Shown here piece by piece: positions 1 to 64,000 of a stretch of DNA of 64,000 nt. The notes beneath the pieces were generated by a model. The model saw only the letters and a list, made by a program, of their open reading frames with translations. It searched no databases and was not told the DNA's origin. Within the stretch, counting starts at the first letter, position 1. Each line of letters begins with the position of its first letter. The position numbers and the translations under genes were made by a program. Source of the stretch: Rhodococcus jostii RHA1 (GTDB lineage Bacteria; Actinomycetota; Actinomycetes; Mycobacteriales; Mycobacteriaceae); the NCBI RefSeq assembly GCF_000014565.1, contig NC_008268.1, forward strand, positions 2,666,001-2,730,000, read 5' to 3'.

Positions 1-246
1 CTCGCATGCGTACGTCCAGACCTCTCACCTCGCGCCACGACCGCGCATGGGCAACTCCCGACCCTAGCATCGCCTGTGACTCACGTCACTGCAAGGGCGT
101 CCGACCCCTGTCCGGCAAACCCGTTTCGCGTTCCGGATCCCGCCTTCGCAATGCGGATCGACGGACTGTGACGGCCGTCATACGTTGTTCAGGTCCCCAA
201 TCGCAGGGGTTATCGCACGAATCGTGCAGAAAGGCGGTCAGGAGAA
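1..246 (+). promoter_or_regulatory. Upstream control region of the phenol/hydroxyquinol operon
   Basis: No convincing gene is seen here. Two perfect palindromes stand out: TGACGGCCGTCA at 169-180 and GCACGA-A-TCGTGC at 215-227. The second lies 20 bases upstream of the flavin reductase start and could be an operator for an aromatic-responsive regulator encoded outside the window. A short purine-rich ribosome binding site, AGGAG, is at 239-243. Operator function is inferred from symmetry and position only. Confidence 0.4.
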
Positions 247-819
247 ATGGACCAGCGCACTCTGCGTAACATTTTCGGCCAGTTCGCCAGTGGCGTCACC
301 GTGATCACGTGCGCCAATGCCGCCGGCGAGCCGCACGGCGCGACCGTCACCGCCTTCACCGCCGTCTCGATCGAGCCGCGGCTGTGCCAGGTGACGTTGA
401 CCCGTAAATCGAAGGCATGCAGCTACCTCGGTGATGCACCGTTCGCGGTGAACATTCTGGCCGCCGATCAGCTCGACACGGCCATGCATTTCGCCGGCAA
501 ACCGCAACGGACGGAACCGGTGTGGGACTCCTCGGGCATCGCTCCCGCACTGTCCGGCAACGCGGCGACGCTCACGTGCTCGCCCTGGGCTTCCTACGAC
601 GGCGGTGACCACATCATCTTCATCGGCGAGATCGTCGATGCGTCCGTCGACGCAAGCAGGGACCCACTGTTGTTCTACCGCAGCACCTTCCACGATCTGG
701 GTGCCACGTCGGGCACCACGGCGTGGAACGGCTGCCTCGACGACCCCCACAGCGGATGGTTCGACGCCGCCGCGTCGTTCACACCGCTCCACCTGCAGCT
801 CGCCCAGGCTGCCTCGTAA
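247..819 (+). CDS. Flavin reductase of a two-component monooxygenase (NpcB/HpaC-like)
   Basis: This 190-residue protein has the flavin reductase-like (HpaC/NpcB) split-barrel fold. It opens with the family signature FGQFASGVTVITC near residues 10-22, followed by the flavin-binding stretch around residues 35-65. Such proteins use NAD(P)H to reduce free FAD or FMN, which then diffuses to a partner oxygenase. The partner starts 21 bases downstream, so the pair is co-transcribed. The order reductase, oxygenase, hydroxyquinol dioxygenase matches the npcBAC cluster known from Rhodococcus opacus. The exact phenolic substrate cannot be read from sequence. The start follows AGGAG directly. Confidence 0.85.
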   Translation: MDQRTLRNIFGQFASGVTVITCANAAGEPHGATVTAFTAVSIEPRLCQVTLTRKSKACSYLGDAPFAVNILAADQLDTAMHFAGKPQRTEPVWDSSGIAPALSGNAATLTCSPWASYDGGDHIIFIGEIVDASVDASRDPLLFYRSTFHDLGATSGTTAWNGCLDDPHSGWFDAAASFTPLHLQLAQAAS

Positions 820-840
820 TCCTGACCGAAAGGGAACACC

Positions 841-3328
<2,488 letters not shown>

Positions 3329-3340
3329 GACACCCACCCT

Positions 3341-3376
3341 CCCCCGGGCGACGCGAAAGTTCGTGTCGCCCGGGGG
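3341..3376 (+). terminator. GC-rich hairpin after the dioxygenase gene
   Basis: Arms CCCCCGGGCGACGCGAA (3341-3357) and its near-complement at 3360-3376 pair at 16 of 17 positions. No T-tract follows. It could act as a terminator or attenuator, or as a processing site between the dioxygenase and the hydrolase-fold gene, which has its own strong GGAGG site. Confidence 0.5.
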
Positions 3377-3401
3377 ATCGACGGTTTGTGGAGGAAACAT
3401 C

Positions 3402-4196
3402 ATGCCGAGCACATCACCGGCGCGGACGACGGAGTTCGTGCACACCGCGACGGCCGTGATCGAGGTGGTCGTCGAGGGCAGCGGTCCGTCGGTGATCCTG
3501 CTGCCTTCTCTCGGCCGCGAGTCGTACGACTACGACGACGTCGCGACGGGACTCGCGCAGAACGGTTTCCGGGTGTCCCGCCCCCAGCCGCGTGGCATCG
3601 GCCGGAGCACGGGACCGCTGGAGGACATCACGTTGCACGACCTGGCCGCCGACGTCGGAGCGGTGATCGAGGAACAGGACAACGGTGCGGCCGTCGTTCT
3701 CGGTCATGCCTTCGGGCACTACGTCGCACGGATGCTCGCCGCCGACCGGCCCGACTTGGTGCGCGGCGTCGTCGTGGCTGCGGCGGGTGCCCGCAACTAC
3801 CCGGCCGCGCTGACGGCGCTGGCGGTGAAATGCTCCGATTCCTCACTGCCCGAGGTGGAGCGGATCGGCTACCTGCAGACCGGATTCTTCGCCCCCGGCA
3901 ACGATCCAGCCGAGTGGCTGACCGGCTGGTATCCGGAGGTGTCGAAGCGGCAGCTCGCCGCCTCGGCCGCCACACCCAAGGACGAGTGGTGGGAGGTCGC
4001 GCACCAGCCGATCCTGGACCTGCAGTCCGCTCTCGATCCGTTCCGTCCGCGTGAGACGGCGAACGAGTTGCGGGATCGGTTCGGCGAGTTGGTCACCGTG
4101 ACCGTCATCCCGAACGCGAGCCATGCGCTCATGCCGGAAGCGCCCGCACAGGTTGTGCGGGCGCTCACCGACTGGATTCAGGCTCTCGACAGCTGA
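3402..4196 (+). CDS. Alpha/beta-hydrolase-fold protein with alanine at the nucleophile position
   Basis: The 264-residue protein has an alpha/beta hydrolase fold: an N-terminal strand region with ILLPSLGRESYDYDDVA, the nucleophile elbow VVLGHAFGHYVA near residues 98-109, and a C-terminal IPNASHALMPEAP with the expected histidine. The elbow reads G-H-A-F-G instead of G-x-S-x-G, so the usual serine nucleophile is alanine (codon GCC). Either catalysis is cofactor-free and not esterase-like, or the protein is non-hydrolytic. ATG at 3402 follows GGAGGAAACATC. It could belong to the hydroxyquinol operon or be separately transcribed after the hairpin. It ends four bases short of the convergent thiolase gene. 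Confidence 0.75.
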   Translation: MPSTSPARTTEFVHTATAVIEVVVEGSGPSVILLPSLGRESYDYDDVATGLAQNGFRVSRPQPRGIGRSTGPLEDITLHDLAADVGAVIEEQDNGAAVVLGHAFGHYVARMLAADRPDLVRGVVVAAAGARNYPAALTALAVKCSDSSLPEVERIGYLQTGFFAPGNDPAEWLTGWYPEVSKRQLAASAATPKDEWWEVAHQPILDLQSALDPFRPRETANELRDRFGELVTVTVIPNASHALMPEAPAQVVRALTDWIQALDS

Positions 4197-4200
4197 GTGG

Positions 4201-5436
4201 TCAGACCCTTTCGAAGATCGCGGTCAGTCCCTGGCCACCGCCGATGCACATCGTCTCGAGGCCGTAACGGGCTCCGCGACGGTCCATCTCGCGCAGCAGT
4301 GTGGTGAGGATCCGCACTCCCGTCGCGCCGACGGGGTGCCCGAGCGAGATTCCCGAGCCGTTGACATTGGTGCGGTCGAAATCCTGTGCACCGAAATTCC
4401 ATTCGCGCGTGACTGCCAGCGCCTGCGCCGCAAAGGCCTCGTTCAGTTCGATGAGGTCGATGTCGGCGAGGGTCAGCCCGGCGCGTTTCAGGGCCCGTTC
4501 GGTGGACGGCACCGGTCCGATACCCATCTCGGACGGCTCCACCCCCGCGACCGCCCAGGTGACCAGGCGCGCGAGAGGCCGGAGCCCCAGACGCTCAGCC
4601 TGCGCCCGGGTGGTGACGAGGCATGCTGCCGCACCGTCGTTCTGTCCGCTGGCGTTGCCGGCGGTGACGGTCGCGTCGGGGTCGGTGCCGCCCATGATGG
4701 GTCGCAACCGAGCGAGCGACTCGATTGTCGTGCCGGCTCGGGGGTGCTCGTCCCGGTCGACGACCTGCGGATCGCCCTTGCGGACGGGAACTTCCACCGG
4801 AACTATCTCCTCGGCGAACTTTCCCGAGTCGATCGCGGCAACCGCCCGCTGGTGGGAACTCACCGCGAGCTCGTCCTGTTCCAGGCGGCTGATGTCGTAC
4901 TTGCGGCGCAGGTTCTCCGCCGTCTCGAGCATGCCGCCCGGCACCGGATAATTGCGTCCGCCTGCGGTGACGCGGCCGCGGGCGAGCCGGTCGTGGAGCA
5001 CTGCCGGCGCACCTTTGGCTCCCCAGCGCATCGACTCGGTGTAGTACTCGGCGCGGCTCATCGATTCCACGCCGCCGGCGATCACCAGTTCGGCGATCCC
5101 CGTCTGCACCCGCATCGCCGCGTCGAGCACCGCCTGCAGACCGGATCCGCAACGACGGTCGAGTTGCTGACCGGGAACCGTCACCGGCATTCCCGCGTCC
5201 AGGGCCACGACGCGGCCGATGGCAGGCGCCTCACCGTTCGGGTAGCACTGACCGAAGATCACGTCGTCGACGCGGCCCGGATCGACCTTCGTCCGTGCGA
5301 GCAGTTCGGACACCACCCGAGCGCCGAGGTCGGCGGCGGGCACGTCCTTGAACTGTCCGCCGTATCGGCCGACGGGGGTGCGCAGGGGCTCGCAGACGAC
5401 GACATCGTCCGCCTGGGCATTCGTATTTTCAGGCAC
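4201..5436 (-). CDS. Acetyl-CoA C-acyltransferase (thiolase)
   Basis: The 411-residue thiolase catalyses CoA-dependent cleavage (or the reverse) of 3-oxoacyl-CoA. The acyl-accepting cysteine is Cys96 in LDRRCGSGLQAV. The glycine-rich SLGHPVGATG histidine and the second cysteine in METMCIGGGQGL are also present near the C-terminus. Length is typical of degradative thiolases such as FadA/PcaF. The GTG at 5436 is chosen because it overlaps the upstream synthetase stop by 8 bases and has GAAAGGGA in front; an in-frame ATG at 5481 would overlap far more. It is the last gene of a minus-strand acyl-CoA operon and probably completes side-chain or ring-product beta-oxidation. Confidence 0.88.
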   Translation of the reverse strand: MPENTNAQADDVVVCEPLRTPVGRYGGQFKDVPAADLGARVVSELLARTKVDPGRVDDVIFGQCYPNGEAPAIGRVVALDAGMPVTVPGQQLDRRCGSGLQAVLDAAMRVQTGIAELVIAGGVESMSRAEYYTESMRWGAKGAPAVLHDRLARGRVTAGGRNYPVPGGMLETAENLRRKYDISRLEQDELAVSSHQRAVAAIDSGKFAEEIVPVEVPVRKGDPQVVDRDEHPRAGTTIESLARLRPIMGGTDPDATVTAGNASGQNDGAAACLVTTRAQAERLGLRPLARLVTWAVAGVEPSEMGIGPVPSTERALKRAGLTLADIDLIELNEAFAAQALAVTREWNFGAQDFDRTNVNGSGISLGHPVGATGVRILTTLLREMDRRGARYGLETMCIGGGQGLTAIFERV

Positions 5437-7135
5437 TGCGGAAATCCCTTTCGTGATCGGTCCAGCGCTGCGCCCATTCACGCAGTTCGACCGCTCGGAT
5501 CTTGGCTCCGTTGCCGCCCACGGTGGTCGGCATTTCCTCGATCACGTGCACCGCTGCGGGAACCTTGAACGCCGCCAGCGACTCTGCGCACCAGGCCTTG
5601 AGCTCGGCTGCGTCTGCCGACGCACCGTCGGTGGGGACGACGAACGCCACCGCCTCGGTGTATCCGCCGGAGCCGGTGATGCCCACGACCTTCGTCAGGT
5701 GGACGGCATCGTGTTCGGCCAGCCGGTGCTCGATCTCGGCGGGGTCCACCAGGAATCCGCGTAACCGGAGCACGTCCCCCATCCGGCACACGTACGTATA
5801 GCCGCCGTCGCCGGTCGCGACGGCCAGGTCGCCGCTGCGGAACCACCCGTCCCTCGTGAACGCCCGACCCGCCGCATCCGGATTGCCGAGGTAGGCGTCG
5901 ACGACGTTCGGTCCCCGCACCTGGAGCTCACCCTGCTCACCGTCCGAAAGGAGGGAGTCGTCGAGCGGGTCGACGATGCGAACCTCGATACCGGCTTCGA
6001 CCGGACGCCCACCGCCGTTCCAGCGCAGGGATTCCGGGTCCGCGGCATCCCACAGCAGCATCAGGGCGAACACCTCGGACGACCCGAAGACGCCCGTGGT
6101 GACGGCGTCGAATTCGTCGCGCACCCACGCGGCCACCTCGTGTGACCGGCCGAGGAAGTCGGCGATCCCGAGGCGCTTCAACGACGACAGGTCGGCGCGG
6201 TTACCCGCGTGCCACGTGTCGTGGAGCCGGGTGAAGAGATCGTCACCGCCGACGACGTGGGTCACCTTCGCCGATTCCATGCGGGCCAGCGTGGCCGCGG
6301 CGTCGAAGACGGGTTCCATCAGCAACGTTCCGCCGCCCGCGAGAGTGGCCAGAGCAGTGGAGTATCCGAATACCCCGGACACCGGCAGGACGCACAGGGT
6401 GACGTCGCCCGGTTCGACGGCGAGAACGACGGCGTCGGCGCGCGCGTGCCGGACCACCGCCGATTCGCGGTGGGCCGCGAGTTTGGGAACACCGGTGGAT
6501 CCGGACGTCGTGAACGCGACTGCGAGCACGTCGTCCGGGTCGGCCCGCTCGCCGGCAGCCGTGACGGTTGCCATGTCGGGTGTCCCCGGCACCTGGACGG
6601 TTCCGGTGTCCGCGCTGCCCGCTGCCCAGGCACCGCCGCCGAGGTCGAATCGCGCCGGGTCGGGAGCGGCGCTCGCCGTTCGAGGTCCGCACACGACGGC
6701 GACTGCCGGTGCCGGGAGGTCGAGGGAGTGCTGTGCCTCTTCGAGTCGGCCGAACAGGTCGAGACCGTGGAAGTGGCCGGCCACGGCCACCACCGCCGGA
6801 CGCGCCGAGGTGAGGATGTGTGCGATCTCGTGCGTGTTGTAGCGGGTGTTGACGCCGATGACGTGTGCACCCACAGCGGACGCGGCAAGTTGCCAGACGA
6901 TCGCGTCCGACCAGTTCGGCAGCAGGACGGCCACACACTGCCCGCGCCGGACGCCTACCCGCAGAAGTTCCGACTTCAGCGCGTCGACGCGGGCACGAAG
7001 TTCGGCGCGGCTGGTGACGACCGGCTCGCCCTCGACGACGTCGAGGGTGGCGGCGGCACCCGGGTCGGCGGTCACGAGTTCGTCGAGCAGCGAGGCGAGT
7101 GTGTCACGACGCGTCGCCGTATCGTGCGCCGTCAC
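5429..7135 (-). CDS. AMP-dependent acyl-CoA synthetase (acid-CoA ligase)
   Basis: The 568-residue protein is an ANL-superfamily adenylate-forming enzyme that activates a carboxylic acid to its CoA thioester. The P-loop-like motif FTTSGSTGVPK lies near residues 190-200. The GWFRSGDLA hinge and the C-terminal GGNGAKIR lysine motif near residue 545 are present, with RLRGFLVDPAEIEHRL in between. Substrate is unknown; neighbouring dehydrogenase, hydrolase and thiolase suggest an aromatic or branched acid. The GTG at 7135 is chosen because it forms a GTGA overlap with the upstream hydrolase stop, typical of translational coupling. Confidence 0.85.
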   Translation of the reverse strand: MTAHDTATRRDTLASLLDELVTADPGAAATLDVVEGEPVVTSRAELRARVDALKSELLRVGVRRGQCVAVLLPNWSDAIVWQLAASAVGAHVIGVNTRYNTHEIAHILTSARPAVVAVAGHFHGLDLFGRLEEAQHSLDLPAPAVAVVCGPRTASAAPDPARFDLGGGAWAAGSADTGTVQVPGTPDMATVTAAGERADPDDVLAVAFTTSGSTGVPKLAAHRESAVVRHARADAVVLAVEPGDVTLCVLPVSGVFGYSTALATLAGGGTLLMEPVFDAAATLARMESAKVTHVVGGDDLFTRLHDTWHAGNRADLSSLKRLGIADFLGRSHEVAAWVRDEFDAVTTGVFGSSEVFALMLLWDAADPESLRWNGGGRPVEAGIEVRIVDPLDDSLLSDGEQGELQVRGPNVVDAYLGNPDAAGRAFTRDGWFRSGDLAVATGDGGYTYVCRMGDVLRLRGFLVDPAEIEHRLAEHDAVHLTKVVGITGSGGYTEAVAFVVPTDGASADAAELKAWCAESLAAFKVPAAVHVIEEMPTTVGGNGAKIRAVELREWAQRWTDHERDFRSA

Positions 7136-7980
7136 GAGAGCACCACCGCCGCACGCAGTTCGGTCAACCACTCGTCCGCCACCGAGGCGAAGTCGTCGAT
7201 CTCCTCCATGGGGTAGTGGCCGATGCCCTCGAGCAGGGTGAACGACGCAAGTCCGGGACGGGCGGCGTCGAGCGCCGACACGGACTGCTCGACGCGTCCG
7301 GCGTCGATCCACGGGTCCTGCGCTCCGGCGACGAGCCTGAGAGGACAGGTGATCTCGGCGATCCGGTCGCGCACGTCGTGCGTGCCCCAGCCGATCAGGT
7401 CGGACGACGAGATCTCCGGGTCCTCACGCTTGTGCATCGTGGCGATCAGGTGCGCTTTCGCCTCGGGCACGGCATGTCCGACGGAGGCGAGCGTGCCCAG
7501 GTAGGTGCGGTCGGCACGGCTCGGCCCGGCGACATCCTCGAGTTCGCGGCGCAACCCTCCTACGTTGACGCGACCGGGACCGGCCTCCGCTGCCATCGCA
7601 ATCGCTCCGGCCAGCGGCCTCGACGACCGCGTGGCGAGCTCGAGTGTCAGTTTGCCACCGATGGAACACCCGACGACGAAGGGTCTTTCGACGGCGAGCG
7701 CATCGAGGACCTTCCCGAGCCAGTCTCCGAAGGCGACAATGCTGGTGACGGGACCGTCGACCGCGGGCTCGGAGCGTCCGTGCCCCGGAAGGTCGGGGAC
7801 GATCACCCGGTAGCCCCGGTCTGCCAGTTCGGACGCGACGTGCCGCCACTGGACTCCGCTCTGGCCTGCGGTGTGCAGGCACAGAACGGTGGGCGCCTCG
7901 GTGGCCGGCTGATTGTCGGGGGTGATGATCTCGACGAAGCCGAGCGCTCCGTCGATCTCCAGGTATCGGGCCTCGATCAT
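7132..7980 (-). CDS. Alpha/beta hydrolase
   Basis: The 282-residue protein has a complete alpha/beta-hydrolase triad. The nucleophile elbow is VVGCSIGGKL (serine near residue 103), the acid lies in VAGAQDPWID, and the histidine in LEGIGHYPMEE. The oxyanion segment LHTAGQSGVQWRHVA is near residues 34-48. It could hydrolyse an ester, lactone or ring-cleavage product within the acyl-CoA operon. It overlaps both neighbours by a few bases, so the operon is tightly coupled. The exact substrate is not identifiable. Confidence 0.8.
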   Translation of the reverse strand: MIEARYLEIDGALGFVEIITPDNQPATEAPTVLCLHTAGQSGVQWRHVASELADRGYRVIVPDLPGHGRSEPAVDGPVTSIVAFGDWLGKVLDALAVERPFVVGCSIGGKLTLELATRSSRPLAGAIAMAAEAGPGRVNVGGLRRELEDVAGPSRADRTYLGTLASVGHAVPEAKAHLIATMHKREDPEISSSDLIGWGTHDVRDRIAEITCPLRLVAGAQDPWIDAGRVEQSVSALDAARPGLASFTLLEGIGHYPMEEIDDFASVADEWLTELRAAVVLS

Positions 7981-8726
7981 GGCCGGGCCTCCCTTCCGCG
8001 GGCATGGGCGATGATGATGTCGAGTGGTTTGGTGAGGCGCAGGTACTCGTACCCGTCACCGCTGGAGGAGAATTCACCACTGATGGCGCGGCGCATGAAT
8101 TCGTTCCGTTCGGCGAACACGAGGTCGACCCAGGTGACGGCCGGGGCGATGAGCGTGAACGTTGCCCCACCCGGGACGCGGCGGGCGACGTCGATGATGC
8201 GTCCGCGGTAGATCCGCAGCTGCAGTTCGCGGGCCCGGCCCGAGGAGTCGGTGCAACGCAGCCCCACGGTGCCGTCCCAAGTCGACAACGAGGACGCGAA
8301 GGCCGTATCGGTGGAGAGTGAGTCGCGGAGACGCTCTCCCCAGGCGGGCGTGCAGAAATCGACAGCGGGATCGAATCGAACGGCGGACGGTTCGGGTGAA
8401 CGCCACGTCTCGATTCCCTCCTCGCGAATCGACCCGGCCTCGTCGACGAGCCGCACGTGACGATCGAACACGGCTCCGGTCTCGGACTGTTCGACGCGCG
8501 TCACGACGGACTCGACGTGGACGACGTCGGCACCCGTCACCGCCAACTGCGAATTCCATTGCAGCCCGGTGCGTGTGGCACCGGACGTCGTCGCCGGAGC
8601 AAGTACTCCCGCTACGATGATTCCCGTCAGCGACGCCTCCGGCAGCGACAGTCCGAGTTCGGAGACGCGCCGGGCGTCGCTCACAGTGCGATCGCCGACG
8701 GCGATACTTGTGGTGAGTGTGCTCAT
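7977..8726 (-). CDS. Two-part protein, hotdog-like N-terminus and SCP2-like C-terminus
   Basis: No named family is certain. The 249-residue product seems to have two halves. Residues ~40-110 (LQWNSQLAVTGADVVHVES onward) resemble a MaoC-type hotdog strand-helix core, as in thioesterases and enoyl-CoA hydratases. Residues ~120-240, with ELQLRIYRGRIIDVARRV and FTLIAPAVTWVDLVFAERN, resemble the SCP2 sterol-carrier fold that binds hydrophobic acyl or steroid ligands. The gene sits between an acyl-CoA dehydrogenase and a hydrolase with 4-base overlaps, so hydration or transport of an acyl-CoA intermediate is plausible. Both domain calls are pattern-based inference. Confidence 0.55.
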   Translation of the reverse strand: MSTLTTSIAVGDRTVSDARRVSELGLSLPEASLTGIIVAGVLAPATTSGATRTGLQWNSQLAVTGADVVHVESVVTRVEQSETGAVFDRHVRLVDEAGSIREEGIETWRSPEPSAVRFDPAVDFCTPAWGERLRDSLSTDTAFASSLSTWDGTVGLRCTDSSGRARELQLRIYRGRIIDVARRVPGGATFTLIAPAVTWVDLVFAERNEFMRRAISGEFSSSGDGYEYLRLTKPLDIIIAHARGREARP

Positions 8727-9916
8727 TCGCCCGCCCTCCCCAGCAGTTCGTCGGAGATGATCCGCATCTGGATCTCGCTGGTGCCCTCGAAGATCTTCGT
8801 CAGCCGCGCATCGCGCCAGTGCCGCTCGACCTGGAAGTCGGTGGTGTACCCGGCGCCGCCGTGAATCTGCACCGCCTCACTGGTCACCCGTTCGGCCATC
8901 TCCGTCGCCACCAGCTTGCACATCGACGCCTCCAGCGAACAGCGCCGGCCGGTGTCGATATCGGTGGCCACCGAATACATCAATTGCCGGGCGGCCTCGA
9001 TGTCGGCGGCCATCTTCGCGATCTTGAACCGCAGATGCTGGAAATCGGCCAACTCGTGGCCGAACTGCCGGCGGGTGTGCAGGTACGCGATCGAATCCTC
9101 CAAGGCGCCCCGCGCCAGACCGATCGCCCGGGCCGCGGTATGCGCCCGCCCCACCTCGAGACCGGACACCGCCAGGTAGAAGCCCTTGCCCTCCTCACCG
9201 AGCATGGCCGTCGCGGGCACCCGGAAATTGTCGAACGAGAGCTCCCACGTACTCCACCCGAAATACCCGATCTTGCGGATCTTCGTCCCACTGATCCCCA
9301 CCGGGAACCCGCCGCGCTGCTTCTCGATCAGGAACGCGCTGATCCCCCGGTGCGGTTTCGCCGGATCCTTCTTCGGGTCGGTCCGCGCGAACAGCACCAG
9401 GTAGTCGGCCTCGTCGGCGTACGTGCACCACATCTTGGTGCCGCTGATCACCCAGTCGTCGCCGTCGCGGGTGGCGCGGCAGGAAATGTTCGCCACATCG
9501 GATCCGGCCTCGGCCTCCGACAGGGCGTACGCACCCAGGTACTCACCGCGGGCGACCTTCGGCAGCAACGCCGCCTCCTGCTCCGGGGTGAACCCGCCGC
9601 CCATCCCGTTGCCGCGGGCCAGCAGCCCCGATACGCTCATCCATGCCCGGGACAACTCCTCGGCGACCAGGCAGTACTCGAACACTCCGAGACCGAGACC
9701 GCCGTGCTCCTCGGGGATCATGATCCCGAAGAACCCGACCTCGGCCATCGCCTTCTTCAACGTGTCAGGGATGGTGCCCTGCACCGGGTCGAGTTCGTTT
9801 GCGATCGGGAGCACCTGCTTCATCGCGAAATCGCGTGCCAGGTCGCGGATCGCCACCCGGTCCTCGGTCAGATACCGCGGCGAGTCGGTACGCGGCTGTG
9901 ACGGCCGGTGAGTCAT
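8723..9916 (-). CDS. Acyl-CoA dehydrogenase
   Basis: The 397-residue flavoprotein introduces a 2,3-double bond into an acyl-CoA. The FAD/substrate signature YALSEAEAGSDVANI lies near residues 133-147. QIHGGAGYTTDFQVERHWRDARLTKIFEGTSEIQ at the C-terminus (quoted as separate motifs: IHGGAGYT, and FEGTSEIQ) carries the usual catalytic glutamate region of short/medium-chain enzymes. The ATG at 9916 follows AGGAGTGTCC; a GTG two codons earlier is the only alternative. It is the first gene of the minus-strand acyl-CoA operon, with a TetR-type operator-like site about 70-90 bases upstream. Confidence 0.9.
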   Translation of the reverse strand: MTHRPSQPRTDSPRYLTEDRVAIRDLARDFAMKQVLPIANELDPVQGTIPDTLKKAMAEVGFFGIMIPEEHGGLGLGVFEYCLVAEELSRAWMSVSGLLARGNGMGGGFTPEQEAALLPKVARGEYLGAYALSEAEAGSDVANISCRATRDGDDWVISGTKMWCTYADEADYLVLFARTDPKKDPAKPHRGISAFLIEKQRGGFPVGISGTKIRKIGYFGWSTWELSFDNFRVPATAMLGEEGKGFYLAVSGLEVGRAHTAARAIGLARGALEDSIAYLHTRRQFGHELADFQHLRFKIAKMAADIEAARQLMYSVATDIDTGRRCSLEASMCKLVATEMAERVTSEAVQIHGGAGYTTDFQVERHWRDARLTKIFEGTSEIQMRIISDELLGRAGE

Positions 9917-9987
9917 GGACACTCCTCATCCACTCGAACTACGGGGCGCGTGACTCGGGGGAACTCGCGGTTCCACACCCGGGATCA

Positions 9988-10004
9988 CATTAACGCTTGT
10001 TCAC
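9988..10004. promoter_or_regulatory. Putative TetR operator upstream of the acyl-CoA operon
   Basis: CATTAACGCTTGTTCAC contains TTAAC-N4-GTTCA, an inverted repeat of the form TNAAC-N4-GTTNA. A matching site (GTGAACGGTTGTTAAT) lies at 10801-10816 on the other side of the TetR gene. Shared sequence and placement before both flanking operons suggest a common operator; binding is inferred. Confidence 0.55.
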
Positions 10005-10053
10005 CCAGTAGAGCACGGACGGGAACGCACCGTCAATGCCGAATCTCCCTGAG

Positions 10054-10659
10054 TTAGGCGGGACGGTATCCGACCAGGTTGAGCGCATAAACGCCATATG
10101 AGTCCGCGACCGCCTGCGCGGACAACGGTCCGTCCGGGCGGTACCAGAGCGCGATTCCCGCGCACATGGTGAGCACCGCGGTCACCGCCTGGTGAACATG
10201 GGGGACGTAGAAGTCACCGCCGGCCACACCCGCCTCCGCGATGGTGACGAACAGGTGCTCCTGCGCGTCGCGCGAGCCCACGACCCGTTTACGGTCCACC
10301 TCGTCGAGGTACCGCAGCTCGGTATTCGCCACCAGGCAGGCTTGCTGGTTACGGGCGGTGTACAGCGAATGCGCGACCACCGCGGCCGTCCACTGCTCCG
10401 CCGGCGCGGACCCCGCCTTCCGCAGAGCGGTCCGGGTGGCGGTGAACTGCTCGTCACTGGCGGACCGCAGAATCTCGACCAGGAGCTCGTCCTTGTTCTC
10501 GAAGTGGTTGTACACGTTGGCGGCACTGCAGCCCGCGCGTTTGGCGATGGTGCGCATGGTCGCCGCATGAAAGCCGGCGGTATAGAACTCCTCCAGCGCC
10601 GCGTCCAGGATCCGCTGCCGGACGGAGGGAATCACCGCACCGCTTGACCGAGTGTTCAT
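10054..10659 (-). CDS. TetR-family transcriptional regulator
   Basis: The 201-residue protein has an N-terminal TetR helix-turn-helix at residues ~15-60, with the motif MRTIAKRAGCSAANVYNHFENKDEL (recognition core GCSAANVYNHF). The C-terminal ligand/dimer domain ends NLVGYRPA. It lies between a minus-strand acyl-CoA operon and a plus-strand transporter operon, and two matching TNAAC-N4-GTTNA sites flank it, so it probably represses both and itself in response to an acyl-CoA or acid ligand. The ATG at 10659 begins at the start of the usual TetR N-terminal tail; GAGGG lies immediately before it. Confidence 0.85.
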   Translation of the reverse strand: MNTRSSGAVIPSVRQRILDAALEEFYTAGFHAATMRTIAKRAGCSAANVYNHFENKDELLVEILRSASDEQFTATRTALRKAGSAPAEQWTAAVVAHSLYTARNQQACLVANTELRYLDEVDRKRVVGSRDAQEHLFVTIAEAGVAGGDFYVPHVHQAVTAVLTMCAGIALWYRPDGPLSAQAVADSYGVYALNLVGYRPA

Positions 10660-10800
10660 CCCTCGGAGGGTAGGGGCCGCGCACAGCGCGGGCAATACAC
10701 CCGGCAGAAAATGCAGCTCACCATGCTTCACGCACGTCGAACGGGGCGAACGGCGCACGGTGTTGACCGACGGTAGCGCGTCGGTTATGGTCCAGATCAC

Positions 10801-10816
10801 GTGAACGGTTGTTAAT
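10801..10816. promoter_or_regulatory. Putative TetR operator upstream of the SnoaL-symporter operon
   Basis: GTGAACGGTTGTTAAT carries TGAAC-N4-GTTAA, the same symmetric pattern as the site at 9988-10004. It lies 47-62 bases before the TTG start of the SnoaL-like gene and also upstream of the divergent TetR gene, the usual position for a shared autoregulatory operator. Confidence 0.55.
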
Positions 10817-10862
10817 TGCCGGTTCGCGCATTCCGCTCCTCACACCGTGGAGGTATGCCACC

Positions 10863-11342
10863 TTGAGCACCCTCGAAGAACGAATCCGCCGCCTCGAAGA
10901 CCTGGAGGCCATCCGGTACCTCGACGCGCAGTACTGCCGCCATCTCGACGACGGCAACTGGGACGCCCTGATGGATCTGTTCACCGACGACGGCGAATTC
11001 GACGGGCTGTCCAACCCGAAGGGCAAGAGCGAGATGCGGGCGTTCTTCGCCGGCCTCGCCCCCGGCGGGCTCACCGCGTTCTGGCACTTCATCACCAACC
11101 TGGAAATCGACCTCGACGGCGATCGCGCCACCGTCCGCTCGTTCCTGTGGCAGCCCTGCGTGTCCGACGGCAACGCCTCCATCGCCGCCGGCCGCTACAC
11201 GGACGAGGCCGTCAAAGTCGACGGCCGCTGGTTGTACCGCGTCAAGCAGGTGCGCTTCCACTACTTCGGTCCGCTCGCGGAGGGCTGGGACGAGAACCAG
11301 TTCGCGCTCGACTCGGCGCGACGTGCGGCGGTGAACGCGTGA
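10863..11342 (+). CDS. SnoaL-like/NTF2-fold protein
   Basis: The 159-residue protein has the SnoaL-like polyketide-cyclase/NTF2 fold: an N-terminal helix LEERIRRLEDLEAIRYLDAQ (residues ~3-22), followed by the cone-shaped beta-sheet with FTDDGEFDG and GRYTDEAVKVDGRWLYRV. Proteins of this class act as small dehydratases, isomerases or ring hydroxylase-like subunits in aromatic and steroid catabolism. A TTG start at 10863 is preferred: GGAGG lies eight bases upstream and no in-frame ATG fits better. The stop overlaps the next gene (GTGA), so it is the first gene of a three-gene operon with a DUF485 protein and a solute symporter. Confidence 0.75.
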   Translation: MSTLEERIRRLEDLEAIRYLDAQYCRHLDDGNWDALMDLFTDDGEFDGLSNPKGKSEMRAFFAGLAPGGLTAFWHFITNLEIDLDGDRATVRSFLWQPCVSDGNASIAAGRYTDEAVKVDGRWLYRVKQVRFHYFGPLAEGWDENQFALDSARRAAVNA

Positions 11343-11692
11343 CCACCGAGTCCCCCGCCACCGCGGCGAGCGCAGCAGTCTGGTCACCGATTCTCGTGTT
11401 GCCGGAGTTCGTCGAACTGCGGCGTCGACGCCGGGCGGTCACTGCCGGACTCGGCCTGATCGCGATCGCACTGTTCTCAGGCTTTCTCGTCGGATTCGCG
11501 TTCTTCCCCGAATTCCTCGGCGACAACTCGGCGTTCGGCATTCCGCTGTCGCTGTGGGTGGTCTTCTCCCAGTTCGCCGGCACCTGGGTGCTCGTGTACG
11601 CGTACTTCCGGCTTTCCCGAACCTATATCCAACCCGCAGCCGATGCCGCAGTCCGGGCCATCGCGCAACGTGATCAGGAGGTTGCCTCATGA
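11339..11692 (+). CDS. DUF485 membrane protein (YjcH-like)
   Basis: The 117-residue protein has two predicted transmembrane helices, about residues 37-57 (TAGLGLIAIALFSGFLVGF) and 70-92 (GIPLSLWVVFSQFAGTWVLV). DUF485 proteins are regularly encoded directly before acetate/solute:sodium symporters, as yjcH is before actP in enteric bacteria, and here the symporter gene overlaps its stop by four bases. It is probably an accessory subunit or insertion factor for that transporter. The GTG start overlaps the preceding stop. Confidence 0.85.
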   Translation: MTTESPATAASAAVWSPILVLPEFVELRRRRRAVTAGLGLIAIALFSGFLVGFAFFPEFLGDNSAFGIPLSLWVVFSQFAGTWVLVYAYFRLSRTYIQPAADAAVRAIAQRDQEVAS

Positions 11693-13293
11693 CCGGCGAC
11701 GCCGATTTCCTCGCCATCGGCATCTGCGCTGCCGTTATCTCACTCACGCTGTGGGTGACCTTCGCCGCATCGCGCCGAAGCCGGAGCGCCACCGGGTTCT
11801 TCGCTGCGGGACGCTCGATCACCGGCTGGCAGAACGGTTTCGCGATCGCCGGCGAATTCATTTCCGCCGGTAGCTTCCTGGGCACCACCGGCTTGATCTT
11901 CTACAAGGGCGTCGACGGCGCCGTCATTCTGTGCACGTCCGTGGTCTCCTTCCTCCCCGTCCTCTTCCTCCTCGCCGAGAAGATGCGGAACGTCGGAAAG
12001 TTCACGCTCGCGGATGTTCTGGTGTTCCGGACCGGCGCACGACGCGTCCGGGTGGTGGTTGCGCTCAGCACCATCGTCACCGGCACGTTCGTGCTGCTCG
12101 CCCAGCTCGTGGCGGCGGGTGTCCTGCTCGAGTCCGTCTCGGGGATCCCGTTCGGGCTCTCCGTCGTGGTGGCCGGATCACTCATGGGCATCTACGTCTT
12201 CGTCGGCGGAATGCTGGCGACCACGTGGGTTCAGGTGATCAAGTCGTCCATCCTGTCGATCCTGGCGATCGTGGTGTGCCTCGGGATCCTCGCGAAGTTT
12301 GGCTTCAGCGTGCCCGGCATGCTCGGGGCGGCAACCTCGAACGCGGCAGCCGGAGACGCGATCCTCTCGCCGGGTCTGATCTTCGGGCAGACCGGTGCGA
12401 TCAACCTGATCTCGTACTCCCTGGCGTTCGCGCTCGGCACGGCCGGTATGGCACACATCCTGATTCGCTTCTTCACCGTCCCCGAGGCCGCGACGGCCCG
12501 GAAGTCACTGGGCTGGACCGTCGCACTGTGCAGCATCTTCTATCTGATCGTCATCGTCATGGGCTTCGGCACCGCCGCGCTTCTCGGTCCCGACGGGGCG
12601 GATCGTGTCGGCGCCGGCGGCAATCTCGCGGCACCCACGCTGGTCACGGAACTGGGCGGAGGCGTCGGCACCATCGGTGGTTCGATAGCGCTGGCCATGG
12701 TGGCTGCCGTCGCGTTCGCGAGCATCGTCGCCGTCGTCGCGGGCGTCGTGATCTCGGCTGCGGGAACGTTCGCCCACGACGTGTGGCCCACCCTCACCCG
12801 CCGGAAGTCGGCCGACGCCGGCACGGAGACTGCGGATGCCCGCGAGGCGAAGATCGCCCGGTATGCGGCGGTCGCGTTCAGCGTCGTCGCGATCGGACTG
12901 ACGATGGCGATCGGCGACACTACAAATATCACCTACTTCATGGGTATGGCCTTCATGGTCGCCGGCAGTGCGCACCTGCCCAGCCTGCTGCTCAGCCTCA
13001 ACTGGCGGCGGTTCAACAGCACAGGCGCCGTGTGGGGCATCTCGGTCGGATTGGCATCCACCGTGGTCAGCCTGATGTTCACGGAGGCGCTCTGGCTCGG
13101 TAGTGGTCCGGCGCCGCTGACCATTCAGTTGCCGGTGATCATCACGATGCCGCTCGGGTTGGCCGCCGCTGTGATCGGCTCACTCGCCGGCGAACGCTTT
13201 CACGGACGTTCGGTGGATCGAGACGAGAAGTTCGCCGAGATGCTGGTTCGAGCCGAGACCGGTATCGGCGCGGAACTCGCCGAGACGCACTAG
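11689..13293 (+). CDS. Sodium:solute symporter (ActP-like monocarboxylate transporter)
   Basis: The 534-residue integral membrane protein belongs to the SSS family. About 13 hydrophobic segments run through it. Family motifs include FAIAGEFISAGSFLGTTGLIF near residues 47-67 (shortened here to AGEFISAGSFLG) and LGTAGMAHILIRFFTVPEA near 251-269. The ActP branch transports acetate and other short carboxylates with sodium. Its link with a DUF485 partner, a SnoaL-like protein and a TetR regulator next to an acyl-CoA synthetase operon suggests import of the acid degraded by the divergent minus-strand operon. A GC hairpin follows the stop. Confidence 0.85.
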   Translation: MTGDADFLAIGICAAVISLTLWVTFAASRRSRSATGFFAAGRSITGWQNGFAIAGEFISAGSFLGTTGLIFYKGVDGAVILCTSVVSFLPVLFLLAEKMRNVGKFTLADVLVFRTGARRVRVVVALSTIVTGTFVLLAQLVAAGVLLESVSGIPFGLSVVVAGSLMGIYVFVGGMLATTWVQVIKSSILSILAIVVCLGILAKFGFSVPGMLGAATSNAAAGDAILSPGLIFGQTGAINLISYSLAFALGTAGMAHILIRFFTVPEAATARKSLGWTVALCSIFYLIVIVMGFGTAALLGPDGADRVGAGGNLAAPTLVTELGGGVGTIGGSIALAMVAAVAFASIVAVVAGVVISAAGTFAHDVWPTLTRRKSADAGTETADAREAKIARYAAVAFSVVAIGLTMAIGDTTNITYFMGMAFMVAGSAHLPSLLLSLNWRRFNSTGAVWGISVGLASTVVSLMFTEALWLGSGPAPLTIQLPVIITMPLGLAAAVIGSLAGERFHGRSVDRDEKFAEMLVRAETGIGAELAETH

Positions 13294-13303
13294 GTTTCAC
13301 GCT

Positions 13304-13342
13304 CGGCCGCTGCCGTCGCCATCGCGGCGGGGGCAGCGGCCG
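13304..13342 (+). terminator. Hairpin terminator after the symporter gene
   Basis: Perfect 11-bp arms CGGCCGCTGCC (13304-13314) and GGCAGCGGCCG (13332-13342) enclose a 17-base, itself GC-rich loop, 11 bases after the symporter stop. No T-run follows, as is common in high-GC actinobacteria. Confidence 0.6.
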
Positions 13343-13375
13343 TGACGTGGTTCCGGCGCGACCCTGGACAGCTCC

Positions 13376-13410
13376 TGTACCTATCGGTACAGTCTGTACT
13401 GAAAGGTACA
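13376..13410. promoter_or_regulatory. 35-bp near-perfect palindrome, putative operator of the downstream TetR regulator
   Basis: Arms 13376-13392 and 13394-13410 match at 15 of 17 positions around a central T. The innermost part is GTACAG-T-CTGTAC and the outer parts are TGTACC and GGTACA. It lies 25 bases upstream of the DUF1348 start and the TetR gene follows in the same operon, which fits autoregulation. Confidence 0.6.
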
Positions 13411-13434
13411 AGACCTACCGAAGGAGCGCTCACC

Positions 13435-13905
13435 ATGTCCGTTCGACCACCCGTCCCACCGTTCACGCGCGACACCGCGATCGCGAAGGTTCGCGCCGCC
13501 GAGGACGGCTGGAATTCTCGTGATCCCGAGAAGGTCGCGCAGGCTTACACCGAGGACAGTTGGTGGCGCAATCGGTCCACCTTTCTGCAAGGGCGCCGCG
13601 AGATCGTAAACTTCCTCGCCGGGAAGTGGGACCGCGAACTGGAATACCGTCTGATCAAGGAACTGTGGGCGCACGACGGGAATCGGATCGCGGTCCGGTT
13701 CGCGTACGAGTTCCACAACACCGACGGGCAGTGGTTCCGCGCGTACGGCAACGAGAACTGGCAGTTCGACGACAACGGTCTGATGCGGTGGCGTCACGCC
13801 AGCATCAACGACGTGCCGATCGACGAATCCGACCGCAAGTTCTTCTGGGACATGTCCGGCGTGCGACCGTCGGATCATCCCGGGCTGAGCGATCTCGGCC
13901 TCTGA
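13435..13905 (+). CDS. DUF1348 family protein (NTF2/SnoaL-like fold)
   Basis: The 156-residue product is a DUF1348 protein, a conserved group with an NTF2-like fold. Typical conserved blocks are [20 protein letters not shown] near residues 26-45, [12 protein letters not shown] and [22 protein letters not shown]. Biochemical activity is not established for the family. The ATG follows GAAGGAGCGCTCACC. It is the first gene after a large palindromic operator and is followed 20 bases on by a TetR regulator, an arrangement typical of stress- or electrophile-inducible pairs. Confidence 0.8.
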
Positions 13906-13925
13906 CCGGCACACGAGGAGTAGTC

Positions 13926-14498
13926 ATGCCCCGAGCAGTAGCCGAGCGCGGCGACGTCGTCCCCGTGCTGGCGGAGGTGTTCCGATCCCACGGGTTCGAC
14001 GGCGCGAGCCTGGCCGTCATCACCGAGCACACCGGACTCGGCAAAGGCAGCCTGTACAACTTCTTCCCCCGCGGCAAGGACGAGATGGCCGAGGCCGTCC
14101 TCGACGAGGTCGACGCCTGGTTCCAGACCGCCGTATACCTGCCGCTGCGCGGGTCCGAGCCCGCCGCCGCCCGTCTGGAGCGGATGTTCGACGAGGTCGA
14201 GACGTACTTCCGGTCGGGTCGCCGAATCTGCCTGTTCGGCGCGTTCGCGCTCGGCCTCGAACGCGACCGCTTCGCCGACCGGGTCCGCGCCTACTTCACC
14301 GATTGGGTCGATTCGCTCGCCGGCGCCCTCGCCGACGCCGGCCACGGCAGGCCGTCGCGGCCGCTCGCCGAGGAGGTCGTCGCGGGAATCCAGGGCGCGC
14401 TCGTCCTGGCGCGTGCCCTGGACGACCCCGACAGCTTCACGCGCATCCTCACCCGGCTACGCCGCTCGGTCGGGGATCCGACGACATCGCGCGCGTAG
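13926..14498 (+). CDS. TetR/AcrR-family regulator
   Basis: The 190-residue protein carries a TetR DNA-binding domain at residues ~8-55 with GLGKGSLYNFFPRGKDEMAE as the helix-turn-helix end. The C-terminal domain (HGRPSRPLAEEVVAGIQGALVL) is of the NemR/AcrR-like type that commonly senses small reactive compounds. It probably controls its own operon through the 35-bp palindrome at 13376-13410. The ATG follows GAGGAGTAGTC. A putative monooxygenase gene follows closely and may be a further target. Confidence 0.82.
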   Translation: MPRAVAERGDVVPVLAEVFRSHGFDGASLAVITEHTGLGKGSLYNFFPRGKDEMAEAVLDEVDAWFQTAVYLPLRGSEPAAARLERMFDEVETYFRSGRRICLFGAFALGLERDRFADRVRAYFTDWVDSLAGALADAGHGRPSRPLAEEVVAGIQGALVLARALDDPDSFTRILTRLRRSVGDPTTSRA

Positions 14499-14533
14499 GA
14501 TTCGAATGCGTCAACTCGAGAAGTGAGGCAGCC

Positions 14534-14857
14534 GTGATCTTCATCGTCGTCAACTTCACCGTGAAACCGGACCACGCGGACGGCTGGCTCGACCTGGTGC
14601 AGCCGTTCACCGACGCGACCCGAAACGAACCGGGCAACCTGTGGTTCTACTGGTCGCGGGCGGTGGAGGATCCGGATCTGTACGTCCTCGTCGAAGCATT
14701 CCGTGACGACGACGCCGCCGTCGCCCACGTGCAGAGCGAGCATTTCCGGAACGCCATGCGCGAGTTGAAACCCGCCCTCGCGCAGACGCCGCGGATCATC
14801 AACACCACGATCGACGGCACCGAGTGGTCGCTGATGGGTGAACTCGAAGTCGACTGA
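14534..14857 (+). CDS. Antibiotic-biosynthesis-monooxygenase (ABM) domain protein
   Basis: The 107-residue protein is a single ABM-fold domain (dimeric alpha+beta barrel), with FIVVNFTVKPDHADGWLD at the start and the conserved FYWSRAVEDPDLYVLVEAFRD core near residues 40-58. The family includes quinol monooxygenases such as YgiN and heme-handling proteins. Cofactor-free oxidation of a quinol is a reasonable guess next to a TetR regulator that may sense such compounds. GTG at 14534 follows AGTGAGGCAGCC. No second domain is present. Confidence 0.75.
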   Translation: MIFIVVNFTVKPDHADGWLDLVQPFTDATRNEPGNLWFYWSRAVEDPDLYVLVEAFRDDDAAVAHVQSEHFRNAMRELKPALAQTPRIINTTIDGTEWSLMGELEVD

Positions 14858-14909
14858 CCCCGCCCGGCTTCACCCTGAAGTCGCGTGCACAGCGCGTTAG
14901 CCTGGACAC

Positions 14910-15608
14910 GTGGCTTCCGATCTCACCGAATTCGACGCAGTGATTTTCGACTTCTCCGGCACACTGTTCCGGCTGGAGGAGGACGACAGTTGGATGGCCG
15001 ATCTCACCGACCACGACGGTGAACCGTTCGACCTCCACCAGCAGGCCGAGTTGATGCGGCGCATGACGGCGCCCGTCGGTCAGACCGTCGAGATGGATGC
15101 CGCCGAGCACCACGCGTGGACGAACCGCGACCTCGACCCTCGGTTCCACCGGCAGGCGTACCTCGACGTCCTGCGCAAGTCCGGGGTCGCGCACGAGGAC
15201 CAGGCGGTCGGGCTGTACGAGCGGGTCATCGACCCGGGATGCTGGAGCGCATACCCCGATACCGCAGAAGTGCTTGCGTCACTGAAGGACCGGGGAATCA
15301 AGGTCGCGGTGCTGAGCAACATCGCGTTCGACATCCGGCCCGCGTTCGCGGACCTGGGAGTCGAGCATCTCGTCGACGCGTTCGTGCTGTCGTTCGAGGT
15401 GGGCGCGATCAAACCGGACCCGAAGATCTTCGAGCACGCCCTCGCCGCACTCGGTTCCGAGCCCGAACGAACTCTCATGATCGGCGACAGCGAGGAAGCC
15501 GACGGCGCGGCCCGAAACGTGGGCTGCGCGTTCGCACTCGTCGAACCCCTTCCCCTCGCGGAGCGCCCGGACGGCCTCCGAACAGCCCTCGGTGCCTTCG
15601 GCCTGTGA
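14910..15608 (+). CDS. HAD-superfamily hydrolase
   Basis: The 232-residue haloacid-dehalogenase-like phosphatase has motif I DFSGTLF near residues 13-19, where the second aspartate of DxD is replaced by serine. Motif II is VLSNIAFD, motif III the lysine of AIKPDPKIF, and motif IV MIGDSEEADGAA near residues 191-202. An inserted helical cap domain spans residues ~20-105. DxD to DxS is seen in some members with dehalogenase or phosphonatase-like chemistry. The start is GTG at 14910. The TGA stop lies inside an AT-rich palindrome shared with the convergent gene. Confidence 0.8.
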   Translation: MASDLTEFDAVIFDFSGTLFRLEEDDSWMADLTDHDGEPFDLHQQAELMRRMTAPVGQTVEMDAAEHHAWTNRDLDPRFHRQAYLDVLRKSGVAHEDQAVGLYERVIDPGCWSAYPDTAEVLASLKDRGIKVAVLSNIAFDIRPAFADLGVEHLVDAFVLSFEVGAIKPDPKIFEHALAALGSEPERTLMIGDSEEADGAARNVGCAFALVEPLPLAERPDGLRTALGAFGL

Positions 15609-15644
15609 GTACTTATTAACCACGGGCGGTTAATAAGTACTCAC
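15605..15644. repeat. AT-rich palindrome, family 1, copy a (bidirectional terminator)
   Basis: Perfect 17-base arms GTGAGTACTTATTAACC (15605-15621) and its complement (15628-15644) surround the six-base loop ACGGGC. It contains the stop codons of both convergent genes. Copies with the same core occur at 18126-18183 and 21924-21969. Confidence 0.85.
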
Positions 15645-16714
15645 GGGCGCGAAGCGCGACCGGTGATGAGAGGAAGATCGAGTGCGGTCACCAGCCCGGG
15701 CTTCGCCTCGACCACGGCGTGCACCGAATTCACCAGCCGCATCGCGGTGACGATCATCCCTGACACGTTGTGGTCGCCGTGCTCGCCGTGGTGAGTGAAC
15801 TCGACGGTCATCACGGGCTCGCCCGTGATGTCGATGCGGTAGCACCCGTCGCCGCGGGTGGGTTTCGGCCAGTCCGGTTTCTGTTCGGGGTGGGTGCGGG
15901 TGACGTGTTCGAGGACCACGCGGGGCACCCCGTCGACCGTGCCGACGACTTCGAACCGCACCGCCGCCGCCGTTCCCTTCGCGATGTGGCACGAGAGAAT
16001 GTCCAGGTCCTGCTCGGCGGGGATGCGTTCGAACTTCTCCACCAGCGGTTCGTCGAGCGTGAGGTCCAGTCCCGCAGCGATCTGGCGGACGACGCTCCCC
16101 CACGCCAGCGACAGCACGCCCGGCTGGAACAGCATCGGCGTCTCCTCGACGGGTTTACCGAAACCGAAGATCTCGGTCATCACCACCGGCTGGTAGTAGG
16201 TGGAGTAGTCGGCGATCTCGGAGCATCGCACCTCGTCGATCCGCTGCGACAGGCTCGTCATGGCCAGCGGCAGAAAGTCGTTCGCGAATCCGGGGTCGAT
16301 ACCGTTCACGTGGAGGCTCGCGTCTCCCTGCTCGCCGGCGTCGTGGATGCGGTCGACGAGTTCGTCCGGGACCACACCGATCGGGTACTGCAACAGAACA
16401 GGTCCCGAGGACACGACGTTGATACCCGCCTCGAGGAAGGAGATCAGGTCCTCGATGGCGTCGAAGATGCGGTCGTCCGTCATCGCGGTGTGCACGATGC
16501 AGTCCGGCTTCAGGGCGAGAAGTGCCGCCTTGTCGCCGGTCGCCTTCACCCCGAGTTCTCTTCCGAGACCGGCCAGCTCCCCGGCGTCCTTCCCGACCTT
16601 CTCCGGATTGGACACCCACACGCCGACCAGTTCGAGGTCGTCGCGGGCGTCGATCCCTGCGATGGCGTGACGCCCGACCGTACCGGTGGACCATTCGACG
16701 ACGCGGTATCTCAT
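15641..16714 (-). CDS. Dihydrodipicolinate-reductase-like NAD(P)-dependent oxidoreductase
   Basis: The 357-residue protein has an N-terminal Rossmann fold: VVEWSTGTVGRHAIAGI at residues 5-21, then LVGVWVSNPEKVGKDAG. It resembles the DapB-like family that includes 2,4-diaminopentanoate dehydrogenase, and is larger than true DapB. Many actinobacteria encode several such proteins among catabolic genes; their substrates are mostly unknown. The conserved HVNGIDPGFANDFLPL block lies near residue 140. The stop codon falls inside the palindrome shared with the convergent HAD gene. Confidence 0.75.
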   Translation of the reverse strand: MRYRVVEWSTGTVGRHAIAGIDARDDLELVGVWVSNPEKVGKDAGELAGLGRELGVKATGDKAALLALKPDCIVHTAMTDDRIFDAIEDLISFLEAGINVVSSGPVLLQYPIGVVPDELVDRIHDAGEQGDASLHVNGIDPGFANDFLPLAMTSLSQRIDEVRCSEIADYSTYYQPVVMTEIFGFGKPVEETPMLFQPGVLSLAWGSVVRQIAAGLDLTLDEPLVEKFERIPAEQDLDILSCHIAKGTAAAVRFEVVGTVDGVPRVVLEHVTRTHPEQKPDWPKPTRGDGCYRIDITGEPVMTVEFTHHGEHGDHNVSGMIVTAMRLVNSVHAVVEAKPGLVTALDLPLITGRASRP

Positions 16715-16835
16715 GAGTTCTCTCCGAGTTCCAGAAGTAGCACCCCTCCCGCGAATGTAACAGGTTCTAGTTTACCCGGGTGGACGATTGACGAAGAGCG
16801 CCGTCGCGGTTCGGCGTCAGGGAGAATCCATACGT

Positions 16836-17324
16836 ATGACACCCACCGACGTCTACCGCGCACCGATGCGTTCCCGTCGCGACGACGTGGACCCAGAGCT
16901 CGCGGTGCAGCGCGCGCTCGCGATGGACGTGTGTGGAATCGGCGGGTTGCTGGCCCCACCTCCTGCCGATCTGAGCGAGGCGCTCGATGCGACCGAGCGC
17001 ACCTACGGCGATCCGGCCGCACGCCGGCTCGAACGCTTCACGCAGGTGCTGGACGGATCGTTCGTCTGGTCGCGTGACGCCGACGGGCTCTACCTCCTCG
17101 GCCGGATCGACGGTCCGTGGCGCTACGACTCGAGTCCGGAGGCCGCGGCTGTGGATCTGGTGCACCTCCGAGACTGCGAGTGGCTCGACGCACCCGTCGC
17201 CGAGCTCGACGTACCGCCCGCGACCGTGCACACCTTCGCCCGCGGTGGACGCAACTTCCAGCAGACCCACCACCCTGACATCGCCGAGCAGACGCAGCGC
17301 GTGTGGGACCGCGGAAGGCGGTGA
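16836..17324 (+). CDS. Hypothetical protein
   Basis: No family is recognised for this 162-residue protein. It looks real from codon use and a consistent start (ATG at 16836 after GGGAGAATCC). Visible features are MDVCGIGGLL near residue 30, FVWSRDADGLYLLGRIDGPW near residues 75-94 and a C-terminal FQQTHHPDIAEQTQRVWD. The tryptophan/aspartate-rich centre suggests a small globular domain. The next frame, a broken phosphotransferase gene, begins 30 bases after its stop. Confidence 0.65.
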   Translation: MTPTDVYRAPMRSRRDDVDPELAVQRALAMDVCGIGGLLAPPPADLSEALDATERTYGDPAARRLERFTQVLDGSFVWSRDADGLYLLGRIDGPWRYDSSPEAAAVDLVHLRDCEWLDAPVAELDVPPATVHTFARGGRNFQQTHHPDIAEQTQRVWDRGRR

Positions 17325-17353
17325 CCCGACGATCCGCGAGGCACAGTGCGGGT

Positions 17354-18138
17354 GTGCCGGATCTTGAACTGCCGACGAACCTCGTGCGAGAGATGGCCGA
17401 GTACGACGCACCCGACGCGCCGTGCCGAACGTGGCTGGCCGACCTCCCCGCCGTCGTCGAAGCGGTGAGTCGGGAGTGGTCGCTGGACGTCGGTCGCCCG
17501 TTCCAACCCGGCGGCGTGACGTCCTGGACGGCGCCCGCACGCACCGCCACCGGCGAACGCGTGGTGCTGAAGATCGGCTGGCGACACGACGAGGCACTGC
17601 ACGAGGCGGACGGACTCGCGGCCTGGAACGGTAAGGGCGCCCTCCGACTGCTCGACCACCGCGTGCTCGACCACACCACGGCGCTGCTCCTCGAAGCCTC
17701 CGAACCCGGCACCCGCTCACCAGCATGTGCGACGTGTGGGCCGACGAGTTCGAGGAGAAACTCGCCCGTGCACCGCACCTGGATCCGAGCCTGGCGCGAA
17801 CCGGTATGGAGCTGTTCCGCGAACTACCCAGGACGGCAACACAGTCGCGGCTGCTGTGCACGGACCTTCACCCCGACAACGTGCTGTCTGCCGCGCGCGA
17901 GCCGTGGCTGGTGATCGATCCCAAACCGTATGTCGGCGATCCGACGTACGACGTGCTGCAGCACATGCTCGACCATGTCGACCGCCTCGCCGCCGACCCC
18001 GTCGGATTCGCGAGCCGGATAGCGGGCCTGCTCGGCCTCGACCGCGAGCGGTTGCGCCTGTGGCTGTTCGCGCGCTGCGTGGAGGGGTCGATCGACCAGC
18101 CCCGGCTCTGGCACATTGCCGCGATGCTTCACCTGTGA
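17354..18138 (+). pseudogene. Aminoglycoside/hydroxyurea phosphotransferase-like gene, frameshifted
   Basis: Two consecutive frames together encode a kinase of the aminoglycoside/hydroxyurea antibiotic resistance family. The first frame (GTG 17354 to about 17710) supplies the N-lobe with GERVVLKIGW and ALLLEASEPGT. The second frame, from about 17711 to 18138, resumes with PLTSMCDVWADEFEEKLA and contains the catalytic loop LLCTDLHPDNVLSA and VIDPKPYVGDPTYDVLQHM. Joining them needs a frame change at the GGCACCCGCTC region. The linker usually found between these parts in the family also seems short, so a small deletion is likely. Activity is presumably lost. The stop lies in an AT-rich palindrome. 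Confidence 0.7.
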
Positions 18139-18183
18139 GTACTTATTAACCGCCCGTGGTTAATAAGTACTCACAGGTGAAGC
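18126..18183. repeat. AT-rich palindrome, family 1, copy b (26-bp perfect arms)
   Basis: Arms 18126-18151 and 18158-18183 are perfectly complementary around the loop GCCCGT. The core GTGAGTACTTATTAACC is identical to the copy at 15605. It contains the stop of the phosphotransferase remnant and ends exactly at the stop of a small minus-strand ORF, so it can terminate transcription from both sides. Confidence 0.85.
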
Positions 18184-18251
18184 TACCAGCGGTACCCGAG
18201 CAGGCCGAGGACGAATTCGAGCCAGTCGGGAAGTCCGGGGTCGCGGAACAT
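18183..18251 (-). CDS. Putative 22-residue small protein
   Basis: A minus-strand ATG at 18251 opens a 22-codon frame, beginning MFRDPGLPDW and ending LLGYRW before TAG. A near-ideal ribosome binding site, TGAGGAGG, sits seven bases upstream. The middle is hydrophobic (LEFVLGLLG), giving a possible short amphipathic or membrane-associated helix flanked by tryptophans. It is divergent from alkB and ends at the terminator palindrome. No family is known to me; the evidence is the start site and placement. Confidence 0.5.
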   Translation of the reverse strand: MFRDPGLPDWLEFVLGLLGYRW

Positions 18252-18340
18252 CGAGGGCCTCCTCAGTACGGTGCAACGGTGTCGATCTCTCTATCGGCAG
18301 CGAAGACCCCGGCGTTAGAGCACTGCACCCCGCGGGATTT

Positions 18341-18358
18341 ACAAATCTTCATATTTGT
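18341..18358. promoter_or_regulatory. Inverted repeat in the alkB promoter region
   Basis: ACAAATCTTCATATTTGT has perfect 6-bp arms ACAAAT/ATTTGT in an otherwise GC-rich 195-base gap between the small ORF and alkB. It is about 90 bases before the alkB start and may be the AlkU operator or an activator site. Confidence 0.45.
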
Positions 18359-18446
18359 CTAGACCCTGGATCAAAGTCCGTGTACTGTCCAAATGAGAGT
18401 GAGCTGGTTCATACCGGTACGGCCACTGGACGAGGAGGTTCGGATC

Positions 18447-19679
18447 GTGACGACGTCGAATATCAGCAGGATGACAGGAGAGGCACCACCGGAAGCGTGG
18501 CGTGACCGCAAGCGCTACCTGTGGTTGATGGGATTGATTCCCCCGACCTCACTGTTCCTCGCTGCGGGGCTCGTGTGGGCTTTCAACCAATTGGGATGGT
18601 CGGCGGCGGCTCCGGTGTGGTGGTGGATCGGCGCCCTGCTGCTGTTCGGACTGCTTCCACTCCTCGACAGGTTCTTCGGGCCCGACGGCCAGAACCCTCC
18701 CGAGGAAGTGATGGAACAGCTCGAGAACGACAGGTACTACCGGTACTGCACCTACGTGTTCATCCCGTTCCAGATGGCGAGCCTGGTGTTCGCGTGCTAC
18801 CTCTGGTCGGCGGACAACCTCTCCTGGCTCGGCATCGACGGCGGCCTCGGGCTGGTGTCGAAGGTCGGCGTCGCGTTCACCGTCGCCGTCATGGGCGGCA
18901 TCGGCATCAACACCGCACACGAGATGGGCCACAAGAAGACCGAGCTCGAACGGTGGCTGGCCAAGATCACTCTCGCGCAGACCTTCTACGGTCACTTCTA
19001 CATCGAGCACAACCGTGGCCACCACGTTCGGGTTGCCACGCCGGAGGATCCGGCGAGTTCACGCTTCGGTGAGAGCTTCTGGACTTTCCTGCCCCGCAGC
19101 GTCTGGGGAAGCCTGAAGTCGTCCTGGGAGCTCGAGAAGACGCGGATGCAGCGACTCGGCAAGAGCACGTGGAGCATTCACAACGATGTGCTCAATGCCT
19201 GGCTCATGTCGGTCGCGTTGTTCGGTGTGCTCATCGCCATCTTCGGTCCGGTCGTCATCCCGTTCCTGATCATTCAGGCGGTCTACGGTTTCTCTCTCCT
19301 CGAGACGGTCAACTACCTCGAGCACTACGGCTTGATGCGTCAGAAGACCGCCAGCGGCCGCTACGAGCGCTGCGCTCCCTCACACAGCTGGAACTCCGAC
19401 CACATCGTGACCAATATCTTCCTGTACCACTTGCAGCGTCACAGCGACCATCACGCGAACCCGACCAGGCGGTACCAGACGCTCCGGAGCATGGACGGCG
19501 CCCCCAACCTGCCCAGCGGCTACGCCAGCATGATCACGCTCGCGTACTTCCCGCCGCTCTGGCGCAAGGTGATGGATCACCGCGTGCTCGACCACTACGA
19601 CGGCGACATCACGCGCGTGAACATCCAACCCGGCAAGCGCGAGAAGGTGCTGGCCAAGTACAGCGGCGGAGTTCGGTGA
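18447..19679 (+). CDS. alkB: Alkane 1-monooxygenase AlkB
   Basis: The 410-residue membrane non-heme di-iron enzyme hydroxylates the terminal carbon of medium-chain n-alkanes. Histidine boxes are intact: HEMGH (158-162), EHNRGHH (187-193), the AlkB hallmark NYLEHYG (~290-296) and LQRHSDHHA (~330-338). Several membrane helices precede and separate them. Electrons come from the rubredoxins and reductase encoded immediately downstream. GTG at 18447 is chosen because GAGGAGG lies 9-15 bases upstream; an ATG at 18393 is in frame but has no such site. The order alkB-rubA1-rubA2-rubB-alkU is that of the Rhodococcus alkB1-type cluster. Confidence 0.95.
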   Translation: MTTSNISRMTGEAPPEAWRDRKRYLWLMGLIPPTSLFLAAGLVWAFNQLGWSAAAPVWWWIGALLLFGLLPLLDRFFGPDGQNPPEEVMEQLENDRYYRYCTYVFIPFQMASLVFACYLWSADNLSWLGIDGGLGLVSKVGVAFTVAVMGGIGINTAHEMGHKKTELERWLAKITLAQTFYGHFYIEHNRGHHVRVATPEDPASSRFGESFWTFLPRSVWGSLKSSWELEKTRMQRLGKSTWSIHNDVLNAWLMSVALFGVLIAIFGPVVIPFLIIQAVYGFSLLETVNYLEHYGLMRQKTASGRYERCAPSHSWNSDHIVTNIFLYHLQRHSDHHANPTRRYQTLRSMDGAPNLPSGYASMITLAYFPPLWRKVMDHRVLDHYDGDITRVNIQPGKREKVLAKYSGGVR

Positions 19680-19846
19680 TGGCCGCCTACCAGTGCCCGG
19701 TCTGCGACTACGTCTACGACGAGGCGTCCGGCGCACCGCGTGAGGGATTCCCCGCCGGCACCGCGTGGGCCGATGTGCCCGACGACTGGTGCTGCCCCGA
19801 CTGCGGGGTCCGCGAAAAGATCGATTTCGACCCGAAGGTGGCGTGA
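19679..19846 (+). CDS. rubA1: Rubredoxin, AlkG1 type
   Basis: The 55-residue iron protein has two CxxC knuckles, CPVC (6-9) and CPDC (39-42), that bind one Fe. After the second knuckle it reads CGVREKIDF, with the extra arginine that marks AlkG1-type rubredoxins. In other systems that type does not replace the electron-transferring AlkG2 type in alkane hydroxylation, so its role is unclear. ATGA overlap with the alkB stop indicates coupled translation. Confidence 0.93.
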
Positions 19847-19847
19847 C

Positions 19848-20033
19848 ATGAGTACCGATTTCAAGCTCTACCGCTGCGCCCAATGCGGATTCGAATACGA
19901 CGAGGCCGAGGGATGGCCGGAGGACGGCATCGAGCCCGGCACCAGGTGGGACGACATTCCCGAGGACTGGTCGTGCCCCGACTGCGGGGCCGCCAAGGCG
20001 GACTTCGACATGGTCGAGGTCAGCCGGGCGTGA
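19848..20033 (+). CDS. rubA2: Rubredoxin, AlkG2 type
   Basis: The 61-residue rubredoxin has CAQC (10-13) and CPDC (43-46) iron ligands. The sequence after the second knuckle, [12 protein letters not shown], lacks the extra arginine and matches AlkG2-type rubredoxins that pass electrons from rubredoxin reductase to AlkB. It starts one base after the rubA1 stop, and the reductase GTG overlaps its own stop (GTGA). Confidence 0.93.
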
Positions 20034-21304
20034 GCGCACTGTCGAACCTTTCCACGGAACTGTCGACGGTGGTCATCGTCGGGTCCGGTATCGCAGGAGC
20101 GAGCGCCGCACAGACGCTCCGGTCGGAAGGCTTCAGCGGGCGCGTCGTCCTGATCGGAGACGAACCCGCACCGCCGTATCGGCGGCCGACGGTGTCGAAG
20201 GACTTCCTGTCGGGTGCCACGGCCGCGGAGAAGACCGCGCTGAAACCGGACTCTTTCTGGAAGGAAAGAGATATCGAATTGATCACCGGTGCAACGGCAG
20301 TCGAACTCGACACCCGGCGGAAGTTGCTGACGCTCTCGTCCGGAGTAACACTGTCGTACAGTGCCCTGCTGCTCGCGACCGGCGGCCGGGCCCGGAAACT
20401 CGAGGGTGTCTCCGGTGCGCACGTGTTCACTCTGCGGTCGATGGCCGATGCCGATTCCCTTCGCGAGTCGATTCGGCGCACCGGTTCCCTGCTCGTGATC
20501 GGCGGAGGTCTCATCGGATGTGAGGTCGCGGCCACGGCGCGGTCGCTCGGCGCGGAGGTCACCGTCCTCGAACGAGACCCGTCGCTCCTCAGTCGAATTG
20601 TGCCCCCGGAAATCTCGACGATGATCGCGTCGCTGCACTCCGAGAACGGCGTCGACGTCCGCACGGATGTCGCCCTGTCCTCGCTCGACGTGAGCGACGA
20701 CGGCTCCGCCCGCGCCACCGCGGACGACGGTCGAAGTTGGAGTGCCGGCACCGTCCTCGTGTCGGTCGGAACGGTCCCCGAGGTCACGCTCGCGGTCGCG
20801 GCGGGACTGCGCGTGCACAACGGCATCACCGTCGACGGGCAGTTTCGCACCTCGGCCGACGGCGTCTACGCGGCCGGAGACGCGGCCAACATCCCCGGTG
20901 CGCGTGACTCCGAGCGATACCGTTCCGAACATTGGAACGGCGCTCAGGCGCAGGGGATTGCCGCCGCGCACTCCATCCTCGGAGAGCCCATGCCGTTCAC
21001 CGACGTTCCGTGGGGGTGGTCCACGCAGTACGGCCACAACGTGCAGTTCGCCGGCGCGACCCGTTTCGACGACGACTACGTGATCCGCGGTTCGATCGAC
21101 GATCGCGATTTCACAGCGGTCGCGGTCCGTGGGAGCACGCCGGTCGGGGTCATCGCCGTGGGCCGCCCGAAAGACCTCCGAACCGCGCGCACGATGATCG
21201 CCCGGGGCGGCACAGTCGACCGCGCCGCGCTGGCGGACGAGTCGGTTGCTCTGACCGACGTGCTCGCCGGCGAGCGGGAAGGTCGGGTCGCGGCCGCCCG
21301 CTAG
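20030..21304 (+). CDS. rubB: Rubredoxin reductase
   Basis: The 424-residue FAD- and NAD(P)H-binding enzyme supplies electrons to the rubredoxins. The FAD-binding [13 protein letters not shown] is near residues 17-29, the NAD-binding [17 protein letters not shown] near 160-176 and the second FAD contact [10 protein letters not shown] near residue 280. The C-terminal domain has the ferredoxin/rubredoxin-reductase type fold. The GTG at 20030 overlaps the rubA2 stop. It ends 10 bases before the alkU start, so the five genes form one operon. Confidence 0.92.
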
Positions 21305-21314
21305 CATCGAGGTC

Positions 21315-21941
21315 ATGTCCGCAGACGACCGCACCGAGCGACAGAGTCGATACCGGCTGGCCGCGACGTCGCTGATGCGGGAGACAACCCTCGATGCGCT
21401 TCGGGAACTGCTGCTCGAACGTCCCTGGCCGACAATCACCATGACCGACGTCGCGGTCGCCGCGGGGCTGAGCAGGCAGACGATCTACAAAGAGTTCCGA
21501 TCGCGGCGCGGGTTGGCGGAGGGGTACGCACTTCGGCTGACCGACAGCCTCGTCACCGTCATCGAATCCGCTCTGTACGAGAACCCCGGCGACGCGACAA
21601 CTGCTCTGCGGGAAGGTTATGCGACGTTCTTCGAACTCAGCGGAGCCGATCCCCTGGTGATGTCGCTGCACCAGGGGAAGGCACCCGAGGATCTGCTGCG
21701 CCTGATCACGACGGACAGCAACATCATCATCCGCCCCGCGGCCGAACGGCTGGCACAGACGTTGCAACGGTCGTGGGTGAACTCGTCCCCGGACGACGCG
21801 GACATCATCGCGCACGCCATCGTCCGGCTCGCCTTGAGTTTCATCGCCAACCCACCCGAGGACACCGCGGCGGCGTCGGCGAACACCGCCCGGCTGTTCG
21901 CCCCGTTCGTTGCGGCTCCGCCACCCGTGAGTACTTATTAA
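21315..21941 (+). CDS. alkU: TetR-family regulator AlkU
   Basis: The 208-residue TetR protein is the last gene of the alkane operon. Its DNA-binding domain lies at residues ~20-65, with VAVAAGLSRQTIYKEFRSRR as the helix-turn-helix. The position and family match alkU of other rhodococci, a putative autoregulator of alkane use. The last codons (VSTY, then TAA) are contributed by the AT-rich palindrome at 21924-21969, so the repeat has been captured into the coding sequence and supplies the stop codon. Confidence 0.85.
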   Translation: MSADDRTERQSRYRLAATSLMRETTLDALRELLLERPWPTITMTDVAVAAGLSRQTIYKEFRSRRGLAEGYALRLTDSLVTVIESALYENPGDATTALREGYATFFELSGADPLVMSLHQGKAPEDLLRLITTDSNIIIRPAAERLAQTLQRSWVNSSPDDADIIAHAIVRLALSFIANPPEDTAAASANTARLFAPFVAAPPPVSTY

Positions 21942-21969
21942 CCGCCCGACGTTAATAAGTACTCACGGG
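21924..21969. repeat. AT-rich palindrome, family 1, copy c
   Basis: Arms CCCGTGAGTACTTATTAAC (21924-21942) and the complement at 21951-21969 are perfect over 19 bases, with an eight-base loop. It encodes the last residues and stop of alkU and lies just before the convergent pobA stop, acting presumably as a two-way terminator. Confidence 0.85.
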
Positions 21970-21973
21970 GGCG

Positions 21974-23152
21974 TCAGCCCAAAGGCGTGCCGACGTAGTT
22001 CTCGGCGATGAGGGTGCGGCCGGCCACGGAGCGGGTGACCATGTCGAGTTCGGCGACCTGCCGCTTGTGGCCGAATCCGGTGTCGTCGGGGAGTCGGTGC
22101 AGCATCGAGGACATCCACCAGGAGAAGTGTTGGGTCCGCCACACGCGTGGGAGGACGCTGTCGGTGTAACCCTCGAGCCCAGCCCGACTGCGGGTGGCGA
22201 AGTATTCGGCCATCGCCTTGGACAGGAAGTACACGTCGGCGATCGCCAGGTTCATGCCCTTGGCGCCGGTGGGGGGCACGGTGTGGGCGGCGTCGCCGGC
22301 GAGGAAGAGGTTGCCGTGCTGCATGGGTTCGCACACGAAGCTGCGGAACTGCAGGATCGACTTCTGGAAGATCTTGCCGTCCTTGATCTCCGCGCCTTCG
22401 CCGTCGACGCGGGCGTGCAGTTCCGACCAGATGCGGTCGTCGGACCAATTGTCGACGGAGTCGTCCGGGTCGACCTGCAGGTAGTGCCGCTGGACCTCCG
22501 GGGTGCGGGTGCTGATGAGCGCGAAGCCGCGGGGGTGGTTGGCGTAGATCAGTTCCTCGGACGACGGCGGGGCCTCGGCGAGGATGCCGAACCAGGCGAA
22601 CGGGTACTGGCGGAAGTGGTCGGTGCGCACGGTGGTCTCGGGGATGAGACCGCGGGTGGTGGTCCGCGAGCCGTCGCAGCCGGCGACGAGTGCGCAGGTG
22701 AGTGTCTGCTCGTTGCCGTCGGCGTCGAGGTAGGTGATCTTCGGGTTGTCGGACGTGTGGTCCAGAACCTGCACGTCGGAGACGCCGAAGCGGATGTCGC
22801 CGTCGTCGTCGAGACGCCGGGCGATGAGATCCTTGAGGACCTCGTGCTGCGGGTAGACGGTGACGGCGCGGCCACCGGTCAGTTCGTCGAAGTCGATGCG
22901 ATGGCCGCGACCGCCGAACCGCAGTTCGATGCCGTGGTGGGTAAGTCCTTCACGCTTGACGCGGTCGCCGAGCCCGGTGTCGACCATCAGGTCGACGGTG
23001 TTCTGTTCGAGCACACCGGCCCGGATCGTGCCCTCCACCTCCTCGCGGGTGCGGCTTTCGAGCACGACGGAATCGATGCCCTTCAGGTGCAGGAGATGGG
23101 ACAGCATCAGTCCTGCGGGACCCCCGCCGACGATCCCGACCTGTGTGTTCAT
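21974..23152 (-). CDS. pobA: 4-hydroxybenzoate 3-monooxygenase
   Basis: The 392-residue flavoprotein converts 4-hydroxybenzoate to protocatechuate, feeding the beta-ketoadipate pathway. The N-terminal FAD site GGGPAG is at residues 9-14, the conserved DG motif is in GCDGSRTTTRG near residue 160, and the FAD-contacting GDAAHTVPPTGAKGMNLAI is near residues 285-303. Length matches PobA (about 394). The start MNTQVGIVGG at 23152 is chosen over an in-frame ATG 36 bases upstream because the fold begins there. The IclR regulator gene lies upstream on the same strand. Confidence 0.92.
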   Translation of the reverse strand: MNTQVGIVGGGPAGLMLSHLLHLKGIDSVVLESRTREEVEGTIRAGVLEQNTVDLMVDTGLGDRVKREGLTHHGIELRFGGRGHRIDFDELTGGRAVTVYPQHEVLKDLIARRLDDDGDIRFGVSDVQVLDHTSDNPKITYLDADGNEQTLTCALVAGCDGSRTTTRGLIPETTVRTDHFRQYPFAWFGILAEAPPSSEELIYANHPRGFALISTRTPEVQRHYLQVDPDDSVDNWSDDRIWSELHARVDGEGAEIKDGKIFQKSILQFRSFVCEPMQHGNLFLAGDAAHTVPPTGAKGMNLAIADVYFLSKAMAEYFATRSRAGLEGYTDSVLPRVWRTQHFSWWMSSMLHRLPDDTGFGHKRQVAELDMVTRSVAGRTLIAENYVGTPLG

Positions 23153-23174
23153 GAGCAGACTCCTCGCGTAGTTC

Positions 23175-23238
23175 GTGACACCAGTCACTGTGCTGCCCGC
23201 CGTGTGATCGCAACACCCCCTCTTTCACTGAGTGAAAG
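23175..23238. promoter_or_regulatory. pobA promoter region with two palindromes
   Basis: The 91-base gap between the IclR gene and pobA has a perfect CTTTCAC-TGA-GTGAAAG palindrome (23222-23238) and a smaller GTGAC-ACCA-GTCAC (23175-23188). Both are candidates for the binding site of the adjacent IclR-type regulator. Confidence 0.5.
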
Positions 23239-23243
23239 GCGAG

Positions 23244-23981
23244 CTACGCGACACCGCGGGAAATGCCGCGCGCGGCCGCCCGCACCGCCGGGATCAGGGG
23301 GGCGGGATCCTTCTCCGCCGGAACCACGACGGACACCGCGGCCACCACCTCACCCGTCGACCGCGACACCGGCGCGGCCACGGCCAGCGTTCCTACGTTG
23401 AGGTGTTCGCGGCAGGTGACCCACCCGGTCCGGCGGATGTCGTCGAGGGTGCTGCGCAGCCGATGTTCGGTGGTGATGGTCGACGGGGTGAAGCGTTCGA
23501 GGCCCGCCGCGAGGACCTCGTCGAGCAGGTCTTTGCCGCCGAACGCCAACAGCACCAGGCCGCCGCTCGACGCGTGCAGCGGCAACCGGCCACCGGCCCT
23601 CCCGACGACGGTCACGGCACCCCGCGCCGACAGCCGTTCGATGTAGAGCGCCTCGAGATCTTCCCGGACCACGAGCTGGACGTTCTCGCGCGTCGCCTCG
23701 TACAGGTCCTCGAGGTACGGCAACGCCACCTGCCGCAATCCGTGGGCGCGGGGCGCGAGCGCACCCAACTCCCACAGCCGCACCCCGATCTCGTAGTGCC
23801 CGTCGTCGACGCGTTCGAGGGCGCCGTTGTCGACCAGTTGACGGCACAGCCGGTGCACCGTCGGCAGCGGCAGTCCGGTGCGCCGGCTCAGCTCCGACTG
23901 CGACAACCGAGGGCGCTCCGAGGTGAACGAACCCAGCACCAGGAAGGCACGTCCCAGCATGCTGCGGTCGTCTTCGGCCAT
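23244..23981 (-). CDS. pobR: IclR-family regulator, likely controller of pobA
   Basis: The 245-residue protein has the IclR winged helix at residues ~8-70 (LSQSELSRRTGLPLPTVHRLC) and the C-terminal effector domain with LYIERLSARGAVTVVGRAGG and LHASSGGLVLLAF. IclR-type PobR and PcaR proteins regulate 4-hydroxybenzoate and protocatechuate use in actinobacteria and pseudomonads. It is immediately upstream of pobA, and a 17-bp palindrome sits between them. The effector is presumably 4-hydroxybenzoate. ATG at 23981 is the first plausible start before the helix-turn-helix. The pobR name is by position. Confidence 0.75.
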   Translation of the reverse strand: MAEDDRSMLGRAFLVLGSFTSERPRLSQSELSRRTGLPLPTVHRLCRQLVDNGALERVDDGHYEIGVRLWELGALAPRAHGLRQVALPYLEDLYEATRENVQLVVREDLEALYIERLSARGAVTVVGRAGGRLPLHASSGGLVLLAFGGKDLLDEVLAAGLERFTPSTITTEHRLRSTLDDIRRTGWVTCREHLNVGTLAVAAPVSRSTGEVVAAVSVVVPAEKDPAPLIPAVRAAARGISRGVA

Positions 23982-23997
23982 GCCGCCAGTATCCCGG

Positions 23998-26061
23998 TCA
24001 CCACCAGCGGGTGGCGATGCCGATCTGCCGGTCGAGTTCGGGGACGAGGCTCCGGACGTACGTCGCCGAGAGGTGATGCGAATCGTGGTACACGAGAATG
24101 TTTCCCTGCACGACGCGGCAGATCGCCACGTCACACACGGCGTCCGTGAGATCGAGCGGATACACCGACGGCAGGTCGCGGGCCGCCTCGAGTGTGGGGT
24201 TGTCCGTGGCCAGCACGTCGTCGCGGGGCATTCCGCAGCTGTCGGCGTCGCCGCCGTCGGCCAGGCAGTCGACGGCCGAGTACGGGACGCCGTCGTCGTG
24301 CAGCCACGGAGTGTCGCGGATGCCGAGGAACGGGAGCCCGAAATCCGCGAGCCGCGCCCACAGGCCCACGTAGTCGTCGGGGGTGACGTCGCCGGCGCCC
24401 TCCTCGTTGGGGCGCGAGGACGTCGAGAACACCCAGTCCGGCCGGTGGTCACGAAGACGGTCGAGGACGTCGCGGGACCAGTCGCCGCAGTCGGGATACG
24501 GCTCGCCGGCGAGCAGCGGGACGTCCGCGACCGTCAGCGGGCACCCCATCTTGAGGTACGTCTCGACCCGGATGCCGCGCTGCTGCCCGATCCGATCGAG
24601 CGCGGGCACCCAGTGCTCGGCGTGGGAACTGCCCACCACGGCGATCGCCCGGTCGGCGGTGAGATCGCCGTACACGCAGGTGACGACGTCGCGTGTGCTC
24701 AGATCGGAGATGCAACCGTGGAGGGTCGGCTGCGGAAGATCTCCCGACGCCTCGAGCAGGGTGGGTCGCATGTTCGTGCGCGGCGCGAACGCGCCGTCGG
24801 TCAACGACGCCGCACCCGGGTACAGCCACGGGTCCAGCTCACCGACCCGGGCGGTCGTCTCGGGGTTGCGCACCAGATACACGTGCCAGCCGGACGCGGT
24901 CCCGACCACGGCGACGCCGAGGATCGCGACCAGCGCGGTCATCACCCGCCTCGGACGGGCGAACCCGGTCTGGAACCGCGCTTCGATCAGCCGCTGGGTG
25001 AGCCAGGCCAGCACCATCGACACGAGGATCACCGCGAGTCCGCCGAGCGCTCCGACCGCGGGCCGCTCCCGCCACGTGAGGTAGAAAATGAGGATCGGCC
25101 AGTGCCACAGGTACAGCGAGTACGCCAGGCCACCGAGTTCGACGAACGGCCGCGACGCCATCATCGTCACGACCCCCGGCTGCTCGGACCGGCCGGCGCC
25201 CGCGAGGATCAGCGCCACCGCCGCACCGACCGGGATCAGGGCCGCCGGTCCGGGGAACAGGGCAGCGCCGTCGACGAGGAACCCACACCCGAGGACAACG
25301 GCGAACCCCGACACCGCGAGGACGGTCCGCCACCGCCGGGGCAGCGCGACGCGGTGCACGACGAGCGCGAGCAGTGCGCCCGCGAGCAGCTCCCACAGTC
25401 GCGCGAACGTGTCGAAGTACGCCCACGACTGCCGGTCCTGCGACAGCACGGCCGCGTAGGTGAAGGACGCCACGAACCCCGCACCGAGCACACCGCCGAG
25501 GATGGGACGCACGAGACCGATCCGGCGGCGGCAGATACAGGCCACACCTGCCACCACCGCGAGGGCGAGCACGTAGAACTGCCCCTGAACGGACATCGAC
25601 CACAGGTGCTGCAGCGGACTGACCGACGCGTCGGCGGCGGCGTAGTCGGACGCCGTCCGGGCCAGCTGCCAGTTCTGCACGTACAGCAGTGACGCGAGGA
25701 GTTGGTCCGCGATCGCCGACCACTGCGTGAACGGCCGCTGGATCACGGTCACGACCGCGGTAGCGGCCGACACCACCACGAGTGCGGGCAGCAGCCGGCG
25801 GGCGGTGCGCCGCAGGACGGCGGGAATCGACGGACCCGAATCCGCCCCGGCACGTCGCACGAGCATGCCGGTGAAGAAGAACCCGGAGAGGACCAGGAAG
25901 ATGTCGACGCCGCCGGACACCCGCCCGAACCACACGTGATAGACCACGACCAGCGCGATCGCGATTCCGCGCAGACCGTCGAGGTCGTACCGGTAACCGC
26001 TCACGGCCGACGCCGCGGCGTGGCTCGGACGGCTCGCAGCCACCTGGGGGTTGGGTCTCAC
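23998..26061 (-). CDS. Acyltransferase-3 / SGNH membrane O-acyltransferase (OafA-like)
   Basis: The 687-residue protein joins an N-terminal acyltransferase-3 domain of about ten transmembrane helices (residues ~20-390, opening YRYDLDGLRGIAIALVVVYH) to an extracytoplasmic SGNH-type domain (~430-687). The membrane part has the R/H-containing FLVLSGFFFTG signature. In the SGNH part, block I reads VVGSSHAEHW in place of the usual GDSH, and the DxxH block is YHDSHHLSATY. Such enzymes acetylate or succinylate cell-wall glycans and lipids such as arabinogalactan or peptidoglycan. No partner genes are adjacent. Confidence 0.85.
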   Translation of the reverse strand: MRPNPQVAASRPSHAAASAVSGYRYDLDGLRGIAIALVVVYHVWFGRVSGGVDIFLVLSGFFFTGMLVRRAGADSGPSIPAVLRRTARRLLPALVVVSAATAVVTVIQRPFTQWSAIADQLLASLLYVQNWQLARTASDYAAADASVSPLQHLWSMSVQGQFYVLALAVVAGVACICRRRIGLVRPILGGVLGAGFVASFTYAAVLSQDRQSWAYFDTFARLWELLAGALLALVVHRVALPRRWRTVLAVSGFAVVLGCGFLVDGAALFPGPAALIPVGAAVALILAGAGRSEQPGVVTMMASRPFVELGGLAYSLYLWHWPILIFYLTWRERPAVGALGGLAVILVSMVLAWLTQRLIEARFQTGFARPRRVMTALVAILGVAVVGTASGWHVYLVRNPETTARVGELDPWLYPGAASLTDGAFAPRTNMRPTLLEASGDLPQPTLHGCISDLSTRDVVTCVYGDLTADRAIAVVGSSHAEHWVPALDRIGQQRGIRVETYLKMGCPLTVADVPLLAGEPYPDCGDWSRDVLDRLRDHRPDWVFSTSSRPNEEGAGDVTPDDYVGLWARLADFGLPFLGIRDTPWLHDDGVPYSAVDCLADGGDADSCGMPRDDVLATDNPTLEAARDLPSVYPLDLTDAVCDVAICRVVQGNILVYHDSHHLSATYVRSLVPELDRQIGIATRWW

Positions 26062-26204
26062 AATCCGTCCTGGCTCATCGACTCGGTACCCGATCGATTA
26101 TCCACACGGGGTTTACCAGTTCTTGACCAACCGGGGTGTGGAGTAGCCGATGTTTGACAGGCAACTATGGCGCGCCACACAATAAGTCCGCCTATAGAAC
26201 TAGG

Positions 26205-26219
26205 GTTCGCATCGCGAAC
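26205..26219. promoter_or_regulatory. Perfect palindrome upstream of the aromatic-acid transporter
   Basis: GTTCGC-ATC-GCGAAC lies 33-47 bases before the transporter start. Its form fits an IclR-type operator (compare PcaR/PobR sites with GTTCG half-sites), which would tie transporter expression to the pobA regulator. Inference only. Confidence 0.5.
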
Positions 26220-26251
26220 AGCGCACATCACCGCCGAACGTCGAGGACACC

Positions 26252-27529
26252 ATGACCACTTCCCAACGAAGCGCCGCCCGCGCCTCCACCGCCCTCTGGG
26301 TCGCGCCCCTCTGCTGGGTAGCCGTGCTGCTCGACGGCTTCGACCTGGTGGTCCTCGGCGCCGTCATCCCTTCCCTCCTCGACTACGAGGACTGGGGTCT
26401 GACCACGGGAACGATCACGTTCATCTCGACTTTCGGCCTGGTCGGCATGACCATCGGCGCGCTGGTCATCGGAACGCTCACCGACGTCATCGGACGCCGG
26501 CGGGCCCTCCTGTATGCCGTTGCGGCGTTCTCCGTTCTCACGCTCCTCTGCGCGGTGGCACCCAATCCGTTCTTCTTCGGACTGTTCCGTTTCCTTGCGG
26601 GAGTCGGACTCGGCGGCGCACTGCCGACGGCGCTGGCCCTGGTCAACGAGTTCTCGAAGAGACAGGGTGGCGGCTCCGCGTCGACGCTGCTGATGACCGG
26701 ATATCACGTGGGTGCCGTCGCAACCGCTGCGCTGGCGATCGTGCTGATCGAACCGTTCGGCTGGCGTTCGATGTTCGTCGTCGGCGCCCTGCCCGCCCTG
26801 GTCCTGATTCCGCTGATGCTGCGCTACCTCCCCGAGTCCCCGTCGTACCTGCTGGCGCACGGCAAGCGCGCCGAGGCCGAGGCCGTCGCGAAGCAGTACG
26901 GCCTGGAACTGGAGGCGGCACCCGCCGCCGACGCTCCCGTCGCGGCCTCGGCGAACCCGGTGCGCGCCCTGTTCTCGCGTCCGTTCCTGCGCAACAGCAT
27001 CGCCATCTGGGTCACGTCGTTCATGGGACTGCTGCTCGTCTACGGCCTCAACACGTGGCTGCCGACGATCATGCGCGAGGCGGGCTACAACCTCGGCGCG
27101 TCGCTGACGTTCCTGCTGATCCTCAACGCGGGCGCGGTGGTCGGACTGCTGATCGCGGGCGGCGTCGCCAACAAGATCGGCCCGCGCACCGCAGCCATCA
27201 TCTGGTTCGCGGGCGCCGCGGTGTTCCTCGCCCTGCTCAGCGTCAAGGTGTCGTTCGGCATCTACGCCCTGGTGTTCCTCGCCGGTTGCTTCGTGTTCAG
27301 CGCACAGGTTCTCGTGTACGCGTTCACGAGCGCCAACCACCCGCCGCAGATCCGCGCCACCGCCCTCGGCTGGTCGGCCGGTGTGGGCCGGGTGGGCGCG
27401 ATCTGCGGTCCGATCCTCGGCGGCGTCCTGCTGGGCGCCGGCTACGCGGTTCCGTGGGGCTTCTACGCATTCGCCCTGGTAGGACTGTTCGGAGCGATCG
27501 CCATCTCGTCGACGCGGACGGTGCGCTGA
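26252..27529 (+). CDS. pcaK: Aromatic acid:H+ symporter, MFS family (PcaK-like)
   Basis: The 425-residue transporter has 12 predicted membrane helices and belongs to the AAHS branch of the MFS. It shows the motif DGFDLVVLGAVIPSLL near residues 28-43 (the DGxD of AAHS members) and the MFS loop GTLTDVIGRRRALL near residues 75-88. PcaK-type members take up 4-hydroxybenzoate and protocatechuate; pobA and its regulator nearby support that substrate. The ATG follows GTCGAGGACACC. The transporter name is by similarity, not proof of substrate. Confidence 0.8.
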   Translation: MTTSQRSAARASTALWVAPLCWVAVLLDGFDLVVLGAVIPSLLDYEDWGLTTGTITFISTFGLVGMTIGALVIGTLTDVIGRRRALLYAVAAFSVLTLLCAVAPNPFFFGLFRFLAGVGLGGALPTALALVNEFSKRQGGGSASTLLMTGYHVGAVATAALAIVLIEPFGWRSMFVVGALPALVLIPLMLRYLPESPSYLLAHGKRAEAEAVAKQYGLELEAAPAADAPVAASANPVRALFSRPFLRNSIAIWVTSFMGLLLVYGLNTWLPTIMREAGYNLGASLTFLLILNAGAVVGLLIAGGVANKIGPRTAAIIWFAGAAVFLALLSVKVSFGIYALVFLAGCFVFSAQVLVYAFTSANHPPQIRATALGWSAGVGRVGAICGPILGGVLLGAGYAVPWGFYAFALVGLFGAIAISSTRTVR

Positions 27530-27620
27530 ACTCCTGACAGCCGTCCGATGAGTTTCGGGGGTGGGCGCGGTCTATATCGGCGAGGATGAATCGACGAGGA
27601 CCTGCGAGAGGAACTGCGCC

Positions 27621-28094
27621 ATGAAACCCATCACCCCCTGCCTCTGGTTCGACACCGAAGGCGAAGAGGCCGCGAAGTTCTACACGTCCCTGTTTCCGAA
27701 TTCGCGGATCACGGAGGTCACCCACTACGGTCCGAACACTCCCGGTCCGGAGGGGGCGGTGTTGACGGTGTCCTTCGAGATCAACGGGCAGCCGTTCATC
27801 GCGCTCAACGGCGGCCCGCAGTTCACGTTCGACGAGGCCATCTCCTTCGAGATCCTGTGTGCCGACCAGGAAGAAGTGGACCGGTACTGGGACGCCTTCA
27901 CCGACGGAGGCGAGGAAAGCCAATGCGGTTGGGTCAAGGACCGTTTCGGCGTGTCCTGGCAAGTGGTGCCCGAGCGGCTGTACGAACTCATGCGCGACCC
28001 GGACGACGCGAAGGCGCAGCGCGCCATGCAGGCCATGCTGAAGATGCGCAAACTCGACGTCGCCGAACTCGAGAAGGCGGCCGAGCAGGCGTGA
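27621..28094 (+). CDS. PhnB/VOC-superfamily protein (3-demethylubiquinone methyltransferase-like)
   Basis: The 157-residue protein is a PhnB-like VOC-fold protein, with the family opening ITPCLWFDTEGEEAAKFYTSLFPN and the second half CGWVKDRFGVSWQVVPERL, usually written as two separate motifs (CLWFDTEGEEAAKFY and DRFGVSWQVVP). Despite the database label 3-demethylubiquinone-9 3-methyltransferase, members of this group are not known to methylate quinones. ATG at 27621 follows GAGAGGAACTGCGCC. It ends just before another VOC gene, so the two may be co-transcribed. Confidence 0.8.
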   Translation: MKPITPCLWFDTEGEEAAKFYTSLFPNSRITEVTHYGPNTPGPEGAVLTVSFEINGQPFIALNGGPQFTFDEAISFEILCADQEEVDRYWDAFTDGGEESQCGWVKDRFGVSWQVVPERLYELMRDPDDAKAQRAMQAMLKMRKLDVAELEKAAEQA

Positions 28095-28120
28095 CGCCTG
28101 CCGACGAGAAGGTGGACGGC

Positions 28121-28513
28121 ATGAACGCGGACGGCAAGACCCACATCAACGGGGTACACACGGTCGCGGTTCCCGTGACCGATCAGGATCGGTCGCTCGA
28201 ATTCTATGTGGACACACTCGGTTTCGAGCGCCGCATGGATGCAGAGTTCAGCCCCGGTCAGCGGTGGGTGGAGGTGGCGCCGCCGGGTTCGGCGACGTCG
28301 ATCGCCCTCGTCCCGACCCGTGACGGCGTCCCGGTGGGCGTCGAGACGGGCATCCGCCTGACCACCTCGGACGCCGACGCCGACCGTGCGACCCTGTCGG
28401 CGAACGGCGTCGACGTGGACGCGGAGGTGCTGCGGATGGGCGACTACGTGCCGCCCATGTTCTACTTCCGGGACCCGGACGGCAACAAATTGGTCATCGT
28501 CGAAGTGGGGTGA
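28121..28513 (+). CDS. Glyoxalase/VOC-domain protein
   Basis: The 130-residue protein has one vicinal-oxygen-chelate domain: VHTVAVPVTDQDRSLEFYVD at the start and FYFRDPDGNKLVIVEV at the end, the usual metal-binding glutamate being in the last strand. Function within glyoxalase, fosfomycin-resistance or dioxygenase lines is not evident. ATG at 28121 after GAGAAGGTGG is preferred; a GTG at 28091 overlapping the previous stop is an alternative. Its end overlaps the convergent aztA stop by 20 bases. Confidence 0.75.
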   Translation: MNADGKTHINGVHTVAVPVTDQDRSLEFYVDTLGFERRMDAEFSPGQRWVEVAPPGSATSIALVPTRDGVPVGVETGIRLTTSDADADRATLSANGVDVDAEVLRMGDYVPPMFYFRDPDGNKLVIVEVG

Positions 28514-29129
28514 GTTGCACCCCCGACGACAGGGTCAGCACCTGGTCGGCGCGTTCCGCGTCGTGGGATTCGTGTGTGGCCACGACGACGGTCGCACCGC
28601 GCGCGGCCTCTTCGCCGACGATGTCGCCGATCACCGCGCGGGCTTCCGCGTCGACACCGGTGGTCGGCTCGTCGAGGAGTAACAGGTCGCCGCGTTGCAC
28701 GAGCGCCTGCGCGAGCAGGGCACGTTGACGCTGGCCGCCCGACAGTGTGCCGATCCGCCGCCGGCCGAGGTCTGCGAGACCGAGCCTGTTCAGCGCCTCG
28801 TCGACGGCCTCCCGGTCTCCGGGCGTGAGTCGTTGCCACAAGCCACGCCGGTGCCAGGCTCCCATGGCCGCCACCTCGCGCACTGTCAGCGGTAGCTGAT
28901 CGCTCACCGCATTGCGTTGCGGCACATACGCCGTGCCCAACCCCTTCGTGCCGTCGATCCGTCCCGCCGTCGGTCGCGCGATGCCCGCGAGGCACTGCAG
29001 GAGCGTCGATTTTCCCGAGCCGTTGTGCCCCACGACGGCCGTGACGGTGCCCGGCGTGAGCCGCACGCTCACACCGTTCAACGCCGGGGTCGGGCCGTAC
29101 CGAACCGCGATTTCGCTTACGACAATCAT
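28494..29129 (-). CDS. aztA: Zinc ABC transporter ATP-binding protein AztA
   Basis: The 211-residue ABC ATPase has Walker A GHNGSGKSTLL near residues 35-45, the signature LSGGQRQRALLAQAL near 135-149, Walker B LLLLDEPTTG near 155-164 and the switch histidine in VATHE. It belongs to the metal (zinc/manganese) importer branch and is divergent from aztB, 18 bases away. With aztB, aztC and aztD next to it, zinc uptake is the likely role. A Zur-like palindrome overlaps its start codon, so zinc should repress both directions. Confidence 0.85.
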   Translation of the reverse strand: MIVVSEIAVRYGPTPALNGVSVRLTPGTVTAVVGHNGSGKSTLLQCLAGIARPTAGRIDGTKGLGTAYVPQRNAVSDQLPLTVREVAAMGAWHRRGLWQRLTPGDREAVDEALNRLGLADLGRRRIGTLSGGQRQRALLAQALVQRGDLLLLDEPTTGVDAEARAVIGDIVGEEAARGATVVVATHESHDAERADQVLTLSSGVQLTPLRR

Positions 29130-29136
29130 TATCGTT
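29118..29136. promoter_or_regulatory. Zur box between aztA and aztB
   Basis: Nine-base arms TACGACAAT (29118-29126) and ATTATCGTT (29128-29136) are inverted at 7 of 9 positions around a central C. On the minus strand the core reads GATAATGATTGTC, close to actinobacterial Zur boxes (AAAATGATTTTCA type). It covers the aztA start codon and lies 12 bases before the aztB GTG, so one operator can repress both. Confidence 0.75.
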
Positions 29137-29147
29137 AGATTAGCAGA

Positions 29148-30002
29148 GTGCAGTGGCTACTCGACCCCCTGATGGTGTCCTTCGTCCGGCGTGCGCTCTT
29201 CGCGGGAATGCTGGTGTCCGTCCTCTGCGGGCTTGTGGGCACGTGGGTCGTGTTGCGCGGCATGGCGTTCATGAGCGAGGCCATCTCACACGGCATGCTG
29301 CCCGGAGTGGCCGTCGCCTATCTCGCCGGCGCGAATCTCCTCGTCGGCGCGGCCGTGAGTGCGGTCGTCATGATCCTCGGCGTCGCCTGGGTCTCGAAGA
29401 ACTCGCGACTGTCCGAGGACACCGGGATCGGCCTGCTGTTCGTCGGCATGCTCGCGCTGGGTGTCGTGATCGTCTCGCGCGCACGGTCGTTCGCGGTCGA
29501 TCTCACAGCCTTCCTGTTCGGCGATGTCCTGTCGGCGGCGCCGGGAGATCTGCTCTGGCTCGCGGCGGCGGCCGCGGTCGCCGGGATCGTCTCGGTGATC
29601 GCGTACCGCCCGTTCGTCGCCCTCGTCTTCGATGAACGCAAGGCCCACACCCTGGGCCTGCAGCCGCGATGGGCGCACCTCGCACTGCTCGCACTGGTGG
29701 TCCTCGCGGTGGTCGCCTCGTTCCGCATAGTCGGCACCCTGCTCGTGTTCGGCCTCCTCGTCGCCCCGTCCGCCACCGCAGCACTGTTCGGCAGGTCGAT
29801 CGGCGCGACGATGGCAATTGCCGTGCTCCTCGGCTGGTCCGCCACGTTCGCCGGGCTGATCGTGTCGTGGAACGCCGACACCGCTGCGGGCGCGACGATC
29901 GCCGGATTCGCCGTGCTCCAGTTCTTCGTCGCGGCCCTCGCCCGGTCGGCGGCGCGGCGATTTCGGCCTGCCCTTGTGCCGACCCCGATACCCATTCGAT
30001 AG
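29148..30002 (+). CDS. aztB: Zinc ABC transporter permease AztB
   Basis: The 284-residue integral membrane protein is an ABC-3-type metal permease (ZnuB/AztB branch) with about eight predicted helices. MSEAISHGMLPGVAVAYL near residues 43-60 is the conserved early motif and LLVFGLLVAPSATAALFG near 200-217 lies by the cytoplasmic loop. It forms the membrane channel for the AztA ATPase. The GTG at 29148 follows AGCAGA weakly. The aztD gene begins 13 bases after its stop. Confidence 0.85.
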   Translation: MQWLLDPLMVSFVRRALFAGMLVSVLCGLVGTWVVLRGMAFMSEAISHGMLPGVAVAYLAGANLLVGAAVSAVVMILGVAWVSKNSRLSEDTGIGLLFVGMLALGVVIVSRARSFAVDLTAFLFGDVLSAAPGDLLWLAAAAAVAGIVSVIAYRPFVALVFDERKAHTLGLQPRWAHLALLALVVLAVVASFRIVGTLLVFGLLVAPSATAALFGRSIGATMAIAVLLGWSATFAGLIVSWNADTAAGATIAGFAVLQFFVAALARSAARRFRPALVPTPIPIR

Positions 30003-30015
30003 ATGGAGACCCTGA

Positions 30016-31290
30016 ATGCCGAACACGACCCTCGCCCGCGCAACAATCGCCGCGGTCGCCGCACTGGCCCTAGGGGGCTGCGCATCTCCACAGGAGGAGG
30101 CCGCGTCCCCCGACGGCCGGAGCCAACCGGGTAGCGACCTTGTCGCCGAGGCCGGATCCACCGAGGTCGAGGGACCCGAACCCCGGCTCGTCGTGTCGGA
30201 CGCCGATTCCGGCCGCGTGGACGTGCTCGACCTCGCGACGGCAGAGACTCTCCAGTCGTTCGAGTTCGACAACCCGACGCGGGTAACGACGGTGAAGGAC
30301 CGCTACGCGTTCGCCGTGGACGGCGCGGGCGGCGCGGTGCATGTCGTGGACGCCGGTTCCTGGACCATCGACCACGGTGATCACACCCACTCGTACACCA
30401 AGCCACCGGTCGAACTCGGCGCCTTCGAGGGCGGCAAGCCGGCGCACGTGATCGAAGGCGACGACAAGGTGGCGACGTTCTTCGACGGCGACGGACTCGC
30501 CCGCGTGATCGATTTCGCCGACCTCCGCAAGGACAGCATCGACGTCAAGGCTGTCGTGGACGCCAACGCACCGCACCACGGCGTCGCCCTGCCGATCGCC
30601 GACCGATTCGTGGTGTCGCACTCGGTCGCAAACGGAACCGACTCCCGCCCCGGCACGTTCGAGCTCCACACCGCGGACGGGGAGGTCGAGCAGAGCTTCG
30701 ACACCGCCTGCCCGAACATGCACGGCACGGCGGTGTCCGACACGAACGTACTCGCCGCGTGCGACGACGGGCTGTTCCTCGCGACCACCGCCGCCGAGGC
30801 GTGGACGTCGGAGAAGGTTCCCTACCCGGCAGGCATCGGCGCCGCCACCCGGCCCACGTCGATCCGCGGACACGACGGCCTGCCGATCCACGTCGCCGCC
30901 GCCGGACCCGCCGCCACCAACGACGGGGTGCTGGTCTTCGATGCCCGCACCCGCGGGTGGACGCACGTCCGGACGCCGGATCGCGCGCTGAGCGTCGCAC
31001 TGGCGGGCGACGGTCGCTCCGTGTTCGCGGTCCTCGCGGACGGCACCTTCCGCGTGTACGACACGACGACCGGCGCGGAGACCGCGTCCTCGCACGTGTT
31101 GTCCGCCCCCTACGACGGGAGCGACGAGTCCGCAACCCTGCCTGCCGTCGTCGTCGGCGGCACTCGCGCGTACGTCTCGGATCCCGCATCGAAGACGGTC
31201 GCCGAGATCGACTTCCGCGACGACGCGCGGGTGGCGCGAACTCTCGACGTCGGAGTCGGCGCGTCCACCCTCGGCGTGGTCGGGCTGTGA
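30016..31290 (+). CDS. aztD: Zinc metallochaperone AztD, lipoprotein (copy 1)
   Basis: The 424-residue exported protein is AztD-like: a beta-propeller chaperone that hands zinc to the solute-binding protein AztC. A lipobox ALGGC at residues ~19-23 predicts a lipoprotein. Candidate zinc-binding features match the family: the His-rich DHGDHTHSY near residue 117, AHVIEGDDKVATFFDG, APHHGVALPI and the Cys-containing CPNMHGTAV/LAACDDGLF pair. It is co-directional with aztB and aztC, and the GTG of aztC overlaps its stop. Confidence 0.82.
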   Translation: MPNTTLARATIAAVAALALGGCASPQEEAASPDGRSQPGSDLVAEAGSTEVEGPEPRLVVSDADSGRVDVLDLATAETLQSFEFDNPTRVTTVKDRYAFAVDGAGGAVHVVDAGSWTIDHGDHTHSYTKPPVELGAFEGGKPAHVIEGDDKVATFFDGDGLARVIDFADLRKDSIDVKAVVDANAPHHGVALPIADRFVVSHSVANGTDSRPGTFELHTADGEVEQSFDTACPNMHGTAVSDTNVLAACDDGLFLATTAAEAWTSEKVPYPAGIGAATRPTSIRGHDGLPIHVAAAGPAATNDGVLVFDARTRGWTHVRTPDRALSVALAGDGRSVFAVLADGTFRVYDTTTGAETASSHVLSAPYDGSDESATLPAVVVGGTRAYVSDPASKTVAEIDFRDDARVARTLDVGVGASTLGVVGL

Positions 31291-32207
31291 CCGGGATGCG
31301 GCGCCTGCTGCCGCTGACCCTGCTGGCCGCAGTCGTGACGCTGTCCGTGGCGGCGTGTTCCCCGGGCGCCTCCGACGGACCGATCGTGGTCGTGACCACG
31401 AACATCCTGGGTGATGTGGTGAAAAACGTCGTCGGCGACCAGGCCGACGTGATGGTGCTGATGCCGAGAGGCGCCGATCCCCATTCGTTCGAGATCTCCG
31501 CGTCGGACGCCGCGCGGGTGGAGCGCGCCGACCTCCTCGTGTCGAACGGTCTCGGACTCGAGGAGGGAATCGGCAAGACCGTCGACACCGCACACTCCGA
31601 GGGAGTTCCGATTCTGCAGGTCGGTGAGGCCGTGCGGCCGATCGAGTACCGTTCCGGAAAGTCCACGGGCACCCTGGATCCGCACGTCTGGACCGATCCG
31701 GACCGTATGCGAGAGGCCGTCGCACTGATCCGCGACGCGGTGATCGACCACGTGCCGGAGATCGACGCGGGGGCCGTCCGCACGAACTCGGACAGCTATG
31801 CCCGGCAGCTCGAAGAACTCACAGCCCGGATGTCGGACAGGTTCGCGACGGTCCCCGCAGACCGGCGAAAGCTCGTGACCAATCATCACGTCTTCGGTTA
31901 TCTGGCCGAGCGTTTCGGCTTCGACACCGTGGGGGCGGTGATTCCCAGCGGGACCACCCTGGCGTCGCCCAGCGCGTCCGACCTCTCGGACCTCGCCGCG
32001 ACGATCACCGCGTCGCGGGTTCCCGCGATCTTCGTCGACTCCTCCCAGCCCGATCGGCTCGCGCAGGTCTTGGCCTCGGAGGCCGGTGTTCCCGTCGACG
32101 TCGTCGCGCTGTTCACGGAATCACTGGGCGAAAACGGCTCGGGCGCGGGCACGTACATCGAGATGATGGATTCGAACTCCCTGGCGATCACGGAGGGGTT
32201 GAAATAG
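31287..32207 (+). CDS. aztC: Zinc ABC transporter substrate-binding lipoprotein AztC
   Basis: The 306-residue cluster A-I metal-binding protein has a lipobox VAACS near residues 20-24. Four likely zinc ligands are in order: His in RGADPHSFE, His in TLDPHVWTDP, His in VTNHHVFGY and Asp in FVDSSQPDR. It captures periplasmic-side zinc, helped by AztD, for the AztAB importer. It begins with a GTG overlapping the aztD stop; ATG at 31296 is the alternative. There is no ZnuA-type His-rich loop, consistent with the Azt type that relies on AztD. Confidence 0.87.
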   Translation: MTGMRRLLPLTLLAAVVTLSVAACSPGASDGPIVVVTTNILGDVVKNVVGDQADVMVLMPRGADPHSFEISASDAARVERADLLVSNGLGLEEGIGKTVDTAHSEGVPILQVGEAVRPIEYRSGKSTGTLDPHVWTDPDRMREAVALIRDAVIDHVPEIDAGAVRTNSDSYARQLEELTARMSDRFATVPADRRKLVTNHHVFGYLAERFGFDTVGAVIPSGTTLASPSASDLSDLAATITASRVPAIFVDSSQPDRLAQVLASEAGVPVDVVALFTESLGENGSGAGTYIEMMDSNSLAITEGLK

Positions 32208-32238
32208 CGATGCATTCACACATGCACACTTCCGACTT

Positions 32239-32253
32239 TGACAACCGTTTGCA
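32239..32253. promoter_or_regulatory. Zur-like site upstream of the second aztD
   Basis: TGACAACCGTTTGCA is a partial palindrome that agrees with the TGAAAATGATTTTCA-type Zur pattern at roughly ten positions. It is 30-44 bases before the aztD copy 2 start, in the only gap of this locus. Weak by sequence but well placed. Confidence 0.4.
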
Positions 32254-32282
32254 ATAAGAGTTAATTCTCTTGAGTGACCCTT

Positions 32283-33437
32283 ATGCGTAGTCCTCTCCCC
32301 ACCGCCGTTGCCGCCGTGGCACTCTCGGCGACACTTCTCACGTCCTGCTCCACCGACTCCGGCACGGCCGAAGCGACCACCACCGACTCGGCCACACCGC
32401 GGCTGGCACTGAGCTACGACGGCGGCGTGCTGGTTCTCGACGCGCAGAGCCTCGACGTGGTCGGTTCGGCCGAGGTGGACGGCTTCACCCGACTCAACCC
32501 CGCAGGCGACGACCGGCACGTACTGGTCAGCACCGGAAACAGCTTCACCGCCCTCGACACCACCGAACCCGCCCTCACCGACGTCACGTTCGAGGCGAAG
32601 ACGCCCGGCCACGTGGTCCGGCACGACGGCAAGACCGTGCTGTTCGACGACGGCACCGGACTGGTGCGCGTGTTCGATCCGGCCGGACTCTCCGAAGGCA
32701 CACCCGACACCACCGAGTTCACGACGCCCGAGGCGCATCACGGAGTGGCCGTGGAACTCTCCGACGGCAGCCTGCTCACCACCGTCGGCAACGAGGACGA
32801 ACGCACCGGCATCGTCGTACTCGACCGCGACCGCAGGGAGATCGTGCGCAACGAGGACTGCCCCGGCGTGCACGGTGAGGCCGTCGCCGCCGACGAGACG
32901 GTAGTCGTGGGATGCCAGAACGGTCTGCTGATCTACCGGGACGGCGTCATCACCAAGGTCACCAGCCCGGACCCCTACGGGCGCATCGGCAACCAGGCCG
33001 GCGACGAGGATTCACCGATGATCCTGGGCGACTACAAGACCGATCCCGACGCCGAACTCGAACGCCCCGAACGGGTCTCGCTCACCGACACCGTCACCGG
33101 ACAACTCACCCTCGTCGACCTGGGCACCAGCTACACGTTCCGCTCGCTCGGGCGAGCCCCGCACGGTGAGGCCCTCGTCCTCGGCACCGACGGCGCCGTG
33201 CACGTGATCGACCCGAACACCAAGGCGGTGAGCCGCACCGTCGACGTCCTCGATCCGTGGACCGAGCCGGACAAGTGGCAGTCGCCGCGGCCGGCGCTGT
33301 ACGTGCAGGACCACACCGCCTACGCGACCGACCCCGCGCACAGGAGGATCCACGCGATCGACCTGGACACCTGGACCGTATCCGGGCAGGCCGACCTGCC
33401 GGAGACCCCGAACGAGATCACCGGCGTCACTGGCTGA
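32283..33437 (+). CDS. AztD-like zinc metallochaperone lipoprotein (copy 2)
   Basis: The 384-residue protein is a second AztD paralogue. It has a signal sequence with lipobox LLTSC near residue 22, then the same propeller landmarks: GHVVRHDGKTVLFDDGTG, EAHHGVAVELSDGSLL, CPGVHGEAVAADETVVVGC and a C-terminal YATDPAHRRIHAIDL. The His-rich segment of copy 1 (DHGDHTHSY) is lacking, which may mean a different zinc affinity or partner. ATG at 32283 is used; a GTG nine bases upstream is possible. It has its own Zur-like site. Confidence 0.75.
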   Translation: MRSPLPTAVAAVALSATLLTSCSTDSGTAEATTTDSATPRLALSYDGGVLVLDAQSLDVVGSAEVDGFTRLNPAGDDRHVLVSTGNSFTALDTTEPALTDVTFEAKTPGHVVRHDGKTVLFDDGTGLVRVFDPAGLSEGTPDTTEFTTPEAHHGVAVELSDGSLLTTVGNEDERTGIVVLDRDRREIVRNEDCPGVHGEAVAADETVVVGCQNGLLIYRDGVITKVTSPDPYGRIGNQAGDEDSPMILGDYKTDPDAELERPERVSLTDTVTGQLTLVDLGTSYTFRSLGRAPHGEALVLGTDGAVHVIDPNTKAVSRTVDVLDPWTEPDKWQSPRPALYVQDHTAYATDPAHRRIHAIDLDTWTVSGQADLPETPNEITGVTG

Positions 33438-33453
33438 TTCGCGTCGCGCGGCC

Positions 33454-33873
33454 TCAGCCTTCGGCTTCCAGCGGTCCCAATTCCGCGTCGAGCGCCTCCT
33501 GCACCACCGCCATCGCCGACAACCCGGAGGGGGCGCCGCAGTAGGCGCTCGCGTGGATCACCGCCTCGACCACCTCGGTGCGGGTCAGACCGTTTCGCAG
33601 TGCACCCCGCACGTGGCCCTTCAGTTCACCGTGCGCACGCAGCGCGATGAGCATGCCGAGGTTGAGGAGGCTGCGGCTGCGCCGGTCCAGCCCCGGCCGG
33701 TTCCACACGGCGTCCCAGACGTGCTCGGTGACGAACTCCTGCAGCTGCTCGCTGTCGGTCCCCGCCGTGCGAGTGAGCGCCCGCTCGACGAAGTCGGGGC
33801 CCATCACCTCACGCCGCACCGTCAGCCCCGCCTCGACGGCCGGACTCCGCTTCCCGGGTTCTTCACTGGTCAT
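33454..33873 (-). CDS. Carboxymuconolactone decarboxylase family protein
   Basis: The 139-residue protein is a CMD-family member: RREVMGPDFVERALT near the start, then NRPGLDRRSRSLLNLGMLIALRAH (core LDRRSRSLLNLGM) and the conserved HASAYCGAPSGLSAM near residues 108-122. It has the single-cysteine YCG pattern of decarboxylases rather than the CxxC of AhpD peroxidases. A gamma-carboxymuconolactone decarboxylase role in the protocatechuate branch is possible, but no pca genes adjoin it. ATG at 33873 follows GGAGTGAACCC. Confidence 0.82.
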   Translation of the reverse strand: MTSEEPGKRSPAVEAGLTVRREVMGPDFVERALTRTAGTDSEQLQEFVTEHVWDAVWNRPGLDRRSRSLLNLGMLIALRAHGELKGHVRGALRNGLTRTEVVEAVIHASAYCGAPSGLSAMAVVQEALDAELGPLEAEG

Positions 33874-34042
33874 GGGTTCACTCCTGTTCACAACGCCTAC
33901 GTGTTCGGGAGTCACTCTACGAGTCGACGACGAAGCACCCACCGGCCTCGGACCACTGAGTGTCAGCCCTACCGCAGTCCGGGCTGTCGGTGGCCGGGGA
34001 TATAAAGGTCCCGGACCACCGACCGCCGGCCCAGGAGCTGTG

Positions 34043-34411
34043 ATGCCCACCGAACACGACGTGCGCGCGATGATGCTGGCGTTGCCCGAAGCGCACGAGG
34101 TGGTGATCGCCAACTGGGGCGACCAGCCGACGTTCCGTGTGCGCAAGAAGATGTTCGGTCTCGTCGGTTACGGCGCCCCCACCGTCTGCCTCAAAGCGAC
34201 GAAGGAAACGCAGGCGGCCCTGCTGCAGGAGGATCCCGACGTCTTCCTGGTCGCACCGTTCTTCGGGCGGTGGGGCTGGATCGACGTCGTCCTCGACCGA
34301 GTCGACGCCGAAGAACTGGCCGAACTCGTCGAGGAGGCGTGGCGTCTCACCGCCCCGAAGCGGGTCGTGGCGGCGTACGACGCGGGGCGCACTACCCCTC
34401 GTCGGTCTTGA
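34043..34411 (+). CDS. MmcQ/YjbR family DNA-binding-like protein
   Basis: The 122-residue protein matches the MmcQ/YjbR family: LALPEAHEVVIANWGDQPTFRV at the start (core LPEAHE and PTFRV), KMFGLVGYG, and the ending WGWIDVVLDRVDAEELAEL. YjbR has a double-wing DNA-binding-like fold, but the role of the family is not settled. ATG at 34043 follows CAGGAGCTGTG. Its 3' end overlaps the convergent epimerase gene by 20 bases. Confidence 0.78.
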   Translation: MPTEHDVRAMMLALPEAHEVVIANWGDQPTFRVRKKMFGLVGYGAPTVCLKATKETQAALLQEDPDVFLVAPFFGRWGWIDVVLDRVDAEELAELVEEAWRLTAPKRVVAAYDAGRTTPRRS

Positions 34412-35744
34412 ACCGCCCGAGCTGGTGGCGCAGCGCCGTGTCGAGGTCGGGGCGCCGGAACCGGTGACCGCGGTCGAGGAGCTTGCCCGGGGTGACGCGC
34501 TGATCGGCGAGGGCGAGTTCGCGCGCACCCTGCTCCCCGAGCAGGAGCTTCGGCCCGAAATCGGGAACCGGGAGGAAGGCCGGACGGTGCAGCACCGACG
34601 CCAGGACTGCGGTGTACTCCTCGTTGCGAACCGGATTCGGCGCTACCGCGTTGACCGGACCGCTCAATCCCGAATCGACGACGGCGCGGTGGTAGACGTC
34701 GATCAGATCGTCGATGTCGATCCACGACAGCCACTGCGTTCCGGCACCGAGACGGCCTCCGAGCCCGACCTCGAACAGCGGCCGCTGCAGTCGCAGCACG
34801 CCGCCGCTCGGCGATTGGACGATCCCGGTGCGGACGTGGACCACCCGAAGTCCGGCATCGGCGGCCGGCGTCGCCGCGGCCTCCCAGTCCGCCACGACGT
34901 CGGCGAGGAAGCCGTCGCCCCGCGGGTCCTGCTCGTGCAGCACCTCGTCGCCCCGGTCGGGGCCGTAGTACCCGATCGCGGACGCACTGACGAAGATCTT
35001 CGGCCCCTGCCCGGACGTGGCCGCCACTTCCGCCAGCCGACGGGTGGGCTCGATACGACTGTCCCTGATCGCCCGGCGGTGACCGTCGGTGAACCGACCC
35101 GCGATGGACGCGCCGGCGAGGTGGATCACCGCGTCGACTCCGTCGAGCAGATCCGCGGCGGGAGCGTCCGGGTTCCAGCGCCGCTCGTCGGGTGTGCTGG
35201 GAGCACGCCGGACGAGACGGATCACGCGGTGCCCGCCGGTGCTGAGGAACGCGGTGAGGGCGGAGCCGACGAGACCGGAGCTCCCCGTCACGGCGATGGT
35301 GAGGGGACCGGGCAGCAGGGTGGACGCCCAGTGGTGCCGGCCGATGTCGTCGGCGAGCTGGCGGTGCCGGTAGACGAACGTCGAACGGAGGAAGTGGCCG
35401 GGCACGATGGTGTCGACCCGGTCGGTGACCCGGGTCCGGCCCTCGGACACGACGTCGAACGTGTGGGTGTGCCGCCACGGCACCAGCAGGCGCAGCGGCA
35501 GCGCGGCCGAATAGTCGACGAACCGGTGCGAGGGGTCGTACTCCTTGGCGTCGTGCTGCGCGATCCATGTCAGGCCGCCGGGCAGGCGCAGTTCGGCACG
35601 ACCCGCTTTCAGTGACTCGGATTCCTTCGCGAGGCTGAGCGGCTGCCACGGCGGGGAAAGCCGGGTGAACGCCCCGGCCCTCGTGTGCCAGGCGAACAAC
35701 TCGTCCCGCGAGGCCTCGACCACACTCGAATGCACGATGCCCAT
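34392..35744 (-). CDS. TIGR01777-family NAD(P)-binding protein with N-terminal SRPBCC domain
   Basis: The 450-residue protein fuses an N-terminal SRPBCC (START-like) ligand-binding domain (residues ~1-145) with a TIGR01777-type extended SDR domain. The Rossmann motif TIAVTGSSGLVGSALTAFL is near residues 148-166 and a C-terminal DUF1731-like tail ends the protein (RVTPGKLLDRGHRFRRPDL). This layout is common in actinobacteria. The family relates to SDR39U1/SulA-like epimerases; substrate unknown. Divergent from another SDR-type gene 59 bases away. Confidence 0.82.
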   Translation of the reverse strand: MGIVHSSVVEASRDELFAWHTRAGAFTRLSPPWQPLSLAKESESLKAGRAELRLPGGLTWIAQHDAKEYDPSHRFVDYSAALPLRLLVPWRHTHTFDVVSEGRTRVTDRVDTIVPGHFLRSTFVYRHRQLADDIGRHHWASTLLPGPLTIAVTGSSGLVGSALTAFLSTGGHRVIRLVRRAPSTPDERRWNPDAPAADLLDGVDAVIHLAGASIAGRFTDGHRRAIRDSRIEPTRRLAEVAATSGQGPKIFVSASAIGYYGPDRGDEVLHEQDPRGDGFLADVVADWEAAATPAADAGLRVVHVRTGIVQSPSGGVLRLQRPLFEVGLGGRLGAGTQWLSWIDIDDLIDVYHRAVVDSGLSGPVNAVAPNPVRNEEYTAVLASVLHRPAFLPVPDFGPKLLLGEQGARELALADQRVTPGKLLDRGHRFRRPDLDTALRHQLGRFKTDEG

Positions 35745-35803
35745 GACCCGACCTTAGCCGCGATGGCGGGCGAGGCGGTGACAACGACGGGTAGCGTGTG
35801 GGA

Positions 35804-37285
35804 ATGACGCAGTTACGTGTACTGGTCACCGGTGCCACCGGATACATCGGCGGACGCCTCGCTCCCCGGCTCTCGCAAGCCGGCTATCGGGTGCGGGTGC
35901 TGGTGCGTTCACCCGAGAAGCTGACCGACGTCCCGTGGGCGTCCGACGTCGAGATCGCCCGCGGCGACCTGAGCGATCCCGAAACCCTTTCTGCCGCTTT
36001 CACGGACGTGGACGTCGTCTACTACCTCGTGCATTCGATGGGTGGTGCGGACGAGTTCGAGGAGGCCGAACGCGTCAGCGCGGAGAACGTGGCCGAGGCG
36101 GCCCGCACGTCGGGTGTCGGCCGGATCGTCTACCTCGGCGGGCTGCATCCCGACTCGGTGGACCTCTCTCCGCACCTGCGCTCCCGCACACAGGTGGGGC
36201 AGATTCTCGTCGACTCCGGTGTTCCCACAATGGTTCTGCAGGCCGGGGTGGTCATCGGCTCCGGTTCGGCGTCGTTCGAGATGATCCGTCATCTCACCAA
36301 CCGGCTCCCCGTGATGACCACCCCGCGGTGGGTGAACAACAAGATCCAGCCGATCGCGGTCCGCGACGTGCTGCACTACCTCGTTGCCGCGGCCGAGGCA
36401 TCGTTGCCGCACAGTCGCACGTTCGACATCGGCGGCCCCGACGTCATCCGCTACGGCGAGATGATGCAGACGTACGCCGAGGTCGCCGGTCTGCGTCAGC
36501 GTCGCATCCTCGTCCTTCCCGTGCTGACCCCGAAGCTCGCCGGTCTGTGGATCGGTCTGGTCACCCCGATCCCCCGCTCGCTCGGCCGGGCGCTGATCGA
36601 ATCGCTGCAGAACGACGCCGTCGCCTCCGAGCACGACATCGACGACGTCATTCCACCGCCGAAGGCCGGCCTGACGACATACCGGGACGCCGTGCGACTG
36701 GCGTTGCGGCGCATCGACAACGGTGAGGTGGAGACGACGTGGGCGAGTGCGTCCCCGGTCGGCGCCCCGTCCGATCCGTTGCCATCCGACCCCGATTGGG
36801 CCGGTGAAGTCGTCTACACCGACGAACGCACCAGGGACTGCGACGCGGACGCCGGAACGCTGTGGAGCGTCGTGGAGAGCATCGGCGGTGAGAACGGCTG
36901 GTACTCGTTCCCGCTCGCGTGGTCGGTGCGCGGCTGGCTCGACCGCGTGGTCGGCGGTGTCGGTCTCACCCGCGGACGCCGGAACCCGAAGCAACTCAAC
37001 ACCGGCGACCCCTTGGACTTCTGGCGAGTCGAACGCATCGACCGGGGGTCCCTGCTACGACTGCGCGCCGAAATGCGGGCGCCGGGCGGGGCGTGGCTCG
37101 AATGGTGCGTCCACAGTGTGGATTCCGACCGGTCCCGACTCGATCAGCGGGCCATCTTCTTCCCGAAAGGCCTCGCCGGACGGCTGTACTGGTACTCCAT
37201 CATGCCGTTCCACGGAATCATCTTCAAAGGCATGATGGAGAACATCACCGGATCCGCAGCCCGTCAGACCGTGCAGAGCGGCTGA
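35804..37285 (+). CDS. SDR-type NAD(P)-binding protein with DUF2867 C-terminus
   Basis: The 493-residue protein has an N-terminal atypical SDR domain (VLVTGATGYIGGRLAPRL at residues 6-23, DVVYYLVHSMGG near 70-81) and a C-terminal DUF2867 domain (from about residue 330, with LDRVVGGVGLTRGRRNPKQL). The pairing of these domains is usual for the group, whose members are thought to act on lipids or quinones. The ATG at 35804 lies two codons after a GTG. The stop overlaps the convergent lipocalin gene by 22 bases. Confidence 0.8.
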   Translation: MTQLRVLVTGATGYIGGRLAPRLSQAGYRVRVLVRSPEKLTDVPWASDVEIARGDLSDPETLSAAFTDVDVVYYLVHSMGGADEFEEAERVSAENVAEAARTSGVGRIVYLGGLHPDSVDLSPHLRSRTQVGQILVDSGVPTMVLQAGVVIGSGSASFEMIRHLTNRLPVMTTPRWVNNKIQPIAVRDVLHYLVAAAEASLPHSRTFDIGGPDVIRYGEMMQTYAEVAGLRQRRILVLPVLTPKLAGLWIGLVTPIPRSLGRALIESLQNDAVASEHDIDDVIPPPKAGLTTYRDAVRLALRRIDNGEVETTWASASPVGAPSDPLPSDPDWAGEVVYTDERTRDCDADAGTLWSVVESIGGENGWYSFPLAWSVRGWLDRVVGGVGLTRGRRNPKQLNTGDPLDFWRVERIDRGSLLRLRAEMRAPGGAWLEWCVHSVDSDRSRLDQRAIFFPKGLAGRLYWYSIMPFHGIIFKGMMENITGSAARQTVQSG

Positions 37286-37866
37286 ATTCCTTCTCGGCCG
37301 CCGGTGGTCGGGGACGTCAGCAGCAGGCACGAGTTGTAGCCACGCGATTCCACCACCTGCCGGATCTGCGTCCATCCCGCGTCGTCGACCGCCGGGTTGC
37401 GGGAGAGGACGAAACCCGAAGCCCGTGCCGGGTCACCGACGAGCGCCCACGAGTAGTCGTCGGCGATGTAGGTGACCACATAGTTGGTGGGACCGTCCGG
37501 TGAACTCTGGAACGGCACATCCGGGAAACTCACGTGGAGTTGCGCATTGGTGACCGGGTCGTTGACACGCGCATTGCCGTTGATGCCGTTCGTCCCTCCC
37601 GCCCAGGTGGTGCACGAGTTGGCGACGCTGACGTTCGACGAGTCCACGAGCCCGTACGTCGCCCTGGTGTCCCGCGCACAGTCCAGGTTGAACGGCTGTG
37701 GCACAGCGGCCAACTGATACCACGTGCCGAGGTACCGCGGCACGTCGAGGGACGGGACGGGTGCGAGCGCACCGGGCTGAGCCTGTGCCGGGCTCGCCGC
37801 CAGCACCACGGCCGCAGCGGCGGTCAGCAGTCCTGCGGCGAATCCACGTGCCTTCGAGAGTCTCAT
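37264..37866 (-). CDS. Secreted lipocalin-family protein
   Basis: The 200-residue protein has a Sec signal peptide (about residues 1-29, AAAAVVLAASPAQAQ) and a lipocalin/Blc-like barrel. The lipocalin signature is YLGTWYQLAAVPQPF near residues 44-58, with the C-terminal strand WALVGDPARASGFVLSR. It has cysteines (CARDT, NSCTTW, SCLLL, LCTV) that can form disulfides outside the cell. Lipocalins carry lipids or other hydrophobic ligands in the envelope. A SigK-type promoter is 79-105 bases upstream, divergent from that of the fasciclin gene. Confidence 0.85.
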   Translation of the reverse strand: MRLSKARGFAAGLLTAAAAVVLAASPAQAQPGALAPVPSLDVPRYLGTWYQLAAVPQPFNLDCARDTRATYGLVDSSNVSVANSCTTWAGGTNGINGNARVNDPVTNAQLHVSFPDVPFQSSPDGPTNYVVTYIADDYSWALVGDPARASGFVLSRNPAVDDAGWTQIRQVVESRGYNSCLLLTSPTTGGREGIQPLCTV

Positions 37867-37944
37867 CTCGGGTCCTTTCACGATCATGCGTCGACGAAAC
37901 GGGCAGCCTGAACAGAGGGCCTGTGCAGCACCCTCTCTCGGGGC

Positions 37945-37971
37945 ATTCGACGCCACTTCCGGATCGGATGG
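37945..37971 (-). promoter_or_regulatory. Predicted SigK promoter of the lipocalin gene
   Basis: On the minus strand the sequence is CCATCC (37971-37966), 15 bases, TCGAAT (37950-37945). It differs from the SigK consensus CCATCC/CCGAAT at one position, and the spacer length equals that of the two other sites in this locus. Transcription would start roughly 70 bases before the ATG. Confidence 0.7.
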
Positions 37972-37994
37972 GCCGATCCGGGAAAACGTTCCAC

Positions 37995-38021
37995 CCATCC
38001 GTTCTGGAGACCGCTCCGAAT
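37995..38021 (+). promoter_or_regulatory. Predicted SigK promoter of the fasciclin gene
   Basis: CCATCC (37995-38000), a 15-base spacer and CCGAAT (38016-38021) match both elements of the mycobacterial SigK consensus exactly. The gene downstream encodes a fasciclin lipoprotein like MPT83, a known SigK-regulated product in Mycobacterium tuberculosis. Confidence 0.85.
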
Positions 38022-38071
38022 GCCTGTCGATGGTGCTCATCCGCACCCACACCGGAGAGAGGCAATAACCC

Positions 38072-38737
38072 ATGAACATCACCACACGAGTTCTGGCAGT
38101 CGCAGCGAGCACGTCCCTCGTCCTGCTTGGCGCAGCGTGTTCGTCGGACGACAGCGACTCGTCGAGCAGCGGCTCCGCCTCGGAGGCGATGACGTCCGAG
38201 TCGATGTCGTCCGGTTCGACGACCTCGTCCGCGATGGCCGATCCCGCCGCCAACCTGGTCGGTCCGGGCTGCGCCGAGTACGCGAAGACGGTGCCCGACG
38301 GCGCCGGTTCGGTCAGCGGCATGGCGCAGGATCCGGTCGCGACCGCCGCGTCCAACAACCCGCTGCTCACCACCCTCACCGCCGCCATATCCGGTCAGCT
38401 CAACCCGCAGGTCAACCTGGTGGACACGCTGAACAGCGGACAGTTCACGGTGTTCGCGCCGGTGGATGCCGCGTTCGCGAAGGTCGACCCCGCCACGATC
38501 GAAACTCTCAAAACCGACCCGGCGCTGCTCACCAAGGTCCTCACCTACCACGTGGTCCCCGGCCAGATCGCGCCGAGTGACATCGACGGCCAGCACACGA
38601 CCGTCGAGGGTGGCACGGTCACCGTCACCGGTTCGGGCGACGACCTGAAGGTCAACGACGCCGGCGTCATCTGCGGTGGCGTCCAAACCGCCAACGCCAC
38701 CGTGTACCTGGTCGACACCGTCCTGATGCCCCAGTAA
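38072..38737 (+). CDS. Fasciclin (FAS1) domain lipoprotein, MPT83-like
   Basis: The 221-residue protein has a lipoprotein signal peptide with lipobox LGAAC near residues 20-24, a serine-rich linker (residues ~27-55) and one FAS1 domain (~70-220). The FAS1 conserved boxes are [16 protein letters not shown] and [12 protein letters not shown], with a cysteine pair (GPGCAEY and VICGGV) as in MPT70/MPT83. These surface proteins of mycobacteria are controlled by SigK, and here a SigK-type promoter precedes the gene and sigK itself lies 7 kb downstream. Role: cell-surface adhesion or envelope. Confidence 0.9.
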
Positions 38738-38763
38738 GCACGCTCGTCTCACAGATCTCCGCG

Positions 38764-38798
38764 CCCGGCGGCATCGGTCCCACACCGATGCCGCCGGG
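38764..38798 (+). terminator. Strong intrinsic hairpin after the fasciclin gene
   Basis: Perfect 15-bp arms CCCGGCGGCATCGGT (38764-38778) and ACCGATGCCGCCGGG (38784-38798) enclose a five-base loop, followed by TTCTTG. It separates the fasciclin gene from the following operon. Confidence 0.85.
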
Positions 38799-38812
38799 TT
38801 CTTGCGTGCTCC

Positions 38813-38858
38813 CACGTGAGTGCCACGGTGCGCTCGGGCACGCTTCGCCACTCACGTG
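38813..38858. repeat. Partial copy of the family-2 palindrome
   Basis: CACGTGAGTG (38813-38822) and CACTCACGTG (38849-38858) form perfect 10-base outer arms of an imperfect dyad. The right half, CGCTTCGCCACTCACGTG, is identical to the right half of the perfect palindrome at 46518-46563 that closes the same operon. The left half has diverged. Confidence 0.65.
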
Positions 38859-38875
38859 AGCGGGTGCGGGTCCGC

Positions 38876-38902
38876 CCATCCGACACAAACTCAGCTCCGA
38901 AT
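38876..38902 (+). promoter_or_regulatory. Predicted SigK promoter of the sigK-containing operon
   Basis: CCATCC (38876-38881), a 15-base spacer and CCGAAT (38897-38902) match the SigK consensus exactly. The first ATG begins eight bases after the -10 element, so transcripts are probably leaderless. This would make SigK control its own operon. Confidence 0.85.
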
Positions 38903-38909
38903 AACGGTT

Positions 38910-39557
38910 ATGGAGAAAGGCTCACCCACCGCCCCGGCGTACGTACTGGTACTGCCCGGCGGCAAACCACGCAGTCAGGCACCCTCGCGGTGCTGGCACC
39001 TGTCGAATCTGCGCATGGCCTGGATGGCCTGGTCTCTGAGGGCGAGGCTCGGGCGGCACGGAATCGTCGTGGAGCGGTTGCAGTACCGGGTCCGCGGATG
39101 GAACGCCCCCGAGGCCAGTCCGGTGCACGACGCCCGGGTGGTCGTCGAACGGGCCCGGCTGCGGTTCGGGAACGTCCCCGTCGCCGTCGTCGGGCATTCG
39201 ATGGGCGGCCGCGTCGCCGCCCACCTCGCCGCCCTCGACAACGTCCGGGCGATCGCCGCGCTCGCACCCTGGTGGCCCGCGTCCGACGGCGAACTGGTGC
39301 CCGCCGACCGCAGCCTGATGGTCGCGCACGGAACCGCCGACCGCTGGACGGATCCCACCTCGTCCCGGGTGCAGACCGAGCAGGCGCTGGCTCGCGGGGT
39401 GAACGCCTCGTGGACTCCCCTGACGGGAGCCGGACATTTCATGCTCACCCGGCCGCGCTGGTGGCATCGCATCACCGCCGATTTCGTTCTCGACGCCTTC
39501 GCCGCGGAAGGTGTCGTCGCCGCACCGACTGACCGGAAAGCAGGTCGCCATGCATGA
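38910..39557 (+). CDS. Alpha/beta hydrolase, first gene of the sigK operon
   Basis: The 215-residue hydrolase has the nucleophile elbow VVGHSMGGRVAAHL near residues 90-103, a likely acid in HGTADRWTDP and a histidine in GAGHFML near residue 175. Substrate unknown; lipid ester cleavage would suit the operon. No Shine-Dalgarno sequence is present before the ATG, and the -10 of a SigK promoter ends eight bases earlier, which implies a leaderless message. The stop overlaps the next start. Confidence 0.75.
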   Translation: MEKGSPTAPAYVLVLPGGKPRSQAPSRCWHLSNLRMAWMAWSLRARLGRHGIVVERLQYRVRGWNAPEASPVHDARVVVERARLRFGNVPVAVVGHSMGGRVAAHLAALDNVRAIAALAPWWPASDGELVPADRSLMVAHGTADRWTDPTSSRVQTEQALARGVNASWTPLTGAGHFMLTRPRWWHRITADFVLDAFAAEGVVAAPTDRKAGRHA

Positions 39558-40890
39558 TTCGGAGAAGCTCGAACGCAGGAACGTCGCGGTGATCGGCAGC
39601 GGCGTCGCCGGGTTGACCGCCGCCTACGTTCTGTCCCGCCACGACCGCGTCACCCTCTACGAGGCGGACGCCCGTCTCGGCGGTCACGCCCACACCCACC
39701 ATCTGACGCTCGACTCGGGCGCAGAAGTGGACGTCGACACGGGCTTCATCGTGCACAACGACCGCACCTACCCCACGCTGCTGCGCCTGTTCGCCGAACT
39801 CGACGTGGCCACCCAGGATTCGGACATGTCGATGTCGATCCGATCCGATGCGAGCGGGCTCGAATACGCTGGTGCGAAGGGGATCCGCGGGCTGTTCCCC
39901 ACTGCCCGCACCCTGGCCAGGCCGCGGTATTGGCGGATGCTCGGCGAGGTTCTCCGGTTCCACCGCCGCGCCCGTGCCGTGCTCGACACCCCGGCCGACG
40001 AGGCGTGCGCGCAGGAACCGCTGGGCGAGTTCCTGCGCCGCAACGGTTTCAGCCGGTATTTCGTCGAGAATTTCATGACTCCGCTCGTCGCGGCGGTGTG
40101 GTCGTGCGATCCCACGACGGCCGCGCACTACCCGGCCCGCTACCTGTTCACGTTCCTCGAGCACCACGGAATGCTCACCGTCTTCGGATCACCCACGTGG
40201 CGGACCGTGACGGGCGGCTCTGCCCGCTACGTCGAGAAGGTGGCGGCACACCTCGACGAGATACTTCTCGGCGCCCCCGTGCAGCGGGTGGAACGCACTC
40301 CGGACGGCGGCGCGTGCGTCGTCGACGGCAGCGGCGACGTCCGGTACTTCGACGCCATGGTGGTGGCCGTTCACCCCTGTCAGGCGCTCGCCCTGCTCGG
40401 CGACGCCTCGGACCTCGAGACCGAGATCCTCGGCGACATGCCGTACTCGGTGAATCACGCTCAGCTGCACACCGACGAGTCGCTGCTCCCCCGCGCGGAG
40501 AACGCCCGGGCCTCGTGGAACTACCTGACTCCCGCCGACAGCACGGACGCGACGGGCGTCATCGTCACCTATGACATGACCCGGCTGATGCGCCTGGACA
40601 CCGTGCACGACCGGCGGTTCCTCGTCACGCTCGGCGGCAAGCACCTCGTCGACCCGACGACGGTCGTCGCCGAGATGACGTACGAGCACCCCGTCTACAC
40701 CCCCGAATCCGTGGCGGCGCAGTCGCGGCTGAGCGAACTCGGCTCCGGCACGTTCGCTTTCGCCGGCGCTTACCACGGCTGGGGGTTCCACGAGGACGGG
40801 GCGCTCTCGGGCCTGCGCGCCGCCGAACGGATCGGTGGATCGTGGGATACGCACGCCGGACGACACCGCGAACGGGAGACGGTGTCGTGA
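39550..40890 (+). CDS. FAD-dependent oxidoreductase (Rv0449c-like)
   Basis: The 446-residue flavoprotein of the NAD(P)-binding Rossmann/amine-oxidase type opens with NVAVIGSGVAGLTAAYVLSR near residues 11-30 and has YEADARLGGHAHTHHLTLD as the second FAD segment (written here as ADARLGGHAHTHH). The C-terminal FAGAYHGWGFHEDGALSG is typical of the group. In M. tuberculosis the homologous gene Rv0449c starts the sigK operon and is followed, as here, by DUF1365, a methyltransferase, DUF1295, sigK and rskA. It probably desaturates or reduces a fatty acyl chain together with the methyltransferases. Confidence 0.85.
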   Translation: MHDSEKLERRNVAVIGSGVAGLTAAYVLSRHDRVTLYEADARLGGHAHTHHLTLDSGAEVDVDTGFIVHNDRTYPTLLRLFAELDVATQDSDMSMSIRSDASGLEYAGAKGIRGLFPTARTLARPRYWRMLGEVLRFHRRARAVLDTPADEACAQEPLGEFLRRNGFSRYFVENFMTPLVAAVWSCDPTTAAHYPARYLFTFLEHHGMLTVFGSPTWRTVTGGSARYVEKVAAHLDEILLGAPVQRVERTPDGGACVVDGSGDVRYFDAMVVAVHPCQALALLGDASDLETEILGDMPYSVNHAQLHTDESLLPRAENARASWNYLTPADSTDATGVIVTYDMTRLMRLDTVHDRRFLVTLGGKHLVDPTTVVAEMTYEHPVYTPESVAAQSRLSELGSGTFAFAGAYHGWGFHEDGALSGLRAAERIGGSWDTHAGRHRERETVS

Positions 40891-41627
40891 CCGCGCCGGC
40901 GATCTACTCGACGACGATCCGGCACGCCCGCACCGAACCCGTCCGCAACAGTTTCGAGTATTCGAGCTACTGCTGGTACGTCGACGTCGACGACCTTCCG
41001 CACCTGCCCGGGTGGCTCGGCCCGTTCGCCCGCTTCCGCGCCGAGGATCACTTCGAGCCGGTCCCCGGTGCCGGCGCGGACACGCTGCGCGCCAGGGTGG
41101 ATGCGTTCCTCGCCACCCACGGAGTCGACCTCCGCGGCGGGACGGTGACGGCGCTCCTCAACGCGCGGGTGCTCGGATACGTGTTCAACCCGCTCAGCGT
41201 GTACTGGTGCCACGACGTCGACGGCACCCTCCGCTGTGTGATCGCCGAGGTACACAACACCTATGGTCAACGGCACAGCTACCTGATCCGGCCCGACAGC
41301 CGCGACCGCGCCGAGGTGGACAAGCAGTTCTACGTCTCCCCGTTCAACGACGTGAGCGGCCGCTACGAGATGCGGTTCCCCGAGCCCGGCGACACGCTCT
41401 CGCTGAACGTGGTACTCCACCGGGACGGACACGCCCCGTTCACCGCGACGGTGCGGGGAACGCGGCAGCCCGCCACCCACCGCACGGTCCTGAAGACCCA
41501 ACTACGCACTCCCCTGGCACCTCTCGTGGTGTCGGCTCGCATTCGCATCCAGGGAATCACTCTGTGGGCCCGTGGACTCCCCGTCACGACTCGGCCCGAC
41601 GGCCGGCAGAAGGAGACAGTTCAGTGA
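40887..41627 (+). CDS. DUF1365 family protein (Rv0448c-like)
   Basis: The 246-residue DUF1365 protein has TTIRHARTEPVRNSFEYSSY at the start and the conserved VLGYVFNPLSVYWCHDVDG and KQFYVSPFNDVSGRYEMRF blocks (each quoted only in part: GYVFNPLSVYW, FYVSPFNDVSG). The family regularly lies between an FAD oxidoreductase and a cyclopropane-fatty-acid synthase and may be a lipid-binding partner; its activity is unknown. GTG at 40887 overlaps the preceding stop and has GGGAGA upstream. Confidence 0.85.
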   Translation: MTAPAIYSTTIRHARTEPVRNSFEYSSYCWYVDVDDLPHLPGWLGPFARFRAEDHFEPVPGAGADTLRARVDAFLATHGVDLRGGTVTALLNARVLGYVFNPLSVYWCHDVDGTLRCVIAEVHNTYGQRHSYLIRPDSRDRAEVDKQFYVSPFNDVSGRYEMRFPEPGDTLSLNVVLHRDGHAPFTATVRGTRQPATHRTVLKTQLRTPLAPLVVSARIRIQGITLWARGLPVTTRPDGRQKETVQ

Positions 41628-43012
41628 GAAGGAACAAGGACACCGACATGGACGCATCGCCTGCCGTCAGTACCGCCGACCTCGCGTTCACCGTCGAGGA
41701 TCCGCGGATCGACAACCGGATCTGGCCCGGGCTGGCCGACGTGCCGACCGGTCTGCGTGCCTCGGTGTCGGCGAAGGTCGCCGACCGCCTGTTCCGCCGC
41801 GCGGCCGCCGACCTCGACGTCCGCATCGAGTACCCCGACGGCACCCTGGTGGGGGCGCGCCGGGAACCGGAGATCCTGCCGCGCATGATCATCCGCAACC
41901 CGGGCGCGTTCGCCCGGCGCGTCGGAACGAGCGGCCTCATCGGTTTCGGCGAGTCGTACATGGCCGGCGACTGGACGTCGCCGGATCTCGCCGCGGTGCT
42001 GAGCGTGTTCGCCTCCAGGATGGCCACCCTCGTTCCCCGCCCGCTGCAACGGTTGCGCGCACTCTATGTCGCCAAACACCCCGCCCAGGAACGAAACACC
42101 GAGCAGAACACCCGCTCCAACATCTCCCGGCACTACGACCTGTCCAACGAGATGTTCGAGACGTTCCTCGACGAGACCCTGACGTACTCGAGCGCACTGT
42201 TCGCGTCGACGCCGACCCGGGTGGGTCAGGTACGGGACGTGACGGTCCTGCGGGCACCCGTCCCACAGGTCTCCCCGAAGTGGGGGGATTTCGCGGACGC
42301 GCAGCGCCGCAAGATCGATCGGCTGCTCGACGAGGCCGGCGTCGGTGCGGGCACCAGGCTGCTCGAGGTCGGGACAGGCTGGGGAGAACTGTGCATCCGG
42401 GCGGCGGAACGCGGCGCCGTGGTCCGCTCGGTGACATTGTCCAGCGAACAGCAGAGCCTGGCCCGCCTGCGGGTGGCCGAGGCCGGCCACTCGGACACCG
42501 TGCAGATCGACCTGCTCGACTACCGCAACGTCGACGGCGAGTACGACGCCATCGTGTCGGTGGAGATGATCGAGGCCGTCGGACATCAGTACTGGGCCAC
42601 CTACTTCCGGGTGCTCGACAAGCTCCTCGCCCCGGGCGGAAGGGTGGCGCTGCAGGCGATCACCATGCCGCACGATCGGATGCTGCAGACCCGCAACACC
42701 TACACCTGGGTGCACAAGTACATCTTCCCGGGCGGTTTCCTCCCGTCGACCGAGGCGATCGAATCCGTCACCGCCGAACACACCGCGCTGCGGGTACGGG
42801 AACGCCTGAGCATGGGACAGCACTACGCGGAGACGCTGCGGCTGTGGAAGGAGCGGTTCGCCGCGCACAGCGCGCAGGCGGAAGAACTCGGATTCGACGA
42901 GACGTTCCGCCGCATGTGGCATTTCTACCTCTGCTACTCGGAGGCCGGGTTCCGCTCCGGCTACATCGACGTCCAGCAGCTCGTCCTCGACAAGACGGGA
43001 GCACGACCGTGA
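41624..43012 (+). CDS. Cyclopropane-fatty-acyl-phospholipid synthase family methyltransferase 1 (UfaA1-like)
   Basis: The 462-residue SAM-dependent methyltransferase belongs to the CFA-synthase family, which methylates or cyclopropanates unsaturated acyl chains of phospholipids. A lipid-binding N-terminal domain (~40-170) ends with NISRHYDLSNEMFETFLD. SAM motif I is LLEVGTGWGELCIRAAERG near residues 245-263, and VEMIEAVGHQYW follows. In mycobacteria one such gene (ufaA1, Rv0447c) occupies this position. GTG at 41624 has AAGGAG eight bases upstream and overlaps the previous stop; ATG at 41648 is possible. Confidence 0.88.
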   Translation: MRRNKDTDMDASPAVSTADLAFTVEDPRIDNRIWPGLADVPTGLRASVSAKVADRLFRRAAADLDVRIEYPDGTLVGARREPEILPRMIIRNPGAFARRVGTSGLIGFGESYMAGDWTSPDLAAVLSVFASRMATLVPRPLQRLRALYVAKHPAQERNTEQNTRSNISRHYDLSNEMFETFLDETLTYSSALFASTPTRVGQVRDVTVLRAPVPQVSPKWGDFADAQRRKIDRLLDEAGVGAGTRLLEVGTGWGELCIRAAERGAVVRSVTLSSEQQSLARLRVAEAGHSDTVQIDLLDYRNVDGEYDAIVSVEMIEAVGHQYWATYFRVLDKLLAPGGRVALQAITMPHDRMLQTRNTYTWVHKYIFPGGFLPSTEAIESVTAEHTALRVRERLSMGQHYAETLRLWKERFAAHSAQAEELGFDETFRRMWHFYLCYSEAGFRSGYIDVQQLVLDKTGARP

Positions 43013-44313
43013 CCGTTGCCGCCGAACTCGACAAGGCGTTGCGCCCGCTCGTCCGCGGTGAACTGCCCGTGCATCTGACCGCGTGGGACGGCAGCACCGC
43101 CGGGCCGGCGACGGCACCGAAGGTGGTGCTGCGCAGCCCGGACGCCGTGCGCCGATTGCTGTGGAGCCCCGGGGAACTCGGGGCCGCACAGGCCTACGTG
43201 ACCGGTGAGATCGACGTCGAGGGCGACCTGGGCGAGGCCCTGGCACACGTGTGGGCGGTGGCGCGCGAGCGAGGACTCAGCGGAGTCCGGCCGAGCCCGT
43301 GGACGGTCGCGAAGGTGCTGCGCGTCGCCGCGAAGCTGGGTGTCACGGGCGGGCCGCTTCCCACACCCGCCACACAGGCGAACATCCGCGGCCCGCTGCA
43401 CAGCCTGATGCGCGACCGTGCCGCGATCAGTCACCACTACGATCTCTCCAACGACTTCTACGCGCTGATCCTGGACCCGCAGATGGCCTACTCGTGCGCC
43501 TATTTCACCCGGAATGCGCCGGGAACGCCGCAGGATTCGGACTACGGACTCGAGGATGCCCAGCGGGACAAGCTCGACCTGGTGTGCCGCAAGATCGGAC
43601 TCGAACCCGACATGCGGCTGCTCGACGTCGGATGCGGCTGGGGATCGCTGAGCCTCCACGCCGCGGCCGAATACGGTGCACAGGTCGTCGGTGTCACCAT
43701 CTCCCGTGAGCAGAAGGCATTCATCGACAAGCGGATCGCCGAGCGTGGGCTGCAGGACCGCGTCGAGATCCGTCTGCAGGATTACCGCGAGGTCCCCGAC
43801 GGTCCGTTCGACGCCGTCGCGTCCCTCGAAATGGGTGAGCACGTAGGCGAGAAGAACTACGCCCGGTATGCGCAGGCCCTCTACGACAACGCGAAACCCG
43901 GTGCGCGGGTGCTGATCCAGCAGATGTCGCGCACCGGACGCCATCCCGGCGGCGGCCCGTTCATCGAGTCGTTCATAGCTCCCGACATGACCATGCGTCC
44001 CGTCGGTGAGAGCGTCGCGTACCTCGAACGAGCCGGGCTCGAGGTGCGCGACGTGCATGGTCTCCGTGAGCATTACGTCTGGACCGTCGATGCCTGGCTG
44101 GAGAAGTTCGAGTCCCGCTGGGACGACGCCGTCGAGATGGTCGGGCTCGAGATGGCCCGGGTGTGGCGGCTGTACCTCGTCGGCGGCGGGATGAGCTTTG
44201 AGCAGGGCCGCATGGGTGTCGATCAGATCCTGGCCGTGAAGCCGACCGCGGCGGGTCAGTCGATGATGCCTGCTGTGCGGGTCGATTCCGCGGGATCCGG
44301 CGTGCTCCGATGA
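43009..44313 (+). CDS. Cyclopropane-fatty-acyl-phospholipid synthase family methyltransferase 2
   Basis: The 434-residue protein is a second CFA-synthase paralogue in the same operon. It has ISHHYDLSNDFYALILDPQM as the lipid-site motif, SAM motif I LLDVGCGWGSLSLHAAAEYG near residues 204-223 and the active-site SLEMGEHVGEKNYARYA. It is closer to the canonical VGCGWG form than its neighbour. Having two methyltransferases between DUF1365 and DUF1295 differs from the single ufaA1 of M. tuberculosis and suggests sequential or alternative acyl-chain modification. GTG overlaps the preceding stop. Confidence 0.88.
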   Translation: MTVAAELDKALRPLVRGELPVHLTAWDGSTAGPATAPKVVLRSPDAVRRLLWSPGELGAAQAYVTGEIDVEGDLGEALAHVWAVARERGLSGVRPSPWTVAKVLRVAAKLGVTGGPLPTPATQANIRGPLHSLMRDRAAISHHYDLSNDFYALILDPQMAYSCAYFTRNAPGTPQDSDYGLEDAQRDKLDLVCRKIGLEPDMRLLDVGCGWGSLSLHAAAEYGAQVVGVTISREQKAFIDKRIAERGLQDRVEIRLQDYREVPDGPFDAVASLEMGEHVGEKNYARYAQALYDNAKPGARVLIQQMSRTGRHPGGGPFIESFIAPDMTMRPVGESVAYLERAGLEVRDVHGLREHYVWTVDAWLEKFESRWDDAVEMVGLEMARVWRLYLVGGGMSFEQGRMGVDQILAVKPTAAGQSMMPAVRVDSAGSGVLR

Positions 44314-45110
44314 ACGGATTCGACTGGTCGAACTTCGGCGCCGTCACCGCGGCGAGCCTTCTCGTGCTCGCCGTCTTCCAGGCCGCGACATTCCTCGTCG
44401 GCCGGCGGATCGGACGCTACAACGTCGTCGATGTGTCCTGGGGCCTCGGTTTCGTCCTGGTAGCGCTCGTGGCCGCCGTCATCGGCGACGGCGACGCACT
44501 GCGCCGCTGGCTGGTGGTGGTGCTCGTCGCGGTGTGGGGTCTGCGACTGACCTGGCACATGTACGCCAAGTCGGCGGGCAAGGGCGAGGACCCCCGCTAC
44601 GTGGAGATGCTCGACAGGGCGGGCGGCAACTCGCCCTGGGTCGTCGTCAGGAAGATCTTTCTCACCCAGGGACTCGCGCAGTGGTTCGTGTCGCTGCCGC
44701 TGCAGGTGTCGGCAGTGCTCGGTCCCGCATCCGGGCTCGGCGCGGTCGTCGGGGTGCTCGGCGCCCTCCTGTGGGTGGTCGGTGTCGTGTTCGAAGCGGT
44801 CGGCGACCACCAGTTGATGGCGTTCAAGGCAGACCCGTCCAACAAGGGCGAGATCATGGACGTCGGCCTGTGGGCATGGACGCGGCACCCGAACTACTTC
44901 GGCGACTCCTGCGTGTGGTGGGGACTGTGGCTCCTCGCGGCGAGCGTGTGGCCCGGCGCCGTCACCGTGCTGTCTCCCGTGGTCATGACGTACTTCCTGG
45001 TGTTCGCAACCGGGGCGAGGCTGCTCGAGAAGTCGATGTCGCAGCGTCCCGGCTACCCCGAATACCAGCAGCGCACCAGCTATTTCCTCCCCTTGCCGCC
45101 GAAGCGGTGA
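44310..45110 (+). CDS. DUF1295 membrane protein (Rv0446c-like, steroid-5-alpha-reductase fold)
   Basis: The 266-residue protein has about six transmembrane segments and belongs to DUF1295, related to the C-terminal domain of steroid 5-alpha-reductases and isoprenylcysteine methyltransferases. The conserved NVVDVSWGLGFVLVAL is near residues 38-53 and the cofactor motif GLWAWTRHPNYFGD near 188-201. With the FAD oxidoreductase it may reduce a methylene or unsaturated fatty acyl chain made by the CFA enzymes. It overlaps the preceding gene by ATGA; 98 bases separate it from sigK. Confidence 0.85.
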   Translation: MNGFDWSNFGAVTAASLLVLAVFQAATFLVGRRIGRYNVVDVSWGLGFVLVALVAAVIGDGDALRRWLVVVLVAVWGLRLTWHMYAKSAGKGEDPRYVEMLDRAGGNSPWVVVRKIFLTQGLAQWFVSLPLQVSAVLGPASGLGAVVGVLGALLWVVGVVFEAVGDHQLMAFKADPSNKGEIMDVGLWAWTRHPNYFGDSCVWWGLWLLAASVWPGAVTVLSPVVMTYFLVFATGARLLEKSMSQRPGYPEYQQRTSYFLPLPPKR

Positions 45111-45208
45111 GTGCCATGCCGGCATCGCTCGCATCCCCTCGGATCCCATCGTGGTCACACCGGCCGCAACCTGCTATTAGGCTGTGGATCGATGAACGGA
45201 ATGGGCCG

Positions 45209-45787
45209 ATGACCGGTGTCGACAGGGACACGGAGAACGTGACGCTGACGGCGTTGCTGGCGCGTATCGCGCAGGGCGAGCGGGATGCCTTCAGCGACTT
45301 CTACGAACGCACCAGCGCGCGGGTGTACGGCATGGTGCTGCGGGTACTGCGCGATCCCGGATACAGCGAGGAAACCACCCAAGAGGTGTACCTGCAGGTC
45401 TGGAACAACGCGGACAAATTCGATCCGAAGCAGGGGTCACCGCTGTCGTGGCTGATCACCCTCGCACATCGCCGTGCCGTCGACCGGGTGCGGTCGGAGC
45501 AGTCCGGCACCGAACGGGAAGCCGCCTACGGCGCCTCGAGTTGGTACGGGCCGTTCGACGCGGTGTCGGAGGAAGTCACCCGACGCGGCGACACCAGCGA
45601 CGTCGTCGACTGCCTCGGCACGCTCACCGAAGTCCAGCAGAGAACCGTGGTCCTCGCCTATTACGGAGGCCTGACGTACCGAGAGGTGTCGGAACGGCTG
45701 TCCGTGGCGCTTCCCACGGTGAAATCACGAATTCGAGACGGACTGATCAGGCTCAAGCAATGTCTGGGGGTGCAGTTCGATGGATGA
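45209..45787 (+). CDS. sigK: ECF sigma factor SigK
   Basis: The 192-residue ECF sigma factor has region 2 (AFSDFYERTSARVYGMVLRV through SEETTQEVYLQVW) and region 4 (VQQRTVVLAYYGGLTYREVS, LPTVKSRIRDGLIRLKQ). Sequence and context match SigK of mycobacteria: rskA follows immediately and Rv0446c-Rv0449c-like genes precede it. It should direct RNA polymerase to CCATCC/CCGAAT promoters, three of which lie at 37.9-38.9 kb. ATG at 45209 is chosen by comparison with the N-terminus of mycobacterial SigK; upstream in-frame GTG/ATG codons at 45107-45116 would give an unusual tail. Confidence 0.93.
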   Translation: MTGVDRDTENVTLTALLARIAQGERDAFSDFYERTSARVYGMVLRVLRDPGYSEETTQEVYLQVWNNADKFDPKQGSPLSWLITLAHRRAVDRVRSEQSGTEREAAYGASSWYGPFDAVSEEVTRRGDTSDVVDCLGTLTEVQQRTVVLAYYGGLTYREVSERLSVALPTVKSRIRDGLIRLKQCLGVQFDG

Positions 45788-46517
45788 GTCCCAGCACGAA
45801 ATCCTCGACCTCGCCCAGGTGTACGCCCTCGACGCCGTCGACGATCAGCAGCGCCGCGAGATCGACACCGCGGTGCAGAGCGCACCGCCCGACGTTCGCC
45901 TCGAATTCGACACCGCCGTGCGCGATGTGCACGAGACGATGGCCGCCCAGTCCGCGTCCACCGCGGTCGAGCCGCCCGTTCACCTGCTCGGGCGCATCCT
46001 CGATGCATTGCCCGGCACCGCCGCTGCACCCGCACCGATAGCACTGGACGAGGTTCGTGCGCGCAAGCGCAGGCGTCTCGTGGCGGCACTCAGTGCGGCG
46101 GCCGCGGTGATCGTCCTCGCCGTGGGTGGCATCACCGTCGCCCAGCAGTTGCAGAGCGAGGACGGCCAACCCGTGCCCGCGCAGATCCTCGCGGCCGACG
46201 ACGTCCGCACGGCGGTGGCACCGATCGCCGGTGGCGGTTCGGCCACAGTCGTGTACTCCAAGGACGTCGACGCCGGAGTGCTGGTGATGAACGACGTCCC
46301 GCCGCCCGCACCGGGTTCGGTGTATCAGATGTGGCTGCTCGGACCGTCACACGAGCCGGTGTCCGCCGGAATCATGGAAGCCGATGACGTGTCACCGTCG
46401 ACCACCGCGGTCGTGAACGACATCGACCAGTCCACGGAACTCGGATTCAGTGTGGAACCGCCCGGCGGTTCCACCCAGCCGACCGGCGACATCTTCGCGA
46501 CGGTGAACCTCACCTGA
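45780..46517 (+). CDS. rskA: Anti-sigma-K factor RskA
   Basis: The 245-residue membrane anti-sigma factor has a cytoplasmic SigK-binding domain (residues ~1-95, ILDLAQVYALDAVDDQQRRE at the start), basic stop-transfer RKRRR at 96-99, one transmembrane helix (~100-121) and an extracytoplasmic RskA C-terminal domain (VYSKDVDAGVLVMNDVPPP and PGSVYQMWLLG). In mycobacteria RskA holds SigK inactive until regulated intramembrane proteolysis releases it. Its start lies inside the sigK stop region, so the two are coupled. It is followed at once by a perfect terminator palindrome. Confidence 0.92.
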   Translation: MDESQHEILDLAQVYALDAVDDQQRREIDTAVQSAPPDVRLEFDTAVRDVHETMAAQSASTAVEPPVHLLGRILDALPGTAAAPAPIALDEVRARKRRRLVAALSAAAAVIVLAVGGITVAQQLQSEDGQPVPAQILAADDVRTAVAPIAGGGSATVVYSKDVDAGVLVMNDVPPPAPGSVYQMWLLGPSHEPVSAGIMEADDVSPSTTAVVNDIDQSTELGFSVEPPGGSTQPTGDIFATVNLT

Positions 46518-46563
46518 CACGTGAGTGGCGAAGCGTCCCGCGGGACGCTTCGCCACTCACGTG
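46518..46563. terminator. Perfect 46-bp palindrome, family 2 (bidirectional terminator)
   Basis: Twenty-three-base arms are fully complementary: the left half starts CACGTGAGTGGCGAAGCG and meets its mirror image at TCCCG|CGGGA. It begins directly after the rskA stop and ends 13 bases before the glcB stop, so it can terminate both convergent genes. The right half occurs again at 38841-38858. Confidence 0.88.
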
Positions 46564-46576
46564 GGGAAACTACCGG

Positions 46577-48760
46577 TCAGGCGTTGGCTGCTTTGTATTC
46601 GCGGCGGCGGCGGTGCAGGATCGGTTCGGTGTAGCCGGAGGGTTGGGTGGTGCCGTCGAGGATGAGTTCCTTCGCGGCCTGGAAGGCGATGTTGGTGTCG
46701 AAGTCCGGGGCCAGGGGCCGGTAGGTGGGGTCGTTCTGGTTCTGCCGGTCCACGATCGGGGCCATCCGTTGCAGTGACTGCACGACCTGGTCGGCGGTGA
46801 CCACGCCGTGCCGGATCCAGTTCGCCAGCAGCTGGGATGAGATGCGGAGGGTGGCGCGGTCTTCCATCAGGGCGACGTCGTGGATGTCGGGGACCTTGGA
46901 GCAGCCGACGCCGGCGTCGATCCAGCGGACCACGTAGCCGAGGATGGACTGGCAGTTGTTGTCGAGTTCTTCCTGTTTCTCGGCGTCGGACCAGTCGGTG
47001 CTGGGGGCGAGGGGGATGGTGAGGATCTCGTCGAGGGTGGCCCGCCGGGTGCCCTTCAGCTGGTTTTGGACGGCGACGACGTCGACCTGGTGGTAGTGGG
47101 TGGCGTGCAGGGTGGCCCCGGTCGGGGACGGCACCCATGCGGTGTTCGCGCCGGCCTTGGGGTGGCCGATCTTCTGGTCGAGCATCTCGGCCATCAGCTC
47201 GGTCATCGCCCACATGCCCTTGCCGATCTGCGCCCGCCCCTGCAGCCCGCAGGCGAGTCCGGTGTCGACGTTCCAGTCCTCGTAGGCGGTGATCCAGGTC
47301 TGCTTCTTCATCTCGGCCTTGCGGATCATCGGCCCGGCCTCCATCGAGGTGTGGATCTCGTCGCCGGTGCGGTCGAGGAACCCGGTGTTGATGAACACCA
47401 CCCGCTCCCGGGCTTCGTTGATGCAGGCGGCGAGGTTGACGGTGGTGCGGCGTTCCTCGTCCATGATGCCGACCTTGAGGGTGTTGGCGGGCAGCCCGAG
47501 GACCTGCTCGACGCGGCCGAACAGTTCGGTGGTGAACGCGACCTCGTCGGGGCCGTGCTGCTTGGGTTTGACGATGTAGATCGACCCGGTGCGGGAGTTG
47601 ACCAACGGCCCCGTCGCCTCGCCCGTGCTGAGTCCGTGGACGGCGCACAGGGAGGTGATCAGGGCGTCGAGGATGCCCTCGGGGATTTCGGTGCCGTCGC
47701 CGTGCAGGATCGCCGGGGTGGTCATCAGGTGCCCGACGTTGCGGACGAACAGCAGCGACCGCCCGTGCAGGGTGAGCTCGGACCCGTCCGGGGCGGTGTA
47801 GGTGCGGTCCGGGTTGAGGCGGCGGGTGAACGCGGTGCCGCCCTTGGTCATCTCCTCGGTCAGGTCGCCGCGGTTGAGGCCCAGCCAGTTGCGGTAGCCG
47901 ATCACCTTGTCGTCGGCGTCGACGGCGGCGACGGAGTCCTCGAAGTCCATGATGGTGGTGACCGCGGACTCGAGCACCACGTCCTTGACCCCGGCGGTGT
48001 CGGTGGACCCGATCGGGGAGGTGGGGTCGATCTGGATTTCCGCGTGCAACCCGTGATTGCGCAGCAGCACACTGGTCGGGGCGGCCGGGTCGCCGAGGTA
48101 GCCGACGAACTTACCCGGCTCCGCCAGCCCGGTGACGGTGCCGTCGGCGAGCTGCACGGTCAGCGCGGTGCCGTCGACGGTGTAGCGGGCGGCGTCGGCG
48201 TGCGACCCCTGCGCGAGGGGGGCGGCGGTGTCGAGGAAGGTGCGGGCCCAGGCGATGACCCGGTCGCCGCGGACCTTGTTGTAGGTGGCGCCCGCCTCCG
48301 CGCCGCCGTCGTCGGGGATGGCGTTGGTGCCGTACAGGGCGTCGTACAGCGACCCCCACCGGGCGTTGGAGGCGTTCAGCGCGAAGCGGGCGTTGAGGAC
48401 CGGGACCACCAGCTGCGGGCCGGCGGTGGCGGTGATCTCGGTGTCCACGTTCGCCGTGGACACCTCGAAGGGGGCCGGTTCGGGCACCAGGTACCCGATC
48501 TCGGTCAGGAACGCCTTGTACTCGGCCGGGTCGATCGCCGTCCCGGCCCGGTCGCGGTGCCAGCCGTCGATCCGGGCCTGCAGGTCGTCGCGGGTGGACA
48601 GCAGGGCCTTGTTCTTCGGCGCCAGCTCGTCGATCACCGTGGCCGCACCCGACCAGAACCCGTCGGCGTCCACCCCGGTCCCGGGCAGCGCCTCCTCGTT
48701 CACGAAGTCGTAGAGCACCTTCGCGACCTGCAGACCGCCGACCTCAACACGCTCAGTCAT
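46577..48760 (-). CDS. glcB: Malate synthase G
   Basis: The 727-residue enzyme condenses glyoxylate with acetyl-CoA to malate. Hallmarks are [29 protein letters not shown], the substrate site [15 protein letters not shown] and [15 protein letters not shown], and a late [21 protein letters not shown] region (catalytic and CoA-contact part). Length is normal for the monomeric G form. ATG at 48760 ([10 protein letters not shown]) follows GGAAGGTGAG; an in-frame ATG 36 bases upstream is less likely. It may use glyoxylate from the allantoin route encoded further along the same strand. Confidence 0.95.
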
Positions 48761-48800
48761 GAAATGACTCACCTTCCGCACTTGGCAAACTTCCACGATG

Positions 48801-48816
48801 CGAAAACACAGTTTCG
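48801..48816. promoter_or_regulatory. Inverted repeat in the glcB promoter region
   Basis: CGAAA-ACACAG-TTTCG lies 41-56 bases upstream of the glcB start in the 134-base gap to pyk. It may be an operator for acetate or glyoxylate control of glcB; nothing else supports it. Confidence 0.35.
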
Positions 48817-48894
48817 TATCTTGACATCAAGAAAACCGTGTCCATCGAGTTCTGTCAATAGCGGACGGGCGTACGGTTACAGCGTCACATCCGA

Positions 48895-50367
48895 TCAGTG
48901 GTCTTCCTCGCCGATCCTGTGAACGTGGATCAGGTTCGTCGAGCCGACGGTGCCCGGAGGCGATCCCGCGACGATGACGACGAGGTCACCCCGCTGGTAC
49001 CGTCCCAGGCCGAGGAGCGCGTGGTCGACCTGATGGATCATCTGGTCGGTCGATTCGACGGGGTCGACGAGGAACGTCTCGGTCCCCCACGTCAGCGCGA
49101 GCTGAGCGCGCACCGCCGGGAGCGGGGTGAACGCCAGCAACGGCAGCGGAGTGTGCAGTCGCGCCAGCCGCCGCACCGTGTCCCCGGATTGGGTGAACGC
49201 GACGAGCGCCGCCGCGCCCAATCGTTCCCCGATGTCGCGCGCCGCGTAGGACAGCACTCCGCCCTTCGTGCGGGGTACGTGCGCCAGCGGCGGAACGTGC
49301 GTGGACTTCTCCTCGACTGCGCTGATGATGCGGCCCATGGTGCGGACCGTTTCCATCACGTGCTTCCCGACGGACGTTTCGCCCGACAGCATGACGGCGT
49401 CGGCACCGTCGAGGACGGCGTTGGCCACGTCGGACGCCTCGGCGCGGGTGGGCCGCGAGTTCTCGATCATCGACTCGAGCATCTGCGTCGCGACGATGAC
49501 CGGCTTCGCATTCTCGCGGGCTATTTGGATGGCCCGTTTCTGCGCGAGCGGCACCTGTTCGAGGGGTAGTTCGACACCCAGATCGCCGCGGGCGACCATC
49601 ACCGCGTCGAACGCCAGCACGATGGCCTCGAGGTTGTCGATCGCCTCCGGTTTCTCGAGCTTCGCGATCACCGGGACCCTGCGGCCGACCCGATCCATCA
49701 CGGCATGGACGAGTTCGATGTCTGCGGCCGATCGCACGAACGACAGGGCAATGAGGTCGACGCCGAGACGCAGCGCGAACTCGAGGTCGGCGATGTCCTT
49801 GCCCGACAGGGCCGGAACCGACACGTTCATCCCCGGCAGGGACACACCCTTGTTGTTGCTGACCGGTCCGCCCTCGGTGACCCGGCACACCACGTCGTTG
49901 CCGTCGACGTCCGTGACGACCAATCCGATCTTGCCGTCGTCGACGAGCAACCGGTCACCGGGCTCGGCGTCCTCGGCCAGCTGCTTGTAGGTGGTGGAGA
50001 CCCGGTCGTGGGTGCCCTCGCACTCGTCGACGGTGATCCGCACGAGGTCGCCGTCCGACCAGACTGTGCTGCCTTCGGCGAAACGCCCCAACCTGATCTT
50101 CGGGCCCTGAAGATCGGCGAGAATACCTACTGCCCGGCCGGCGAGTTCGGACGCGTCCCGCACCCGGAGGTAGTTCTCCTCGTGATCGGAATGTTCGCCG
50201 TGGCTGAAGTTGAGCCGTGCGATGTCCATTCCGCAGTCGACGAGTTCGCGTATGCGGTCGCCGGTTGCCGTTGCGGGCCCGAGGGTGCACACGATCTTCG
50301 CGCGCCTCGCCGACGCGGGCGCCTCCCGGCCGGGTGTGCCGAGGTATTCGGAAACTGTTGCTGTCAT
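48895..50367 (-). CDS. pyk: Pyruvate kinase
   Basis: The 490-residue enzyme converts phosphoenolpyruvate and ADP to pyruvate and ATP. Its start RRAKIVCTLGPATATGDRI and DIARLNFSHGEH are the nucleotide and PEP-site strands. The active-site VIAKLEKPEAIDNLEAIV contains the catalytic lysine, followed by the metal-binding MVARGDLGVELP and IVATQMLESMI. The C-terminal allosteric domain with FTQSGDTVRRLARL and PPGTVGSTNLIHV is present. Length is standard. It lies between glcB and aceE on the minus strand, separated from aceE by 18 bases. Confidence 0.95.
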   Translation of the reverse strand: MTATVSEYLGTPGREAPASARRAKIVCTLGPATATGDRIRELVDCGMDIARLNFSHGEHSDHEENYLRVRDASELAGRAVGILADLQGPKIRLGRFAEGSTVWSDGDLVRITVDECEGTHDRVSTTYKQLAEDAEPGDRLLVDDGKIGLVVTDVDGNDVVCRVTEGGPVSNNKGVSLPGMNVSVPALSGKDIADLEFALRLGVDLIALSFVRSAADIELVHAVMDRVGRRVPVIAKLEKPEAIDNLEAIVLAFDAVMVARGDLGVELPLEQVPLAQKRAIQIARENAKPVIVATQMLESMIENSRPTRAEASDVANAVLDGADAVMLSGETSVGKHVMETVRTMGRIISAVEEKSTHVPPLAHVPRTKGGVLSYAARDIGERLGAAALVAFTQSGDTVRRLARLHTPLPLLAFTPLPAVRAQLALTWGTETFLVDPVESTDQMIHQVDHALLGLGRYQRGDLVVIVAGSPPGTVGSTNLIHVHRIGEEDH

Positions 50368-50385
50368 CGGATTTTCGATTCCGTT

Positions 50386-53355
50386 CTATGCACTGCCGGT
50401 GTCGGCGTAGGAGACGGCGGCGGCGCGGACGTCGTCGATGCGGTACCGGTTGGCGGCTTCGACGGCCTTGGAGCGGTCGAGGGTGCCTTCGCCGGCGAGG
50501 GCGGACAGGACGGCGACGACGATGGATTCGGCGTCGACGTTGAAGTACCGGCGGGCGGCGGGGCGGGTGTCGGAGAAGCCGAACCCGTCGGTGCCGAGGG
50601 TGGTGTACGAGCCGGGCACCCACTGACGGATCCGATCGGCGACGGCGCGCATCCAGTCCGAGGCCGCCACGAACGGGCCGGCGGCGTCGGACAACGCCTG
50701 CGTGACGTAGGGCAGCGGGGCGTCGGTGCCGGGGTCGCGCAGCGCCTGGCGCTCCGATTCGATGCCGTCGCGGCGCAGCTCACCCCAGGAGGTGACCGAC
50801 CACACGTCGGCGGCCACACCCCACTCGTCGGCGAGCAGTTCCTGCGCACGCAGCCCCTCGGGCATGGTGACACCGGAGACCAGGATCTGCGCCCTGGGCG
50901 CGGAGCCTGCGGAGTGCGCGTGTTGTGGCGCGGAGCCTGCGGAGTGCGCGTGTTGTGGCGCGGAGCCTGCGGAGTGCCCGTGTTGAGGCGCGGAGCCTGC
51001 GGAGTGCCCGTGTTGAGGCGCGGAGCCTGCGGAGTGCCCGTTATTAGACGCGGAATCGCCCGAAGCCTGCGACTTCTTGAACAGGTACATGCCCTTGAGC
51101 AGGCCCTCGACGTTGAGGTCGGCGGGCTCGGCGGGCTGGGAGTAGGGCTCGTTGTAGAGGGTGATGTAGTAGAAGATGTCCTCGCCACCGAACCCCGGCT
51201 TCAGCGTTCCATCGGCCGCCGGTGTGCCGCCGTACATCCGGCGCAGTCCGTCCTTGACGATGTGCGCGATCTCGTAGGAGAACGCCGGGTCGTAGGCGAC
51301 GGCGGCCGGGTTGGTCGAGGCCAGCAGCAGCGAGTGCCCGTCGGCGTGCTGGAGGCCTTCGCCGGTGAGGGTGGTGCGGCCGGCGGTGGCGCCGAGGACG
51401 AATCCGCGGGCCATCTGATCCGCCGCCGCCCACAACCCGTCGCCGGTGCGCTGGAACCCGAACATCGAGTAGAAGATGTACAGCGGGATCATCGGCTCAC
51501 CGTGGGTGGCATAGGAGGTGCCGACCGCGGTGAACGAGGCGGTCGAGCCGGCCTCGTTGATGCCCTCGTGCAGGATCTGCCCGATCTCCGATTCCTTGTA
51601 GGCGAGCATCAGGTCCGCATCCACCGCCGTGTACAGCTGGCCGTTGCGGTTGTAGATCTTCAAGGAGGGGAACCAGGAGTCCATCCCGAAGGTGCGGGCC
51701 TCGTCCGGGATGATCGGCACGATCCGCTTGCCGATCTCCTTGTCCCGCAACAGCTCCTTCATGATCCGCACCAACGCCATGGTGGTCGCGACCTGCTGCT
51801 TGCCGGAGCCCTTGCGGACCACGTCGTAGGTCGAATCCGGCGGCATCGGCAACGGCGCCGGGCTGGTGCGGCGCTGCGGCAGGAACCCACCGAGCGCGCG
51901 GCGGCGGTCGAGCATGTATTGGATCTCCGGGGCATCGGGGCCGGGGTGGTAGTACGGGGGCATCTTCGGGTCCTTCTCCAACTCGGCGTCGGAGATCGGG
52001 ATGCGCTGCAGGTCCCGGAAATTCTTCAGATCGTCGAGGGTCAGCTTCTTCATCTGGTGGGTGGCGTTGCGGCCCTCGAAGTGCTTGCCCAGGGTGTAGC
52101 CCTTGATGGTGTGCGCCAGGATCACCGTCGGCTGCCCCTTGTGCGCCATCGCCGCCGCGTACGCGGCGTAGATCTTGCGGTAATCGTGGCCGCCGCGCTT
52201 GAGGTTCCAGATGTCCTGATCCGACAGGTTCGCGACCAGTTCCTTCGTCCGCGGATCCCGGCCGAAGAAGTGCTCGCGCACGTACCCGCCGTCGTTGGCC
52301 TTGTACGTTTGGTAGTCACCGTCCGGGGTGACGTTCATCAGGTTGACCAGGGCGCCGTCCCGGTCCGCGTGCAGCAGCGCGTCCCACTCGCGGCCCCAGA
52401 CCACCTTGATCACGTTCCAGCCGGCGCCGCGGAAGAACGACTCCAACTCCTGGATGATCTTGCCGTTGCCGCGGACCGGGCCGTCGAGGCGCTGCAGGTT
52501 GCAGTTCACCACGAACGTCAGGTTGTCGAGGCCCTCGGTGGCCGCCACGTGCGCCAGGCCGCGGGATTCGGGTTCGTCCATCTCCCCGTCACCCAGAAAC
52601 GCCCACACGTGCTGATCGGCGGTGTCCTTGATGCCGCGGTCGTGCAGGTAGTGGTTGAACCTCGCCTGGTAGATCGCGTTCATCGGGCCCAACCCCATCG
52701 ACACGGTCGGGAACTCCCAGAAATCCGGCAGCAGCCGCGGGTGCGGGTACGACGGCAACCCGCCGCCCTGATCGGCGTGCGAGTGTTCCTGCCGGAACCC
52801 GTCCATCCGCTCCGCCGGGATCCGCCCCTCCAAAAAGGCGCGGGCGTAGATGCCCGGCGAGGCGTGGCCCTGGATGAAGATCTGATCCCCACCCCCGGGA
52901 TGGTCCTTGCCGCGGAAGAAGTGGTTGAACCCCACCTCGTACAGGGCCGCCGACGACGCATACGTCGAGATGTGACCACCGACCCCGACCCCGGGGCGTT
53001 GCGCGCGGGTCACCATCACCGCCGCGTTCCACCGGATGAACGCCCGATACCGGCGCTCGGTCTCCTCGTCCCCGGGGAACCACGGCTCGTTCTCCGTCGG
53101 GATGGTGTTCACATAATCGGTCGACGTCAACGCCGGCAACGCGACGTGCTTCTCCCCGGCCCGCTCGAGCATCCGCAACATCAGATACCGGGCACGAGTC
53201 GGTCCGGACCGGTCCAACAGTCCGTCGAACGATTCCAACCACTCCGTGGTCTCGTCCGGGTCGATATCCGGCAGATAAGACGCAACACCCTCACGGATGA
53301 CGCGAACCGAACCGGCGCGGCCAGGGTCTACGGAGGTCGTGGTCTGTTCGAGCAA
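50386..53355 (-). CDS. aceE: Pyruvate dehydrogenase E1 component (homodimeric AceE) with an internal repeat insertion
   Basis: The 989-residue thiamine-diphosphate enzyme decarboxylates pyruvate for the pyruvate dehydrogenase complex. The ThDP/Mg motif is [15 protein letters not shown] to [14 protein letters not shown], near residues 255-285. [21 protein letters not shown] and [14 protein letters not shown] are further family blocks. TTG at 53355 with GGAG seven bases upstream fits the start of the conserved part; an ATG at 53433 would add 26 unconserved residues. The protein is longer than the ~900 residues usual in mycobacteria because residues ~770-819 are five copies of the decapeptide [11 protein letters not shown], inserted in the linker before the C-terminal domain. 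The frame is intact. Confidence 0.93.
50898..51047 (-). repeat. Five 30-bp tandem repeats inside aceE
   Basis: Five 30-base units start at 50898, 50928, 50958, 50988 and 51018. They differ only at a few positions, e.g. GTGCGCGTG versus GTGCCCGTG; the last unit ends in TTATTAG. In the aceE frame they encode [10 protein letters not shown] or [10 protein letters not shown]. Nearly identical units imply recent slippage expansion. Confidence 0.95.
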
Positions 53356-53445
53356 AGGGATACTCCATCGTTGCGGGCGCGGGATAGGCGCCGTGTCGGC
53401 CGTCCGGGGTGAGGACGAAGCTGTACAACTCACTACATCAGGTGA

Positions 53446-54174
53446 CTACTGCGGTTTCGCGAGCGGCCATCCCGTGATCTGCTTGGGACGCGGGGGCGCG
53501 TAGGTGCGCACCTTCGAGGTCGAGAGACCCAACCCTACAAGAGATTCCGCCAATTTCACAGCCGCACTGACTCCGTCGACCACCGGAACGCCGGTGCGCT
53601 CCCCGATTCGGTCGTCGAGGCCGGCCATTCCACCGCAGCCGAGGCAGATCACCTCGGCCTTGTCTTCGCGCACAGCAGCTTCGGCCTCGTCTACGATCGC
53701 CTCGATCGTGCGCTCGGGGTCGGTTTCCAGGGCGAGGACGGGCAGACCGCTCGCACGTACACTCGCGCACTTGGTGTCGAGGCCCGCGAGCCGGAGCCGA
53801 TCTTCGATGAGCGGGACGGTGCGGTCGAGGGTGGTGACTACGGAGTACTTGTGTCCCAGCATCATTGCGGTACTTGCGGACGCCTCGGTGATGTCGACGA
53901 CGGGGACGTCGAGCAGTTCCTGCAGGCCCTCCCGGCCGTGTTCGCCGTACCCGGCCTGGATCACCGCGTCGTACGGTTCCGGGTACGACCGCACCCGGTC
54001 CATCACCGCGATCGCGGCGAGGTAGCTCTCGAAGTTTCCTTCGACGGATTCCGCACCGATCTCCGGTGTGAGCCCGACGATCTCGGTGCCGGGTGCCGCG
54101 ACGGCCTCGGCCTGTTTGGCGATGGCGTCCGTGATGGACGTGGTGGTGTTGACGTTGACGACGAGAATACGCAT
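53446..54174 (-). CDS. Asp/Glu/hydantoin racemase family protein (allantoin racemase candidate)
   Basis: The 242-residue protein belongs to the Asp/Glu/hydantoin racemase family: ILVVNVNTTTSITDAI at the start, ITEASASTAMMLG in the middle and VICLGCGGMAGLDD near residue 182. In an allantoin operon the expected job is allantoin racemase (HpxA-like), supplying the S-enantiomer. However, the first catalytic cysteine position reads QAGYGEHG: glycine replaces cysteine while the second cysteine is kept, as in arylmalonate decarboxylase. The reaction is therefore uncertain. It lies 12 bases after the permease gene and is the last gene of the operon. Confidence 0.7.
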   Translation of the reverse strand: MRILVVNVNTTTSITDAIAKQAEAVAAPGTEIVGLTPEIGAESVEGNFESYLAAIAVMDRVRSYPEPYDAVIQAGYGEHGREGLQELLDVPVVDITEASASTAMMLGHKYSVVTTLDRTVPLIEDRLRLAGLDTKCASVRASGLPVLALETDPERTIEAIVDEAEAAVREDKAEVICLGCGGMAGLDDRIGERTGVPVVDGVSAAVKLAESLVGLGLSTSKVRTYAPPRPKQITGWPLAKPQ

Positions 54175-54186
54175 CGAAAGCTCCTG

Positions 54187-55704
54187 TCAGTGGTCGCCGT
54201 GGCCGCTGTCCACGGCGATGGACTCGCCGGACACGTCCACGTACCGCCGGGTGCGGTCGCCGACGACCGCGTAGATGGCCGCCGCCAGGCCGGCGCCGAT
54301 GAACCACGAGAACGGGGCGACGAGATGGAAGGCGGGGACGATCGCGAACAGGGTGCTGACGAGCGCGGCGGGAACGAGGGCATAGATCGCCCGAAGGTTG
54401 AATCCCTTGCGGTAGTAGTAAGTTCCGGTCGGACCGTCCGAGTAGAGGGCGGGTACGTCGACCTTCGTGCGACGGATGAACCAGTAGTCGACGAAGATGA
54501 TGCCGAACAGCGGGCCGAGGACGGCACCGAGGCCACCGAGGAAGTAGTTGATCACCACCGGGCTGTCGTAGAGATTCCAGGGCAGCAGGACCACGCCGAT
54601 GCAGGCGCTGATGATGCCGGCCTTGCGGAAGCTGATCTTCTCGGGGGCGAGGTTCGACAGCACGTACGACGGTGCCACGAAGTTCGCCATGACGTTGACG
54701 GCCATCGTCACGATCACGAGGGCGAGGCAGGCCAGCGACAGGAACAGGGTGTTCGGGATCGCCGCGACGATGTCGGTGGGGCTGTCGATGATGGTTCCAT
54801 CGATCTGGAACTGGGCGCCGCACAGGATGAACGCGATGACGGCGAACGCGAGGACGTTGACGAACAGGCCCCAGAAGTTGCCGCGCACGACGGCGGTCTT
54901 CGACGGGGAGCGCCGCGAGAAGTCGCAGAAGTTGAGGATCAGGGTGCCGTAGATCGACATCCAGAGGGCCGCGCCTGCGAAGACCTGCCGCCACATCTCC
55001 CCACCCGAGGCGGGCTGATCGGACGTCCACGCGATGGAGAAGTCGGTGCGGAACAGCATCCACAGGGCGAGCGAGCCGACCGTGACCAGGATCAGCGGAC
55101 CGGCCAGGCTTTCGAATCGGCGCACGGCCTCCATCCCGTAGACGAGGACGACGATCTGGATCGCCCAGATCCCGATGAAGCAGATCCATCCGAGGCTGGA
55201 GAGTCCGAGGATCGAGTTCTGGTCGAAGCGGTCGAGCGACGGCGCCACGGCGACGAGGAAGATCCGGAAGACGATCGACGCGAGGTAGGTCTGGATTCCG
55301 AACCAGACGATCGCGATGACCGCGCGGACGATGGCGGGAATCTGGGCGCCGCGGATTCCGAAACTGATCCGGCTCATCACGGGGAAGGGCACACCCGTCT
55401 TCTGGCCCATGAACCCGGCGTAGGTCATCGCGACGCAGACGATGACCGCGCCGATCATGAGCGACAGGATCATGTGGCCGCCACCCAGCCCGAGCGCGAA
55501 CAGGCCGATGGCGAAGGAGTAGTTGGCGATGTTGTGGACGTCGTTGGTCCACAGCGTGAAGATGCTGTAGCTACCCCAGCGGCGACCCGAGGCCTTCGTT
55601 GGCGCCAGGTCCAGGTTGTAGAGTGTGGTACTCGTCTGGGTCGCTGGCGGCGCCGGCGGCGCGACGGTGGTGGTGTGCCGCGAGACTGTGTCGTCTATGA
55701 GCAT
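54187..55704 (-). CDS. NCS1-family permease (allantoin/hydantoin/purine-type)
   Basis: The 505-residue transporter has about 12 membrane helices of the nucleobase:cation symporter-1 family. The early motif SIFTLWTNDVHNIANYSFAIG (core LWTNDVHNIANYSF) near residues 38-51 and FLGGLGAVLGPLFGIIFVDYW near 370-390 are characteristic. NCS1 members carry allantoin, hydantoins, uracil or cytosine with H+ or Na+; allantoin or a hydantoin fits the operon. ATG at 55704 is used because AAGGAC lies in front and the protein fold starts there. Confidence 0.82.
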   Translation of the reverse strand: MLIDDTVSRHTTTVAPPAPPATQTSTTLYNLDLAPTKASGRRWGSYSIFTLWTNDVHNIANYSFAIGLFALGLGGGHMILSLMIGAVIVCVAMTYAGFMGQKTGVPFPVMSRISFGIRGAQIPAIVRAVIAIVWFGIQTYLASIVFRIFLVAVAPSLDRFDQNSILGLSSLGWICFIGIWAIQIVVLVYGMEAVRRFESLAGPLILVTVGSLALWMLFRTDFSIAWTSDQPASGGEMWRQVFAGAALWMSIYGTLILNFCDFSRRSPSKTAVVRGNFWGLFVNVLAFAVIAFILCGAQFQIDGTIIDSPTDIVAAIPNTLFLSLACLALVIVTMAVNVMANFVAPSYVLSNLAPEKISFRKAGIISACIGVVLLPWNLYDSPVVINYFLGGLGAVLGPLFGIIFVDYWFIRRTKVDVPALYSDGPTGTYYYRKGFNLRAIYALVPAALVSTLFAIVPAFHLVAPFSWFIGAGLAAAIYAVVGDRTRRYVDVSGESIAVDSGHGDH

Positions 55705-55906
55705 GTGCCTGTCCTTGCGTGGCGGCGAACGAACTTCCGTATCACGGAAAGTTTGTTCCATTGGTCCCTTCGAGTGTGAGCCAGGCAACAGTGGGCGGTC
55801 AATGATTTCGGCAGGATATATCTTGGTGCCGTACCGCCTGGAACACGACAAACCCGCTGTAGCACTAGATCTTTCGGACCCATCGCCATGCAAGGGTGCG
55901 GCGGCG

Positions 55907-56016
55907 TCAGGCCAGTCCGCGGCTGAGCAGTCGGCCCCGGGGCGCCTCGTCGAGGTCGATCCGCTTGCCGGCCAGCCAGGTACTGCGCACGACGCCGGCG
56001 AGGGCTGCGTGCACGA
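55907..56016 (-). pseudogene. allB: 3' remnant of allantoinase gene allB
   Basis: The minus-strand frame ending at 55907 gives LAGVVRSTWLAGKRIDLDE and PRGRLLSRGLA, the usual C-terminus of allantoinases (strand plus GRLLxRG). Upstream of this short piece the frame no longer resembles allantoinase. The matching 5' part lies at 57795-58169 on the same strand, on the other side of a tnpB element, so this is the downstream fragment of an interrupted gene. Between the two parts roughly 280-300 residues of an allantoinase are missing. Confidence 0.75.
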
Positions 56017-56511
56017 TTACGCCGCGCCGAACCCGGCGATCTCTTTCAGCGCCAGTTCGCGCGTCGACGTCGGATTCCTGGCCGCGCCGTACCCCCAACG
56101 TCCCGGACTTTACGGGCCCTGCACGACGCGGGCGTGTTCGAGTCCAAATGAGCTATCAGCGGAATACCGCCCGTCCAAGCCCGTGAAGAAGCTGATCTGT
56201 GGTGCGGGGCCGCTTCGGGAGGGAGGTGGGTGGGTGTGGTTGGCGAGTCGAGTCGTTTCTGATGGTAAGGCTTGCGGCAATGATCGACAGCGCGCTCCAC
56301 TCGCAGCGCGACGAAGTATGCGACGACCAGAAGTGGTTGCCCCACAATTATTTGCGTATGGGAACTCCCATCGCAGTGCACGTGACGGTGTCGCCGTCGA
56401 ATTCGGTGAGGGTACCCCGGACTTGTCGGACCCCTCTGTCATGATCTGGTGACACCGCGTCGGCATCGGAGCGGTGAAGGCTCCTCGGCCATCAAAGGTG
56501 TTGAGTGCGAA

Positions 56512-57760
56512 GTGAAACGGATTGTCGTGGTCAAGCTCGTCCCCAGTCCTGATCAGTCTGCGGCGCTGGAATCGACGTTGGTGTTGTGCCATGAGGTTGC
56601 CAATGAGTTTGCCGGGTGGGCTCACTCGAGGGGATTGCGGTCGCGGCGGGCGTTGCAGGTCGCGCTGTATCCGATGGTGAAGACCCGGGGCCTCTCCGCG
56701 CAGCCGGCGTTGCATGTTCTGCGGAAAGTTGCCGACGCGTACACCACCCGGCAGGCGAACCTGAGCAACGGAAACTACGGTCGACCAGGGTCGACTCGGT
56801 ATACGGCGGTGGCCGGGACCGCGGTCGAGTTCCGGCCGCATGCTGCGCAACCGTTCGACGACAGGTGCCTGTCGTGGCAAGTGGATTCCTCGACTGTGTC
56901 GATCTGGACCACGGCGGGCCGGATGCGGGGTGTGCGGTTCGTGTGCGCGCCGTGGCAACGCACACTCCTGGCCGCCCGTAAGGGGGAAACGGACCTCGTC
57001 TACCGCGACGGCCTGTTCTACCTGTATGCCACTGTCGACGAACCCGCACCGGAACCGGTCGAGCCGCCGGACACCGCCGCTGGCTGGTTGGGTGTGGATC
57101 TGGGGATCGTGAACCTCGCTGTCACCACTGACGACGATCCGACCGCCCTCGACGTGCGGTGGTCCGCCGGGGCAGTGACGGCGCGCCGAAAGAAGAACGC
57201 CGCGATGCGCGCAAGTTTGCAGCGAGTCGGCACGAAATCAGCGAAACGGAAATTGAAGACACGGCGACGAAAGGAACAGCGGTTCGCCACCGACATCAAC
57301 CATCAACTGTCGAAAACTATTGTTGCCCGAGCACAACGCACCGGTCGTGGGATCGCGATACGCGATAGAAGACCTGTCAGGTATCCGCGACCGGGTACGG
57401 CTAGCCCGACGGCAACGGACCCAACTCCACTCGTGGGGATACGCCCAGCTACGGGCACAGATCACCTACAAAGCCGAGAGGGCTGGGGTGCCCGTCGCTG
57501 TCGTCGACCCCCGGAACACATCGCGGACCTGCTCACAATGCGGGTACTGCGACAAAGCGAACCGGGTCTCGCAAGCAACATTCCGATGCCGATACTGCCA
57601 GTGGACCGGTCACGCCGACCACAATGCGGCCCGCAACATCGCCGCACTCGGACATCGCACCTACAGGGCCGCCCAATCAACCGCGCCCATAGCAGCCACC
57701 CCTCCCACAGCCAGTGGGAACGTGAGCAGCAAACCCGGCCCCTCACGGCCGAGTAGTTGA
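56512..57760 (+). pseudogene. tnpB: tnpB, RuvC-like RNA-guided nuclease gene, frameshifted
   Basis: GTG at 56512 opens a TnpB protein (KRIVVVKLVPSPDQSAALES). The RuvC-like motifs are all present but in two frames: the first aspartate in GWLGVDLGIVNLAVT (frame 1), the glutamate in AIEDLSGIRDRVR and the last aspartate in GHADHNAARNIAALG (frame 2). The zinc ribbon CSQCGYC and FRCRYC is in frame 2. The shift is caused by a 7-bp tandem duplication at 57354-57367; removing one unit restores a ~415-residue protein. TnpB proteins are RNA-guided DNA nucleases that keep IS elements at their donor sites; this copy should be inactive. Confidence 0.85.
57354..57367 (+). repeat. 7-bp tandem duplication that breaks tnpB
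   Basis: CGCGATA occurs twice in a row (57354-57360, 57361-57367). With one copy removed, the reading runs GIA-IEDLSGIRD, the expected RuvC-II region. It is a simple slippage-type duplication and the only defect seen in the gene. Confidence 0.9.
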
Positions 57761-57794
57761 TATGCTTCCTATTGCACTCGACGAGTTGCCACCG

Positions 57795-58169
57795 TTAACC
57801 GACGTACGCCTGATCGGCGGCGACCCGGCGTTTGACGTCCAGTGCCGCGACGTCGACGGTCGGCGGGATGCTGTTGAGCGGCATGTCGACGATCGTGGTC
57901 ACCCCGCCTGCGGCCGCGGCCCGGGTCGCGCTCGCGAACCCCTCCCACTCGGTGCGGCCCGGTTCGTTGACGTGCACGTGCGTGTCGACGAGACCGGGGA
58001 TCAGCACCTCGTCGTCGCCCAGTTCGACCACGACCTCGGCGTCGAGTTGGGCGCCGAACGGTTCGATGACGACGATCCGGCCGTCCCGCACACCCACGCA
58101 GCGGGCGACCTCCCCCGCCGCGGTGATCACCCGCGGGGCGCGGAACAGCAGGTCGAGCCGGTCAGACAT
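57795..58169 (-). pseudogene. allB: 5' fragment of allantoinase gene allB
   Basis: This 124-codon frame is the N-terminal part of an allantoinase (about 450 residues when whole). It has LIPGLVDTHVHVNEPGRTEWEG with the HxH metal-ligand motif and GGVTTIVDMPLNSIPPTVDV. The frame ends shortly after AADQAYV, where the family continues with a conserved DVGFWGG stretch; the DNA then changes to the tnpB element. ATG at 58169 overlaps the malic enzyme stop by 8 bases. The carbamylated lysine and the other metal ligands are lost, so the product cannot be active. Confidence 0.85.
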
Positions 58170-59559
58170 CGTGTTCACCACCTGCGTCGGCAACGCTGCG
58201 CACCGCCGCCGCCACGGCCGGGGCGACTGCGGCATCGAACACACTCGGCACGATGTACGTCGGGTTGAGTTCCGACGGAGACACCGAATCGGAGATCGCG
58301 CGGGCGGCCGCGATGAGCATGTCGTCGGTGATCTCGACGGCGTGCGCGTCGAGCAGGCCCCGGACCACGCCCGGGAACGCGAGCACGTTGTTGATCTGAT
58401 TCGGGAAGTCCGACCGTCCGGTCGCGACGACGGCCGCGTGCCTGCCGGCGGCGACGGGATCGACCTCGGGCACCGGATTCGCGAGGGCGAACACGATCGA
58501 GTCGGGACCCATCGTCTCGATGTCGTCGCCGGTCAGGATGTCCGGCGCCGAGACACCGATGAACACGTCCGCGCCGACCACTGCGTCCCGCAGCGATCCG
58601 GACCGCGCTTCCGGGTTGGTGTTGTTCGCGATCCAGGACCGGAACGAGTCGGATGTGTCGTCGGGCGAGAGGATTCCGTTCCGCCCGCACGCCACGATGT
58701 TCGTCGCCCCCTGCGCGACCAGCAGGCGGATGATCGCGTGTCCGGCGGCGCCGACACCCGACACCACGATCTTCACCGTGTCGAGGCTCTTCTCGACCAC
58801 CCGCAGGGCGTTGGTCAGCGCGGCGAGAACCACGATGGCGGTGCCGTGCTGATCGTCGTGGAACACCGGGATGTCCAGCATGTCGCGGAGCCGTGCCTCG
58901 ATCTCGAAGCAGCGTGGGGCGGAGATGTCCTCGAGGTTGATTCCGCCGTACACCGGTGCGAGGGCCCGGACGATCTCGACGATCGCGTCCGTGTCCTGGG
59001 TGTCCAGGCAGACCGGCCACGCGTCCACGTCCGCGAACTGCTTGAACAGGGCCGCCTTGCCCTCCATCACGGGAATCGACGCGGCGGCGCCGATGTTGCC
59101 CAGCCCCAGCACGGCCGAGCCGTCGGTGACGACCGCGACGGTGTTGCGCTTGATCGTCAGCCGCCGCACGTCCTCGGGGTTCTCCGCGATCGCGGTGCAG
59201 ACCCGGGCGACGCCGGGGGTGTACGCGCGGGACAGGTCGTCGCGGTGCTTGAGCGGAACCTTCGGCACCACTTCGAGTTTCCCGCCGAGATGGAGCAGGA
59301 ACGTGCGGTCACTGACCTTGCCGACCACGACGCCGGGCACGTCGGCGATCGCGGACGCGATCTGCTCGGCGTGCTCGACGTCGGAGGCGTCGCACGTCAC
59401 GTCGATGACCATGTGGTCGGGGTGGCTCTCCACCACGTCCAACGCGGTCATGGCGCCCTTCACGGAGGCCACCGCCCCCGCGAGAGTCGAGGTGGTACCT
59501 GCGCCGACCGGGGCCGTGACGCGAACGGTGATGGAGTAACCGGGACTGGGATTGGGCAT
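58162..59559 (-). CDS. NAD(P)-dependent malic enzyme with N-terminal ACT domain
   Basis: The 465-residue protein decarboxylates malate to pyruvate. An ACT-like regulatory domain (residues ~8-85, ITVRVTAPVGAG) precedes the malic domain with LSRAYTPGVARVCTAI, ALFKQFADVDAWPVCLDT, VYGGINLEDISAPRCFEIE and the metal site IPVFHDDQHGTAIVV. The NAD-binding half has VVSGVGAAGHAIIRLLVAQG near residues 270-289. Its presence inside the allantoin operon would link malate, formed from glyoxylate by malate synthase, back to pyruvate. ATG at 59559 follows GAGGAAACACGC. Confidence 0.9.
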   Translation of the reverse strand: MPNPSPGYSITVRVTAPVGAGTTSTLAGAVASVKGAMTALDVVESHPDHMVIDVTCDASDVEHAEQIASAIADVPGVVVGKVSDRTFLLHLGGKLEVVPKVPLKHRDDLSRAYTPGVARVCTAIAENPEDVRRLTIKRNTVAVVTDGSAVLGLGNIGAAASIPVMEGKAALFKQFADVDAWPVCLDTQDTDAIVEIVRALAPVYGGINLEDISAPRCFEIEARLRDMLDIPVFHDDQHGTAIVVLAALTNALRVVEKSLDTVKIVVSGVGAAGHAIIRLLVAQGATNIVACGRNGILSPDDTSDSFRSWIANNTNPEARSGSLRDAVVGADVFIGVSAPDILTGDDIETMGPDSIVFALANPVPEVDPVAAGRHAAVVATGRSDFPNQINNVLAFPGVVRGLLDAHAVEITDDMLIAAARAISDSVSPSELNPTYIVPSVFDAAVAPAVAAAVRSVADAGGEHDV

Positions 59560-59612
59560 GCGTGTTTCCTCGGGTTCGTCAGGTAGGGGTGGAGAGCGCG
59601 CCGGTGCTCGGA

Positions 59613-60671
59613 CTAGCGCGGCGCCTGGTCGGCGACGAGCGCTTGATGGCTCTGGGGAAGGGCTTCCCACCAGGTGCGTCGGGTCTCCGACAGCGCTGTC
59701 GCGTCGAGGTCGCCGAACAGCCGCAGCCGGGACAGGCCACCGTCGGGGTAGACGTCGAGTCGCAGGTGCGTGGCCGCGTCGGTGGCGTCCAGAACGAAGC
59801 GGTGCCTCGTGTCGGGCTGCACGGCTGTGCGGGACAGCAGTTCGGTCCACGCGCTCTCGTCGGCGATGTCGGCGGTCCGCGCGTCGGCGGTGCTCAGCCG
59901 CACCCAGCCGGGCGCGTTCCCCACGTAGTAGCTGGTGTCGATCTCGACGTGCCGGGGATTGCCTGCCGCGGCCAGCGAGAACACAGCGAAGTCGTTGCCG
60001 CCGCCACGACGCCGGGAGTTCTCCCAGCCCTCCCCCATGTTCCGGGCCCGGCCGGGAAGGATGATGTTCGCGGGCGACGCGTAGAACGCGTCGGAGCAGC
60101 CGACGAGGCGTCCGCCGTTCTCCGCGGCCAGCAGGTCCACCGTCCCGTCGAGGAACCGGGCGTCGGGCACGACCTCACCGTGTACCCGCAACCGTGCGAC
60201 GCCGCCGTCGGGGTAGATGGACAGCCGCACGTGTGTCCACCGGTGCCGGTCGGCGACGGCGTAGGCGTTCGCGGCGTGCCCCTCGGCCGGGGACTTCTCG
60301 ACGATGGTCTGCCAGTCCGCCTTCATGACCTCCTCGATGGACGGGTAGCCCTCGATCGACGCCGCCTCGATGGAGATGAAGGGCGGGTAGTTGCCCTTGA
60401 AGTGCGCGGTGTCCACGATGATTCCGTGGATGATGCCCGCGGCCCCGAGGCGGACGATCGCGTAGTCGTGGCCGTCGTCGCGGCGGCGGCGGGTCTCCCA
60501 CCCGTCGTACACCTTGCCCTTGTGCCCGAAATCGGACGGGTCGAAGAACGGGGCCTCCGCCTTGATGAGGTTCTCCCGCTGGGCGAACAGTTCGTCGTTG
60601 GCCGCGGAGACGCTTCCGCCGAGGGCGCGTGAGGCGAGGTCGGGTAGTGCGGTGAAGTCGGTTGACGTCAT
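59613..60671 (-). CDS. alc: Allantoicase
   Basis: The 352-residue enzyme hydrolyses allantoate to urea and ureidoglycolate. It is made of two similar beta-sandwich halves: FFDPSDFGHKGKVYDGWETRRRR in the first (core GKVYDGWETRRRR, residues ~52-64) and ILPGRARNMGEGWENSRRR in the second (~205-223), each followed by a strand with DYAIVRLGAAG or DFAVFSLAAAG. Lack of a nearby ureidoglycolate lyase gene means that step is encoded elsewhere. ATG at 60671 overlaps the glxK stop (60668), indicating coupling. Confidence 0.93.
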   Translation of the reverse strand: MTSTDFTALPDLASRALGGSVSAANDELFAQRENLIKAEAPFFDPSDFGHKGKVYDGWETRRRRDDGHDYAIVRLGAAGIIHGIIVDTAHFKGNYPPFISIEAASIEGYPSIEEVMKADWQTIVEKSPAEGHAANAYAVADRHRWTHVRLSIYPDGGVARLRVHGEVVPDARFLDGTVDLLAAENGGRLVGCSDAFYASPANIILPGRARNMGEGWENSRRRGGGNDFAVFSLAAAGNPRHVEIDTSYYVGNAPGWVRLSTADARTADIADESAWTELLSRTAVQPDTRHRFVLDATDAATHLRLDVYPDGGLSRLRLFGDLDATALSETRRTWWEALPQSHQALVADQAPR

Positions 60672-61819
60672 GATTCTCCTCGTGTGCTGAGTGGTGCGAG
60701 TTCGGCAGTCGATGCCGCGATCGTGCAGCCGATCCGGCGCAGTAGTTCCGCCGCATCTCTGATCGATCGATGAAGGTCCGGTTCGAGGTCCGCGAGCGCG
60801 TATGCCGCGGAGATGCCGGCGCTGTGCAATTGGATGTCGCTGAGCAGGTTTCGGCCGCAGACGGCCAGGACGGGGATTCCGGCCCTGCGTGCTTCGGTGG
60901 CGACGCCGATCGGTGCCTTGCCGTGGAGACTCTGCTCGTCGAGCGACCCCTCACCGGTGATGACGAGGTCTGCCCCGGCGAGCCTCCCGGGAAAGTCGAC
61001 GAGCCCGAGGACCGTGTCGATGCCGGGCCGGGTGTCCGCCCCCAGCACCGAGATCGCGCCGAACGCCGCGCCTCCCGCGGCGCCCGCTCCCGCGATCCGG
61101 CTGTCGTCGCGGCCGGTCGCGGCGCGCACGACCTGCGCCCACCGGGTCATGGCGTCCTCGAGCACGACCAGTTCTCCTGCGGCGGCGCCCTTCTGGCTTG
61201 CGTACACGGCGGTGGCGCCGGTCGGGCCGAGGAGCGGATTGTCGACGTCGCAGGCGAGCCGGAAGTGCGCCGCACGCGCCGCCGGGTGGAGACCGGTCAG
61301 GTCGACCCGGGCGGCCCGGAGCAGCGCCGCTCCCCCCTGCGCGACCTCGTTGCCGCCGGCGTCGAGGACATGCACGCCGAGGGCCTGTAACAAGCCGGCA
61401 CCGCCGTCGGTTGACGCGCTGCCCCCGAGACCGACGATGATCTCGCGGGCTCCCCCCTCCAGCGCGTGCCTGACGACGGTGCCGAGTCCGAATGTACTGG
61501 CACCCAAGGGATCCGCCACACCGTTCGGGAGCAGTACCAATCCCACGGCCGATGCCAGTTCGACCACCGCGGTCGAGCCGCGCACCGCGTAGGACGAGGT
61601 GACGGGTAGACCCGTCGGCCCCGTGGTGGCGACCGCGACCGGAGACCACCCTGCCGCGACGGCCGCCGCAACGGTACCGTCGCCGCCGTCCGCGACCGGG
61701 ACACGATCGATCACCCAGGAGGGATCACCGGCAACGAGTCCGGCGGCGAGGGCGTCCGCCACTTCCGCGGCGGTGAGGGATCCCTTGAACTTGTCGGGTG
61801 CGACCAGTACACGTGTCAC
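60668..61819 (-). CDS. glxK: Glycerate kinase
   Basis: The 383-residue type-1 glycerate kinase phosphorylates glycerate with ATP, feeding glycolysis. It opens with the family signature VLVAPDKFKGSLTAAEVADA and has GGDGTVAAAVAAG, IVGLGGSASTDGGAGLLQALG near residues 130-150 and LVITGEGSLDEQSLHGKAP near 285-303. The gene is the third step of the glyoxylate-to-phosphoglycerate route, after gcl and glxR. It is spaced eight bases after gcl and overlaps alc. Confidence 0.93.
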   Translation of the reverse strand: MTRVLVAPDKFKGSLTAAEVADALAAGLVAGDPSWVIDRVPVADGGDGTVAAAVAAGWSPVAVATTGPTGLPVTSSYAVRGSTAVVELASAVGLVLLPNGVADPLGASTFGLGTVVRHALEGGAREIIVGLGGSASTDGGAGLLQALGVHVLDAGGNEVAQGGAALLRAARVDLTGLHPAARAAHFRLACDVDNPLLGPTGATAVYASQKGAAAGELVVLEDAMTRWAQVVRAATGRDDSRIAGAGAAGGAAFGAISVLGADTRPGIDTVLGLVDFPGRLAGADLVITGEGSLDEQSLHGKAPIGVATEARRAGIPVLAVCGRNLLSDIQLHSAGISAAYALADLEPDLHRSIRDAAELLRRIGCTIAASTAELAPLSTRGES

Positions 61820-61827
61820 GGTGCCCC

Positions 61828-63633
<1,806 letters not shown>

Positions 63634-63669
63634 ATCAGTTCTCCATCGAGGATTACGAGTTGAGGCGGG

Positions 63670-64000
63670 TCACTGGGAGGGGCGGCCGGACAGCCGCTCC
63701 ACTCCGCGCAGCAGGCCCGAATGATCCAGGCCACCATCACCGTTCGCACGGGCGGAGGCCATCAGCTGGGCGAGGACGGCGCCGAGGGGTGTCACGACGC
63801 CTGCCTCACGGGCAGCGCTGGTGACGATGCCGAGGTCCTTGTGGTGCAGGTCGATGCGGAATCCGGGTTCGAACGACCGGTCCAGCATCTTCTGCGCCTT
63901 CTGGTTCAGGACGGCGGATCCGGCGAGCCCGCCGCCGAGTACCTCCACGGCGGCCGCGGTGTCGACACCGTAGGCCTCGAGGAAGATGATCGCCTCCGCG
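63670..64000 (-). CDS. glxR: Tartronate-semialdehyde (2-hydroxy-3-oxopropionate) reductase, C-terminal part
   Basis: The gene runs off the right end of the window; only its last ~110 codons are here. The visible part AEAIIFLEAYGVDTAAAVEV and FRIDLHHKDLGIVTSAAREAG belongs to the helical C-terminal domain of 3-hydroxyacid dehydrogenases, including the catalytic-domain KDLG motif. Upstream of gcl in the same operon, it should reduce tartronate semialdehyde to glycerate with NAD(P)H. An in-frame ATG at 63948 is internal and not the true start. Confidence 0.85.
   Translation of the reverse strand, partial: AEAIIFLEAYGVDTAAAVEVLGGGLAGSAVLNQKAQKMLDRSFEPGFRIDLHHKDLGIVTSAAREAGVVTPLGAVLAQLMASARANGDGGLDHSGLLRGVERLSGRPSQ

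Follow-up and report, generated by a model that had tools for sequence, protein, structure and literature searches.

A probable SigK-RskA regulon in Rhodococcus jostii RHA1 with conserved promoter sites at its own and at other loci

Gene content and promoter sites of the locus

Within the 64,000-nucleotide stretch of the Rhodococcus jostii RHA1 genome that was analysed (the window), a lipocalin gene and a fasciclin lipoprotein gene point away from each other, followed by an operon that begins with an alpha/beta hydrolase gene and, as the first-pass annotation had read it and the gene families and their order bear out, ends with sigK and then rskA (Table 1). The same annotation had pointed to mpt83/mpt70, which are fasciclins and known SigK targets in mycobacteria, a reading that agrees with the match of the protein to MPT70 (1nyo, E-value 3e-66), which makes it MPT70/MPT83-like, and with the SigK-type site in front of its gene. 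The DUF1365 protein of the operon is the only one found in the RHA1 genome.

Table 1. Genes and SigK-type promoter sites of the locus, in window positions.
Feature	Position	Strand	Details
Lipocalin (Lipocalin_2, Blc-like)	37264..37866	-	Pfam, NCBIfam
SigK-type promoter, lipocalin	37945..37971	-	CCATCC-N15-TCGAAT; -35 37966-37971, -10 37945-37950
SigK-type promoter, fasciclin lipoprotein	37995..38021	+	CCATCC-N15-CCGAAT; -35 37995-38000, -10 38016-38021
Fasciclin lipoprotein, MPT70/MPT83-like	38072..38737	+	Pfam; structure match 1nyo; lipobox-like LLGAAC near N-terminus
SigK-type promoter, operon	38876..38902	+	CCATCC-N15-CCGAAT; -35 38876-38881, -10 38897-38902; ATG 7 nt past -10
Alpha/beta hydrolase, operon gene 1	38910..39557	+	Pfam; start placed by conserved ATG 7 nt past -10
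FAD-dependent amine-oxidase-type oxidoreductase	39550..40890	+	Pfam; UfaD-like by position and class
DUF1365 protein (domain of UfaO)	40887..41627	+	Pfam
CFA/CMAS-type methyltransferase 1	41624..43012	+	Pfam, NCBIfam
CFA/CMAS-type methyltransferase 2	43009..44313	+	Pfam, NCBIfam
DUF1295 membrane protein	44310..45110	+	Pfam
sigK, ECF sigma factor	45209..45787	+	NCBIfam, 4nqw match, both redox cysteines present
rskA, anti-sigma-K, RskA_N + RskA_C	45780..46517	+	PF22618, PF10099

The naming of the sigma factor as SigK is supported by a score of 304.6 bits against the NCBIfam SigK model NF007228 (cut-off 226) and by a match to the solved M. tuberculosis SigK (4nqw_A) at an E-value of 1e-59. One cysteine in DVVDCLGT and one in RLKQCLGV are matched by cysteines in the alignment to 4nqw, and the redox cysteine pair of M. 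tuberculosis SigK is numbered 133/183 in PMC7509140. SigK-like proteins without the pair were seen in three other genomes (L108, L109, and L118), and a Nocardia SigK without the cysteines is reported in the same paper (PMC7509140). The gene next to sigK is of the RskA type, both the RskA_N and RskA_C domains (PF22618 and PF10099) scoring above cut-off, and the earlier naming of this gene holds as well. By model, cysteines, partner gene, and promoter, the circuit as predicted from sequence is SigK-RskA.

CCATCC/CCGAAT is the SigK promoter consensus of mycobacteria. The first-pass annotation had noted three CCATCC/YCGAAT pairs with a 15-base spacer within 1 kb, sharing an upstream part; all three were recovered to the nucleotide, and each lies inside CCCATCCG. 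The lipocalin and fasciclin promoters stand back-to-back, with their -35 elements 23 nt apart in the window and 23-26 nt apart in nine relatives. Matches to CCATCC-N14-18-YCGAAT number four in the window, against a mean of 0.10 in shuffled sequence (four or more in 0 of 100 shuffles); the fourth, at 19889-19916 on the minus strand with a spacer of N16, was taken as a chance match because it falls inside a gene predicted by a simple codon-usage gene caller. A scan of the whole genome, which the first-pass annotation had suggested, was run with the same range of spacers and returned 27 matches in 9,702,737 bases on four contigs. Since 14 of these have N15 (N14, 3; N16, 3; N17, 4; N18, 3), this spacer exceeds the others. 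Conserved sites were found elsewhere in the genome too (see below).

Repeats were also observed around the operon. Three copies of an 18-base element, CACGTGAGTGGCGAAGCG, are present. One lies a short way ahead of the operon promoter (38841-38858, minus strand), and the other two form the arms of a palindrome that begins directly behind the rskA stop codon (46518-46535, plus strand; 46546-46563, minus strand), so that the operon is bracketed by the element; allowing up to 3 mismatches, three copies were found in 0 of 100 shuffles. Between the fasciclin gene and the operon promoter, at 38764-38798, lies a GC-rich inverted repeat, CCCGGCGGCATCGG...CCGATGCCGCCGGG, which by eye is more or less kept in six of seven close relatives and is absent in the other (L084). 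This repeat may separate the fasciclin and operon transcripts; it has no T run and was not listed by the terminator scan.

Conservation of the sites and a fixed distance to the start codon

All three sites align to corresponding places in seven of seven close relatives (L079-L085), which are not independent of one another. Hexamer identity to the window is 1.00, except at the lipocalin -10 (0.95), where two of the seven relatives carry the lone change, a C/T exchange that the pattern permits; the fasciclin promoter hexamers are identical in all seven, and the spacers of the three sites are 77-82% identical. Because the relatives' sites were located with the pattern itself, the hexamer identities are conditioned on it, and the part independent of the pattern is the presence of the sites in all seven genomes together with their alignment to corresponding places. 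Two further rhodococci (L086 and L087), which are without the enzyme genes, carry two of the sites alongside their lipocalin, fasciclin, and sigK-rskA genes.

We then followed the operon promoter through the genus, where the FAD oxidoreductase is found in 24 of 28 Rhodococcus genomes. Twenty of these 24 loci carry an exact site and two a site with one mismatch (L186 and L196); one has none (L193), and one is cut by the contig end (L200). A one-mismatch match with a GTG start in the cut locus was left uncounted, as it lies downstream of the FAD-oxidoreductase start. In all 22 loci with a site, an ATG stands exactly 7 nt past the -10, opening a frame that runs either for 206-227 codons (the hydrolase) or, in register with the FAD oxidoreductase, for 441-448 codons. 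Of the 24 genomes, 10 have no sigK listed within 10 kb of the operon: in seven the two share a contig and are 276-347 kb apart, and in three they are on different contigs, where linkage is possible. All 10 separated operons have the site (nine exact, one with one mismatch), and a promoter kept away from sigK marks the adjacency as a lineage-specific arrangement. An R. erythropolis plasmid likewise carries the operon genes with no sigK nearby and has an exact site, from which the annotated start is 7 nt away.

Outside the genus, 23 genera of the family were sampled with one to three genomes apiece, which gave 40 loci out of 88 matching genomes. Within 2 kb upstream, 10 of the 40 carry an exact site and a further 16 one with a single mismatch (26 in total), against a background in resampled sequence of 0.05% for exact matches and 2.4% for at most one mismatch; in the other 14, no site with up to one mismatch was found over the same distance. 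At five of the 10 exact loci (L209, L212, L218, L230, and L237) the match has no start codon 7 nt downstream, and not every exact match outside the genus is an operon promoter. Of the 26 loci that carry a site, 19 have an ATG or GTG 7 nt past the -10; the background rate is 3.3% per position. As the scan for sites did not condition on a start codon, the 7-nt distance is an independent sign of function. With the -10 exactly 7 nt before the ATG, the operon mRNA is probably leaderless, starting at or next to the ATG. The fixed distance from the operon promoter to the ATG in Rhodococcus is new here, and together with the conserved promoter it gives exact predicted start sites.

A second SigK-RskA pair and sites at other loci

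The module had been described in the first-pass annotation as compact and self-contained, a view that does not stand, since other rhodococci have the operon apart from sigK, and since RHA1 has a further SigK-RskA pair preceded by a promoter of its own as well as conserved sites at three other places. The second pair (SigK2) lies beside groES/groEL, 4 Mb from the window locus, and directly upstream of it is CCCATCCA-N14-CCGAAT, a promoter of the same type that recurs before sigK2 in at least eight of nine relatives' genomes searched, among the matches listed. In our data the pair occupies positions 4877-6281 of L033, and in six other loci (L094, L095, and L112-L115) the same place holds fasciclin-sigK-rskA. 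In a tree, the window SigK (SigK1) and SigK2 form separate clades within Rhodococcus, and M. tuberculosis SigK (4nqw) falls outside both, below an open fork. We take the gene order around sigK in M. tuberculosis to favour SigK1 over SigK2 as its ortholog.

The three other conserved sites stand upstream of a membrane molybdopterin oxidoreductase (L028, spacer N16), a lipoprotein (L032), and a 151-residue protein (L030). Among the matches listed, like sites occur in at least eight of the nine genomes for the first and in at least six of the nine for each of the others. The L155 locus lies outside the alignment of these further sites owing to a position filter; it has the site as well. At L030 and L032 the spacers diverge and the hexamers are kept along with the stretch past the -10; at L028 the spacer is invariant too in six relatives, and the footprint there is less telling. 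The 151-residue protein had 10 database hits, five of them from Rhodococcus and one a partial Comamonadaceae metagenome protein. These loci include two molybdopterin oxidoreductases of the Oxidored_molyb family (L028, 5423-6997; L032, 7174-8424). The one at L028 is under a SigK-type site; the one at L032 shares the strand of the L032 site but is some 1.2 kb upstream of it, which rules that site out as its promoter. Candidates at a PKS gene (L013/L031), at L010/L029, and at L021/L034 were dropped for want of a like spacer among the matches listed of nine relatives or of a downstream gene on the same strand.

It is quite possible, though we lean against it, that the main reader of the three window promoters is the groEL-linked SigK2, or that the two sigma factors share them; the apparent local autoregulation would then be cross-regulation of two SigK-RskA pairs. 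SigK2 is itself preceded by an exact promoter of the same type and has a near-identical presumed -35 recognition helix (the same as that of SigK1 at 13 of 16 positions), and in five genomes (G010, G015, G017, G018, and G025) the operon site is kept and the sigK copy found belongs to the SigK2 clade, about 340 kb off (on another contig in G010). By contrast, all eight RHA1-like genomes examined have the window-type sigK linked to the operon, which points to a dedicated partner, and the two sigma factors are only about 63-64% identical (64% across an alignment of 180 positions, and 53% within the linker). It is very unlikely that another ECF sigma factor with a similar consensus reads the sites: the genome does contain 13 hits to SigK at E≤1e-3, but beyond SigK and SigK2 the remaining 11 are at most 31% identical to SigK, the consensus is the one known for SigK, and the sites recur with sigK and fasciclin genes. 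That the sites are chance matches in GC-rich DNA is scarcely credible, for although many genome matches sit in genes or were not seen in relatives (at least 7 of the 27 counting as conserved and non-coding, among the matches listed in relatives), the footprints in seven relatives and across genera, the fixed 7-nt start-codon distance, and the shuffles all argue against it.

Proposed circuit, candidate signal, and comparison with known systems

The locus is thus very probably that of a SigK-RskA regulon, an ECF sigma factor with its membrane anti-sigma factor, open to other loci. From the sites, their conservation, and the gene families, all of them observed, we infer transcription by SigK, feedback, and sharing with SigK2. 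RskA would hold SigK at the membrane until an envelope signal frees it, and SigK-RNA polymerase would then read CCCATCCR-N14-YCGAAT promoters. Two of these, back-to-back, would drive the lipocalin and the MPT83-like fasciclin lipoprotein, and the third an operon that encodes acyl-chain-modifying enzymes, closes with sigK-rskA, and would yield both SigK and RskA, hence positive feedback along with its own brake. The SigK2-RskA pair, the molybdopterin oxidoreductase, the second lipoprotein, and the 151-residue protein would join the regulon from other loci. Of the compact, autoregulated circuit with adjacent targets proposed in the first-pass annotation, the SigK-type sites at three genes stand, as does autoregulation, predicted because an operon with such a site ends in sigK-rskA; compactness and self-containment do not.

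The signal that activates SigK is stated to be unknown in Veyrier 2020 (PMC7509140). The operon brings together a DUF1365 protein, an FAD-dependent desaturase-like protein, and a CFA methylase, which by domains and descriptions can be likened to UfaO, UfaD, and UfaM. In Rhodobacter sphaeroides, UfaM (a methylase), UfaD (an NAD/FAD-binding desaturase-like protein), and UfaO (which has a DUF1365 domain) are described as making furan fatty acids (PMC7380195), their genes as belonging to the RpoE-ChrR singlet-oxygen response (PMC6852236), and the fasciclin gene RSP_1409 as induced in that response (PMC7074977). R. capsulatus is described in PMC7074977 as having a singlet-oxygen-induced sigma/anti-sigma pair that resembles SigK and RskA more than it does RpoE and ChrR of R. 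sphaeroides, and as being without homologues of the enzymes. Light induction is described for ufaM in Pseudomonas mendocina (PMC9758184) and for the M. kansasii homologues of mpt83/mpt70, at which putative SigK sites are described as well (PMC9861118). The enzyme genes look like a furan-fatty-acid set that RpoE-ChrR or LitR controls in proteobacteria, and this likeness makes photo-oxidative membrane damage a candidate signal for SigK; the lack of the enzyme homologues in R. capsulatus counts against it. Taken further, and here we are doubtful, actinobacterial SigK-RskA might be a sensor of photo-oxidative (singlet-oxygen or lipid-peroxide) membrane damage, a counterpart of RpoE-ChrR/LitR that switches on the same cassette for methylated or furan-type fatty acids, with fasciclin, lipocalin, and an envelope molybdo-enzyme, the promoter being shared by two pairs in RHA1-like rhodococci.

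Seven plasmid neighbourhoods of DUF1365 genes were inspected out of 92 matched records. The FAD-oxidoreductase-DUF1365 pair adjoins a sigma factor with ChrR in Aminobacter, a sigma factor with a cupin protein in Azospirillum, SigK and an anti-sigma factor in Streptomyces, and a helix-turn-helix protein in Cupriavidus; it lies near a MerR regulator and a photolyase in Salinivibrio and has no regulator gene nearby in R. erythropolis, and in Mesorhizobium a short DUF1365 gene is next to a short photolyase gene. No exact site was found in six of the plasmid loci (L171-L176, from proteobacteria and one Streptomyces), nor any with up to one mismatch on the Streptomyces plasmid, where a sigK gene neighbours the enzyme genes of the cassette. 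The RHA1 genome has a single photolyase hit and a single phytoene-synthase-type hit; with one mismatch allowed in each hexamer and a spacer of 15-16, no SigK-type site was found in the stretches around them, which argues against a broad SigK light regulon, not against its lipid part. In the open literature (subscription papers being outside the scope), we found neither a discussion of furan fatty acids with Rv0449c, Rv0447c, ufaA1, Rv0448c, or tuberculostearic acid, nor a paper tying sigma factor K in mycobacteria to light and photooxidative stress together. The likeness of the cassette and the R. capsulatus locus offer a concrete and cheap test of the SigK-signal question in a soil strain.

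One of the closest known systems is the mycobacterial SigK-RskA regulon, which was reportedly the subject of work by Veyrier in 2008. The RHA1 system shares with it SigK, RskA, a fasciclin target, an autoregulated operon of the Rv0449c type, the redox cysteines, and the promoter consensus. Unlike that regulon, RHA1 has a lipocalin target, two SigK-RskA pairs in one genome, and further conserved sites at other loci, and unlike in M. tuberculosis, its operon has an extra hydrolase and a second CFA gene. A mpt83-sigK-rskA cassette, Rhodococcus included, is described in Veyrier 2020, as are autoregulation of M. tuberculosis SigK through Rv0449cp and its redox control by cysteines (PMC7509140). As the cassette and its presence in Rhodococcus had already been described there, the system is of a known kind and is here larger than thought.

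Two light- or oxygen-related systems were compared as well. The Pseudomonas LitR light regulon resembles the RHA1 operon in having an FAD oxidoreductase and a UfaM-type gene in one light-related cluster; it differs in its class II LitR regulator and in the photolyase gene of the cluster, and no SigK-RskA pair is described in the excerpted text (PMC9758184). As in Rhodobacter RpoE-ChrR (ECF11), an ECF sigma gene is near UfaD/UfaO-type genes and a CFA-type methylase, and a fasciclin is found in both (PMC6852236, PMC7074977, and PMC7380195). In contrast to RpoE-ChrR, the RHA1 anti-sigma factor is of the RskA type, RskA_N and RskA_C being the only domains reported, and the best NCBIfam model for the sigma factor is SigK. 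The RHA1 system is not RpoE-ChrR, but it may act like it.
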